Part shown: one piece after another, positions 1 to 41,623 of the stretch
Layout of the letters: each line of letters opens with the position of its first letter
How positions within the stretch are numbered: the first letter of the stretch is position 1
From: Parcubacteria group bacterium Greene1014_15
Lineage (GTDB): Bacteria > Patescibacteriota > Minisyncoccia > Phycocordibacterales > VMGT01
Length of the DNA: 41,623 nt
Direction of reading: 5' to 3'
NCBI GenBank assembly: GCA_007376725.1
Contig: VMGT01000016.1
Location: forward strand, 1-41,623
Translations under genes and position numbers: made by a program
Notes under the pieces: model-generated
The model's database searches: none
The model's input: the letters and a program-made list of their open reading frames with translations, nothing else
What the model was told of the DNA's origin: nothing

Positions 1-806
1 AGCACGTTTGAATACTTTTTAGCGCGGCGAGTCTTGTGACCTTTGCCGGTCGGTTTGCCCCATGCAGAAACCGCGCGGCGACGTCCACGGCCCTGCTTCC
101 CTTCACCTCCTCCATGCGGGTGATCCACCGGATTCATCGCCGTACCACGAACGGTCGGACGAATACCCTTCCAGCGCGAGCGGCCCGCTTTCCCATAGTT
201 CGTGAGGCGGTGCTCTTGATTTGAAACTTCGCCGATCGATGCCCATGCCTGGTCAGAGACACGGCGAATTTCCGACGATGGCATTTTGATGTGCGTGTAG
301 CCACCCTCTTGAGCAACTACTTCCGCGTAGTTTCCCGCAGAACGTGCGAGGCGGCCGCCGCCAAGCGGCTTCAGTTCGATATTATAAACAAATGTACCGA
401 GGGGGATATTTTTGAGAACGGTTCTGTTCCCCACAATGATCGGCGCTTTTGCAGAAACGACAAACATGCTGCCGACAGCAAGCATGCGTGGCGCAAGCAC
501 ATAGCGGCGTTCGCCGTCAGCATAGAGAGCAAGAGCGATAAAACCGGAGCGATTTGGGTCATATTCAATGGTCTCAACCTTCGCCGGTATATCTTTCTTG
601 TTGTAGGTAAAATCAACATCCCGATAGCGGCGCTTGTGACCTCCTCCTTTATGTCGAACCGTAATACGCCCAGCATTATTACGCCCGTTTGAACGACGAA
701 AACCAGATACAAGAGCTTTGTGCGGCACGTCGCCCGTAAGCAGCTCCCGGAAAAATACGCCCGTCATGTGCCGTCGTGATGCAGTTGTGGGTTTATACGA
801 CTTCAT
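1..806 (-). CDS. rplB: 50S ribosomal protein L2 (3' end outside window)
   Basis: The primary 23S rRNA-binding protein near the peptidyl-transferase centre. The minus-strand frame opens with MKSYKPTTASRRHMTG and stays open to the window edge for 268 codons. It shows the L2 hallmarks GGGHKRRYR, the NPVDHPHGGGEG loop with the conserved functional His, and a basic C-terminal KGHKTRRAKKYS. Family length is about 275, so only the last few residues are missing. The start lies 4 nt after the rplW stop codon. The nearest purine-rich stretch is about 24 nt upstream, inside rplW, so translation is probably coupled. It is the last visible gene of the tuf-rpsJ-rplC-rplD-rplW-rplB transcription unit. Confidence 0.97.
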   Translation of the reverse strand, partial: MKSYKPTTASRRHMTGVFFRELLTGDVPHKALVSGFRRSNGRNNAGRITVRHKGGGHKRRYRDVDFTYNKKDIPAKVETIEYDPNRSGFIALALYADGERRYVLAPRMLAVGSMFVVSAKAPIIVGNRTVLKNIPLGTFVYNIELKPLGGGRLARSAGNYAEVVAQEGGYTHIKMPSSEIRRVSDQAWASIGEVSNQEHRLTNYGKAGRSRWKGIRPTVRGTAMNPVDHPHGGGEGKQGRGRRRAVSAWGKPTGKGHKTRRAKKYSNV

Positions 807-810
807 ATAA

Positions 811-1185
811 TTACAATATATCGATCTTATCTCCTTTCTTAAGCTGCACGAGCGCTTTTTTGCCGCGTGCCGTCCGGCCGAGTTTCCCGCGCGTGAATTT
901 TCTCTTCGACTTTACACGAAGCATATTCACACGCACTGGCATGACATTGTAGCGAGCAAACACCGCATTCTTCACTTCCTGCTTTGTTGCAGAAAAGAGC
1001 ACATCAAACGTATATGTATCAAGCTCCATCAGGCGGGAAACCTTCTCTGTGATGCGCGGATTTTTGAGCACAACAACACTCTCGAAACGAGGTCTTCGCG
1101 GCTTACTTGTTTCATCCTTTGGCGCCTGTACGATTTTTTTCGTTTCTGGCGCATCTTTTTTTCTTTGTAGATTTAAAATTGCCAT
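811..1185 (-). CDS. rplW: 50S ribosomal protein L23
   Basis: L23 sits at the polypeptide exit tunnel and is the docking site for trigger factor and SRP. The 124-residue product has a Lys-rich N-terminal extension of about 35 residues, followed by the L23 core: the LKNPRITEKVSRL motif and the late basic loop VKSKRKFTRGKLGRTARG that contacts 23S rRNA. The start codon directly abuts the large palindrome 1186-1371, with no gap. No Shine-Dalgarno sequence can therefore be seen except within the end of that repeat. This is unusual for a gene in the middle of an S10 operon. Confidence 0.96.
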   Translation of the reverse strand: MAILNLQRKKDAPETKKIVQAPKDETSKPRRPRFESVVVLKNPRITEKVSRLMELDTYTFDVLFSATKQEVKNAVFARYNVMPVRVNMLRVKSKRKFTRGKLGRTARGKKALVQLKKGDKIDIL

Positions 1186-1371
1186 AGAAACTGTCTAAAG
1201 TCTAACCGCTAATAAATAAAGTGAAATATACGCTTGCCTGTAAAAATGTTCAAATTTCGGCTGCAAATCACCCATTCTTCCTCAACGTATCTCGATATGC
1301 TTCGTCAGAATATGTGATTTTCGCTCGAAATTTGAACATTTTTTCAAGGCATTAGACTTCAGACAGTTTCT
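1186..1371. repeat. Large imperfect palindrome E1 inside the S10 operon
   Basis: It fills the whole rplD-rplW spacer. The outer arms are AGAAACTGTCTaAAGTCTAA at the left end and its near-complement at the right end. The inner arms, 18 bp at 1242-1259 and 1326-1343, are perfectly complementary. Inside them is an asymmetric loop, GCTGC (1260-1264) opposite TCGCT (1321-1325), which reads GCGA/GCAGC on the minus strand. The apical part contains TATCTCGATATGC. It is clearly related in sequence to the element at 7669-7853. A transcript would fold into a long hairpin ending exactly at the rplW start codon. Confidence 0.9.
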
Positions 1372-1376
1372 AAGCG

Positions 1377-2066
1377 TTACACCGCAACTTTCTTTGCCTT
1401 TTTGCTCCGCATGCGCTCTCCCCATGCGGAAACAACCTTCTCTGGATTTGAAACTATGAGGTATTTGTATGTCAGCAAACGTACGGGGTTAAGATCGGCC
1501 GCAAGAATTGTAGAAATGCTGCTCAAGTTCCGGAATCCTCGAACTGTGTCTTCGTTTGCAGCATCAAGCGCAATGAGAGCCGAGTTATTGCGCTTGGTTG
1601 CAAGCGGCTCAAACCCTTTCACTTTTGCAAGATTGCCAAGCACGTGCTTTGCTTCTTTTGTTTTTGCTTCCTCCAAAAAAAGATGGTCAACAAAAAGAAT
1701 TTCGTTGTCGCGCATCTTTTGAGAAAGAGCCGTATAGAGAGCCTTTGATCGCATTTTCTTGTTGATCTTCTGTGCATAGTTTTTGTCCTTACGCGGACCG
1801 TGTGTAACGCCGCCACCTATCCATATCGGAGAACGGATCGAGCCGTGACGCGCGCGCCCCGTACCCTTTTGGCGCCATGGTTTCTTGCCACCGCCAGATA
1901 CCTCACCGCGGTTCTTCGTATGCGCAACCGGCGTGCGAGCATTCGCTTGCATCGCCGTCACTACTTGGTGCACGAGATCCCCATTCCATGCAACGCCAAA
2001 AACAGTCCCCGGCAAAGTAACGGTTCCTGATTTTTCTCCTTTCAAATTGTACACAGTTGCTTCCAT
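1377..2066 (-). CDS. rplD: 50S ribosomal protein L4
   Basis: L4 binds domain I of 23S rRNA and sends a loop into the exit tunnel. The start chosen is MEATVYNLKG, which matches the usual L4 N-terminus and gives 229 residues. An upstream in-frame Met at 2114 would overlap rplC by 32 nt and add an unrelated hydrophobic leader. Diagnostic segments are the extended tunnel loop around GGGKKPWRQKGTGRARHGS and GPRKDKNYAQKINKKMR. There is a 16-nt gap after rplC. No strong Shine-Dalgarno site is visible. Confidence 0.95.
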   Translation of the reverse strand: MEATVYNLKGEKSGTVTLPGTVFGVAWNGDLVHQVVTAMQANARTPVAHTKNRGEVSGGGKKPWRQKGTGRARHGSIRSPIWIGGGVTHGPRKDKNYAQKINKKMRSKALYTALSQKMRDNEILFVDHLFLEEAKTKEAKHVLGNLAKVKGFEPLATKRNNSALIALDAANEDTVRGFRNLSSISTILAADLNPVRLLTYKYLIVSNPEKVVSAWGERMRSKKAKKVAV

Positions 2067-2082
2067 GATTCCGTCTGAAAAA

Positions 2083-2721
2083 CTATATGCTGCGGATTTC
2101 AATAAGAGAACCACGCCGGCCGGGAACAGCGCCGCTTATAATCATCTGATTATTCGCCGCATCGATCGCAAGAACAGTGAGGTTCTTTACGGTAACACGG
2201 TCGCCTCCCATGCGTCCAGCCATACGCATACCCTTGATAACGCGTCCGCCGGCTCGCCCGCCGCCACCAATAGAACCCGGCTCACGTTCGGAATGCTTCT
2301 GCCCATGAGAACGAGGTCCTCCATGGAAACCGTGACGCTTGACGACACCTTGAAAGCCCTTTCCTTTTGACGTTGCCGTGACGCGAACCGTATCCCCGAC
2401 AACAAACTGGGCAACAGAGAGCTCTGTACCCCTCGTAGCCGCAGATGCCTCATCTGTCCGATATTCACGCACCACTTTAAAGCCAGAGAGATCCTTAAGA
2501 TGCCCCGCCATAGCCTTATTCATTTTCTTAAGCTCTTTTTTATCAAAACCAACCTGCACCGCATTGTAGCCATCTTTCTTGTCCGTAGTTTTGATTTGGG
2601 TAACAGTAACAGGACCCGCTGTAACAAGCGTGCCAGGATGCACAACGCCCGTATCATCAAAAATCTGCGTCATGTGTTCCTTTTTTCCAAGTATGAATTT
2701 CATGGTAGTGACAGGATACAT
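2083..2721 (-). CDS. rplC: 50S ribosomal protein L3
   Basis: L3 is an early assembly protein close to the peptidyl-transferase centre. The core opens as MKFILGKKEHMTQIFDD and carries the GxxKGKGFQGVVKRHGF segment and GSIGGGGRAGGRVIKGMRMAGRMG. Two starts are possible. The one given (2721) follows AGAGGG with a 5-nt spacer. The other (2703) gives the usual MKFIL start but has no Shine-Dalgarno. The AGAGGG motif is part of a perfect hairpin stem at 2727-2774, so ribosome access may depend on that stem being open. Confidence 0.95.
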   Translation of the reverse strand: MYPVTTMKFILGKKEHMTQIFDDTGVVHPGTLVTAGPVTVTQIKTTDKKDGYNAVQVGFDKKELKKMNKAMAGHLKDLSGFKVVREYRTDEASAATRGTELSVAQFVVGDTVRVTATSKGKGFQGVVKRHGFHGGPRSHGQKHSEREPGSIGGGGRAGGRVIKGMRMAGRMGGDRVTVKNLTVLAIDAANNQMIISGAVPGRRGSLIEIRSI

Positions 2722-2726
2722 CTATA

Positions 2727-2774
2727 CCCTCTCGCACATTCCTCCAAATTTCGTTGGAGAAATGTGCGAGAGGG
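2727..2774. repeat. Perfect hairpin in the rpsJ-rplC spacer
   Basis: The arms CCCTCTCGCACATT and AATGTGCGAGAGGG enclose a second stem, CTCCAA/TTGGAG, around ATTTCG. In the minus-strand transcript the 3' side of the stem carries AGAGGG, the only Shine-Dalgarno-like motif for rplC, 5 nt from its start codon. It could sequester that site, or it could be a small repeat. No T tract follows, so it is unlikely to be a terminator. Confidence 0.75.
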
Positions 2775-2799
2775 CAGTAGATCGCGATTTTTTAAAGCT

Positions 2800-3156
2800 T
2801 TAGCTCATTTTGACATCAATGTTGACGCCAGAGGGCAATGTTAGATTCGTCAGAGCCTCGATAACCTTCGGTGAGGGATTTATGATGTCAATCAAACGTT
2901 TCGATACGCGCATTTCGAACTGCTCGCGAGCGTCCTTGTAGACAAACGACGAGCGATTAACTGTATATTTTTTGATTTCTGTCGGCAAGGGAATCGGCCC
3001 CTGAACCTTCGCATCAAAACGCAGAGCAGTATCCATGATCTGCCGCACCGATGCATCAAGAATCTTGTGCTCGTATGCGCGGACACGAATGCGAAGCTTC
3101 TGGGAGACTTCTTCCTTCTTCGTCCCCCGCTTTTTCTTGGTTTCTTCAGCTGCCAT
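2800..3156 (-). CDS. rpsJ: 30S ribosomal protein S10
   Basis: S10 is a 30S head protein and also the NusE antitermination factor. It has 118 residues, longer than the usual ~103 because of a basic N-terminal tail (MAAEETKKKRGTKKEE) before the conserved core LRIRVRAYEHKILDAS. The signature VQGPIPLPTEIKKYTVNRS is typical of S10. It lies 14 nt downstream of the tuf stop, in the same operon. Confidence 0.97.
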   Translation of the reverse strand: MAAEETKKKRGTKKEEVSQKLRIRVRAYEHKILDASVRQIMDTALRFDAKVQGPIPLPTEIKKYTVNRSSFVYKDAREQFEMRVSKRLIDIINPSPKVIEALTNLTLPSGVNIDVKMS

Positions 3157-3170
3157 AATAAATCTAAAAT

Positions 3171-4361
3171 CTAAGCGAAAATCTGGGTTACCACACCGGC
3201 GCCGACGGTCTTACCTCCTTCGCGGATAGCAAAGCGCTGCTTCTCCTCGAGCGCGACGGGCGCGATAAGCTTGATCTTCAACTTCACCGTGTCTCCCGGC
3301 ATAACCATTTCAGTGCCTTCCGGAAGTGTCGCCTCGCCGGTAACATCCGTCGTACGAATGTAAAATTGCGGCTTGTAACCATTAAAGAATGGCGTGTGTC
3401 GGCCTCCTTCTTCTTTGCTCAACACATACACTTCCGCTTCGAAGTCTGTATGCGGTGTTACAGAGCCTGGCTTCGCGAGTACCTGGCCACGATGCACATC
3501 CTCTTTCTTCACACCACGGAGAAGAATACCGGCGTTATCACCCGCAATTCCTTCTTGAAGTGACTTATTAAACATTTCAATGCCGGTAACCGTCGTCTTT
3601 GCTGTTGGCTTCATGCCGACAACTTCAATTTCCTCGCCCACTTTAACTTTCCCGCGTTCAATACGGCCGGTAACAACTGTGCCGCGTCCTTCAATCGAGA
3701 AGATGTCTTCTACAGGCATAAGAAACGGAGCATCAACGGATCGCTCCGGTACTGGAATATATGTATCGAGTGCGTTGGTGAGTTCAAGAATCTTCTTTGC
3801 CCATTCATCGTCCACAGACTTGGCGTCGAGCGCTTTGAGAGCGGAGCCACGGATAACCGGAGCATGCACACCATCAAAACTGTACTTTGTGAGCAAGTCG
3901 CGCACCTCTTCTTCAACAAGATCAATGAGGTCGGGATCATCAACCATATCTACCTTATTGAGAAAGACAACGATCTTTGGCACACCAACCTGCTTTGCCA
4001 GAAGGATGTGTTCTCGCGTCTGTGGCATCACTCCGTCCGTTGCGGCAACGACGATAATCGCGCCGTCCATTTGCGCTGCGCCAGTGATCATATTCTTGAT
4101 ATAGTCCGCATGACCGGGCGCATCAATATGCGCATAGTGGCGAGCATCTGTCGAATACTCATTGTGCGAGAGAGCGATCGTAATCCCACGAGCGCGCTCT
4201 TCAGGCGCGTTGTCGATTTCATCAACGCGGCGCAACTTCACTTCCTTACCAGCAAGATTCAGCGTATGCAAAATCGCTGCCGTAAGCGTTGTCTTGCCAT
4301 GGTCAACGTGACCAATTGTTCCCACGTTGACGTGCGGCTTTGATCTATCAAAATCTACCAT
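3171..4361 (-). CDS. tuf: Translation elongation factor Tu
   Basis: This GTPase delivers aminoacyl-tRNA to the ribosome. It has 396 residues, the normal length. The G domain shows GHVDHGKTT (P-loop), the switch-I RGITI, the switch-II PGHADY with the catalytic His, NKVD and GSALK; domains 2 and 3 follow. The residue before PGHADY is Ala (DAPGH), where most bacteria have Cys (DCPGH). It is the first gene of the operon, with a leader of about 190 nt after a strong promoter at 4558-4586. There is no obvious Shine-Dalgarno; the start is preceded by an A/T-rich stretch. Confidence 0.98.
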
Positions 4362-4557
4362 AGTATTTATTTACGTTATTAATTAACTGTGTTCCGTACT
4401 TCTGAAAGCAGAGCACACGAGAATGGCTCAGCTTTCGTGACTACGCCACACAAATACCCCACCTTCTAATAATTTCCCGACAGGGAGCGGACAGGAAGCG
4501 AAAACGCCCTCTGTGGGATTTCCACGCACAAAAACACATGCGCGTGCGGTAGGGATA

Positions 4558-4586
4558 ATACTAACAGACAGGCAAAAAATAGTCAA
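4558..4586 (-). promoter_or_regulatory. Sigma70-type promoter of the tuf/S10 operon
   Basis: On the minus strand a -35 TTGACT is followed by exactly 17 nt and a -10 TAGTAT. It points at tuf, the first gene, with an untranslated leader of about 190 nt. The leader contains short inverted repeats but no terminator-like hairpin. Confidence 0.8.
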
Positions 4587-4647
4587 AGATTTTGGGTGTA
4601 CATATCCAGAAATTGCCAGTTGTAAATCACTCACCTTACGCGATATC

Positions 4648-4669
4648 AGTTAGATGCTGGATAGGTTCT
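4648..4669. repeat. Solo end of the E1/E2-type palindrome
   Basis: The segment AGTTAGATGCTGGATAGGTTC closely matches the outer right arm of the element ending at 7853 (GATTAGATAGTGGATAGGTTC). No partner arm is present nearby, so this looks like a remnant or a solo end. It ends at the stop codon of the HMA-like gene. Confidence 0.5.
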
Positions 4670-4935
4670 TACATTGGGCACGTTTCCGAAGCGCTTTCTC
4701 CACCTTTCGAGAGTTCGTCGCCTTCTGTCATCGCGATTCCCATCTCCTCGCCAATTTTCTTCGTGATCGCGGAAACAGACGTCAGCGCATCGTCAAATGT
4801 CACGGCGAGTGCACGCTCTTCGTAATGCACATCAACATCAGTAACTCCGGGCACGGACACTACAATTCCTTTCATCGTGCCCGGCAGTGACGGACAGCCG
4901 ATTCTCGATGGACGCAAGATTACTTTTTTTATCAT
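4669..4935 (-). CDS. Heavy-metal-associated (HMA)-like domain protein
   Basis: The 88-residue product has the ferredoxin-like HMA layout. After MIKKVILRPSRIGCPSLPG comes a helix, then SVPGVTDVDVHYEERALAVTFDD, the typical HMA strand pair. The usual metal site CxxC is reduced to a single Cys (GCPSLP), with a second Cys only in the C-terminal CPM. Metal binding is therefore uncertain and a purely structural or sensory role is possible. It starts 7 nt after the histidine-kinase stop and is probably co-transcribed with it. Confidence 0.7.
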   Translation of the reverse strand: MIKKVILRPSRIGCPSLPGTMKGIVVSVPGVTDVDVHYEERALAVTFDDALTSVSAITKKIGEEMGIAMTEGDELSKGGESASETCPM

Positions 4936-4942
4936 AAAATGC

Positions 4943-6676
4943 CTAGGCTCTCGGTAGTGTTATTGTAAATATACTCCCACCCCCAACGTTACTTGTAAAA
5001 GCAATAGTGCCTTGGTGTCTTTCTACAATATCTTTGGCCACCGAAAGACCAAGACCTGAACCATACGTCTCAAGAAGCATGGCATTGCGCGCTCTGAAAA
5101 ACTTGCTGAATATCTTGTTCGCCTGCTCTTCTGGAATCCCTATGCCTGTATCAGTGACCGCAATGCACACTTCCTTTTCCATGCCCGCCACCGAGAGATT
5201 AATTGCTCCACCCGCAGGCGTATATTTAACGGCATTATCAACAAGATTTGTTAGGGCAATATTCAATTTTTCTTTATCAAAATCAACGAGCAGTGATTTC
5301 GCTGAACTCTCGAAAGAAAAGCCGATTCTTTTTTCCTTAGCAATTTTTTTGAATTGATCGCCGACACCTTGTACGACTGATACAATATCTTGCTTCTGCA
5401 TGCTCATCCCGCGCTTTCCCTCCTCAAGCCGCGCCACATCGAGAAGGCTGTTCACCAATCTGATCAAACGCTTATTCGCAATGACAATATCTTCAACAAG
5501 TTTTTTCTGATTTTTTTTCAATTCTCCGAAGTCGCCCTCCAAAAGTTCGTTGAGCGACCATTCAAGCGCAGTAAGGGGCGTGCGTAGTTGGTGTGCGGCT
5601 GTTGAAACAAACTGAGACTTCATCTGATCAAGCTCCATAAGACGAGCGTTCGCGCGCGTGAGTTGAAGATCGCGCCGTACAAGCATTTTCCCCGAAATAT
5701 CAAGATCAGCGAGCATTTCCTTGAGTTTACTATTTGAACCGGAAAGAGAGCGATGCTTGACAGAGATAATAATAATCGCAAGCGACCCGAACACACTAAT
5801 GCCAAGCGCAAGCAAAAGCATTTCCCATTCGCGGGAAAGAGCGATTATTCGCGGTTGTTCTGCAAATATACTCCATCCACCAATAGCAAGAGGTATTCCA
5901 ACGGCAAAAACGCGCACACCTGCTTCATTTACATACGTGTCATCACGCGCACGGCCATCCGCAACATGACGTTCCCCAATCACTCTTTTTACGATAGGAC
6001 GGAAAATATAGTTTGGATGACGCAAGAACTCCGGAAGTTCCGGGTGTAAAATCTGAAATCCATCTCTGTCCACAACATACATGTGTCCCGCAGGAAGCGA
6101 CGCGTCCCGCAGAAATGAGATGAGCGGTCGAAGATTAAGCTCTCCGACCAATACTCCTTGAATTTTCCCAATGGTGCGAATCGGAGCTGCAAGTATCGTT
6201 CTCGGTTCAAGAATATCAGATAAAAATATCTCCCCAATGCTCGCCTCTCCCGCAAGGGCACGATCAATACCTATCTGCGCTGCCGAAGAAAAAACAAAAC
6301 TCTCTTCTTGTGACACTGCGGCAACACGATCAAGACGAAAAGTCTGCCTACCATCCACAGCAATAATAGAGACACTTTGAAGACCGTCTTCTTTGCTCAA
6401 CAGACGTTTGAGAATAAATGCATACTGTTCAGGCAGTATGCCGATATCGTCAGCAGCCCCGATAAGCGCGTCGCTTGAGCGTTGCATTGTTGATTCGATA
6501 TTCGAACCAATCCGCTCTGCGCTCTCAAGCACAAGCGTTGATGCAGTCTGTCGAATACTACGCAGTGTCGGAACAAGCCAAAGTACATTGATTGCAAGCA
6601 GCGCAGTTATTCCAAGAATAAGGGCGCTGTGTTCGCGCACCAATATGATAATTTGCTTTTCTTTTTCACGGAACAT
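4943..6676 (-). CDS. Membrane sensor histidine kinase
   Basis: The 577-residue protein has a membrane helix at about 17-36, an extracytoplasmic Cache-like sensor region (about 40-283), a second helix at about 286-305, a coiled linker, then HisKA with STAAHQLRTPL (phospho-accepting His362). The ATPase domain has the N box NLVDNAVKY (477-485), DTGIG (509-513) and GSGLGL (539-544). All catalytic motifs are intact. Its start overlaps the end of the substrate-binding-protein gene by 11 nt. Two stand-alone receiver proteins are encoded about 2.7-3.5 kb upstream on the same strand and are candidate partners. The ligand is unknown. Confidence 0.93.
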   Translation of the reverse strand: MFREKEKQIIILVREHSALILGITALLAINVLWLVPTLRSIRQTASTLVLESAERIGSNIESTMQRSSDALIGAADDIGILPEQYAFILKRLLSKEDGLQSVSIIAVDGRQTFRLDRVAAVSQEESFVFSSAAQIGIDRALAGEASIGEIFLSDILEPRTILAAPIRTIGKIQGVLVGELNLRPLISFLRDASLPAGHMYVVDRDGFQILHPELPEFLRHPNYIFRPIVKRVIGERHVADGRARDDTYVNEAGVRVFAVGIPLAIGGWSIFAEQPRIIALSREWEMLLLALGISVFGSLAIIIISVKHRSLSGSNSKLKEMLADLDISGKMLVRRDLQLTRANARLMELDQMKSQFVSTAAHQLRTPLTALEWSLNELLEGDFGELKKNQKKLVEDIVIANKRLIRLVNSLLDVARLEEGKRGMSMQKQDIVSVVQGVGDQFKKIAKEKRIGFSFESSAKSLLVDFDKEKLNIALTNLVDNAVKYTPAGGAINLSVAGMEKEVCIAVTDTGIGIPEEQANKIFSKFFRARNAMLLETYGSGLGLSVAKDIVERHQGTIAFTSNVGGGSIFTITLPRA

Positions 6677-7658
6677 ACTTATCTACGTTTGCCAGAGCAT
6701 CCGGACTAAACGTCATGCCGAGCTTTTCCGCAGTTTGCGTATTAAGCACAAATTCATAACGAGCGGGATACGCAACAGGAATATCCGCAGGCTTTGCGCC
6801 CTTAAGAATATGGTCTGCAAATTCTGCCGCTTGCTCGCCAATTTGCTCAAAATCCGCTCCATAGCTCATAAGCGCTCCGAGACGCACATCGTCAGAGTTT
6901 GTCCCAACAAGCGGTATGTTGTGAGCAAGCGTCCATTCCGAAAGTTTCTTCACACGCCGCGCCAGCACACTATCGGGAGCGCGAAAAAGCGCATCTCCCT
7001 CTTGTGGCGAAAACGTCAAAAGATACGCATCAACATCGGCTTCACTCTGCACATGATGTTCAACAAGCTCGACACCTTGCGCGGCGGCAACCGCCTTTCG
7101 CACATGTTCTATGCCTGTCGTTAATGCATTGTTCCAGATAAAAATAATACGCTTCGTTCTCGGAACTAATTCAAGAAATAGTTCGACACGCTTCGCGGCA
7201 ATAATATCGTTGCCACCGGAAACTCCGGTCAGATTATTCCCCGAACTGCGCAGATCAGCCACTAATCCATTTCCTACAGGATCTGAAACAACCGCAAAAA
7301 CTATGGGGAGCGTCGGATCATCTTTTGCAGAAAGTTCTTTCGCATCTCGAGCCGCATTCACACCAAGAACATAGATAAGATCGGGCTTTTCGAGAATAAA
7401 TTTTTCCAGACGCTCTTTTGTTTCGGCGGGATTCGCACCTTCTTCTATAATCGCATAGGAGATATTCTTGCCTTCTTCATACCCTTGATTTTTCATGCCA
7501 GTCTTAAATCCCTCAAACGCCGGCAAAAGAGTGGGAAGCGGCTTGGGAATACCAACACGATATATCTTTTGTTCAACAGATATTTTCGGATATCTGTACA
7601 ACACCAGCACACCAACAAAAAATACTATGCAGACTGAAATAAAAAGACTTTTTTTCAT
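6666..7658 (-). CDS. ABC-type substrate-binding protein (ABC_sub_bind family)
   Basis: The 330-residue product has an N-terminal membrane helix or signal anchor (about 5-21, no lipobox Cys), then a two-lobed periplasmic-binding fold of the TrpX/ABC_sub_bind family: YRVGIPKPLPTLLPAFEGFKTGM, VVSDPVGNGLV, and GALMSYGADFEQIGEQAAEFADHILKG. No ABC permease or ATPase gene lies nearby. The gene overlaps a histidine kinase by 11 nt, so the protein probably works as the ligand-sensing partner of that kinase, not in transport (inference from context). It starts 10 nt downstream of palindrome E2, with no clear Shine-Dalgarno. Confidence 0.88.
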   Translation of the reverse strand: MKKSLFISVCIVFFVGVLVLYRYPKISVEQKIYRVGIPKPLPTLLPAFEGFKTGMKNQGYEEGKNISYAIIEEGANPAETKERLEKFILEKPDLIYVLGVNAARDAKELSAKDDPTLPIVFAVVSDPVGNGLVADLRSSGNNLTGVSGGNDIIAAKRVELFLELVPRTKRIIFIWNNALTTGIEHVRKAVAAAQGVELVEHHVQSEADVDAYLLTFSPQEGDALFRAPDSVLARRVKKLSEWTLAHNIPLVGTNSDDVRLGALMSYGADFEQIGEQAAEFADHILKGAKPADIPVAYPARYEFVLNTQTAEKLGMTFSPDALANVDKYVP

Positions 7659-7668
7659 ACGATTTGTG

Positions 7669-7853
7669 AGAACCTATCCACTATCTAATGCCTAGACGAA
7701 ATGTTCAAAATTCGTTGCGAAAATTGCGTATTTTAAGGAAGCATATCGAGATACGCTGACGAAAAAGACGCGATTTGCAGCAGAATTTTGAACATTTCGG
7801 CAGGCAAGCTTTATTTTGCTTCATATTTTGCGATTAGATAGTGGATAGGTTCT
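7669..7853. repeat. Large imperfect palindrome E2
   Basis: The outer arms begin AGAACCTATCCACTATCTAA and end in its complement. The inner 17-bp arms at 7697-7713 and 7783-7799 (CGAAATGTTCAAAATTC) are perfectly complementary. The internal loop is GTTGCGA (7714-7720) opposite GCAGCA (7777-7782). The apical part contains GCATATCGAGATACG, shared in reverse with E1. E1 and E2 also share the segment with GCTTGCCTG between outer and inner arms, so they descend from one element. It sits 10 nt upstream of the substrate-binding-protein start codon. Confidence 0.9.
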
Positions 7854-7988
7854 GAATTACGAAACTCTCTTCTCGGCACGTTCTTCCAAAGGGTACGGAC
7901 TTTTTCTGCTGAAAAAGTCCTGAAGTTGCGCCGCCGGTCGCGGCGCAAGCCCCCTTTGGAAGAAGCGCCTCGACGAGTTTCGTAATTC
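7854..7988. repeat. Branched palindrome E8, abutting E2
   Basis: The perfect 14-bp outer arms GAATTACGAAACTC/GAGTTTCGTAATTC enclose TTCTTCCAAAGGG and its complement. Inside are two separate hairpins: GGACTTTTTC-tgct-GAAAAAGTCC and a GC-rich GCGCCG/CGGCGC stem. Folded, it would form a three-way junction. It begins at the base following E2 and ends about 50 nt past the FIST gene stop codon. It lacks the GYGA/GYAGC loop of the E1-E5 group. Confidence 0.85.
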
Positions 7989-8038
7989 AAAGATACGATA
8001 CTATACTATTATGCTTTGCGAGCCTGTTCATCAAGCTC

Positions 8039-9244
8039 TCACTCGCCGACTCCAAAAAGAACCATAGTCTCATTATAAAACCGCGTATTGCATTTTTCTC
8101 GATTTTTGAATTCACCTCCGAGTGGCGCTTGTTCTCCATACGTATAAAAGCCAAGAAGCGGTGTGTCGTGGCCAATAATATCAAGCACCGCTTTGATTTC
8201 CTCACTCGCGCTTTGACCATAGAGTTTTTCGCGCGCAATACAATTAAACATTAACACAAACTTCGGCTTCTGCCCTTGAAGTTCGTTTATAACATGCTGT
8301 GCAGCCTCTTTTGCTGCATCGATTGCTTTTTCCTTGCTCCCGATCATGAGACGAACTTCCGATCCTTCGGGTATCTCCGCCGCGCACGTAATAGCGCCCT
8401 TTTCATCAACCGTAATCGGATCACGAATCAAGTACTCGTCGGCATATTCCGGAATTTTCAGCCCTATCGGATAGGTAATCGCCATACGCGCAAGCGGCTC
8501 TTTTCGCAGTTCAGCAGCCTTCTCACCGAAATAGTCTTCGTAGATATTAATTGCTGGCTTACCATCGAGCTCATGGAGCACGGCCCCCTCTGATTTCGTC
8601 ACTTTCATCGGCAAGCCAATCGGCACCCAGCCATGATGCACGCCAATACCGACCGAAAATTTTCCTGAAAGCCCAAGGCCCCCAATTGCTCCTGAAACAA
8701 CTTCGTTGTCTTTATACTCAAATGTTTGCTTAAAAAGAAAATCATCTCCGGGGGCACCGCCAACAACCGGAAAATGAGCGCCGAGAATATCAAGCACACC
8801 GCGCACAGAATCAGCGCCATTTCCCGTGAGCACGTCTGGAAACATCACAAAGACCTCAAGTGAATCACCCGCTTTCTTTGCTTTTTCCTCTACTTCTTTG
8901 GCTACGGCTTGTCCCGCTTCTCGCGCTCCTTTTTTTACGTCTTTCCCAAGACCAGTATAGAATGTGATAGTTTCAGAACCAATCGCCATCACCGCAACCG
9001 ATCCTGTCGTCGATCCTTCGTTTGTAATTTCTCCTGCCGTAGAACAGCCAACGAGCTGTACACCACCCGTTGCTTCGTTGATACCCTTTATGAGTTCGTT
9101 TTGATCGAATGAAGAGGAAGCAAAAGTCACGACAAACTTTGCTTTGCCTTCACCGCATGCGCGAAGCGCCATTGTGGCAGCTTCATATCCCGCCTGGGAT
9201 GAATCTTTGTTCTTGCTCGTACCAATACCTGCTGTTATAGCCAT
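8039..9244 (-). CDS. FIST-domain sensory protein (FIST_N and FIST_C)
   Basis: The 401-residue cytosolic protein starts MAITAGIGTSKNKDSSQAG. It shows FIST_N features (LVGCSTAGEI, VMFPDVLTGNGADSVRGVLD, VVGGAPGDDF) and FIST_C features (LMFNCIAREKLYG, GFYTYGEQAPLGG). FIST domains are predicted small-ligand sensors in signal transduction, often near histidine kinases, and the kinase and receiver genes around it fit that. There is no output domain, so it may act through a partner. The start codon is followed upstream by a 15-nt palindrome (AGGTTCTTAGAACCT) and then E3, so no normal Shine-Dalgarno is present. Confidence 0.92.
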   Translation of the reverse strand: MAITAGIGTSKNKDSSQAGYEAATMALRACGEGKAKFVVTFASSSFDQNELIKGINEATGGVQLVGCSTAGEITNEGSTTGSVAVMAIGSETITFYTGLGKDVKKGAREAGQAVAKEVEEKAKKAGDSLEVFVMFPDVLTGNGADSVRGVLDILGAHFPVVGGAPGDDFLFKQTFEYKDNEVVSGAIGGLGLSGKFSVGIGVHHGWVPIGLPMKVTKSEGAVLHELDGKPAINIYEDYFGEKAAELRKEPLARMAITYPIGLKIPEYADEYLIRDPITVDEKGAITCAAEIPEGSEVRLMIGSKEKAIDAAKEAAQHVINELQGQKPKFVLMFNCIAREKLYGQSASEEIKAVLDIIGHDTPLLGFYTYGEQAPLGGEFKNREKCNTRFYNETMVLFGVGE

Positions 9245-9252
9245 AGGTTCTT

Positions 9253-9411
9253 AGAACCTGTTTACGATCTTCATTTCGGCCTGAAATTTCCTGATTTTGG
9301 CTGCAACTTGTCAAAAATTTCTTGAAATATCTTGATATTCCTCGTAATTTGACTTCGTTTCGCACAAAATCAGAAAATTTCATCTCGAAAGCAAGATCGT
9401 AAACAGGTTCT
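9253..9411. repeat. Large imperfect palindrome E3
   Basis: The outer arms AGAACCTGTTTACGATC are perfectly complementary at both ends. Middle arms: GAAATTTcCTGATTTT and complement. The loop GCTGC (9300-9304) faces TCGCA (9360-9364), read on the minus strand as TGCGA/GCAGC. This is the same internal-loop signature as E1, E2, E4 and E5, in otherwise different arms. It lies 8 nt upstream of the FIST start codon and just downstream of the receiver gene. Confidence 0.88.
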
Positions 9412-9427
9412 TATATTTATGAATAAT

Positions 9428-9823
9428 TTATTTGTTGCCAAAAACATTGTTTACCTTTTCTAATACCTCACCTGGACTTATATTTACTTTTATTAAATAA
9501 TCTCGTACACCCATATTTCGTATTCTCTCGATTGCAACAGGCTCTCCAGAATTCGAGATCACGATGACAGGAAGAGCCGGCAAAAATCCCTTTTCTCGCA
9601 ATTCTTGCAATACCATATAACCATCCATTTTGGGCATAACGATATCAAGAAGCACAAGATCGGGTTTTTTCTTCTCTATGGCTGCAACTCCTTCACTACC
9701 GTTACCCACCACTTGTACGGCATACCCCGATCGTTTGAGACGATTTGCAAGCAGCTTCGCAATAACAAGATCATCTTCCACAATAAGGATCGATTTTTTT
9801 GTGATTTTTGCCGCTGTCGCCAT
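9428..9823 (-). CDS. Single-domain response regulator (REC)
   Basis: The 131-residue product is a CheY-like receiver with no output domain: SILIVEDDLVIAK (acidic pair), VLLDIVMPKMDGY (phospho-acceptor Asp), VIVISNSG (switch Ser/Thr) and DYLIKVNISPGE (conserved Lys). It begins 26 nt downstream of the second receiver gene, so the two are probably co-transcribed. With no DNA-binding domain, output must be by protein contact. The membrane kinase at 4943-6676 is a likely phosphate donor (inference). Confidence 0.94.
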   Translation of the reverse strand: MATAAKITKKSILIVEDDLVIAKLLANRLKRSGYAVQVVGNGSEGVAAIEKKKPDLVLLDIVMPKMDGYMVLQELREKGFLPALPVIVISNSGEPVAIERIRNMGVRDYLIKVNISPGEVLEKVNNVFGNK

Positions 9824-9849
9824 AATAATGTAGTGATGTGGTACTAGTA

Positions 9850-10221
9850 CTAGAGCAAAATACTGTTTATTTTTTGTATAATTTCAGCTGTCGTAAAATT
9901 TGCCTTTACCATAAAACTTTTGGCGCCGAGAGCAAGAGCATGCTCTATTTCCTCCTTCTGGCCAAGATTAGAGAGAACAATGACGGGAATAGCTTTCCAT
10001 GCAGAATCCTTAAGCCGATGCAATACTTCATAGCCGTCAATGCGCGGCATGATAATATCAAGCAAAATAAGATCCGGCTTGTAGGCTTCGAGTTTTTTCA
10101 AACACTCTTCCCCATCGTCTGCTGTCTGCACTTCAAAACCGCTCCGAGCTATCTTGTCGGCAAGGATTTTGAGCATAAAACTATCATCTTCGACAAGTAA
10201 AATTTTTTTCTTTTCCGCCAT
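9850..10221 (-). CDS. Single-domain response regulator (REC)
   Basis: The 123-residue receiver starts MAEKKKILLVEDDSFM and has LILLDIIMPRIDGY, VIVLSNLGQ and SFMVKANFT, so the phospho-acceptor Asp and catalytic Lys are intact. It is similar to its neighbour at 9428-9823 and may have arisen by duplication. The reading frame stays open for another 93 codons upstream, through the decayed copy of the fusA end, to a TTG directly after the upstream gene. The start given is the one at the domain boundary. A longer 216-residue form carrying an EF-G-derived tail at its N-terminus cannot be excluded. Confidence 0.9.
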   Translation of the reverse strand: MAEKKKILLVEDDSFMLKILADKIARSGFEVQTADDGEECLKKLEAYKPDLILLDIIMPRIDGYEVLHRLKDSAWKAIPVIVLSNLGQKEEIEHALALGAKSFMVKANFTTAEIIQKINSILL

Positions 10222-10306
10222 GCTAATTACAGTAGCATTATTTATCACTTGTCCACAATCTGATATCCACAAAAAGCCATGCGTCTTGTCCGGTAGTATG
10301 TGATAA

Positions 10307-10407
10307 TTTTTACGTCCTTGCGGCAATGTGATCGTCTGCGCAACGTTTTGCGGTACCGCAAGATAACTGTCGAATTCCATTGTGTGTTGAGCGCGACCCT
10401 CCGTCAT
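10307..10407 (-). pseudogene. Decayed duplicate of the fusA 3' end
   Basis: About 100 bp are roughly 90% identical to the end of fusA (11511-11608). The translated part reads [26 protein letters not shown], against MTEGRAQYT... in EF-G. A 2-nt insertion near the end shifts the frame, so the original stop codon is read through and the frame runs on toward the receiver gene. The two copies flank the nucleotidyltransferase-HEPN gene. Homology extends just past the fusA stop codon and ends abruptly at the MTEGRAQ codons. Confidence 0.85.
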
Positions 10408-10500
10408 CTCCCCCACAATCTTTTTCGCGTAATCGCGCCAATCAGTCAGTCGCTTGTCGTGCGCCATTTCAAAGGTTTCTGACATCTTCTCATCCAACAA

Positions 10501-11325
10501 TCACTGTTGAAGAAACTCACGAAGTCGGACGACAAGCGTACGATAGGTCTCTCCGGCAGTCTGAATGAAAACACTGATCTCCTTCCAGCGATAGTCGAGG
10601 TATTCATGCGCAAGCAGGTTTTTCAATTCGGTCCATGCTGCTAGTTTTTTGGAGAAATCGCCCACGTCGAAAGGCTTTATGATGCCAAGACGTTCAACCA
10701 TCCTTCGGTACGTCTCCGGAATAACCACACGCTCACTCGCCAGGACTATTTCTGCGACCAAAATGCATGCGTTGACGAGCTGCTCGGCCCAACGCTCCAC
10801 TTCGCGCTTCTTCGTCTTTGACTTCTCATCTGCATATTCCTCCCACGACAACTTCTCAAATACAGAAAACTCACGCACCTCTTCCTCAAGAAATTGGAGC
10901 GTCCGCTCCAGCCGTTCACGATCCTCTTCCGAGAGGGATGCTGAACGCTCAAAGATGCGATGGTAGAGATGGGCGGTATAATACCAATCGTTCGCTTCTA
11001 GGGAGACGGACAGTAATTGGCGAAGATACGCCCTCCGATCGTTGATGGCAAGAGCAATGCCCGAACGCATCGCCGACCATGCGATGGACGCCGACGCCCG
11101 ATTGAGTACCACGAGGTCCACCTCTGCCCCTACAATTCCCTCGAGGGTACTCCACATGCTCAGTTCACGGTCACGATCTTCGTTGGTCAGATAGACAGCG
11201 ATGTCCCAATCAGAATGCTCTCGTGCGTACCCTTTCGCCTGAGAACCAAAAACAAACGCCATGACAACATCATCCTGGTTTTCAAAATATCGCCGTAAGT
11301 GTTCAATTTTTTGCTCTTTGGTCAT
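10501..11325 (-). CDS. Fused MntA-HepT-type nucleotidyltransferase/HEPN protein
   Basis: The 274-residue product joins two domains that are usually separate toxin-antitoxin partners. The N-terminal MNT nucleotidyltransferase has VFGSQAKGYAREHSDWD (Gly27, Ser28, Asp39, Asp41) with a third acidic residue near VDLVVL (Asp70). The C-terminal helical HEPN/HepT-like domain has LKNLLAHEYLDYRW, matching the RX4HXY RNase motif with Lys235 in place of Arg, His240 and Tyr242. In MntA-HepT systems the nucleotidyltransferase AMPylates the Tyr of that motif to silence the HEPN RNase (family knowledge). A cis-regulated single protein is plausible. It lies between fusA and the fusA-tail duplicate. Confidence 0.85.
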   Translation of the reverse strand: MTKEQKIEHLRRYFENQDDVVMAFVFGSQAKGYAREHSDWDIAVYLTNEDRDRELSMWSTLEGIVGAEVDLVVLNRASASIAWSAMRSGIALAINDRRAYLRQLLSVSLEANDWYYTAHLYHRIFERSASLSEEDRERLERTLQFLEEEVREFSVFEKLSWEEYADEKSKTKKREVERWAEQLVNACILVAEIVLASERVVIPETYRRMVERLGIIKPFDVGDFSKKLAAWTELKNLLAHEYLDYRWKEISVFIQTAGETYRTLVVRLREFLQQ

Positions 11326-11463
11326 TGGCTACAGTGTGGCATGAAATTTTTAGTTGCACGCTCTTCCTGCAATTCTTCCCGACTTCTGTCGGGAAATAAT
11401 ATCGTTTGTAAAGGTGACACATTCACGCTTCTAGCTCTGCGTCTTCCTCCAGAAACACAGCAT

Positions 11464-11493
11464 AAAAGAGCCGAGCTTTCACCCGGCTCTTTT
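11464..11493. terminator. Terminator hairpin downstream of fusA
   Basis: Stem AAAAGAGCCG/CGGCTCTTTT with a 10-nt loop, A- and T-flanked on both sides. It is about 20 nt past the fusA stop on the minus strand and would end the str operon before the nucleotidyltransferase-HEPN gene. Confidence 0.85.
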
Positions 11494-11512
11494 ATGTTGA
11501 TAAAGCTGTTTT

Positions 11513-13654
11513 TTACGTCCTCGCCGCAATAATCGTCTGCGCAACGTTTTGCGGTACTGCAAGGTAACTGTCGAATTCCATTGTGTACTGCGCGCGACCT
11601 TCAGTCATGGAGCGGAGCGTTGTGATATAGCCGAACATTTCCGAGAGCGGCACTTTTGCTTTAATGACACGAACCATGCCGCGATTTTCCATGCCCTCAA
11701 TCTGTCCACGTTTTGAATTAAGGTGCCCCGTTATGTCGCCCATGAACTGGTCGGGTGTAACAACTTCCACTTTCATGATCGGCTCGAGAATGACCGGGCG
11801 GGCGCGTTTTGCCGCATCTTGAAACGCCTGTGAGCCAGCGATCTTAAAGGCAATTTCTGAAGAGTCAACATCGTGATACGTTCCATCAAAAAGATCAACA
11901 GAAACATCCGCCATAGGATAACCGGCGAGAATCCCACGCGTCATAGCTTCTTTGATGCCTTTCTCAACTGCCGGAATGAATTCCTGTGGGATCACACCTC
12001 CTTTAATACTATTGATGAATTCGAATCCTTCTGAACGTTTGGTATTCTTGGCGATCTTTGCATTCGGATCAAGCTTCTCCATCGGCTTCACGCGAATCTT
12101 CACGTGGCCGTATTGACCACGACCGCCTGTTTGCTTGATATATTTGCATTCAGCTTCCGCTTCACCAGTAATGGTCTCGCGATAGGCAACCTGCGGAGCG
12201 CCTACGTTTGCAAGCACGCCGAATTCACGTTTCATACGATCAACAATGATATCGAGGTGAAGTTCTCCCATACCCCAGATAACTGTTTCAAGTGTTTCCG
12301 GGTCGGATGTCACGCGGAATGTCGGGTCTTCAGAAGCAAGTTTGCTCAAAGCAATACCCATTTTTTCTTGATCCGCTTTCGTCTTGGGTTCAATACGAAG
12401 AGACACCACCGGCTCGGGAAAGACGATTTTTTCAAGAACAATCGGGTGCTCCGGATCACAAAGCGTATCCGATGTTCGAGTATTCTTGAGTCCAACCGCT
12501 GCCGCGATTTCTCCCGCAAACACCTTCTTTACCTCTTCACGGTGATTCGCATGCATACGAAGAATACGTCCAAGACGCTCTTTATCCCCCGTTGTGGAAT
12601 TATAAATATAGGAACCGCTTTCAACAGTGCCGGCATAAACACGAAAATAGGTAAGCTGACCGACAAATGGATCAGTCTGCAATTTGAACGCAAGCGCCGC
12701 AAGCGGCTCCTTGTCGTCCGCTTTGCGCTCGATTTGCGCTCCTGTTTTTGGATCCGTACCTTTCACGGGAGGAATATCGAGCGGTGATGGAAGATAGTCA
12801 ATGACGCCGTCAAGTACAAGCTGTACGCCAATGTTCTTGAGAGCAGAGCCACAGAACACGGGAACAATTTCATTTGCAATAACAGCTTTGCGAAGCGTCT
12901 TCTTGAGATCTTCAATCGAAAGTTCTTTTCCTTCGAGATAGTCGGTCATCATGTTCTCGTCGTTTTCAACAATTTTTTCAACAAGTTCCGAACGATATTT
13001 CTTGGCATCCGCCGCCAAATTTTCAGGAATGGGAATCTCCCTGATATCAATTCCCATTTTCCCTTCAAAAAGATATCCTTTCATTTTCAGAAGATCGACA
13101 ACACCGATATGTTTCCCCTCTTCGCCGATCGGAATTTGCATGCGCACCGCACTTTTTGTCAGGCGGTCAATGATCGTCTTGAAAGAGAAATCAAACGAGG
13201 CTCCTGTTCGATCGAGTTTGTTTACAAAGCAAATCCGCGGCACATGATATTTATCCGCCTGGCGCCACACCGTTTCAGACTGCGGCTCAACACCAGCAAC
13301 ACCATCAAAAACAGTAACGCCTCCGTCGAGCACCTTAAGAGACCGCTCTACCTCCGCAGTAAAATCAACGTGTCCCGGAGTATCAATAATGTTGATCCGA
13401 TGCTTCTTTTCCTCGTTCTTTGAATCGTCGGATGGCGCCCAAAAACAGGTCGTTGCAGCAGAGGTAATCGTAATGCCGCGTTCCCGCTCTTGTTCCATCC
13501 AGTCCATTGTCGCTTCACCTTCATGCACTTCGCCGATTTTATGTAAAACACCTGTGTAATAGAGAACACGCTCCGACGTCGTCGTTTTGCCTGCATCGAT
13601 GTGAGCGATAATACCGATGTTTCGAACCTTGCTTAGTGGATAATCCCGTTCCAT
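11513..13654 (-). CDS. fusA: Elongation factor G
   Basis: The ribosomal translocase GTPase, 713 residues, full length. G domain: [56 protein letters not shown]. Domain IV carries the [13 protein letters not shown] motif, and domain V ends [20 protein letters not shown]. It starts [14 protein letters not shown] with no Shine-Dalgarno. A palindrome (E7) begins 7 nt upstream of the start. A 230-nt spacer separates it from rpsG. Its 3' end is duplicated at 10307-10407. Confidence 0.98.
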
Positions 13655-13661
13655 AAAAATA

Positions 13662-13783
13662 AGGAATTACGTGTTTGGCACATTGCTTCGTTAGCACTTA
13701 CGATACTCATTCGGCGTAGCAGGAAGTACGCCTCATTCCGTTTCTCAGTGCTGCCTCGCACTGCACTCAAACACCTAATTCCT
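13662..13783. repeat. Large imperfect palindrome E7 in the rpsG-fusA spacer
   Basis: The outer arms AGGAATTAcGTGTTTG and its near-complement (one mismatch) enclose AGCACT/AGTGCT and GGCGTA/TACGCC stems. The minus-strand 5' side contains GTGCGAGGCAGC, so GCGA and GCAGC words are present but adjacent, not facing each other as in E1-E5. It ends 7 nt before the fusA start codon, within the str operon. Confidence 0.8.
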
Positions 13784-13886
13784 AGTTACTCATTTAACTA
13801 ACTTACTGATTCATTTTGTAATAAAAAGTCACCCGACACAGAGAAAGATACGCACACTGTAGGGAATGTCTGCGTCTTTGTATGTC

Positions 13887-14357
13887 CTACCACGAAAAAT
13901 GAGCGAATGCTTTGTTTGCTTCCGCCATTTTGTGCACTCCCTCTTTTTTCTTGATCGCTTCCCCTTCGTTATTGCTTGCTGCAAGGATTTCATCTGCGAG
14001 CTTCTTGTGCATCGCAACCCCCTTCTTACTGCGGGCAGCGCCGACAATCCAACGCAATGCAAGAGCAAGACGTCTCTCCGGACGCACTTCTCGGGGCACT
14101 TGATAATTTGCTCCGCCGACGCGCCGCGAGCGCACCTCGACAACCGGCCCGACATTCTTCATTGCCGTCTCGAACACCTCCACCGGGTTTTCCGTCTTTC
14201 CTTTCTCTTTGATACGATCAAACGCTCGATATACAATGTTCGATGCCGTTGCCTTCTTGCCCTCTTCCATCACATAGTTAATAAGCTTCGAAACTTTCGC
14301 TGAATTCCACCGATAGTCAGGCCCGACGATATTTTTCTTTTTTAGTTTTCTTCGCAT
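13887..14357 (-). CDS. rpsG: 30S ribosomal protein S7
   Basis: S7 nucleates assembly of the 30S head and contacts E-site tRNA. It has 156 residues, normal length: [71 protein letters not shown], and a C-terminal [11 protein letters not shown]. The start codon directly follows the rpsL stop, with the purine-rich end of rpsL acting as the only possible ribosome-binding site. Confidence 0.98.
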
Positions 14358-14765
14358 TTATTTCTTCTTTTTAACGCCATATCGCGAGCGCGCCTTCTTT
14401 CGATTCTCAACACCGGTCGTATCAAGCACGCCACGGACAATGGTATAGCGAACGCCGATGTCTTTCACGCGGCCGCCGCGGAGCACAACCACAGAGTGTT
14501 CCTGGAGAGCATGGCCCATACCCGGAATATATGCGGTCACTTCAAGACCATTCGTCAGACGTACGCGAGCGATCTTTCGAATAGCCGAGTTCGGCTTTTT
14601 CGGCGTCACCGTGGTTACTTTTGTGCAAACCCCGCGCTTAAAAGGCGCCGGATAGTAGACGGGACGGTTTTTAAGTGTATTAAATCCGCGCGCAAGAGCG
14701 ACCGCTTTTGATTTCTTAAGCGGCCGACTTCGACGTTTTCGCACAAGTTGATTTATTGTTGACAT
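14358..14765 (-). CDS. rpsL: 30S ribosomal protein S12
   Basis: The decoding-centre protein. The conserved blocks [38 protein letters not shown] and [11 protein letters not shown] are present. Between the usual N-terminal KSKA and KRGVC there is an extra segment ([17 protein letters not shown]) about 10 residues longer than in E. coli, seen in several candidate-phyla S12 proteins. It is the first gene of the str operon. The upstream region holds a remnant of the palindrome family, and I could not identify a convincing promoter. Confidence 0.97.
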
Positions 14766-14850
14766 AGTTCCCGCAGAGCGCGCAAGAGCCCATTTCGACT
14801 CTCTGTGAATATAAATGCTACGGTACTATGTTACGCGTTAAAATGCAAGT

Positions 14851-14911
14851 CATTTCGGTAGGCAAGCCATATTTTGCTTCATAATTTACGGTTAGAGAGT
14901 GGATAGACTCT
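14851..14911. repeat. Solo right half of an E1/E2-type palindrome
   Basis: CATTTCGGTAGGCAAGC, then TATTTTGCTTCATAATTTACG and GGTTAGAGAGTGGATAGACTC, align at roughly 80% with the right end of E2 (7794-7852). No left half is present. It lies about 85 nt upstream of rpsL, in the presumed promoter region of the str operon. Confidence 0.75.
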
Positions 14912-15009
14912 TAGGTTTGCAAATGTTATTGGGTATATAATCACGGCACTCGGAGAAAATGAAAGTAGAAACTTTCGCTTTCTTCTCGAATGACTGCCTT
15001 TTTTCATTT

Positions 15010-15633
15010 TCAGTAGCCCGTAATGACGTAATAGAGAAACGAAATCACAGGACTGATAATTCCACCAATAACAAAAATAAGAAAGAAAATCAGCAACAAA
15101 CCGTACCTTTCAAGAAACTGTTGCACGTAGAGGTAACGATACGGCAACAAGGCAAAGAATACTTTTGAGCCATCGAGCGGGGGTACGGGAAGCAAATTAA
15201 AAACTGCAAGACTAAGATTTATTAAAACGACCCTAGAGGTGATTTGCAGAAATGTGCTCGGCAAAAAAACAAAAGCAGGCATAATGCGAAAGACGAGAAC
15301 TCCAAAAAGAACAGCAAGAAAAAGATTAGCCACAGGGCCCGCGGCGGCAACAATTGCAGGACCCCATCTACCCCTACGAAGATTGTAGGGATTAAATGGC
15401 ACCGGCTTCGCCCAACCAAATACATAACTGCCTCCCGACGAGAGAAACAAAAGGAGCGGCAAGATAACCGAGCCAAACGGATCAACATGCTTTGCGGGAT
15501 TGAGCGTCAGCCTGCCGGAAAGACGAGCGGTCGGATCGCCGAGCATGAGAGCCGCATAGCCATGGCAAACCTCATGCGCAATAACAGAGAAAATGAGAAT
15601 ACCGAGGGAAAATATGACATCAATACCTTGCAT
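15010..15633 (-). CDS. Site-2 protease family (M50) membrane metalloprotease
   Basis: The 207-residue multi-pass protein has the zinc motif HEVCHG in the first helix (about residues 20-25) and the third-ligand motif NLLPVPPLDGSK around 150, the standard short M50 layout without a PDZ domain. These enzymes cleave membrane-embedded substrates such as anti-sigma factors; the substrate here is unknown. An A/T-rich inverted repeat (GAAAATGAAA/TTTCATTTTC, 14956-15012) overlaps the stop codon and may aid termination. It is divergent from rpmB, 32 bp away. Confidence 0.92.
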   Translation of the reverse strand: MQGIDVIFSLGILIFSVIAHEVCHGYAALMLGDPTARLSGRLTLNPAKHVDPFGSVILPLLLFLSSGGSYVFGWAKPVPFNPYNLRRGRWGPAIVAAAGPVANLFLAVLFGVLVFRIMPAFVFLPSTFLQITSRVVLINLSLAVFNLLPVPPLDGSKVFFALLPYRYLYVQQFLERYGLLLIFFLIFVIGGIISPVISFLYYVITGY

Positions 15634-15665
15634 AGATTGCTGTTTATGATAGCATAGTTGCCACT

Positions 15666-15908
15666 ATGTCTAAAAGTTGCGCAGTGACAGGAAAAAGCAC
15701 AAAAATGGCGGGTGGGTACAGCAACCGAACCCGCGCGACGCAATTCAATCCTACCGGCAAAAAGCGCCGCAGGGCTAATCTCCAAAAGAAAAAAATTTTT
15801 GTTCCTGAACTCAACAAAACAATGTCGCTCACACTCTCGACGACAGCGATTAAAACTATGAACAAAAACGGCGTCTTTGCGACTCTCAAAAAAGCAGGCA
15901 TCATTTGA
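15666..15908 (+). CDS. rpmB: 50S ribosomal protein L28
   Basis: The 80-residue product has the L28 pattern MSKSCAVTGKSTKMAGGYS, then a basic linker KKRRRANLQKKKIFVPELN and a C-terminal TLSTTAIKTMNKNGVF. A monocistronic gene with its own terminator. It is divergent from the M50 protease gene, so the promoter must lie in the short 32-bp gap or within the 5' end of that gene. Confidence 0.95.
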   Translation: MSKSCAVTGKSTKMAGGYSNRTRATQFNPTGKKRRRANLQKKKIFVPELNKTMSLTLSTTAIKTMNKNGVFATLKKAGII

Positions 15909-15933
15909 TAGAAGTACACATTGAGCAAAAAAT

Positions 15934-15963
15934 ATGTCCGCGGAAAAACATTTCCGCGGACAT
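15934..15963. terminator. Perfect hairpin between convergent genes
   Basis: A 13-bp perfect stem, ATGTCCGCGGAAA/TTTCCGCGGACAT, with a 4-nt loop lies between rpmB (+) and the convergent hypothetical gene at 15970-16281 (-). There is only a weak T tract on either side. It probably works in both directions. Confidence 0.75.
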
Positions 15964-15969
15964 TGGTTG

Positions 15970-16281
15970 TTACGTCACTTTTTCAACGAGTACATACGAG
16001 CGATTCCAGAACACTGCTCCTATTGGCGAGTACACCTCCCATAGTCCCTGACTTTGCTTAAACGCACGCCGCCATGTGGAATCACCGTACATTTTCACTA
16101 AAAAAATTTGAGCTCCGCTGTCCTTAGCCCTTGCAAAGCCAAGAACAGGGGGGTTCATTTTTGGAACAATTTCTATATATACTAGAACATACTCTCCAAA
16201 AGAAACTTCCCGACCTTCGATCACTTCCGTGAGCCTGTAGCGCTCTCCCACACAAAGATCTTCAGGACGGAAAAATGACAT
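15970..16281 (-). CDS. Hypothetical protein
   Basis: The start MSFFRPEDLCVGERYRL is chosen because GGAGGA lies 9 nt upstream; this gives 103 residues. Longer in-frame starts exist but lack a ribosome-binding site. The protein looks beta-rich (YRLTEVIEGREVSFGEYVLVYIEI) and has no membrane segment or recognisable catalytic motif. It follows the exported LytM-like gene by about 100 nt on the same strand. I do not recognise the family. Confidence 0.65.
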   Translation of the reverse strand: MSFFRPEDLCVGERYRLTEVIEGREVSFGEYVLVYIEIVPKMNPPVLGFARAKDSGAQIFLVKMYGDSTWRRAFKQSQGLWEVYSPIGAVFWNRSYVLVEKVT

Positions 16282-16384
16282 TGCGCGATCTCCTCCATGC
16301 GAGTGGTAATGGGCTGCCGACATCGTGCAATATACGGTCAGAAAATGCAAGTTTGAAAATTCGAAAAGTTTGAAAAGAGCGATT

Positions 16385-17449
16385 TCATTTATCAAGTATC
16401 GTCTCCTGCACACAGCCCGGAAGCACATGACTTTCTTCGTTATACAGCGCGGGATTATTTTTAAACTCTTCCCAGTCTTTTATATGCCGTAGTATCTTTT
16501 CCCGATACATATCTTTCAGAGCAGGATCAAGATATTTGAATGGACAATGGGTGGTTATTGTTGATCCGCCGACAAAGAGCATAATCTCGGTTCTTCCCAA
16601 TTCGCCGCCGAGCGTGCCGGCTTTTCCAAGGATATCTCCCGCCTTCACTGTGTCGCCTAGGGAAACGAGCGGATTGCTGACATGGTCATGTTCTAAAATC
16701 CATTGCGAATTTGTGCTTGGCTGAATATGAATTCCGTAATCCTTCGTATAATCTTTGTAGAAAAGTTTTGTGATAACCCCATCAATTGCCGCAAGAACAT
16801 CGGTATCCCGAGCAACACGATATTCAAACGTGGGAAGAATTTTTGGTCCATCGGGTCCCATGACCTCGACACCATACTCAAGAAAAACTTTATTTTCAGC
16901 CGGTAAAAAAAGGAAGGATCCCGCTGTACCCGTCGTTTTATTCCACTCCTCAAAACGAACACCGAAGTTTTTCAAAACCGGCGGCTCTATAGAAATTTGC
17001 GCTGGAGCAGGTCGAACAGCTTGTGGCGTAATGATTGGTGGAGGAGTAACTGGCGGCGGAGTCAGGGGCAATGGCGGAGGTTGCACCAAGAAAGGCACGG
17101 GTAGAGATGCACCCTTTTTCTTCGCCAGTTCATTCAGTTTCATTCTCGTCCGCCGTCCGACGAGTCCGAAGCCTGTCGTGCGTTCATCACCTTCCGAAAC
17201 AATGCCATATTTCATCTGAAACTTTTGCACAGCCCGCCTTGTGAGCATACCGAAGTATCCAGTTACGGCGCCGCCTGGATATACGCCGGGTATGCTTTTT
17301 AATGCTTCCTGCAAGCGTACAACTTCTGGACCAGTCGAACCTTGCTTAAGATTCATCGAGAAGTCTTGACCAAAAACAGCACTCGCGAACAACGCGCTTA
17401 TAAGCGCCGATGCAACACACAAAAATACAATCTTTTTCTGCATTTTCAT
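16385..17449 (-). CDS. Exported peptidoglycan-binding / degenerate LytM (M23-like) protein
   Basis: The 354-residue product has a signal peptide (about 1-28), a PG_binding_1 domain (about 33-110: LKQGSTGPEVVRLQEAL, GYFGMLTRRAVQKFQ), a Pro-rich linker (PPPLPLTPPPVTPPP) and a C-terminal M23-like fold with DTVKAGDILGKAGTLG. The M23 zinc ligands (HxxxD and HxH) are not present: where HLHFE is expected the sequence reads RTEIMLFV. It is therefore probably a non-catalytic cell-wall or envelope regulator, like other degenerate LytM proteins. It acts outside the cytoplasmic membrane. Confidence 0.82.
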   Translation of the reverse strand: MKMQKKIVFLCVASALISALFASAVFGQDFSMNLKQGSTGPEVVRLQEALKSIPGVYPGGAVTGYFGMLTRRAVQKFQMKYGIVSEGDERTTGFGLVGRRTRMKLNELAKKKGASLPVPFLVQPPPLPLTPPPVTPPPIITPQAVRPAPAQISIEPPVLKNFGVRFEEWNKTTGTAGSFLFLPAENKVFLEYGVEVMGPDGPKILPTFEYRVARDTDVLAAIDGVITKLFYKDYTKDYGIHIQPSTNSQWILEHDHVSNPLVSLGDTVKAGDILGKAGTLGGELGRTEIMLFVGGSTITTHCPFKYLDPALKDMYREKILRHIKDWEEFKNNPALYNEESHVLPGCVQETILDK

Positions 17450-17575
17450 ACATGTAGTATATCTTGTTGTGTCGGGGTTCTAAGAATTCGTTATTCACAG
17501 GTTCACAGCACGGCGGAGTACATTCCCTGTTACAATATCCATATCTAGTCGTTAGTTCTTGTATATCTAATTTTT

Positions 17576-18655
17576 ATGGAATTTATAAAAAATCTGCATC
17601 TCGAAAGCGTATCTATGCCAAAGAAAATAGCCCTTCTTGCCGTTCTCATTCTTATCGTCGCTGTTGTGCTTTCCGTTATTAAAATGGTTCTCTCAAACAC
17701 TTTCGGAATCTCGCAGGGAGGATTTGGTTCGTCCATCGTTCCCTCCTTCTCCTACGACGCGTATCGCGAGGATTACGACCGATCTTATGGCGTGGCAGAG
17801 GGAGCACCAAATTATAACGCTACAAAAAGCCTGGGTTCCTCTTTCGTTCCATCCGCAATGCCTCTTCCTCCTATCCCACCTTACCCGCAGGACGTAACTC
17901 CGGGAAATGATGCCGAAGATTTTGAAATCACCTCCTATGACGCATTAATACAAGCAAACGGCGAAAGCAGTGATGAATGCGCGTCAATTCTTGCCTTAAA
18001 ATCACGGGAAGACATTGTGTTTGAAAACTCTACAGAGTCGAAAACCGGCTGCAGCTATACATTTAAAGTCGAGAACGCCACAGCTTCTGAAGTTTTGGCC
18101 ATCATCAAAAGCCTCAACCCGAAATCACTCGATGAAAATACCTATACCATCAAACGAACCATCACGGGACTCATGAGTGAAATTGACATCCTCACAAAAA
18201 AATTAGCCTCAATAGAAGCAACGTTAGAGCAGGCGCTCAATGCGTATGATGAAATAAGCAGAATTGCCACAGCAGATAAAGATGCCGAAAGCCTTGCAAA
18301 AATCATCGACAGCAAAGTAAATCTCATTGAACGCCTCTCTGTGGAGCGCATCAATATTCAAAATCAGATAACAACGATACAGCGTTCATATTCCGACCAA
18401 CTCGACCATCTCAACTACACGGTGTTCACCGTCTCGGTCTTTGAGCAAAAAGTGGTTGATTTTGAACAAATCGGCGACTCGTGGATTGCAGAACTTCGCA
18501 CATTTTTTGCCGGGCTCAATACAACACTACAGCAGATGACGATCGGCATTCTCTCATTTCTCATTAATTTCGCTTACTACGCACTCATCTTTGTTATCAT
18601 GCTCTACGTCGCAAAATATGGTTGGCGTATGACAAAGACGTTCTGGAATTCGTAA
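17576..18655 (+). CDS. DUF4349-like membrane protein
   Basis: The 359-residue product has an N-terminal membrane helix (about 17-38), a Pro-rich periplasmic stretch, a central alpha/beta region, a long coiled coil (about 195-275: ITGLMSEIDILTKKLASIEATLEQALNAY), then a C-terminal membrane helix (about 325-348) and a short basic tail. This arrangement matches the DUF4349 family, which is membrane-anchored and of unknown function. The first Met lacks a Shine-Dalgarno; an alternative start 13 codons later (MPKKIALLA) is possible. It is transcribed divergently from the LytM-like gene. Confidence 0.78.
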   Translation: MEFIKNLHLESVSMPKKIALLAVLILIVAVVLSVIKMVLSNTFGISQGGFGSSIVPSFSYDAYREDYDRSYGVAEGAPNYNATKSLGSSFVPSAMPLPPIPPYPQDVTPGNDAEDFEITSYDALIQANGESSDECASILALKSREDIVFENSTESKTGCSYTFKVENATASEVLAIIKSLNPKSLDENTYTIKRTITGLMSEIDILTKKLASIEATLEQALNAYDEISRIATADKDAESLAKIIDSKVNLIERLSVERINIQNQITTIQRSYSDQLDHLNYTVFTVSVFEQKVVDFEQIGDSWIAELRTFFAGLNTTLQQMTIGILSFLINFAYYALIFVIMLYVAKYGWRMTKTFWNS

Positions 18656-18697
18656 CATGTACACCTGCGCATCAAAAAACCACCATCGGCAATTTTT

Positions 18698-18726
18698 TTG
18701 ACAGGTTTGTGTATGTGTGATACAAT
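18698..18726 (+). promoter_or_regulatory. Near-consensus sigma70-type promoter
   Basis: A perfect -35 TTGACA, a 17-nt spacer and -10 TACAAT (5 of 6 matches). It points at the 52-codon membrane protein at 18771. Transcription should start near 18733. Confidence 0.85.
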
Positions 18727-18770
18727 CTTTCGAGGTTTCGAGGTTTTATTGTGTCAAATAAGGAGAACTT

Positions 18771-18929
18771 GTGCTCATCGTTGCGTATGTGTTATTTACT
18801 CTGGGCTGCATTTCAGAGCTAATCTTTATGGTTTTAGCGTCTGGGTCTGGCAAGTGTAAGCTTGAGTTCCAAATACTACCATTCTGGTTTGTGCTTGCTG
18901 CGGCGGTCGCAAAGTATCTTAGCGCCTAG
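18771..18929 (+). CDS. Small two-helix membrane protein, 52 aa, GTG start
   Basis: Too short to stand out by length, but well supported. A near-consensus promoter lies about 45 nt upstream, and AAGGAG sits 5 nt before the GTG codon. The product begins MLIVAYVLFTLGCISELIF, with a first hydrophobic helix (about 2-22), a short charged turn (SGSGKCKLEFQ) and a second helix (FWFVLAAAVAKYL). No homologue is recognised. Small membrane proteins of this kind often regulate a larger membrane partner, but nothing here shows which. A hairpin (AGGACC...GGTCCT, 18934-18967) follows. Confidence 0.7.
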   Translation: MLIVAYVLFTLGCISELIFMVLASGSGKCKLEFQILPFWFVLAAAVAKYLSA

Positions 18930-19026
18930 TCCCCAGGACCTACTGCAATTTAAATGCTGTGGGTCCTAAAAATATACAGTAAAGATAACTTTTCGAGTTT
19001 ATCGCACAACCACAGGAGGTAGAACA

Positions 19027-19392
19027 ATGCTTACGAGATGCAGTCCTCGCGAACTTGCGGAAGTTCTATTGTTGCGTTCGGAATGTATTGTACAAATGGC
19101 GGCAGTTATAAGCGACAAGTATGGAATATTTTCCTGGGGATGGAATCACCCGGGACCGAAGTCCGAGGGCATTCACGCTGAAAAGCACGCTCTTATGCGC
19201 GCGAACAGAAAACGTCTCAAGGGTGCAAAGCTCACTATTGCGGGCATGCGAAAGAAAAGCAAAAACAAAGTTCTTTCACGGCCATGCGATGATGAAGAAT
19301 GGTCATGCCTTGCTCTTGCGTGCAAAGCAGGCATCGGCATCATTGAATACCATACAAAAAATGGAGAGTGGACAAAAATAGTTCTCTTCTGA
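19027..19392 (+). CDS. Cytidine deaminase-fold-like protein
   Basis: The 121-residue product follows AGGAGGT by 7 nt, which fixes the start. GIHAEKHALMRA resembles the HAE zinc/catalytic motif of the deaminase superfamily. RPCDDEEWSCLALACKAGIGIIEYH sits where PCxxC and the following helix-strand are expected, but the Cys spacing is C-X6-C, not C-X2-C. It could be a divergent or inactive deaminase. It probably forms a transcription unit ending at the hairpin at 19393. Confidence 0.6.
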   Translation: MLTRCSPRELAEVLLLRSECIVQMAAVISDKYGIFSWGWNHPGPKSEGIHAEKHALMRANRKRLKGAKLTIAGMRKKSKNKVLSRPCDDEEWSCLALACKAGIGIIEYHTKNGEWTKIVLF

Positions 19393-19435
19393 AACAGTGG
19401 AGATCATGCATGATTTCCACTGTTTTCTTTTTCCG
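19393..19435 (+). terminator. Rho-independent terminator
   Basis: Stem AACAGTGGA...TCCACTGTT followed by TTCTTTTT. It directly follows the deaminase-like gene. Confidence 0.9.
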
Positions 19436-19444
19436 TCGGCAATC

Positions 19445-19472
19445 TTGCAAAATTTTGATACTATGATATAAT
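19445..19472 (+). promoter_or_regulatory. Sigma70-type promoter
   Basis: -35 TTGCAA, a 16-nt spacer and a perfect -10 TATAAT, about 45 nt upstream of the small acidic protein gene at 19517. Confidence 0.75.
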
Positions 19473-19516
19473 GCAATGTAGTATATCCGCCGATACAACC
19501 AACAAGGAGACGTAGC

Positions 19517-19738
19517 ATGCCACTGCCTCTTCCAGATGATGGTCCGGACGAACACCTCAATTATTTTGATCATTACGACGATTGCCACGAAATTGACCGA
19601 GAGCCCTCATACAAGGAGACTTACGATTGGTTAGACGGCGATTTTTACCCTGAATACGAGGATGAAGAACCAAGGCCAGAGATTTTGTCGGGAGTAACCT
19701 TTAACGGGAAACCAATCGTCAGGGATGAGTTCGACTAA
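19517..19738 (+). CDS. Small acidic hypothetical protein
   Basis: The 73-residue, highly acidic and aromatic product (DDGPDEHLNYFDHYDDCHEID, then YDWLDGDFYPEYEDEEPRPE) has AAGGAG 9 nt before its start, its own promoter and its own terminator. No domain is recognised. The composition would suit a nucleic-acid mimic or an inhibitor or antitoxin of a basic partner, but that is speculation. Confidence 0.75.
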   Translation: MPLPLPDDGPDEHLNYFDHYDDCHEIDREPSYKETYDWLDGDFYPEYEDEEPRPEILSGVTFNGKPIVRDEFD

Positions 19739-19742
19739 CAAG

Positions 19743-19785
19743 CGGCCATGATTGCACACGTGCAGTCATGGCCGTTTTCTTAAAA
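19743..19785 (+). terminator. Rho-independent terminator overlapping the metK 3' end
   Basis: Stem CGGCCATGAtTGCAC/GTGCAgTCATGGCCG followed by TTTTCTT. The T tract overlaps the end of the convergent metK gene. Confidence 0.88.
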
Positions 19786-20871
19786 TGAAAATGAGAAGGC
19801 TTTTTCTTTTTCTTTTTCTGGCACCACAACAATCTCCTCCCATGGCAATCCTTTTTTGCCGAAGTGACCGTATGCGGCTGTCTTGCGAAAAATGGGGCGG
19901 CGCAAACCGAGTCGTTCAATGATCGCCTGGGGACGGAAATCGTATGCTTGTTTCGCTTGGTCAAGGATATTTTCTCCACGCTCATTGATTGCCTCTACCA
20001 TAACCGGTTCTGCGCGGCCGATCGCGTAGGCAACAGAAACAAGACACTCCTTTGCCAATCCTTCTGCCACAAATTGCTTCGCAACAAAACGTGACATATA
20101 TGCGGCAGAACGATCCACTTTCGTGCAATCTTTGCCTGAAAAAGCGCCACCGCCATGCGGTACAAGGCCGCCGTAGGTGTCAACAATAATTTTTCTTCCC
20201 GTCAAACCAGCATCCGCCGTAAATCCTCCTTTGACAAATGAACCTGTGGGATTTACTAAAATCTCAAGTCCTTTTACAAACCCAACAAGAGGAGTTATAA
20301 GCCGATCAATAAGAATTTCTCGAATTTCTTCCTGCGATACTTCTTGTGCATGCTGGCAACTTACCAAAATTGTCGCCACTTCACCGTCCATGATCGTCAC
20401 CTGCGCTTTACCATCCGGCCGAAGCCACGAAACTCCTCCTTTGCGGCGCAAATACTCAAGTCCTTTGGTCAAATTGTGCACGAGCACAACACCTTTCGGC
20501 AGATATTCAGGCGTTTCGTCCGTCGCATAGCCGTACATAATTCCCTGGTCTCCTGCTCCTCCGATGTCAACTCCCTGCGCTATGTCCCCCGATTGCTCTG
20601 CCACGTACACGATTATTTTGAGTCGATCCGTATACCCGATCGAATGATAGAGATCACGAGCAACTCGTTCATAATCAACATTCGCTTTTGTTGTAACTTC
20701 ACCGCCGATCACAAGAAGTCCATGGCTGCCAAATGTTTCAACTGCAACACGGCTATAGGGATCCTGTTCCAAACATGCATCAAGGATTGCATCAGAAATC
20801 TGATCGCACACTTTGTCAGGATGTCCCGATGTAACACTTTCTACGGTATATGTATTTGTCTTGTATAACAT
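19780..20871 (-). CDS. metK: S-adenosylmethionine synthetase
   Basis: Makes SAM from methionine and ATP. 363 residues: SGHPDKVCDQISDAILD (ATP/Mg site), GGEVTTKANVDYERVAR, GAGDQGIMYGYATDETPEYLP (signature 1), GGGAFSGKDCTKVDRSAAY (signature 2) and GRAEPVMVEA. The C-terminus is short and ends in a Glu/Lys-rich tail (KEKEKAFSFSF). There is no Shine-Dalgarno; the start is preceded by A/T-rich sequence. It has an unusually long 5' region with strong secondary structure (20919-21121), a likely place for SAM-dependent control. It provides methyl donor for, among others, the SET protein at 39.5 kb. Confidence 0.97.
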   Translation of the reverse strand: MLYKTNTYTVESVTSGHPDKVCDQISDAILDACLEQDPYSRVAVETFGSHGLLVIGGEVTTKANVDYERVARDLYHSIGYTDRLKIIVYVAEQSGDIAQGVDIGGAGDQGIMYGYATDETPEYLPKGVVLVHNLTKGLEYLRRKGGVSWLRPDGKAQVTIMDGEVATILVSCQHAQEVSQEEIREILIDRLITPLVGFVKGLEILVNPTGSFVKGGFTADAGLTGRKIIVDTYGGLVPHGGGAFSGKDCTKVDRSAAYMSRFVAKQFVAEGLAKECLVSVAYAIGRAEPVMVEAINERGENILDQAKQAYDFRPQAIIERLGLRRPIFRKTAAYGHFGKKGLPWEEIVVVPEKEKEKAFSFSF

Positions 20872-20918
20872 GGGTATAAAAAAATGATAAAAAGTATTCC
20901 AAAAACGGTGTGTTTAAC

Positions 20919-21121
20919 GCAAAAATCCCCTATGGTTCGGGAATGAAAAAGAGAAGAAAGAGGATTTTGCACTACGTTTCAATAACGCATACGCATCATC
21001 ATTCCCCGAATTTACACGGAGTACTTCGGCTTCCACCAGCGCCGAGTACAAACCCGGTCAGGTTGGCATGGAACCTGGACCAAAGCGCCATATAATTCCA
21101 TCTTCTTGATAACAATATGCG
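20919..21121 (-). promoter_or_regulatory. Structured metK leader, candidate SAM-responsive riboswitch
   Basis: Read on the minus strand. CGCATA (21116-21121) and TATGCG (20986-20991) can close a domain that starts TTATCAAGAAGA. The domain contains ATGGAA/TTCCAT followed by GCCAACC, reminiscent of P2 and GCAACC in SAM-I. There is also an alternative CAGGTT/AACCTG hairpin and a GTACT-CGGC/GCCG-AAGTAC hairpin with GGTGG in its loop. Downstream, GCAAAATCC pairs with GGATTTTTGC (20919-20970). The loop of that hairpin carries CATTCCCGAA, complementary to TTCGGGGAATG at the end of the domain (21000-21010), so two exclusive folds exist. No kink-turn was seen, so the class is uncertain. Confidence 0.5.
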
Positions 21122-21306
21122 GCTATGAACGTGCCTCTGCACTTTACGATACTCGTGTGATTACTCCTGTCAACACATTCCTGTGCATAACTCGCTCAAT
21201 CGATTCGTGTCGTCCATAGCATACTGTACAAAACGTATGATGTATGCTTTTCTGAATATAGAAGGAAATTCTTCGCGTATTGAACTGTTACCAAAGGAGT
21301 ACAAGT

Positions 21307-21648
21307 ATGCGTAATATAGCGTTAGGTGTTGACGGTAGATTGCCAAAAGAATATGAGACGCCAATTTTGGACAAACAGAGTCGTCAAATATCGTGCATAG
21401 TCTACAATGGAAAAGGATTGCATATAGCAGCTTTTGTAGTATCTGCAGATGGTTCTATTGTTGCTAAGAAATCCGATTCTGTACTTGACCTTCCTGTCGA
21501 GGAAGCGCTGCGATTGATTATGGAAATCGCCAATACTGTCTCTTTCTCCGATGCACTCAATACTAAAACAAACGAAGCCTTAACGGCAATTGAGATTATA
21601 GCTCGACATGCAATCTCTTCCTGTTCTCGGGGCACCATGACACCATAG
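21307..21648 (+). CDS. Hypothetical protein
   Basis: The 113-residue product starts MRNIALGVDGRLPKEYE, chosen because AAAGGAG lies 9 nt upstream; a Met 9 codons earlier has no ribosome-binding site. The middle looks like a beta-strand pair (ISCIVYNGKGLHIAAFVVSADGSIV), and the C-terminal half is helical. Not recognised. It is convergent with the gene at 21704 and shares a bidirectional terminator with it. Confidence 0.65.
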   Translation: MRNIALGVDGRLPKEYETPILDKQSRQISCIVYNGKGLHIAAFVVSADGSIVAKKSDSVLDLPVEEALRLIMEIANTVSFSDALNTKTNEALTAIEIIARHAISSCSRGTMTP

Positions 21649-21669
21649 TGTACCTCTTGATGGAAACAT

Positions 21670-21695
21670 GCCGCTCAAGATATGTCTTGAGCGGC
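21670..21695. terminator. Hairpin between convergent genes
   Basis: Perfect 11-bp stem GCCGCTCAAGA/TCTTGAGCGGC with loop TATG, between convergent small genes. Flanks are A/T-rich but without a long T run. Confidence 0.75.
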
Positions 21696-21703
21696 GATTA
21701 AAT

Positions 21704-21964
21704 TCAATCCAGTTTCTCGATGTTTCTACACGCACAAACTGCTTGTGCGAGTTCCTCGTATGTTTTGATCGTATGTGGAACCCATTGAAATGCAACCGTG
21801 CGTTTCCCTCTTTGCATACAATCTGCATAGGTAATGTTAGGGACAAGTTTTTTGAGCGTTGCATAAGGAATACTTGATTCTACATCCGGAATCAAAAAAA
21901 CTCCGGTTCCAAGCGCATCAGAAGAAACTCCCTTAAGCCATCCTTTTTTCGTCTGATTGTCCAT
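21704..21964 (-). CDS. Hypothetical protein
   Basis: 86 residues from MDNQTKKGWLKGVSSDALG; AAGGAAG about 6 nt upstream decides this start over one 9 codons earlier. Features: VFLIPDVESSIPYATLKKLVP and FQWVPHTIKTYEELAQAVC. No family recognised. It is the last gene of a run of small minus-strand genes (23425 down to 21704) that share strong Shine-Dalgarno sites. Confidence 0.6.
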   Translation of the reverse strand: MDNQTKKGWLKGVSSDALGTGVFLIPDVESSIPYATLKKLVPNITYADCMQRGKRTVAFQWVPHTIKTYEELAQAVCACRNIEKLD

Positions 21965-22031
21965 ATACTTCTTCCTTTCTCCCTCTTTCACACATCAGTA
22001 AATCGTAAGTAGAGACAGTCCCTACTTACAC

Positions 22032-22643
22032 CTACTGCTGAAAACCAATTTTGGATGGAAGTACAATGTGTTCACCTTCCCAGATACCCTTCCCAACGAC
22101 TTCATCGACAAAACCGAGCGTGGGAGCATCTTCTCCAAAAAATACTTTTTGCTCATCATAATATTCACGGAGATGCAAGCCACGCAACTCTCTCCCTTCC
22201 CGTTTTCCCATGATGACGCGATCAAGTTTCTCCTGCATGAGTTCAAGATGCGCTCCAAGCTTCGTAAACTTCTCCGAGATGTTGGTTCCGTTATAGCAGA
22301 ACGAGGAACTTGAAGAAATCCTTTGAAGTTTAAATCTGGCAAAGGGAGTCGAGAGCCGTATGCCACATGACTGCAACAGCGCAAGGCCGTATGCATCACA
22401 TTTTCCGTCAACAAGGCCGATAATTGGAGCATCAATCGTACCCATCGTGCTCACAAGGCTCAAAGCTTCATCAACATCACCATAGCGAGTATCTATATAG
22501 AAACGAATCGGCGTTCTGCTGTCACGCAGATTAAGTTGAATAAACTGCATCCGAAGCCGGCCGACACACGAATCGTTGATATTTTCTTCACTCAACAATA
22601 TCCTTCGGTCATACAAACCATTCACTAATTCTTCAAACGTCAT
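22032..22643 (-). CDS. ClpP-fold protein lacking catalytic residues
   Basis: 203 residues from MTFEELVNGLYDRRILL; AGGAGG 7 nt upstream fixes the start. The ClpP/crotonase fold is recognisable: RRILLSEENIND, RFYIDTRYGDVDEALSLVSTM (ClpP: SPGG-VxxGxxIYDTM), GLVDGKCDAYGLALLQSCG, and a C-terminal FFGEDAPTLGFVDEVVG. At the nucleophile position ClpP has GxAASMG with catalytic Ser; here it is GKCDAYG (Ala84). Where MIHQP carries the catalytic His the sequence is FKLQR. It is thus very likely a pseudoprotease. It may assemble with an authentic ClpP as an inactive subunit (inference); no Clp ATPase is nearby. Confidence 0.75.
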   Translation of the reverse strand: MTFEELVNGLYDRRILLSEENINDSCVGRLRMQFIQLNLRDSRTPIRFYIDTRYGDVDEALSLVSTMGTIDAPIIGLVDGKCDAYGLALLQSCGIRLSTPFARFKLQRISSSSSFCYNGTNISEKFTKLGAHLELMQEKLDRVIMGKREGRELRGLHLREYYDEQKVFFGEDAPTLGFVDEVVGKGIWEGEHIVLPSKIGFQQ

Positions 22644-22699
22644 CGATTCCTCCTTTCTTTCAACAATCATTCATCCATGTCTTGAAATATGCTCTTTCT

Positions 22700-23071
22700 C
22701 TATTTCGTACGAGTCATCAATGCTAAAAGAGCCAGCAACATTTCTTCGGTAGGAATAATCAATATGTCCATGCTTTCCGGTTCAACAGTTTTGCCGAGTT
22801 CTTTGCTAAGTGCCTGCACATCGATGCCGCTCTCTTGTATGTCGAACAAAGGATAACCATCTGCGCATGTCTCGTCGGGATAATAGAGACCAAGCACTCC
22901 TTCGGCAGTCGAAATTTTAAAGTACCCTGCATGTTCAAACATTTCCATAGCAGCGCCGCCCAACAGCTCCCACCATGGTCCTTCAATATGTCCTGGAATT
23001 TCTTCTCTCGTCACAATAACATTGGTAAAACCAATACTTTCGAACCATTCACAGATTTCATGATCCGTCAT
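22700..23071 (-). CDS. Hypothetical protein
   Basis: 123 residues from MTDHEICEWFESIGF, preceded by GGGGGAAG. A longer form starting 13 codons earlier is possible. Features: VIVTREEIPGHIEGPWWELLGG, GYFKISTAEGVLGLYYPDE, and a hydrophobic C-terminal helix (EEMLLALLALM). No family recognised. It lies between the ClpP-like gene and a 37-residue membrane protein, on the same strand. Confidence 0.6.
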   Translation of the reverse strand: MTDHEICEWFESIGFTNVIVTREEIPGHIEGPWWELLGGAAMEMFEHAGYFKISTAEGVLGLYYPDETCADGYPLFDIQESGIDVQALSKELGKTVEPESMDILIIPTEEMLLALLALMTRTK

Positions 23072-23106
23072 TTTTCTTCCCCCATCGCATGTTTTGACTA
23101 CCATTT

Positions 23107-23220
23107 TCATTGTTTAATGTGCATATACACAGAAAACGCCATGAACAGCAGAATTCCTCCGAATCCAAGAACTATGACACCCCAGGCCAACCATTCAATA
23201 ACGGTCAATGCGATTACCAT
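23107..23220 (-). CDS. Small membrane protein, 37 aa
   Basis: MVIALTVIEWLAWGVIVLG then a hydrophobic continuation ending YMHIKQ: essentially one long transmembrane helix with a short basic tail. AGGGGA lies about 10 nt before the start. Its 5' end overlaps the DUF5678 gene by 26 nt, which suggests translational coupling. Evidence is limited to the ribosome-binding site, hydrophobicity and operon position. Confidence 0.45.
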   Translation of the reverse strand: MVIALTVIEWLAWGVIVLGFGGILLFMAFSVYMHIKQ

Positions 23221-23425
23221 TGGTGTCTTTCCCCTCGATAAATTCCACAGCAGTACACGCAGGGTCATCAAGTTGGACAAGTAAATCGTCAAGCTCGATA
23301 GCATTCGCAATGACCTTGCCGTCTATAACAGCGATCCATTGATCCGCATAAGCTTTACAAAGTTCATCCCAATTGTTATCGATCCAGACAATATCTTCCT
23401 CGTATGCCTTTCGGTCCCGAGCCAT
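23195..23425 (-). CDS. DUF5678-like small protein
   Basis: 76 residues from MARDRKAYEEDIVWIDNNW; AAAGGAG 6 nt upstream fixes the start. The pattern W-DNNWDELCKAYADQWIAVIDGKVIANA is that of DUF5678 and matches the paralogue-like gene at 32183 (WIEANGKELYEKYGGEWVAAD). Function unknown; these short proteins typically consist of this motif plus a helix. It is first gene of the minus-strand cluster running to 21704. Confidence 0.75.
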   Translation of the reverse strand: MARDRKAYEEDIVWIDNNWDELCKAYADQWIAVIDGKVIANAIELDDLLVQLDDPACTAVEFIEGKDTNGNRIDRY

Positions 23426-23513
23426 ATTTTTCTCCTTTCGTGGCAATCGTATTATGTATATCTCGACTATTTATATCACATTTCTGCAAAATACGAAATT
23501 CGGGAAATACAAA

Positions 23514-23906
23514 GGGCGTTATGCTTGATGAGTCCCTGGTATTCGCCAATTGGCGGACAGAGGCACATTAAGCATAACGCCCAAACGTTACATTCTTTGT
23601 TGTGAGAAAAGGGTATAAACTCAAAACACGGAACGTACCGTCTTGTTACTGGGATGTAGATCGATCCTAGTTTCTTGACTACCATTCTCCGGGTTGGCGA
23701 ATAGTATCTTTGCCATTTCTGGCATCAATCATGTGTGGATTTCTCGACACAGAGTGAGTTAGCGATACCATTCAGTCCCTGGGCAGTGATCTCTGCTGCT
23801 CGAATAGTAGAAGAACGTTAGGCACAACATACACAAGAGATGCGGTGTCGAAGACGCCGCTTTCTGCCTAAGGTTCCCCTACCATTAAAGATAGGAGCCC
23901 TTTTTT
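23514..23906 (+). ncRNA. Candidate structured non-coding RNA
   Basis: No credible gene lies here, yet the + strand is full of helices. A 69-nt hairpin closes GGGCGTTATGCTT with its complement (23514-23582). Further stems are ACTGGGAT/ATCCTAGT (about 23659), TGCCA/TGGCA (about 23713) and GCAG/CTGC (about 23788), plus a compound stem TTAGGCA/TGCCTAA around GCGGTGTC-gaa-GACGCCGC (about 23820-23870). TATTCGCCAA in the first hairpin is fully complementary to TTGGCGAATA 160 nt later. The stretch ends in a hairpin followed by T6. I do not see the conserved cores of RNase P RNA, tmRNA or SRP RNA. The strand is inferred from the terminator. Confidence 0.5.
23872..23906 (+). terminator. Rho-independent terminator of the candidate ncRNA
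   Basis: An interrupted stem, GGTTCC-CC-TA paired with TA-GGAG-C-CC, followed directly by six T residues. No protein-coding gene ends here on the + strand. Confidence 0.7.
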
Positions 23907-23997
23907 GTTTTCGGAAAGAACAAACAAGTGAACCCACGTCCACTTATGCATTTATGGTAGCAAAGATGGTATACTCGTCAAGAATATACCTGTGGAT

Positions 23998-24035
23998 AAC
24001 TCAAAAATCCCGCCAGTTGGCGAGACTTTTGAGTT
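23998..24035. terminator. Hairpin downstream of the membrane protein at 24065
   Basis: Stem AACTCAAAA..CGCCA/TGGCG..TTTTGAGTT, about 30 nt past the stop codon of the minus-strand gene at 24065-24415. It includes A/T runs usable in both directions. Confidence 0.7.
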
Positions 24036-24064
24036 ATTTCTAGGCTCTAATCTAGACTCTACCT

Positions 24065-24415
24065 TTACACAATACTTGGAAAGGCAGTTACATAAGCAAC
24101 AACTTCAGAGAAGTTCCCGATAGCATGAGCATCAACTGATGCTGAAACTATGAGTATTCCCCGCGCAGCCTCATTTTTGAGCTTTTTACACTCCCCTGCA
24201 AGACTTCCGAGAGGACCTGCCTCCCTCCAAACGCCGAGACTATAGTCCATAACGGAGAATATAAGGAGAATTTTGACAAAGACAATCAGAACTATCGTTA
24301 CATATATAAGTGGTAATAGTGAAAGAAGCGGCAAGGCGGCGAGCAATATCGACGAGGCGGACACAATTGTGAGAAGTATGCTTAACCGGAACAGTTCTTT
24401 CTTCGATGAAATCAT
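24065..24415 (-). CDS. Hypothetical membrane protein
   Basis: The 116-residue product has two adjacent membrane helices (about 10-33 and 34-58: LLTIVSASSILLAALPLLSL, LIYVTIVLIVFVKILLIF) followed by a cytosolic or extracellular tail of about 55 residues (ECKKLKNEAARGILIVSAS, SEVVAYVTAFPSIV). No domain recognised and no Shine-Dalgarno, unlike the other small genes nearby. Confidence 0.55.
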   Translation of the reverse strand: MISSKKELFRLSILLTIVSASSILLAALPLLSLLPLIYVTIVLIVFVKILLIFSVMDYSLGVWREAGPLGSLAGECKKLKNEAARGILIVSASVDAHAIGNFSEVVAYVTAFPSIV

Positions 24416-24512
24416 AGTCGTTGTTTGATTCGTACATAATCGTTAACTAACTGTTAATTTCACCCCTTTAGTGCTCTTTTGCGTATGTTATGTCATACAT
24501 TCATGTTAATGA

Positions 24513-25154
24513 TTATTCCAAGACCTCTATAAGCACTTTGGTAATTCCCTTGCCAACGTAGCCAAGTTGCCGCGCGCCTGCATAACTCATATCAATAACG
24601 CGGTCGCCAACATAGGGCCCTCGATCGTTAATGCGCACAACAATCTTTTTCTTGTTATCGAGATTTGTCACGCGCACCACGGTTCCAAGAGGCAATTCCT
24701 TGTGTGCAGCTGTGAGAGCATGCATGTCATACGGCTCCGTGCTTGCAGTAGGACGTCCATGGAAATATGAGCCATACCAGCTCGCAATGCCGATCTGATA
24801 TTGATTGAGCGGCACAACAACAGTCCCGCCGTCAACAAACGAAATTTTGCGAAGTTCATCATACGTGCCTTGCGTGTATAAGAATGGATTCAATTGGGCA
24901 AACTGTGCAAGATTATCCGCGGCAGTTTCTATGGTGTATTCTTTGCCATAGTAAGTAAGATTGATGTTTTTAACCGTCTCAATCGAGAGAAACGACGGCA
25001 CAAAAGAATGTGCCGAGAGTCCGCCTTTTATTTTCCACTCTCCCCAAAGCGGTATAAACCAAAGGATAAGGGATACCGTAAGAAACAGCGCCGCGAGCTC
25101 GATTGCAATATAGAGCGGGAGGACTTGTTTAAGGGCTATCGTCTTTTGTTTCAT
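24513..25154 (-). CDS. rlpA: RlpA-like double-psi beta-barrel protein
   Basis: The 213-residue product has an N-terminal membrane anchor (about 13-35), a spacer region, and a C-terminal RlpA domain: ASWYGSYFHGRPTAS, YDMHALTAAHKELPLGT, VRVTNLDNKKKIVVRINDRGPYV, RVIDMSYAGARQLG. RlpA proteins are septal peptidoglycan-binding lytic transglycosylases; the catalytic Asp of the NDRGP region is kept. The usual TANGE is changed to TASTE. There is no SPOR domain. Its promoter is probably at 25255-25282. It acts at the cell wall. Confidence 0.9.
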   Translation of the reverse strand: MKQKTIALKQVLPLYIAIELAALFLTVSLILWFIPLWGEWKIKGGLSAHSFVPSFLSIETVKNINLTYYGKEYTIETAADNLAQFAQLNPFLYTQGTYDELRKISFVDGGTVVVPLNQYQIGIASWYGSYFHGRPTASTEPYDMHALTAAHKELPLGTVVRVTNLDNKKKIVVRINDRGPYVGDRVIDMSYAGARQLGYVGKGITKVLIEVLE

Positions 25155-25254
25155 ATATTTCCTTCATGCGTGAGCCTTAAATAAAAAAGGAAGAAAATGG
25201 AGGGTTCCCCTTTTCTTCCCAGTTAAGTATCTCACGTATTCAGTTGTAGTTCTA

Positions 25255-25282
25255 ACTGTATCAGTTTTGGATACTTTGTCAA
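25255..25282 (-). promoter_or_regulatory. Candidate promoter of the RlpA gene
   Basis: Minus strand: perfect -35 TTGACA, a 16-nt spacer and -10 TACAGT, about 100 nt upstream of the RlpA start. It lies immediately after the hairpin that ends the upstream gene. A further inverted repeat (GGAAGAAAA...TTTTCTTCC, 25190-25220) sits in the leader. Confidence 0.6.
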
Positions 25283-25303
25283 GGATTTTCCTGTGGAAAA
25301 TCC
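25283..25303 (-). terminator. Hairpin after the ComEC-type MBL gene
   Basis: Perfect 9-bp stem GGATTTTCC/GGAAAATCC with a 3-nt loop, 10 nt after the stop codon on the minus strand. The TTG of the next promoter's -35 box follows directly, so it separates two transcription units. Confidence 0.6.
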
Positions 25304-25313
25304 TAAATTATCG

Positions 25314-26171
25314 TTATTTTAAGCCAATTTTTTCACCATCCGAAAAAAGAACAATCGTGCCTTTTTCGTAGGTGCCAAGAATTTTCGCTCCTACGCTCGT
25401 AAGACCCGCGAGAACCTCTTTGTGCGGATGTCCATACTCATTATTTTTCCCCGCTGATATCACGGAGACCATGGGAGTTACTATTTTGAGAAACTTTTCG
25501 CCCGAGGAAGTGCGTGAGCCATGGTGTCCGACCTTGAGAACATCAACATCGAGCGCTTTGTCATCGAGCACGAGTAAATATGCTTCCACGTTTTTCGGAG
25601 AATCCCCAGTAAAGAGAAATGATGTATTGCCATACGTTAATTTTGCAACAATCGACGCAATGTTCGTGTCTACATGCGGCATATCGCGGTCAGGAAACAG
25701 TATCGAGAGCACAATGTCGCGGTCGAGTACAAAACGCTGTCCGCGTCGCGCTACGATATACCGAGTGCCATGCTTCCGCGCTGCCGATAACAAAGCTTCG
25801 TATGTTCCCGACTCTTTTTTAAGCGCAGGATCGAGGAGTAACGCAACAGTGTAGTTTTTGAGAACATACGGAAGACCGCCAATATGATCCTGATCGGGGT
25901 GTGTTCCGATGACCATATCAATAGAGCGATCATAAAGCGGCATGATTTTTGAAAGTTCAGAGAGAACCGCTTTGTTTTTGCCGCCATCTATGAGAACCTG
26001 ATTGCCATTTGGCGCTTCTATATAGATTGCATCACCTTGCCCAATATCGAGAAACGCTACTTTGAGAATATGGCCACGGTCTTCGAGAATAGTCGCGTAC
26101 ACTATTCCTGTAGTAACAGCAAATAGAAACGCCAGAACAATGAACTGTATATTTGCTTTCATCTTCTCCAT
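25314..26171 (-). CDS. ComEC-type metallo-beta-lactamase hydrolase
   Basis: 285 residues from MEKMKANIQFIVL, chosen because the signal/membrane helix (about 7-25) then becomes N-terminal; the frame is open 42 codons further upstream. MBL fold: KVAFLDIGQGDAIYIEAPNG, LIDGGKN, THPDQDHIGG (zinc motif HxDxDH), FLFTGDSPK, LKVGHHGSRTSSGEKF and SAGKNNEYGHPHKEVL. It matches the C-terminal domain of ComEC/Rec2, which degrades one DNA strand during uptake. The membrane-channel part is a separate gene at 37025-38500. Confidence 0.92.
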   Translation of the reverse strand: MEKMKANIQFIVLAFLFAVTTGIVYATILEDRGHILKVAFLDIGQGDAIYIEAPNGNQVLIDGGKNKAVLSELSKIMPLYDRSIDMVIGTHPDQDHIGGLPYVLKNYTVALLLDPALKKESGTYEALLSAARKHGTRYIVARRGQRFVLDRDIVLSILFPDRDMPHVDTNIASIVAKLTYGNTSFLFTGDSPKNVEAYLLVLDDKALDVDVLKVGHHGSRTSSGEKFLKIVTPMVSVISAGKNNEYGHPHKEVLAGLTSVGAKILGTYEKGTIVLFSDGEKIGLK

Positions 26172-26324
26172 GGAAACACATACTACCACAAAGCCCTTGC
26201 GCAACAGGTATCCCCGTGATATATATTCCGCAGAGTTGCGAGATTCTGCATATACGCATGAACGCTCGCAGAAATAACAACCTTCTGTGCAATTCACATT
26301 CCGTGAAACTGCAAGGAGAAAAAC

Positions 26325-26795
26325 GTGAAGTTCACGCTCATTTTTGAAAATGGCCTCTCGCCTTTAGAAAAAGAGGCACCCGGACTGCTCACTGCCTGTC
26401 TCGGTTGGATCACTGATGCTTACAACGATGGCTGGCAAGGAACATGGAGTCTCAAATTTTGGATTGATTGCTCTTCGGATATAGCATTCACACATGGTGT
26501 CGGCGTCATTCGAAGCGGTACGCGAGTAAACGTACGTCTTGGCAATCGAGACATTGTCGATTACTTCTACACTACTCGAATCACTTCTCAACATGGCCTG
26601 TTTGTCTGTCCAAAAAATAAGCCAACAATATACTACGATATACCCGCAGCTTGGCAGTGGACGCTTAAACCGTATGTGGAAGAGTCTTTTGCGGAAGCTG
26701 TGGCCATCTGTCAACAACGCGTAAACACGGCAACAGCAGAATTTGAGGAAATCAAAGCCCAGTTCGGCAAAACTGACTCTATTGTCAAAGTATAG
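26325..26795 (+). CDS. Hypothetical protein, GTG start
   Basis: 156 residues; AAGGAG sits 6 nt before a GTG start. Begins MKFTLIFENGLSPLEKEAPG, with a Trp-rich first third (CLGWITDAYNDGWQGTWSLKFWID). The middle reads RSGTRVNVRLGNRDIVDYFY and the C-terminus is helical. It is probably cytosolic. No family recognised. Monocistronic, with its own terminator. Confidence 0.7.
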   Translation: MKFTLIFENGLSPLEKEAPGLLTACLGWITDAYNDGWQGTWSLKFWIDCSSDIAFTHGVGVIRSGTRVNVRLGNRDIVDYFYTTRITSQHGLFVCPKNKPTIYYDIPAAWQWTLKPYVEESFAEAVAICQQRVNTATAEFEEIKAQFGKTDSIVKV

Positions 26796-26803
26796 AATCT
26801 ATA

Positions 26804-26845
26804 AAAACAGCCTTTGTCGCACCGCGACAAAGGCTGTTTTCTCTC
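26804..26845 (+). terminator. Rho-independent terminator
   Basis: A 17-bp perfect stem (AAAACAGCCTTTGTCGC and its complement, loop ACC) followed by TCTC. It lies 10 nt past the stop codon of the gene at 26325-26795. Confidence 0.9.
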
Positions 26846-26907
26846 CCACTACATAAGGCCCCGTTCATTAATAGCTTGACATGGTTCGGTTTCAGATTTT
26901 CGTGAGA

Positions 26908-26983
26908 TTTGATTTTTTCGATTGAACAAATCTTGAGGCGTAGCGAGCTACGATGAAAGATTTGTGATTGAGAAAAAATCAAA
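26908..26983. repeat. Imperfect palindrome E6 overlapping a stop codon
   Basis: The arms TTTGATTTTTTC/GAAAAAATCAAA continue as ACAAATCTT/AAAGATTTGT and end in a tip GCGTAGC-ga-GCTACG. The right arm covers the last codons of the kinase gene that ends at 26979, so the element supplies its C-terminus and stop codon. The GYGA/GYAGC loop of E1-E5 is not seen here. Confidence 0.75.
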
Positions 26984-27530
26984 GCTTTTGAACTTTTGTT
27001 CGAAATTCTTCAGGAGTTCCGTTATTTTCAATCGTAGCATCTGCACTCATACCGATTTCTTCTATATACTGCTCTGGTTCAGCCTGTTCTTCGATCAAAA
27101 ATTGCTCCCTCGACACGCTTGCTTCTCCGGTTTTTTGTCCGGCAAGCCGACGATCAAATCTGTATGAAATATTCGCCGTAACATAAACCATCATACAACC
27201 ACGAATTTTTCTCAGCATATCGCGGTCCGAGAGCCATCTGACTCCATCAATCACCACAATATCGGCATCAATGCGCACAAGACGCCGCTTTACTGCGCGC
27301 GCGAGCGTGCCTTCTCCAAACTCGTGATTCATGAAGATTGCCAAACGTTGCAGATTATGGCGGGTTTCCGGTATGTCCCAATCTCGGAGCGTATCCCGCA
27401 AAATATCAGAAAAACCCATTAAAACAACATGTTTACCCACGCATGTTTCCCGAAGAAACATCCCAAACGTCCCCTTCCCCGAAAGTTTTTTTCCAACAAC
27501 ACCGATAATAACTTTTTTCATTTTTTTCAT
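26979..27530 (-). CDS. Small P-loop nucleotide kinase-like protein
   Basis: 183 residues with Walker A GVVGKKLSGKGT near the N-terminus, IVVIDGVRWLSDRDML (Walker B-like DGVR) and a LID-like RFDRRLAGQKTGEASVS. The layout resembles dephospho-CoA kinase, deoxynucleoside-monophosphate kinase and adenylate kinase; the exact substrate cannot be decided. AAGGAAA lies upstream of the MKKMKK start. The last residues (FRTKVQKL) and stop lie in palindrome E6. Confidence 0.8.
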   Translation of the reverse strand: MKKMKKVIIGVVGKKLSGKGTFGMFLRETCVGKHVVLMGFSDILRDTLRDWDIPETRHNLQRLAIFMNHEFGEGTLARAVKRRLVRIDADIVVIDGVRWLSDRDMLRKIRGCMMVYVTANISYRFDRRLAGQKTGEASVSREQFLIEEQAEPEQYIEEIGMSADATIENNGTPEEFRTKVQKL

Positions 27531-27599
27531 GAATTTTCCTTTCCTTTTCGACTATACCAAACTGTCCACTTTCCACAAGAATAGTATGTTATAGAGTGT

Positions 27600-28589
27600 A
27601 TGCGAAACCGAAAGAATGTGGTCGTCCTTGGCGGAGGCACGGGCACGGCAACCGTACTCCGAAGCCTTAAAAAATACCCTGTCAATCTTATCGCAATTCC
27701 GTCCATGGCTGATGACGGCGGTTCAACAGGGGTGCTTCGCCGCGAACTTGGTGTTTTACCAGCGGGCGATGTGCGCCAATGCCTCATTGCTCTTGCAGAC
27801 GAGAAAACGAGATCGGAAAAACTTCTTGCGCATAGATTTGGAGCAGGGGCATTCGCAGGCCACAATGTGGGCAATCTCGTCTTTGCCGCGCTTGAACAGG
27901 AATACGGCAGTTTTGCAAAAGCGCTTGATCATTGCGCCACACTTTTCCATATACAAGGAACAATTCATCCCGCAACATTCACTCCCATAACGCTTGTCGC
28001 CCATTTCGAACAGGAAACAATTCGCGGAGAAAGCGCTATCCATGCAAAAAATCTTGTCGGTCTAAAAAACATGACACTTGATCCTCTCCCTCGAGTAAAT
28101 CCAAAGGCGATCAAAGCGCTCCGCGCGGCCGATACAATCATTTTCGCTCCGGGAGATTGGTGCTGCAGTGTCATGCCCAACCTCCTCATTCCCGGCATAA
28201 AAAATACCATTAATGCGTCCACAGCTCTGAAAATTCAAATCTGCAATCTTATGACAACCAAAAACCACACGGATGGCTGGAGCGTACGAACATTTCGTGA
28301 AAAACTCGAAACTCTGCTCCAAGACACAGTTGACTATACCGTATGCAATTCAAAAATTCCAAAAGGCAAGGCTGCTGTGTCATACGCGGCAGCCGGCAGA
28401 GAATTCGTAAAAATTGACAATGACTTAGATACATGTTATGTTCTAGCTAACGTATTGAGCCCTATCCTTGTCAAACCCTCGAAAAAAGACTTTTTTCAAC
28501 GTAATCCCGTCCGACACGACGAACACGCCTTGGCTCGCGTCCTTATAAGCCTCGTCAACAAGTCACATGATAAAGTGCATCGCTATTGA
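27600..28589 (+). CDS. yvcK: YvcK/CofD-like (UPF0052) protein
   Basis: The 329-residue product has the Rossmann opening VVVLGGGTGTATVLRSLK, then MADDGGSTGVLRRELGVLPAGDVRQCLIAL, the signature of YvcK/CofD-fold proteins; later GHNVGNLVFAALEQ and IIFAPGDWCCSVMPNLLIPGI. YvcK binds UDP-GlcNAc and is needed for cell shape and growth on gluconeogenic carbon in Firmicutes (family knowledge). The opposite divergent gene starts 69 nt away. Its 3' end overlaps the HAD gene by 23 nt. Confidence 0.93.
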   Translation: MRNRKNVVVLGGGTGTATVLRSLKKYPVNLIAIPSMADDGGSTGVLRRELGVLPAGDVRQCLIALADEKTRSEKLLAHRFGAGAFAGHNVGNLVFAALEQEYGSFAKALDHCATLFHIQGTIHPATFTPITLVAHFEQETIRGESAIHAKNLVGLKNMTLDPLPRVNPKAIKALRAADTIIFAPGDWCCSVMPNLLIPGIKNTINASTALKIQICNLMTTKNHTDGWSVRTFREKLETLLQDTVDYTVCNSKIPKGKAAVSYAAAGREFVKIDNDLDTCYVLANVLSPILVKPSKKDFFQRNPVRHDEHALARVLISLVNKSHDKVHRY

Positions 28590-29217
28590 TTTCGATAATA
28601 CCATTGCATATCCAAAAGGAGGCAGGATGCGATTGTTCCACATACTCCGCACATACGGATTTTCTCTCAAAAATTTACGCGTTATATATGAGCGTTCAAA
28701 AAATGAAGGCGGTCTTTCCGCCGACAATCTCATTCGAATCGCAGAGGAACACACCAACACAGCGCTTGCTGTCTCACAAATAAAAAAAGATATTGATAAC
28801 TGGCTCCAAAATTCCGTCACATGCTATCCGGACACTCTCGCCGCTTTTACGACATGGAAACAAGCGAATATCCCTATCATTATTGTGACTGTCGGTTCTC
28901 CCGAGTTCCAGAAAAGAAAAATTGAAATTTCAGGCGTGCCTTACGACGATATCGTCGTACTTTCGGGGATCAACAAAAAATCCGAAACCATTCTCTCGCT
29001 CGCAAAAAGATACGGATCGTGTGCATTTATCGATGATAAAGCGTCAGAACTTGACGCTGTGCGCGAAAACGGCATCGGTGATGAGGTGATTACGTTTCGT
29101 ATTCGCCGCAGAAATAGTCCTTACTTTCGGCAAAAACCGGCATACAAACACACAGCGATTTCGCGTCTCGATCACCCGCTCCTTCTCGCGCATATTTCAT
29201 CTTCTGCTCATAGGTAG
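28567..29217 (+). CDS. HAD-superfamily hydrolase
   Basis: 216 residues: motif I IAIDFDNTIAYP (nucleophile Asp, general-acid Asp changed to Asn in DFDNT), motif II IIIVTVGS, and motif IV FIDDKASELDAVR. Having Asn at the second Asp of motif I is seen in a minority of HADs and could affect phosphatase activity. It starts within the last codons of the YvcK-like gene, so the two are probably translated together. Substrate unknown. Confidence 0.85.
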   Translation: MIKCIAIDFDNTIAYPKGGRMRLFHILRTYGFSLKNLRVIYERSKNEGGLSADNLIRIAEEHTNTALAVSQIKKDIDNWLQNSVTCYPDTLAAFTTWKQANIPIIIVTVGSPEFQKRKIEISGVPYDDIVVLSGINKKSETILSLAKRYGSCAFIDDKASELDAVRENGIGDEVITFRIRRRNSPYFRQKPAYKHTAISRLDHPLLLAHISSSAHR

Positions 29218-29241
29218 TCCTTCACACAAAAGAACCGTGCA

Positions 29242-30609
29242 TCATATCTTCTTTAACGTGTTCGCCCAACCGCCGACCCGCACCCATTTTTGCCATGAAA
29301 GTTTTTCTTTCGTATGGAGACGTCGGATGCTTCGTATGAGCGCCTGATACTCAACTAAATCCATGAAATAAAAGAGAAGCCATGCGATCGGAGCAAGTAA
29401 AAAAAGATTTCGATGAAATCGCGCGTTGCGATCAGTGCTAATCTGCAGGCAAATGACTCCCGTGAGGAGAAGAATAACAAACGCAAGCGGAGCAAAATCA
29501 TTCGTATAAAATGTATAGGTATAGAAAGCAAGAAGCAAAATACCCTCGAAAAAGAGAAGAATTTCAGCAAACAGTGCAATAGGAAGAATGAAGAAACTTA
29601 AGTAAAAATTGTGCTGTTTTTGACTGCTGAAAAAAAGGCGGCGGTATTTGTAAAATGTAAGAAAACGGCCGAGTTTCCAACGCAAACGTTGTCGGCACAA
29701 ACCTTTGAAATCTGAAGGTCCTTCCGTATACACAATCGCATTAGCGGCATATCGCACATGATATCCATGGTCCTGAAGCCGTGTTGAAAGTTCGATATCT
29801 TCCGTGATGATATCTTCGTCAAAACCGCCAAGGGCGAGAATGATCTTTTTGCGGTATGCTGCCGCGGCGCCGCCAACAATATATACGGCATTGAGAAGCG
29901 AGTCTGCACGTTTGAAATAGAAACCATATACATACTCAAGTTGTTGAACAAGCCCGATAGGTTTTGAGCGGTTGCCAATGGAGACATTTCCTGCAACAGA
30001 CGCAATACGAGAGTCGGTGAAATGTTGCACCATATTCTTAATCGCATGCTGATCCATCACGCTATCTGCATCGATGGTGATGATGATGTCGCCGCGCGCC
30101 ATTGCAAGACCCCTGTTCAGCGCACGAGCCTTGCCGCCGTTTGAAATACGCACATAACGGATCAAGGCGCGAGGACTTCGGTATTTTTTTCGATAGCGCG
30201 TAATGAATTGAGTAACCACATCATGCGTGTGGTCAGTAGAGCCATCATTGATGACAATAATCTCAAGGTATGGGTAGCGCGTCTTAAGCACTGATGTAAT
30301 TGTTGCCCGAATGCCGACTTCCTCATTCCATGCGGGAATAAGCACCGACACTCGTGGAGTATAGATGGCTCCACGCTTTCGCGATCGCAGTGATTCTACA
30401 ACCGGATACCAAGGCGCGATAAGGAGATGAAAAATATATTTTATAATAATTGGCGCAAACAAAAAAAGAATGACAAGGCGGAAGCGCATAAAATCATCAA
30501 GGGGAGTATATTCTTTGGTGACGGCAAAATAGAATACCAAAGCCGTAATGATATACAGAGAAACGAAGAATATAACAGTTGATGCTATGTGTTTAAAGTG
30601 TGTGGACAC
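29242..30609 (-). CDS. Processive GT2 membrane glycosyltransferase
   Basis: 455 residues. Two N-terminal membrane helices (about 9-30, 43-66), a GT-A domain (about 84-315) with NDGSTD (121-126), DAD (180-182), TED (269-271) and QRLRW (307-311), then three C-terminal helices (about 335-420). This is the PgaC/NodC/hyaluronan-synthase layout: polymerisation from UDP-sugars with extrusion through the membrane. All catalytic motifs are intact. It is convergent with the HAD gene. Confidence 0.92.
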   Translation of the reverse strand: MSTHFKHIASTVIFFVSLYIITALVFYFAVTKEYTPLDDFMRFRLVILFLFAPIIIKYIFHLLIAPWYPVVESLRSRKRGAIYTPRVSVLIPAWNEEVGIRATITSVLKTRYPYLEIIVINDGSTDHTHDVVTQFITRYRKKYRSPRALIRYVRISNGGKARALNRGLAMARGDIIITIDADSVMDQHAIKNMVQHFTDSRIASVAGNVSIGNRSKPIGLVQQLEYVYGFYFKRADSLLNAVYIVGGAAAAYRKKIILALGGFDEDIITEDIELSTRLQDHGYHVRYAANAIVYTEGPSDFKGLCRQRLRWKLGRFLTFYKYRRLFFSSQKQHNFYLSFFILPIALFAEILLFFEGILLLAFYTYTFYTNDFAPLAFVILLLTGVICLQISTDRNARFHRNLFLLAPIAWLLFYFMDLVEYQALIRSIRRLHTKEKLSWQKWVRVGGWANTLKKI

Positions 30610-30668
30610 AGAAATAATGTAAAATCATGTGTACGTTTTGTAATCAAGTTCTATATTTCCAAAGCAAA

Positions 30669-30690
30669 GGGGCGTTCATGTGAACGCCCC
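30669..30690 (-). terminator. Terminator of the NADAR gene
   Basis: Stem GGGGCGTTCA/TGAACGCCCC with a 2-nt loop, followed on the minus strand by TTTGCTTT. It lies 4 nt past the stop codon of the restored NADAR reading frame (30695), which supports that frame as the original one. Confidence 0.8.
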
Positions 30691-30694
30691 ATAG

Positions 30695-31152
30695 TTACTT
30701 TTGCAACCGGTGGCGAATTGTTTCCAAACGCGAGCAGAATTCGCGCTCGGTGAGGACTGTTTCCGATTTCCTTGATTTGCCGATTACATGAGCGAGCTTG
30801 CTTTGACCTGTTGCAAGCAACGCTCGCCGGAAGGAAAAGTTCTCTGCGAGCGCGTCGCGTCGTACGCCCTGTTGAGAAGTTGTTGATACTCTTCACCGTG
30901 ACGGTCGTATTCCTCGCCTTTCCACCAAAGTTTCTGAACCCGCCTCCACGTTTTGTTTCTTTTTTGTCCTCGGCGTTTTGCTGCAATTCCGACGAGCTTA
31001 CAAACCTCTATTTGTATATGGAGCTTGTCATATTTGAACGCTTGAAGAAGCCCTTCCATCGAGGCACACGAAACGCCATCAAACATAAAAGGATGCGGCG
31101 AAAAGTTGCTAAGAGCAGATGCAGGATATCCTGCCTTTGAACCAATATCCAC
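30695..31152 (-). pseudogene. NADAR-domain (YbiA-like) gene with a frameshift
   Basis: GTG start 7 nt after GGAGGT. The first frame reads DIGSKAGYPASALSNFSPHPF, SMEGLLQAFKYDKLH, KLWWKGEEYDRHGEEYQQL, a NADAR fold; at NRAYDA (about 30863) the frame breaks. In the -1 frame it continues LAENFSFRRALLATGQSK, LAHVIGKSRKSETVL and ends RLETIRHRLQK then TAA, exactly as a NADAR C-terminus should. Total about 151 residues if restored. The frame it is in runs on to a TGA-independent stop at 30784. Promoter (31201) and terminator (30669) are intact, so decay is recent, or this is a programmed shift or a sequencing error. NADAR enzymes remove ADP-ribose adducts, including from guanine in DNA. Confidence 0.8.
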
Positions 31153-31200
31153 TCGACACCTCCGTTTTTATGTTGAAGACTGGAATGCAAGACCGGGAGC

Positions 31201-31229
31201 ATTGTGGCATATTATGCGATATTTGTCAA
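31201..31229 (-). promoter_or_regulatory. Promoter of the NADAR gene
   Basis: Minus strand: perfect -35 TTGACA, 17-nt spacer, -10 CACAAT. About 50 nt upstream of the GTG start. Confidence 0.7.
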
Positions 31230-31293
31230 CTCTTCGTCCCTACCTTTTACCCATTTCCAAAAAATTACAAAACCTATTTGTTATAACAAAGAA

Positions 31294-31324
31294 AACCCTG
31301 CAAGCGCGCGTTGCTTGCAGGGTT
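31294..31324 (-). terminator. Rho-independent terminator
   Basis: Stem AACCCTGCAAGC/GCTTGCAGGGTT with TTCTTTG after it on the minus strand. It lies about 55 nt past the stop of the gene at 31378-31773. Confidence 0.88.
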
Positions 31325-31377
31325 AATCAAATTCTCGGCTGATACATGGGTGTTTCTCACTGGCATCAGAAATTTTT

Positions 31378-31773
31378 TCAATTCGGTTTTTTGATTTCTT
31401 CCATGAGCTTATCGAGCTCAACATCCCATGCAATGTTTCTCGCGTCGGGAAGCACATCGCTTTGCTCATGAGAAGTAATGTCAACTGCTTCATCATGGAG
31501 ATTTTTATTTTCTCGAAATGGAAACGATACTTCTCGTGCAATGACAAGCTGAGTTCGCGTGTCTTCACAAATCAGAGTGACATCACCGGCCATCTGAACA
31601 TAAATTGTCTCACCGATGGTGATGACACTTCCGGTAGCGCGGGCATTATCGAGCATGACGGTAAAACCTTCCTGGCGCAGTTCTTCTTCGCGTTTTCTGG
31701 AATTCTCGCTGAGCCGGTCTATTTTCCAACTGCTCAGCAAGTATCCAAAAAGAAGCATGATTGTGGGTACCAT
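31378..31773 (-). CDS. Hypothetical membrane-anchored protein
   Basis: 131 residues from MVPTIMLLFGYLLSSWKID; GGAGGA 9 nt upstream decides this start. One N-terminal membrane helix, a charged linker (SENSRKREEELRQEG), then a beta-rich middle (TGSVITIGETIYVQMAGDVTLIC) and an acidic C-terminal helix. The helix-plus-linker layout somewhat resembles YajC, but the motifs are not sufficient to call it that. A strong promoter lies about 60 nt upstream of the start. Confidence 0.65.
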   Translation of the reverse strand: MVPTIMLLFGYLLSSWKIDRLSENSRKREEELRQEGFTVMLDNARATGSVITIGETIYVQMAGDVTLICEDTRTQLVIAREVSFPFRENKNLHDEAVDITSHEQSDVLPDARNIAWDVELDKLMEEIKKPN

Positions 31774-31832
31774 ATCTGTTGTTCCTCCGACTCTGTTATA
31801 AAAACAACGTAAGGGTTCACACACCGTATTGG

Positions 31833-31861
31833 ATACTATCACGAACATTACGATATGTCAA
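31833..31861 (-). promoter_or_regulatory. Strong sigma70-type promoter
   Basis: Minus strand: perfect -35 TTGACA, 17-nt spacer, -10 TAGTAT. It drives the membrane-anchored protein at 31378-31773. Confidence 0.82.
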
Positions 31862-31885
31862 CGCACCGCTGTCCAGAGCACAGCG

Positions 31886-31916
31886 TAGAATCGCTTCGCC
31901 CTCGCAATGATGAGGT
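31886..31916. repeat. Fragment of the TCATTGCGAGG-type repeat
   Basis: AATCGCTTCGCCCTCGCAATGATGAGG matches, as a truncated and diverged copy, the right arm of the palindrome at 36456-36537 (TTCGCCCTCGCAATGA). No left arm is present. Confidence 0.6.
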
Positions 31917-31984
31917 TTGCCGTTGCAGAAAGAGGGTATAAGCAGTTACCGCTACGTCGTTTGATGAGAGAAAATCAGTAGACC

Positions 31985-32151
31985 TCTTCGGAAAGTCATT
32001 TCGTTACGAAATTTTTGTTTTTCGAGTGAGACAAGAAATGCAAGTAAAATGATTCGACGGCGTACTGGTTGTACGGCGAGAATCATTTTACGAAGCATGA
32101 CACAGTCGCAGCCGAAAAACAAAAATTGTAGTAGAAAGGACTTTCCGAAGA
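31985..32151. repeat. Large imperfect palindrome E5
   Basis: The outer arms TCTTCGGAAAGTC/GACTTTCCGAAGA and middle arms AATTTTTGTTTTTCG/CGAAAAACAAAAATT meet the internal loop AGTGA (32025-32029) opposite GCAGC (32108-32112). The loop is flanked by GAC/GTC, as in E4. The inner stem GTAAAATGATTC/GAATCATTTTAC encloses a tip with GTAC/GTAC. It ends 31 nt upstream of the DUF5678 start codon at 32183. Confidence 0.9.
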
Positions 32152-32182
32152 AAAGGCCCAGACTCTATTTGAAGGAGAATAT

Positions 32183-32434
32183 ATGGCATATGAACGTCAG
32201 GCAAAGGCGCGTTCACAACCGCAGCAGCATGTGGACTCGGCTGGAGCGCTCTGGATCGAGGCGAACGGCAAAGAATTGTATGAGAAATACGGGGGTGAGT
32301 GGGTGGCAGCCGACAGTTCGGGGCTTGTTGCACACGATAAAAGTATTGATGAGCTCATGAAAAAAGTTTCTGCTGCGGGTAAACAAGCAGCGGATGTTGC
32401 TGTTCGGTTTCTCTTTATCCGTTCACATGTTTAA
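32183..32434 (+). CDS. DUF5678-like small protein
   Basis: 83 residues; GAAGGAG lies 6 nt before the start. ALWIEANGKELYEKYGGEWVAADSSGLVAHD is the DUF5678 pattern, shared with the gene at 23195-23425 (IDNNWDELCKAYADQWIAVIDG). A helix and a short hydrophobic C-terminus follow. Function unknown. Its leader contains palindrome E5. Confidence 0.78.
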   Translation: MAYERQAKARSQPQQHVDSAGALWIEANGKELYEKYGGEWVAADSSGLVAHDKSIDELMKKVSAAGKQAADVAVRFLFIRSHV

Positions 32435-32438
32435 TATC

Positions 32439-32475
32439 GAAGCCGCTTGCACGATTGCGTGCGAGCGGCTTTAGC
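32439..32475. terminator. Bidirectional terminator
   Basis: Stem AAGCCGCTtGCAC/GTGCgAGCGGCTT between the DUF5678 gene (+) and the convergent ceramidase-like gene (-). Confidence 0.85.
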
Positions 32476-32482
32476 TTATAGC

Positions 32483-33841
32483 TTACTTTGGGGCTGACTC
32501 CGGAGCAGTATCGGGGGATGCAAGCATCTCAGTGATAGCATCAAAAATTTGGTCACCGATCACCGGACTGACAGAGACACGTGTATGATAACGATATCGC
32601 CCAGAGTGAAAATCTTCAGAGGTAAGGATATACCCAATGCCTCCGTTGGTAAGTCCGAAGGTGAATTTGTATTGTTGAAGCACATTTTTTTTGAGTGCAA
32701 GCGCAATATTCGGGAATACTTCACCGGAGTAGGTCAAAATTCCACCATCACCAATAATCACATAATTTACCTCAACAACCATCGTGCCATCCGGCTGCCG
32801 CTCATCTCTCATAAGGCCCCATCGCATTGCTTTGATGAATTGCTTGTTTTTTAGCGGCGTCCGAATCAATGCCGTTTTGAAGAAGAGAGAGTCGCTCGTA
32901 CTTATCTTTGCACTCTGGGTTGCTTCAAGAGTAGCCCGGCCGATCATGGTGCCGAGCTCTTTCGCGCGACCCCATCTATTTCTTATATTTCCGGATTGTT
33001 GCGGGTGGACAGCTCCAATTGCACCGTTTACATACAGCACCTCGCCGCCCGTTTCTTTTTCAATGTAGTCATACGTATACTGCAAAAGGTCGGCAGTGAT
33101 ATAACTCGAGTATAAAAGATTGGGATGCACCGCAAAATTTACGAGGAATAGAGACCTGTTCTCCAATCGCACATGCATGACCGAGAGCATGTCATCGATT
33201 TCGGCACCAGCTCGAATTCTTGCAACACCCTCGAGGCGAGTCTCGCCAAAAGCGATTACTGCCGGCTCCTTCTTCTCATCTGCTTCCTTCACACATGCGG
33301 CAATTTGATTTTTGACAAAATGCACATACTCTTCTTCTCTGCCGGAGAAGAGGGGCAGACCAAAAAGGTTGAATCCCCAAAGTCCCATAACATCCGGTGC
33401 AGAGTGCGTATGTGTTGTGTGGACAAGAAGCTTCCCGTGAAAGAATCCTGAAACCCTCTTCTCTATTTCTTGTATATCACTCGGCAGAAATCCAAGAAGA
33501 TCGGTGCTTACGATGCCAACCGATACATTATTTTTCCCCCGAATCACCAAGCATTTTGCGAAGAGTTCGTCGTGAATTAACCAGCCGGTGCGTGACGGGA
33601 AAAAACCCGCCAGCCACACTCCGCCTTTAGAGAGGTCAGGAGTGATGCTCCGTTTTGCAAATCCAACCGAAAAAACAGGCTTCTCCTCAAAGAAAGAGAT
33701 TGGTTGGCGAAACTGATTTGAAGGCACATGTAACTCCGGCGATGACTTCAACATTAAAGTCGCAGCTACTCCGCAACCGGACAGAAACACAACATACATG
33801 AGTAAAACGCCAAGCAGGAAAGATCGCGATACCGTTTTCAA
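32483..33841 (-). CDS. Ceramidase-like lipoprotein (neutral/alkaline ceramidase N-terminal family), TTG start
   Basis: 452 residues from a TTG codon placed 4 nt after AAGGAGG. That start gives a perfect lipoprotein signal: KTVSRSFLLGVLLMYVVFLSGC, lipobox LSGC. The long upstream extension in frame has no ribosome-binding site. The mature part shows VGFAKRSITPD, WLAGFFPSRTGWLIHDELFAKCLV, HTTHTHSAPDVMGLWG (metal-binding His cluster), NFAVHPNLLYSSYITADL and NGAIGAVHPQ, all typical of the family. Many such proteins outside true ceramidases have unknown substrates, and the family C-terminal domain appears short. It is divergent from the GlmU-like gene. Confidence 0.85.
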   Translation of the reverse strand: MKTVSRSFLLGVLLMYVVFLSGCGVAATLMLKSSPELHVPSNQFRQPISFFEEKPVFSVGFAKRSITPDLSKGGVWLAGFFPSRTGWLIHDELFAKCLVIRGKNNVSVGIVSTDLLGFLPSDIQEIEKRVSGFFHGKLLVHTTHTHSAPDVMGLWGFNLFGLPLFSGREEEYVHFVKNQIAACVKEADEKKEPAVIAFGETRLEGVARIRAGAEIDDMLSVMHVRLENRSLFLVNFAVHPNLLYSSYITADLLQYTYDYIEKETGGEVLYVNGAIGAVHPQQSGNIRNRWGRAKELGTMIGRATLEATQSAKISTSDSLFFKTALIRTPLKNKQFIKAMRWGLMRDERQPDGTMVVEVNYVIIGDGGILTYSGEVFPNIALALKKNVLQQYKFTFGLTNGGIGYILTSEDFHSGRYRYHTRVSVSPVIGDQIFDAITEMLASPDTAPESAPK

Positions 33842-33976
33842 AGAACCTCCTTTTTCACAAGAAATCGCTGAAAGACCGCCTTCATTTATTGCATGCTGAA
33901 ACTTCTTTGTCAAAAAAAGATACAGTTTCCTCTATCAAAAAATTGTTGTTATACAAGATGTCCATCGAACAACACT

Positions 33977-34777
33977 ATGTCATCAAAACCATTTGCCGTC
34001 GTTATTCTTGCCGCAGGCAAAGGAAAACGTATGGGTATCAAAGAACAGAAAGCATGCATACCGGTCGGCGGCAAACCGATGATTGTTCATGTGCTCTCTG
34101 CCGCCTTCGCGCTTCGCCCCGCAACAACCATTGTCGTGGTGGGACACGACGCAGACACGCTGCGTGATGCGGTACGTTCACATATCAAAGATACTCTCCA
34201 ATTCGTGCATCAAAAAGAGCAGCTTGGGACAGGGCACGCACTTCTTACAGCGCATCCTCTACTTTCAAAATTTTATGGTGACATACTTGTGCTTTACGCA
34301 GATATACCGCTCATCGGAACAAACACACTAAAGAATCTTTTGAGCACTCACCAAAGAAAAAACGCTATCGTTACCATTCTTACCGCGCATCTCCATGATC
34401 CGCACGGATATGGACGCATTAAACGAGACGCACAAGGATATGTCTCAAGTATTGTCGAGGAAAAAGATGCAACGGAAGCGGAGAAAAAGATTCGCGAGAT
34501 CAACTCTGGTATTTACTGTTTTCGCGCAAATAAACTTTGGGAAGCTCTGCCACTCATCACGAATAATAATGCGCAGCGTGAGTATTATCTTACTGATGTC
34601 ATCCCGCTTCTCGCCGAGAATGGAGAAAAAATTCACTCTGTCGCATCACGCAACAGCCGTGAACTTTTGGGTATTAACACAAACGAACAGCTTGAAGAAG
34701 CACGAAAAATTCTGAGTGATAAATATCGAATGAGCCCATTTGATGAAAGCAGCAAATACGATATAGTGAGAGTATGA
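33977..34777 (+). CDS. GlmU-type NTP transferase (UDP-GlcNAc pyrophosphorylase-like)
   Basis: 266 residues from MSSKPFAVVILAAGKGKRM, chosen because the nucleotidyltransferase core starts right there; earlier in-frame Met lacks support. Motifs: VILAAGKGKRM, KPMIVHVL, QLGTGHALLTA, LYADIPLI, GYGRIKRD and IVEEKDATEAE, EINSGIYCF, as in GlmU. The left-handed beta-helix acetyltransferase domain of full GlmU is absent, so only the UTP + GlcNAc-1-P (or similar sugar) step is encoded. The last 4 nt overlap the superoxide dismutase start. Confidence 0.9.
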   Translation: MSSKPFAVVILAAGKGKRMGIKEQKACIPVGGKPMIVHVLSAAFALRPATTIVVVGHDADTLRDAVRSHIKDTLQFVHQKEQLGTGHALLTAHPLLSKFYGDILVLYADIPLIGTNTLKNLLSTHQRKNAIVTILTAHLHDPHGYGRIKRDAQGYVSSIVEEKDATEAEKKIREINSGIYCFRANKLWEALPLITNNNAQREYYLTDVIPLLAENGEKIHSVASRNSRELLGINTNEQLEEARKILSDKYRMSPFDESSKYDIVRV

Positions 34778-35367
34778 AAAAATACGAAGAAAAGAAATTT
34801 ACTATCGGCACGCTCACGGGCTTGTCGGAAAGACAGATCGCCGAGCACCTCAAGCTTTATGCAGGATACGTGAAACATGTAAACCTCATTGCGGAAAATG
34901 TGGAAGAACTTTCTTCCAATTCGGAAAAAAATGCCTATCTCATATCGGAACTTCGCAGACGTTTTGCGTTTGAATTCGACGGCATGCGCATGCACGAATT
35001 CTATTTTGAAAGTTTTGAGGAAGGCAAGCGAGAACATGAGAGCGGGAGCACGCTCGGCGCTGCGATCGCGGAACAATTCGGCTCATTTGACAACTGGCTG
35101 ACCCAGTTCAAAACAGTCGCTCTAAGCCGAGGCATCGGTTGGACTGTCCTTAGCCGTGATCCGCGAAGCGGCAGTCTCATCAATCACTACGCAGGGGATC
35201 ATGAGCTTGGACACCTTGCCGGACTCGATATCATCATCGCGCTCGACATGTGGGAACATGCATACATGATAGACTACACTCCCGGAGAAAAAAAACAGTA
35301 CGTCGAAGCATTCTTGAGCAACCTCAACTGGAGGGTTCCAGAAGGGCGATTCAACAGAGAAACATAG
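34774..35367 (+). CDS. Fe/Mn superoxide dismutase
   Basis: 197 residues. All four metal ligands are visible by alignment: His25 (AEHLKLYAGYV), His74 (MRMHEFYF), Asp158 and His162 (DMWEHAYMIDY). Also GSFDNWLTQFK. The sequence is divergent from typical SODs (GIGWTVLSRD in place of GWGWLV), and Fe or Mn preference cannot be told. It removes superoxide in the cytosol. ATGA overlap with the preceding gene suggests translational coupling. Confidence 0.93.
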   Translation: MKKYEEKKFTIGTLTGLSERQIAEHLKLYAGYVKHVNLIAENVEELSSNSEKNAYLISELRRRFAFEFDGMRMHEFYFESFEEGKREHESGSTLGAAIAEQFGSFDNWLTQFKTVALSRGIGWTVLSRDPRSGSLINHYAGDHELGHLAGLDIIIALDMWEHAYMIDYTPGEKKQYVEAFLSNLNWRVPEGRFNRET

Positions 35368-35376
35368 GCGTTTCAC

Positions 35377-35420
35377 ACAACGAAAAAGCTCGACACAAAT
35401 ATGTCGAGCTTTTTCGTTGT
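35377..35420. terminator. Bidirectional terminator
   Basis: A perfect stem of 19 bp including ACGAAAAAGCTCGACA and its complement, loop CAAATA. It lies between the superoxide dismutase gene (+) and the convergent 6-phosphogluconate dehydrogenase gene (-). Confidence 0.92.
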
Positions 35421-35432
35421 GTCTACGTGTAT

Positions 35433-36338
35433 CTACTTTGGTTTCACATCGTGCCCCCCAAACATATAGCGTAGTGCACTCACCACTTGACCGGTGTAAC
35501 TTGGGTTCGTCTGCGATGCGACACGAAAATCAAAAGCTGCTTTGATCACCGGGGCAGGAACAGAAAATTCCTCCGCCGTCTGCACACTCCATTCTCCTTC
35601 TCCGCTGTGTGACACCGAACCGGTGCAACAAGTCTTTGCATTGAGATCATCGCCAAATCTTTTATAAGCATCGGAAAGCCAACCAACAAGACGCGATTCG
35701 ATAACTGAACCGTGATTGTAGAGATCGGCAATTTCATAGAGTTCAACGGCAAACGGAGCTTTCCGCATGATTGCAAATCCTTCGCCGATCGCTTGCATCA
35801 TGCCATACTCTATTCCGTTATGAATCATTTTAACAAAATGTCCGGCGCCGGAGGACCCAACATACCGATATCCATCCGGAAGCGCGATATCTTTGAAAAG
35901 CGCTTCGCATGATTCAAACTGTTTTCTCTCTCCGCTGATCATGAGACACGCTCCCTCGCGCGCGCCATGTGGACCGCCCGAAACGCCAACATCTATATAC
36001 GCAATCCCCTTTTGTTTGCAAAGTTCATATCTGCGCATTGAATCTTTGTAAAAAGAATTTCCTCCATCAAGTATCGTGTCGCCTTCTGCGAGCATCGAGA
36101 GTAGCGACGATACAATCTTGTCAACGGCACTATGCGGAACCATGAGCCAGATTACTTTGGGTGAAGAAATTTTTTGCACGAGTTCTTCGAGTGTATATAC
36201 TCCTTCCGCCCCCATACGCGCTGCTGCGAGAACAGCCTCGCGCGAAGCATCATGCGCCACAATTGCGTGACCGTGTTTGATCAGCCGCTCGATCATTCCG
36301 CACCCCATTTTCCCTAAACCTACATATCCAAGAGTCAT
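35433..36338 (-). CDS. gnd: 6-phosphogluconate dehydrogenase, short (GndA/YqeC-like) type
   Basis: 301 residues: Rossmann motif LGYVGLGKMGCGMIERL, VIWLMVPHSAVD, ILDGGNSFYKDSMRRYE, IDVGVSGGPHGAREGACLMISG, and GAGHFVKMIHNGIEYGMMQAIGEGF, with the catalytic Lys and His in HFVKMIHNGIEY. It converts 6-phosphogluconate to ribulose-5-phosphate with NAD(P)H. The length (about 300) is that of the short decarboxylating type, not the 470-residue E. coli enzyme. No Shine-Dalgarno is visible. Confidence 0.94.
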   Translation of the reverse strand: MTLGYVGLGKMGCGMIERLIKHGHAIVAHDASREAVLAAARMGAEGVYTLEELVQKISSPKVIWLMVPHSAVDKIVSSLLSMLAEGDTILDGGNSFYKDSMRRYELCKQKGIAYIDVGVSGGPHGAREGACLMISGERKQFESCEALFKDIALPDGYRYVGSSGAGHFVKMIHNGIEYGMMQAIGEGFAIMRKAPFAVELYEIADLYNHGSVIESRLVGWLSDAYKRFGDDLNAKTCCTGSVSHSGEGEWSVQTAEEFSVPAPVIKAAFDFRVASQTNPSYTGQVVSALRYMFGGHDVKPK

Positions 36339-36404
36339 ATAAAGATACTATTCGTAATCCTTTAACAATATCACGATTGATATATACTGAAAAAAGACTC
36401 TATC

Positions 36405-36576
36405 GTAACTATCCAGAATTTCCCATCAAACACATAGGCGAGATTACCCATGCGTGTCATTGCGAGGGCGAAGCCCGAAGCAATCTAGGATTCTGCCATA
36501 TACTCTGGATTGCTTCGGGCTTCGCCCTCGCAATGACGGAGCTATACATGTCTACGGGGAAATTCTGGATAGTTAC
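36405..36576. repeat. Nested palindromic repeat
   Basis: Perfect 20-bp outer inverted repeats (GTAACTATCCAGAATTTCCC at 36405-36424 and its complement at 36557-36576) surround a second palindrome at 36456-36537. The inner palindrome has arms GTCATTGCGAGGGCGAAGCC and complement, the widespread TCATTGCGAGG-type intergenic repeat. It lies between gnd and the exported protein at 36610, about 30 nt before that start codon. Confidence 0.88.
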
Positions 36577-36609
36577 ACCCTATCATAATCATCAAGAAAG
36601 GGATCGCGT

Positions 36610-36996
36610 ATGCGAAAAATTTTGACGCTACTTGGATTGTTCGCGATCGCTCTCACATCAACCGCTTTTGCCCATCATGAAGGTGTCTATGTTGTGGGAG
36701 AAATCAAAGATGTTACCGGGGTCGGTGGATGTGTGCTCAAAGAGGATATTCTTGCCATTTTCGATAAACTCCCGGATACCAAAGCGCTCGCTCTCGAATT
36801 TGAACGACTGCACGGGAAAAAGAAGTGCTCACTTTTTGACGGCACCGCGCAAATTCTTGGCCAGATACAAAACGACATCCTCGACCAAAACGGCATGCCG
36901 TGGAGAATTATCCACATTCAATCTATTGTAGAATCTACCCTATTTGAGGCATATCTAATCACTTGGGGAGTAGAAAATATCGTTATCAAAAAGTAA
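36610..36996 (+). CDS. Exported hypothetical protein
   Basis: 128 residues; AAAGGGA lies upstream of the start. A clear signal peptide (MRKILTLLGLFAIALTSTAFA, probable cleavage after AFA-HH) is followed by a short soluble domain with two Cys (GGCVLKEDI and KKKCSLFDG) that could form a disulphide. Family not recognised. It acts outside the membrane. Confidence 0.72.
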   Translation: MRKILTLLGLFAIALTSTAFAHHEGVYVVGEIKDVTGVGGCVLKEDILAIFDKLPDTKALALEFERLHGKKKCSLFDGTAQILGQIQNDILDQNGMPWRIIHIQSIVESTLFEAYLITWGVENIVIKK

Positions 36997-37012
36997 CTTC
37001 TGCGGCAAATAG

Positions 37013-37053
37013 AGAACGCCCCGCTCAATGAGAGTGGGGCGTTTCTTTTTGAA
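37013..37053. terminator. Bidirectional terminator
   Basis: Stem AACGCCCC/GGGGCGTT with 14-nt loop and TTCTTTTTG after it on the + strand. It overlaps the 3' end of the convergent comEC gene. Confidence 0.85.
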
Positions 37054-38500
37054 ATCGCACAATCAAAAATGCATACACACCGTACAACACCGCCACACCC
37101 CACACAGGAAAAAGAGGTGTAGAAAACACCGCAAATGGAGTACGCGAAAAATGATGAACGAAAAAAAGTATGTACGAAAGCAATGCAGTGCCGGCCCATG
37201 CAAATGGCAGTGCAAGCGCCGATGACACGAATGCAGTCGCCGCAGTGAGAAAACCAAAAAACATAGAGATCGGAATCACCGGCAGAACGAGCACGTTCAC
37301 CACAACGCTGATCAGAGAAAATTCTCCCATGATGTAGACGAGCACCGGCAGAACAAAGAGTTGCGTCGAAATCGTTGCCGTTACATTCTCACGCATAGAA
37401 AGTGCCTTCGGCACGAAGCAAAATACTTTTTCAAATATTGGTGCAACAATGATAAGCGAGAGCGTCGCCAAAAAAGAGAGCTGAAAGGATGTATCAAATA
37501 CTAAAATCCGCGGATTGACAAACACCATCGCTCCCGCGGCAAGCAAAAGCGCCCGGACAATATCATAGCGGCGTCCGGTTACCCGCGCGAGAAGCACGAA
37601 CAATGCCATGATACTCGCACGGACAACAGCAGCATGCCCTCCAGTCATCATGGCAAAAAGAATGATGGCGCCGCCGCCGGCAAAAAGCGCAATCCGCCGC
37701 GATGCAAAAGCGAACAGCCGCATGACCGCTTCTGCCACAATCGCGATATTGTATCCTGACAGCACGATAATATGGATAAGTCCCACGCGGCGAAAGTCTT
37801 CCTCAAGATCGCGGGGAAACGCTTCGTCAGTACCGAGAATAAGACCTCCCATGAGAGCAGCATGCGGCGCGGGCATAAGGCGATGCACGTTTGCAAGGAA
37901 ACGCCCTTTCACAAAATACAGAAAGGTTTTTACAGGATTTCCATGTCCGTAACCAACTATTTCAATGCGCGGGAACGCGGACGTGAAATAGATGCCATCT
38001 TTGCGCAAATACGCACGATAATTGAATTCTCGTCCGCTGTTCGTCATAAAATTTTCCGGGTAGTTCAATTTTCCGGAAAGTAACAGTTCGTCGCCATACT
38101 CGTATCGCGGAAAAAGATCGGTCGAAAGCAATACTTTCGGACGCAAAAGCTTCCCCTTCTCATCTTCGAGACGCACCGTGAGTCGCAGACTATTTTCCTT
38201 TTCTATTGGCTCGTCCACGATGAGCGCCCGTCGATCAGTAATCTCCCCCGCGGAAAGCTGTTCTTCTCCTCTTTCTCCAAACATATCAAGAACATCAAAT
38301 CGCAGAACACCAATGCCTGCCGCGAAAAGAAATAGTGGAATCGCAACAAGGAGCGCCTTCTCTCGAGATAAAAACAGCGCGCTCGAAAAAGCGAGCACAA
38401 GAATCAAAAAGCCGCCCGCAAAACCAAAATCAAAAAAAGAGCGGAATGCTGTTCCGCCCATAAATCCCGCAAATGCAACGAAAAAAGCGGACCCTCGCAT
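37025..38500 (-). CDS. comEC: ComEC/Rec2 competence membrane protein, without MBL domain
   Basis: 491 residues. Two to three N-terminal membrane helices, then the OB-like soluble DUF4131 region (about 80-185: RALIVDEPIEKENSLRLTVRL), and the Competence domain (about 215-480) with the signature GLIHIIVLSGYNIAIVAEAV, GGHAAVVRASIMA and DTSFQLSFLATLSLI. It forms the inner-membrane channel for single-stranded DNA uptake. The C-terminal metallo-beta-lactamase domain of canonical ComEC is missing but is encoded separately at 25314-26171. Competence-based DNA uptake is common in these organisms (family knowledge). Confidence 0.93.
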   Translation of the reverse strand: MRGSAFFVAFAGFMGGTAFRSFFDFGFAGGFLILVLAFSSALFLSREKALLVAIPLFLFAAGIGVLRFDVLDMFGERGEEQLSAGEITDRRALIVDEPIEKENSLRLTVRLEDEKGKLLRPKVLLSTDLFPRYEYGDELLLSGKLNYPENFMTNSGREFNYRAYLRKDGIYFTSAFPRIEIVGYGHGNPVKTFLYFVKGRFLANVHRLMPAPHAALMGGLILGTDEAFPRDLEEDFRRVGLIHIIVLSGYNIAIVAEAVMRLFAFASRRIALFAGGGAIILFAMMTGGHAAVVRASIMALFVLLARVTGRRYDIVRALLLAAGAMVFVNPRILVFDTSFQLSFLATLSLIIVAPIFEKVFCFVPKALSMRENVTATISTQLFVLPVLVYIMGEFSLISVVVNVLVLPVIPISMFFGFLTAATAFVSSALALPFAWAGTALLSYILFFVHHFSRTPFAVFSTPLFPVWGVAVLYGVYAFLIVRFQKETPHSH

Positions 38501-38550
38501 GGTGGTGCCAAAATCATATCATAAAGCCAAAAAAGGAACTCGAGTAACTA

Positions 38551-38660
38551 CTCACACATCTTCGGAAAATCCCCCACGGTCCTCCTTTCATAAAGGGGGA
38601 AGCCGAACGCAACTCCCTCCTTTTTGAAAGGAGGGCCGGGGTGGATTTTGGGAGTGTGAG
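38551..38660. repeat. Palindromic repeat with CCTCCTTTC arms
   Basis: The arms CTCACAC/GTGTGAG, AAAATCC/GGATTTT and CCTCCTTTC/GAAAGGAGG are nested. The AAATCCCCC / CCTCCTTT composition is that of a repeat found between genes in many bacterial genomes. It is upstream of comEC and directly followed by another palindrome. Confidence 0.82.
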
Positions 38661-38682
38661 CAGATACAACGAGTGGTATCTA

Positions 38683-38835
38683 CTCACAAGACTGAGTAGA
38701 ATGTCATTCCCGCGAAGGCGGGAATCCAGTGCAAACAAAGAGTATTTTCTGGATCCCCGCTTTCGCGGGGATGACACAACAGAGGAATGGGTTATAAAAA
38801 CATGTTGAATATAAACGTTTACTCAGTCTTGTGAG
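38683..38835. repeat. Nested palindrome with TCATTCCCGCG-type repeat inside, flanked by 21-bp direct repeats
   Basis: Perfect outer arms CTCACAAGACTGAGTA/TACTCAGTCTTGTGAG enclose a TCATTCCCGCGAAGGCGGGA ... CCGCTTTCGCGGGGATGA palindrome (38701-38776), a repeat type widespread in bacteria. A perfect 21-bp direct repeat, TGTGAGCAGATAC-AACGAGTG, occurs at 38655-38675 and 38830-38850. It overlaps the ends of both palindromes. This looks like one repeat inserted in another. Confidence 0.85.
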
Positions 38836-38853
38836 CAGATACAACGAGTGAGC

Positions 38854-38882
38854 TTGCAATTGTCGCACTATTGTGCTATTGT
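38854..38882 (+). promoter_or_regulatory. Candidate promoter
   Basis: -35 TTGCAA, 17-nt spacer, -10 TATTGT, starting 4 nt after the direct repeat. It would drive the gene at 38936. Confidence 0.5.
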
Positions 38883-38935
38883 GCAGTTGGATGCTTCGTC
38901 CTTCAATGTACTCTCCTTCAACAAGGAAAAAACAG

Positions 38936-39421
38936 ATGCAACCCATGCGTATGCGAAAGAGTTTTGCGGTTTTAACGGTAGCGCTTGTTTCTTTGATAAT
39001 TTTCTTTCAGCCTTCTATAACGTCAAGCGCCGAGAGAAATGTCGAGAAAAAAATCGAGCTGTTGGAAAAGAACGCTCTCTTTATCGAACAACTTTTTCTT
39101 GCCCTTCAGGAAGACTACGCAGATCTTCGAAAAAAGATTGTAGGTGTTGTGCAGCAAGAGGTCGTGGTCATCCTCGACTCTATGCTGCAATTGACCTTCA
39201 TGCAGGTAACACTGGCCGTAAATACAGCCCGCGAGCTTGCGCGGGGCAATCCCGAACAATTAACTGACCAAAATGTGGTAAACGCAGTGCAGGAATTTAT
39301 ACATGCAAATGAGATGCTGTTAGCACATCATCAATTTCTCAACGAAGTTACTGATACGCTTTCCGAAAATCATCCTCCCGCCCAATCAGAACCAGAAAAA
39401 GGAATCGTGGGGCCGATTTAA
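38936..39421 (+). CDS. Exported or membrane-anchored helical hypothetical protein
   Basis: 161 residues from MQPMRMRKSFAVLTVALVS, with AAGGA about 8 nt upstream; a longer in-frame start lacks a ribosome-binding site. Signal peptide or anchor (about 8-27), then almost entirely helical: KKIELLEKNALFIEQLFLALQ, VGVVQQEVVVILDSMLQL, a Pro-rich end. No catalytic motif or family recognised. Confidence 0.68.
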   Translation: MQPMRMRKSFAVLTVALVSLIIFFQPSITSSAERNVEKKIELLEKNALFIEQLFLALQEDYADLRKKIVGVVQQEVVVILDSMLQLTFMQVTLAVNTARELARGNPEQLTDQNVVNAVQEFIHANEMLLAHHQFLNEVTDTLSENHPPAQSEPEKGIVGPI

Positions 39422-39427
39422 CAATAC

Positions 39428-39470
39428 ACAGAAAAAGGCCGGAGCATTTGCTCTCGGCCTTTTTTCTATT
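39428..39470. terminator. Bidirectional terminator
   Basis: Stem AAAAAGGCCGagag-type paired with TCGGCCTTTTTT, T6 on the + side. It lies between the helical protein gene (+) and the convergent SET gene (-). Confidence 0.88.
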
Positions 39471-39867
39471 GACTGTCTTGACACTTCTCGCACAGACAGC
39501 CGCGCGGCTTGATATATTCATCCCAGTATTCTTTGCCATAGTCATAGTTAAGCTCCTCCCCGACTTTGATTTTTCTACAGGCAAACACAAAGATTCTGCC
39601 GCGGCGTATATCCACTTCGCAATTTGGTCGGCATGCATGATTGATATAGCGCGCCACATTTTTTCTGTTTGTTCCATCAACAGCACGACGATTACTGATG
39701 TCAAAAAGATACCTGCCCCCCTTGTCATCAGCCTTCTCCCGTGAAAGCAATTTCCCGGTGTACTCAATGACAAAATCGCCTCGTTTGAGGGGGCTCTGCG
39801 TAAATAATCCAAGACCAGTTTTGGATTTCCGCACTCTTAAATTTCGTTGTATTTTTGCGTAATTCAT
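39466..39867 (-). CDS. SET-domain protein (lysine methyltransferase-like) with post-SET cysteines
   Basis: 133 residues from MNYAKIQRNLRVRKSKTGLG. SET motifs are complete: GLGLFTQSPLKRGDFVIEYTG, YLFDISN, the pseudoknot NVARYINHACRPNCEVDI (usually NHSCxPN), and GEELNYDYG with the catalytic Tyr. The C-terminal CLCEKC matches a post-SET zinc-binding tail, with the fourth Cys likely CRPNC. It uses SAM; the substrate is unknown. Palindrome E4 begins 8 nt upstream of the start codon, so no Shine-Dalgarno is visible. Confidence 0.92.
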   Translation of the reverse strand: MNYAKIQRNLRVRKSKTGLGLFTQSPLKRGDFVIEYTGKLLSREKADDKGGRYLFDISNRRAVDGTNRKNVARYINHACRPNCEVDIRRGRIFVFACRKIKVGEELNYDYGKEYWDEYIKPRGCLCEKCQDSQ

Positions 39868-39875
39868 AAGACTTG

Positions 39876-40019
39876 TTCTCAAATAGGATTTCTAGATGAA
39901 ATGTGCAAATTTCGAGCGAGACGAAACGAAAAAACCAGAGGATAGCTCTGCTATTTCGAGGCTTTTTCGTAAAGTCGTAGCCGAAATATGCGCATTTCAT
40001 CAGAAAGGTTATTTGAGAA
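39876..40019. repeat. Large imperfect palindrome E4
   Basis: The outer arms TTCTCAAATAgGATTTCT and near-complement lead to ATGAAATGtGCA and complement. The internal loop AGCGA (39915-39919) faces GTAGC (39977-39981), flanked by TTTCG/CGAAA outside and GAC/GTC inside as in E5. Inner stem ACGAAAAAaCC/GGCTTTTTCGT, tip AGAGGATAGCTCT. It lies 8 nt upstream of the SET start codon. Confidence 0.9.
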
Positions 40020-40041
40020 TGGGTCTATAGTCAAAAACCTT

Positions 40042-40067
40042 CCCCGAGAAGCGTGTGCTTCTCGGGG
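40042..40067 (-). terminator. Terminator hairpin
   Basis: Perfect 11-bp stem CCCCGAGAAGC/GCTTCTCGGGG with loop GTGT, followed on the minus strand by AAGGTTTTTG. It lies about 10 nt past the stop of the gene at 40076-40579. Confidence 0.8.
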
Positions 40068-40075
40068 ACTTTGTA

Positions 40076-40579
40076 TCAGTTCAAGCTTGGATCATACGGC
40101 GAAATCGAACCAAAATCCTCGCCATCCTCATCAACAATAACGAGGCCCGAAAAAGAAGCGCGGAAGCGTTCTTCTTGCTCATGTGTCCGATAATATATCT
40201 CCCATGCATTTCCAATAAGAACACATGGGTACTTCCAGAGATCGTGCTCGGCCATCAGATTCGCCGCTAATGCGCTCTGTAGAGCGGTTATGCGTGTCCC
40301 AATGGGATAAATTTCATCGAGAACAGCTTGAGGAATATCCCCCTCGTCATCTGGAATCTGCTTCTCGCCATCTTCTGACAGCAAGCCATGGGTAGTAAGG
40401 ACTTTGTCCACTTCGTGACCAAGTTCAACAATACGTGTGTATATTTTTCGAAGCCGCATCGGAGCAACAATCCCAGGAAGCGTTGTTTCAAACCTGCCAA
40501 TAAGATATTCCTGAAATTGCGGAGCGATAACCGCATCATCTGAAATATGGGCAATCTCTCTGTCTATCCAATCACACAT
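40076..40579 (-). CDS. Hypothetical protein
   Basis: 167 residues from MCDWIDREIAHISDD; GGGAG with a short spacer supports this start over one 5 codons earlier. Acidic, mostly helical, probably cytosolic: LRKIYTRIVELGHEVDKVLTTHG, IYPIGTRITALQSALAANLM, then a beta-like end LVIVDEDGEDFGSI. No family recognised. Confidence 0.65.
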   Translation of the reverse strand: MCDWIDREIAHISDDAVIAPQFQEYLIGRFETTLPGIVAPMRLRKIYTRIVELGHEVDKVLTTHGLLSEDGEKQIPDDEGDIPQAVLDEIYPIGTRITALQSALAANLMAEHDLWKYPCVLIGNAWEIYYRTHEQEERFRASFSGLVIVDEDGEDFGSISPYDPSLN

Positions 40580-40654
40580 TTTCTCTTCTCCCATCTCATA
40601 TGCGAGAAAAAGATGCTCTGTAAAAAATATGTTGCTAATCCGCGGTAAAGTCTA

Positions 40655-41107
40655 TCACGACTTATCGTGCATGTCAATATGTCGCAAACTTTCCCCTGCA
40701 TCCATCGCTTCATTCGCGAGCGCATCAGCTTCTTTGTTTTTCTCCCGCCGAATATGCTTGATCTTAAGGAGCAGAAAATCCTCCGCGCGCATTTTCTGAA
40801 TTTTCATATACTTTTCGCGCAAATCCGGATTTTTAACTCTATAGATACCATTGAGCTGCCGCACAATAAGCTCACTGTCCATGCGCAGCTCAATGTCCAT
40901 AGACCGAAGTTTCTCGCCAAATTGTCGCTTGAGAGCTTCAAGACCCAAAACAACCGCTTCGTATTCAGCCCAGTTATTCGTCCGCTTCCCCAAAAATTTT
41001 GCTATTTTCTTGACCACCTTCCCTTCTCCATCTTCGATATAGACACCAGCTCCTGCAGGCCCTGGGTTTCCACGCGAGCCGCCATCTGAATACATAATTA
41101 TTTTCAT
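40655..41107 (-). CDS. rnhA: Ribonuclease HI family protein
   Basis: 150 residues from MKIIMYSDGGSRGNPGPAG, the canonical RNase HI start; an upstream frame extension has no ribosome-binding site. The catalytic carboxylates are in place: Asp8 (YSDGGS), Glu in WAEYEAV (about 48), Asp77 (RMDSEL) and Asp128 (KEADALAN). It cuts RNA in RNA-DNA hybrids (R-loops, Okazaki primers). There is no Shine-Dalgarno. The sequence is of the short plant/archaeal-like RNase HI type without a basic handle. Confidence 0.94.
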   Translation of the reverse strand: MKIIMYSDGGSRGNPGPAGAGVYIEDGEGKVVKKIAKFLGKRTNNWAEYEAVVLGLEALKRQFGEKLRSMDIELRMDSELIVRQLNGIYRVKNPDLREKYMKIQKMRAEDFLLLKIKHIRREKNKEADALANEAMDAGESLRHIDMHDKS

Positions 41108-41133
41108 AGTGGAAGTAGTATACCATTGCAAAT

Positions 41134-41167
41134 AAAAAACACCCCGCCAGCTGGCGAGGTGTTTTTT
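41134..41167. terminator. Terminator hairpin
   Basis: Stem AAAAAACACCcCGCCAG and complement, with T6 after it on the + strand and A/T runs on the minus side. It separates the gene at 41179-41385 from rnhA. Confidence 0.85.
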
Positions 41168-41178
41168 GTTATGCACTA

Positions 41179-41385
41179 CTACACCGCTCGCTCTTTACCC
41201 TCTTTTTTCTGTGCTGCGCTTGATCCCTGCATATCAGTATTGTGGCGTAGTTTTGCTGCCGCCTCTTCCTCACTCAATTCACTGCCAAGCTGCCGTTCAA
41301 GATCAGCGACAGCCTCTTGCGATTTTGCACTCATCGAGGCGTCCATAGGAGGCTCCGTATCAATAATCGGCTCCCCTTCAGACAT
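41179..41385 (-). CDS. Small acidic hypothetical protein
   Basis: 68 residues; GAGGAGG lies 7 nt before the start. Acidic, Ala/Glu-rich and probably helical or disordered: SAKSQEAVADLERQLGSELSEEEAAAKL. The frame stays open 25 codons further upstream (ending in FWKRRR and FFWKQKKVEEAP) but without a start codon. Family unknown. Confidence 0.65.
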   Translation of the reverse strand: MSEGEPIIDTEPPMDASMSAKSQEAVADLERQLGSELSEEEAAAKLRHNTDMQGSSAAQKKEGKERAV

Positions 41386-41623
41386 TTGCCCCTCCTCAAT
41401 TGGCGCTTCCTCTACTTTTTTTTGTTTCCAAAAAAACCGCCTTCTCTTCCAAAAATTCCCATAATATTAAAATTAAGCTGACAATAACTGCTTGCTTACA
41501 AGCCGAGCAGCCATGGTTATATTTTCTCATACTCACAAATATAGGCAACCTCAAGATCTAGAACATATCCACAATCCGCAGCCGCAGTTCAGTCTTTCCA
41601 CCAAAAACTGACTTTTCCATATG
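41386..41623. other. Window edge without a confident gene
   Basis: No complete gene is seen. On the minus strand a frame open at the window edge ends at a TAG (41558-41560) after about 22 codons (GGKTELRLRIVDMF) and may be the tail of a gene outside the window. A weak promoter candidate (TTGAGG, 17 nt, TATGAG) on the minus strand could serve the gene at 41179-41385. Confidence 0.3.

Follow-up and report, generated by a model that had tools for sequence, protein, structure and literature searches.

We found that the window, a stretch of 41,623 nt that forms contig C11 of a 1.17-Mb genome (G000), carries a structured RNA that, as judged from sequence, is real, conserved and apparently undescribed and has two known members. 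The reading that we prefer, with a probability of about 0.6, is a standalone noncoding RNA gene on the minus strand, about 440 nt long, which would have its own promoter and 3' hairpin terminator and act in trans. The conservation, the structure, the preferred strand and the promoter- and terminator-like ends are all supported by sequence comparison. The second member lies at the same genomic position in a congeneric species (G001), whose contig was deposited as MAG isolate nzgw440.

The surroundings are those of an ordinary chromosome, with ribosomal protein, EF-Tu/EF-G, metK, ClpP-like protease and DPBB transglycolase genes; the genomes of order-mates measure 0.4 to 1.1 Mb. The RNA locus sits between the 116-aa and DPBB genes on one side and a DUF5678/ClpP gene group on the other. 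The gene order in G001 is DPBB, 116 aa, RNA and ClpP. Only in the window do DUF5678 and a 136-aa ORF, neither of which had a match on the G001 contig, intervene between the RNA and ClpP. A first-pass annotation had described the interval from 23514 to 23906 as gene-free, and we likewise found no credible gene in it; a coding explanation is further disfavored because the indels relative to G001 measure 25, 17, 9, 5 and 1 nt. The ends given in that annotation had to be moved. On the left, conservation drops off where the 3' hairpin ends, and on the right it reaches about 24000, beyond 23906; the best placement of the RNA is 23947 to about 23505. Read 5' to 3' along the minus strand, the elements are, in order, a 5' hairpin, A6GGG, a 26-pair stem, a short hairpin, two GAAA-loop hairpins, a 12-pair hairpin, a hairpin with the loop CGAUCUAC, a long hairpin with the invariant loop UUUAUACCCUUUU, a terminator-like hairpin and TTTGTATTT. 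The features are as follows.

23989 to 24000, minus strand: GTTATCCACAGG, DnaA-box-like element directly upstream of the promoter, conserved in G001.
23954 to 23981, minus strand: promoter-like TTGACG, 16 nt, TACCAT, with TG ahead of the -10; consensus match, same layout in G001.
23505 to 23947, minus strand: whole RNA, about 443 nt, conserved in G001, fold z of -7.55; 5' end placed from the promoter and 3' end from the terminator-like hairpin.
23926 to 23945, minus strand: 5' hairpin AAGTGGACGTGGGTTCACTT, all 20 bases identical in G001.
23898 to 23906, minus strand: A6GGG run, the complement of the invariant loop at 23607 to 23613 and putatively the 5' side of a pseudoknot.
23799 to 23889, minus strand: 26-pair stem with a variable tip; every pair holds in both species, with four one-sided G-U-type changes.
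23725 to 23757, minus strand: hairpin with a GA-GAAA-TC tip.
23711 to 23724, minus strand: hairpin TGCCA-GAAA-TGGCA with a GNRA-type loop, invariant in both species.
23677 to 23708, minus strand: 12-pair hairpin, pairing kept through three one-sided changes; alternative partner ACTGAATGGTATC, giving competing folds.
23648 to 23671, minus strand: hairpin with the loop CGATCTAC, one two-sided change.
23584 to 23642, minus strand: long 3' hairpin with the invariant loop TTTATACCC-TTTT, two two-sided changes, one of them from G-U to U-G.
23607 to 23613, minus strand: CCCTTTT, invariant loop that would form the 3' side of the pseudoknot with A6GGG.
23514 to 23582, minus strand: terminator-like hairpin of 13 G+C-rich pairs and then more; conserved stem, one two-sided change.
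23513 to 23505, minus strand: TTTGTATTT, short U-rich tail after the terminator-like hairpin.

Two observations concern the 116-aa membrane ORF (24415 to 24065) next to the locus. Its start is overlapped in another frame by a 65-codon ORF (MYESNNDYDF...ILRYGL; 24439 to 24239, minus strand), and both frames are open in the window and in G001. Over 190 nt, the DNA of this region had 88% identity to G001, the maximum of the shared block along with EF-Tu, and the two ORFs are possible overlapping genes. Past the 116-aa gene, a near-perfect inverted repeat at 23998 to 24041 (AACTCAAAAATCCCGCCAGTTGGCGAGACTTTTGAGTT) abuts the DnaA-box-like element; it is possibly the terminator of that gene, and its sequence is not kept in G001.

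The RNA was 81% identical between the window and G001 across 430 aligned positions, and about 93% identical over a 187-nt core, while the adjoining proteins were about 51 to 74% identical. Windows of 190 columns across the core reached up to 87% identity, the 99th percentile of the block shared by the two genomes (median, 75%); the core is thus on par with EF-Tu and within the top 1% or so of 190-nt windows in that block. Substitutions were found at 22 of 240 paired positions (9%) versus 60 of 190 unpaired ones (32%). The first-pass annotation had counted at least six stems, and there are in fact more, folding well beyond dinucleotide shuffles on either strand (z of -7.75 when read on plus and -7.55 on minus). 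In a 120-pair consensus on the minus strand, 5 two-sided and 12 one-sided changes left pairing intact. The observed five two-sided changes were reached in 19 of 500 shuffles, with a consensus structure derived from the same two sequences (window and G001) that were used to test it; the covariation is thin because there are just two sequences. We propose that A6GGG pairs with the loop CCCTTTT as a pseudoknot: in G001, A6GGG is longer by one A and the partner loop by one T. The tip of the 26-pair stem carries insertions of 17 and 5 nt in G001.

The sequences AAUGGUAG and ACUAUUC each occur in two copies, permitting two competing arrangements. The window and G001 have different lowest-energy folds, and the cost of forbidding the favored arrangement was about 4 kcal/mol for the window and about 7 kcal/mol for G001. 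The two arrangements may form a switch or may merely reflect the limits of energy models. A 10-nt complement between TATTCGCCAA and TTGGCGAATA, reported earlier as a long-range pairing, is present in the letters of the window (about 23540 to 23549 and 23694 to 23703) but not as a pairing in G001, where the hairpin loop bearing TATTCGCCAATTGGCG is shortened and altered and TGGCGAATA is retained. This pairing is therefore coincidental or species-specific.

The first-pass annotation had read the RNA on the plus strand, from the hairpin at 23514 to a final hairpin followed by T6. We favor the minus strand because of the promoter, the consensus-structure energy and the G-U substitutions. On the minus strand, all 120 consensus pairs are standard in each of the two species; on the plus strand, 101 survive and 19 break. 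The consensus energy fell below that of column shuffles by a z of -12.2 on minus versus -8.7 on plus. It is true that the plus reading also beats shuffles and that some pair changes fit it (5 two-sided and 4 one-sided). However, comparison with G001 revealed neither a promoter nor other sequence conserved upstream of 23514 on that strand, and the final hairpin with T6 makes a poor plus-strand terminator: a terminator scan of that strand found none, and the loop region has a 25-nt insertion in G001. The T6 itself is the complement of the minus-strand A6GGG. A plus-strand RNA is therefore very unlikely.

The promoter-like hexamers on the minus strand are kept in G001 (TACCAT/TACACT preceded by TG), and the spacer has diverged. 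The pattern GTTATNCACAG-N2-16-TTGAC has exactly two sites in G000, both in the window and before two conserved RNAs (24000 to 23977 and 21191 to 21169, minus strand). G001 also has two sites, orthologous to these, and G002 has one, ahead of a 43-codon possible membrane-peptide ORF; a reversed-pattern control gave no matches. The pattern appears to be a rare promoter element resembling a DnaA box, which suggests that expression may be tied to DnaA or to another factor reading a DnaA-box-like site. Because of the DnaA box, an origin of replication was considered and rejected: no dnaA or dnaN was found among the genes searched, and there is no GC-skew turn at the locus. The same two results, together with strand-asymmetric G-U-type substitutions and the presence of one conserved box only, speak against a conserved DNA element for replication or protein binding, in which the inverted repeats would act as DNA. 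The adjoining DnaA-box-like site and the symmetrical hairpins would fit such an element, which we nevertheless hold to be highly improbable.

The other site lies before a second conserved noncoding block (21192 to 20920, minus strand), upstream of metK (19780 to 20871). This block, with a core of about 160 nt, was 78.5% identical to G001 at the DNA level. It has the same layout upstream, GTTATNCACAGG and TTGACA-16-TATCGT, and it is followed in both genomes by terminator-like sequence and then by metK. It gave no match to Rfam up to an E value of 5, was not found elsewhere in 397 genomes of the order, and had a fold z of merely -0.9. It is a candidate metK leader, possibly SAM sensing, or another noncoding RNA.

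The position of the main RNA raises the alternative that it is a long 5' leader of DUF5678, the 136-aa ORF and ClpP (of ClpP directly in G001), with conditional termination at the 3' hairpin. The downstream genes are on the same strand and start about 60 to 80 nt past the hairpin with ribosome-binding sites, ClpP lies downstream in both genomes, and the conserved repeats would allow two competing arrangements. In G001, the 5' arm of the terminator can pair with sequence just upstream with a probability of about 0.8 to 0.99. The same upstream element also occurs before a second conserved RNA-like block ahead of metK, which lends the leader reading some weight. However, the first gene 3' of the RNA is DUF5678 in the window versus ClpP in G001, and no strong antiterminator was found in the window, where the 5' arm lacks a strong upstream partner (pairing probability of at most about 0.26). 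Attenuator hairpins are usually shorter than the terminator hairpin of this locus, whose length would be unusual for an attenuator; its U tract is short and interrupted. We consider a leader the main rival, possible but rather unlikely, and we favor a standalone RNA because the locus has promoter-like and terminator-like ends of its own and because the first downstream gene is not conserved.

As the first-pass annotation had stated, the locus lacks the hallmarks of RNase P, tmRNA and SRP RNA, and no model of these matched there. A search of the whole window with the Rfam 15 covariance models brought no family to its cutoff, including OLE, ROOL, GOLLD, raiA, SRP RNA, introns, riboswitches and the other Rfam 15 families. 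Permissive settings over the surrounding 1.2 kb gave just microRNA-type matches to single hairpins, together with a few weak hits to leaders or small RNAs; the best, mir-44, scored 27 bits against a cutoff of 54 and covers the terminator hairpin alone. For RNase P RNA (RF00010), cmscan gave no match at the locus up to an E value of 10. The candidate of this genome is on contig C55 (9585 to 10063; L005; E value of 3e-18), with 60 bits versus the Rfam cutoff of 100, and is therefore divergent and easily missed. ARAGORN found no tmRNA (RF00023) in the window; the tmRNA is on contig C6, above cutoff. An Rfam check including RNase P and 6S models, proposed earlier, thus gave no credible match at the locus. 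6S RNA (RF00013) had no match there or anywhere in the genome; it is likewise a free-standing bacterial RNA, but the locus RNA is more than twice as long as the 187 positions of the model and folds into many stems instead of a single long irregular hairpin with a central bubble. Long leaders and riboswitches with intrinsic terminators share a terminator-like hairpin just before genes and possible alternative folds; the locus RNA differs in lacking a conserved first downstream gene, an Rfam match and, in the window, a strong antiterminator. OLE, ROOL, GOLLD and raiA (PMC12286853) are large structured bacterial noncoding RNAs; like them, the locus RNA is hundreds of nucleotides long and lineage-restricted, with many stems, conserved loops, a probable pseudoknot and a probable transcription unit of its own. 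Unlike them, it has no model match and was found in one genus only, and at about 440 nt it is shorter than OLE (577 nt; PMC12286853). The literature search yielded these comparators (PMC12286853) and no description of the locus RNA.

A DNA search of 60 relatives found the RNA only in G001; a match in G004 was a chance match within a protein gene. A covariance model of the core detected only G000 and G001 among 397 genomes of the order, among 380 genomes of the phylum and, with the filters relaxed, among 39 close relatives. An exact 19-nt word matched only the G001 record in GTDB 220, three exact words gave no match in IMG/VR, and searches of phages and plasmids and distant blastn yielded no homologue. 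Synteny gave no further homologue because G002 lacks the DPBB and 116-aa neighbors. The earlier proposal to look for conservation and covariation in relatives was thus answered in part, with conservation and five two-sided changes in G001 but no homologue found beyond the genus. At the sensitivity used, the RNA is confined to one genus, with two known members; the model was built from two sequences and has limited reach, and "genus-restricted" therefore means "not detected beyond the genus."

The earlier suggestion that this is a large folded RNA of unknown type stands, in that the RNA is conserved, structured and outside Rfam. By analogy with other lineage-restricted large noncoding RNAs, it would be transcribed alone and fold into many stems, with a pseudoknot between A6GGG and the hairpin loop; as a stable structured RNA it would act in trans, probably together with a protein. 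That it represents a new class of ornate, pseudoknotted standalone RNA of about 440 nt, unique to the lineage, controlled through a DnaA-box-like promoter and switching between two conserved folds, is a doubtful proposition as a whole. Large structured RNAs beyond a few universal ones are rare. When a genome measures about 1.2 Mb, strong selection probably acts on an RNA of 440 nt with a core conserved like EF-Tu. With it, a reduced-genome lineage would gain an RNA family not described before, whose control could be approached through the other conserved RNA close by, which shares its promoter element.
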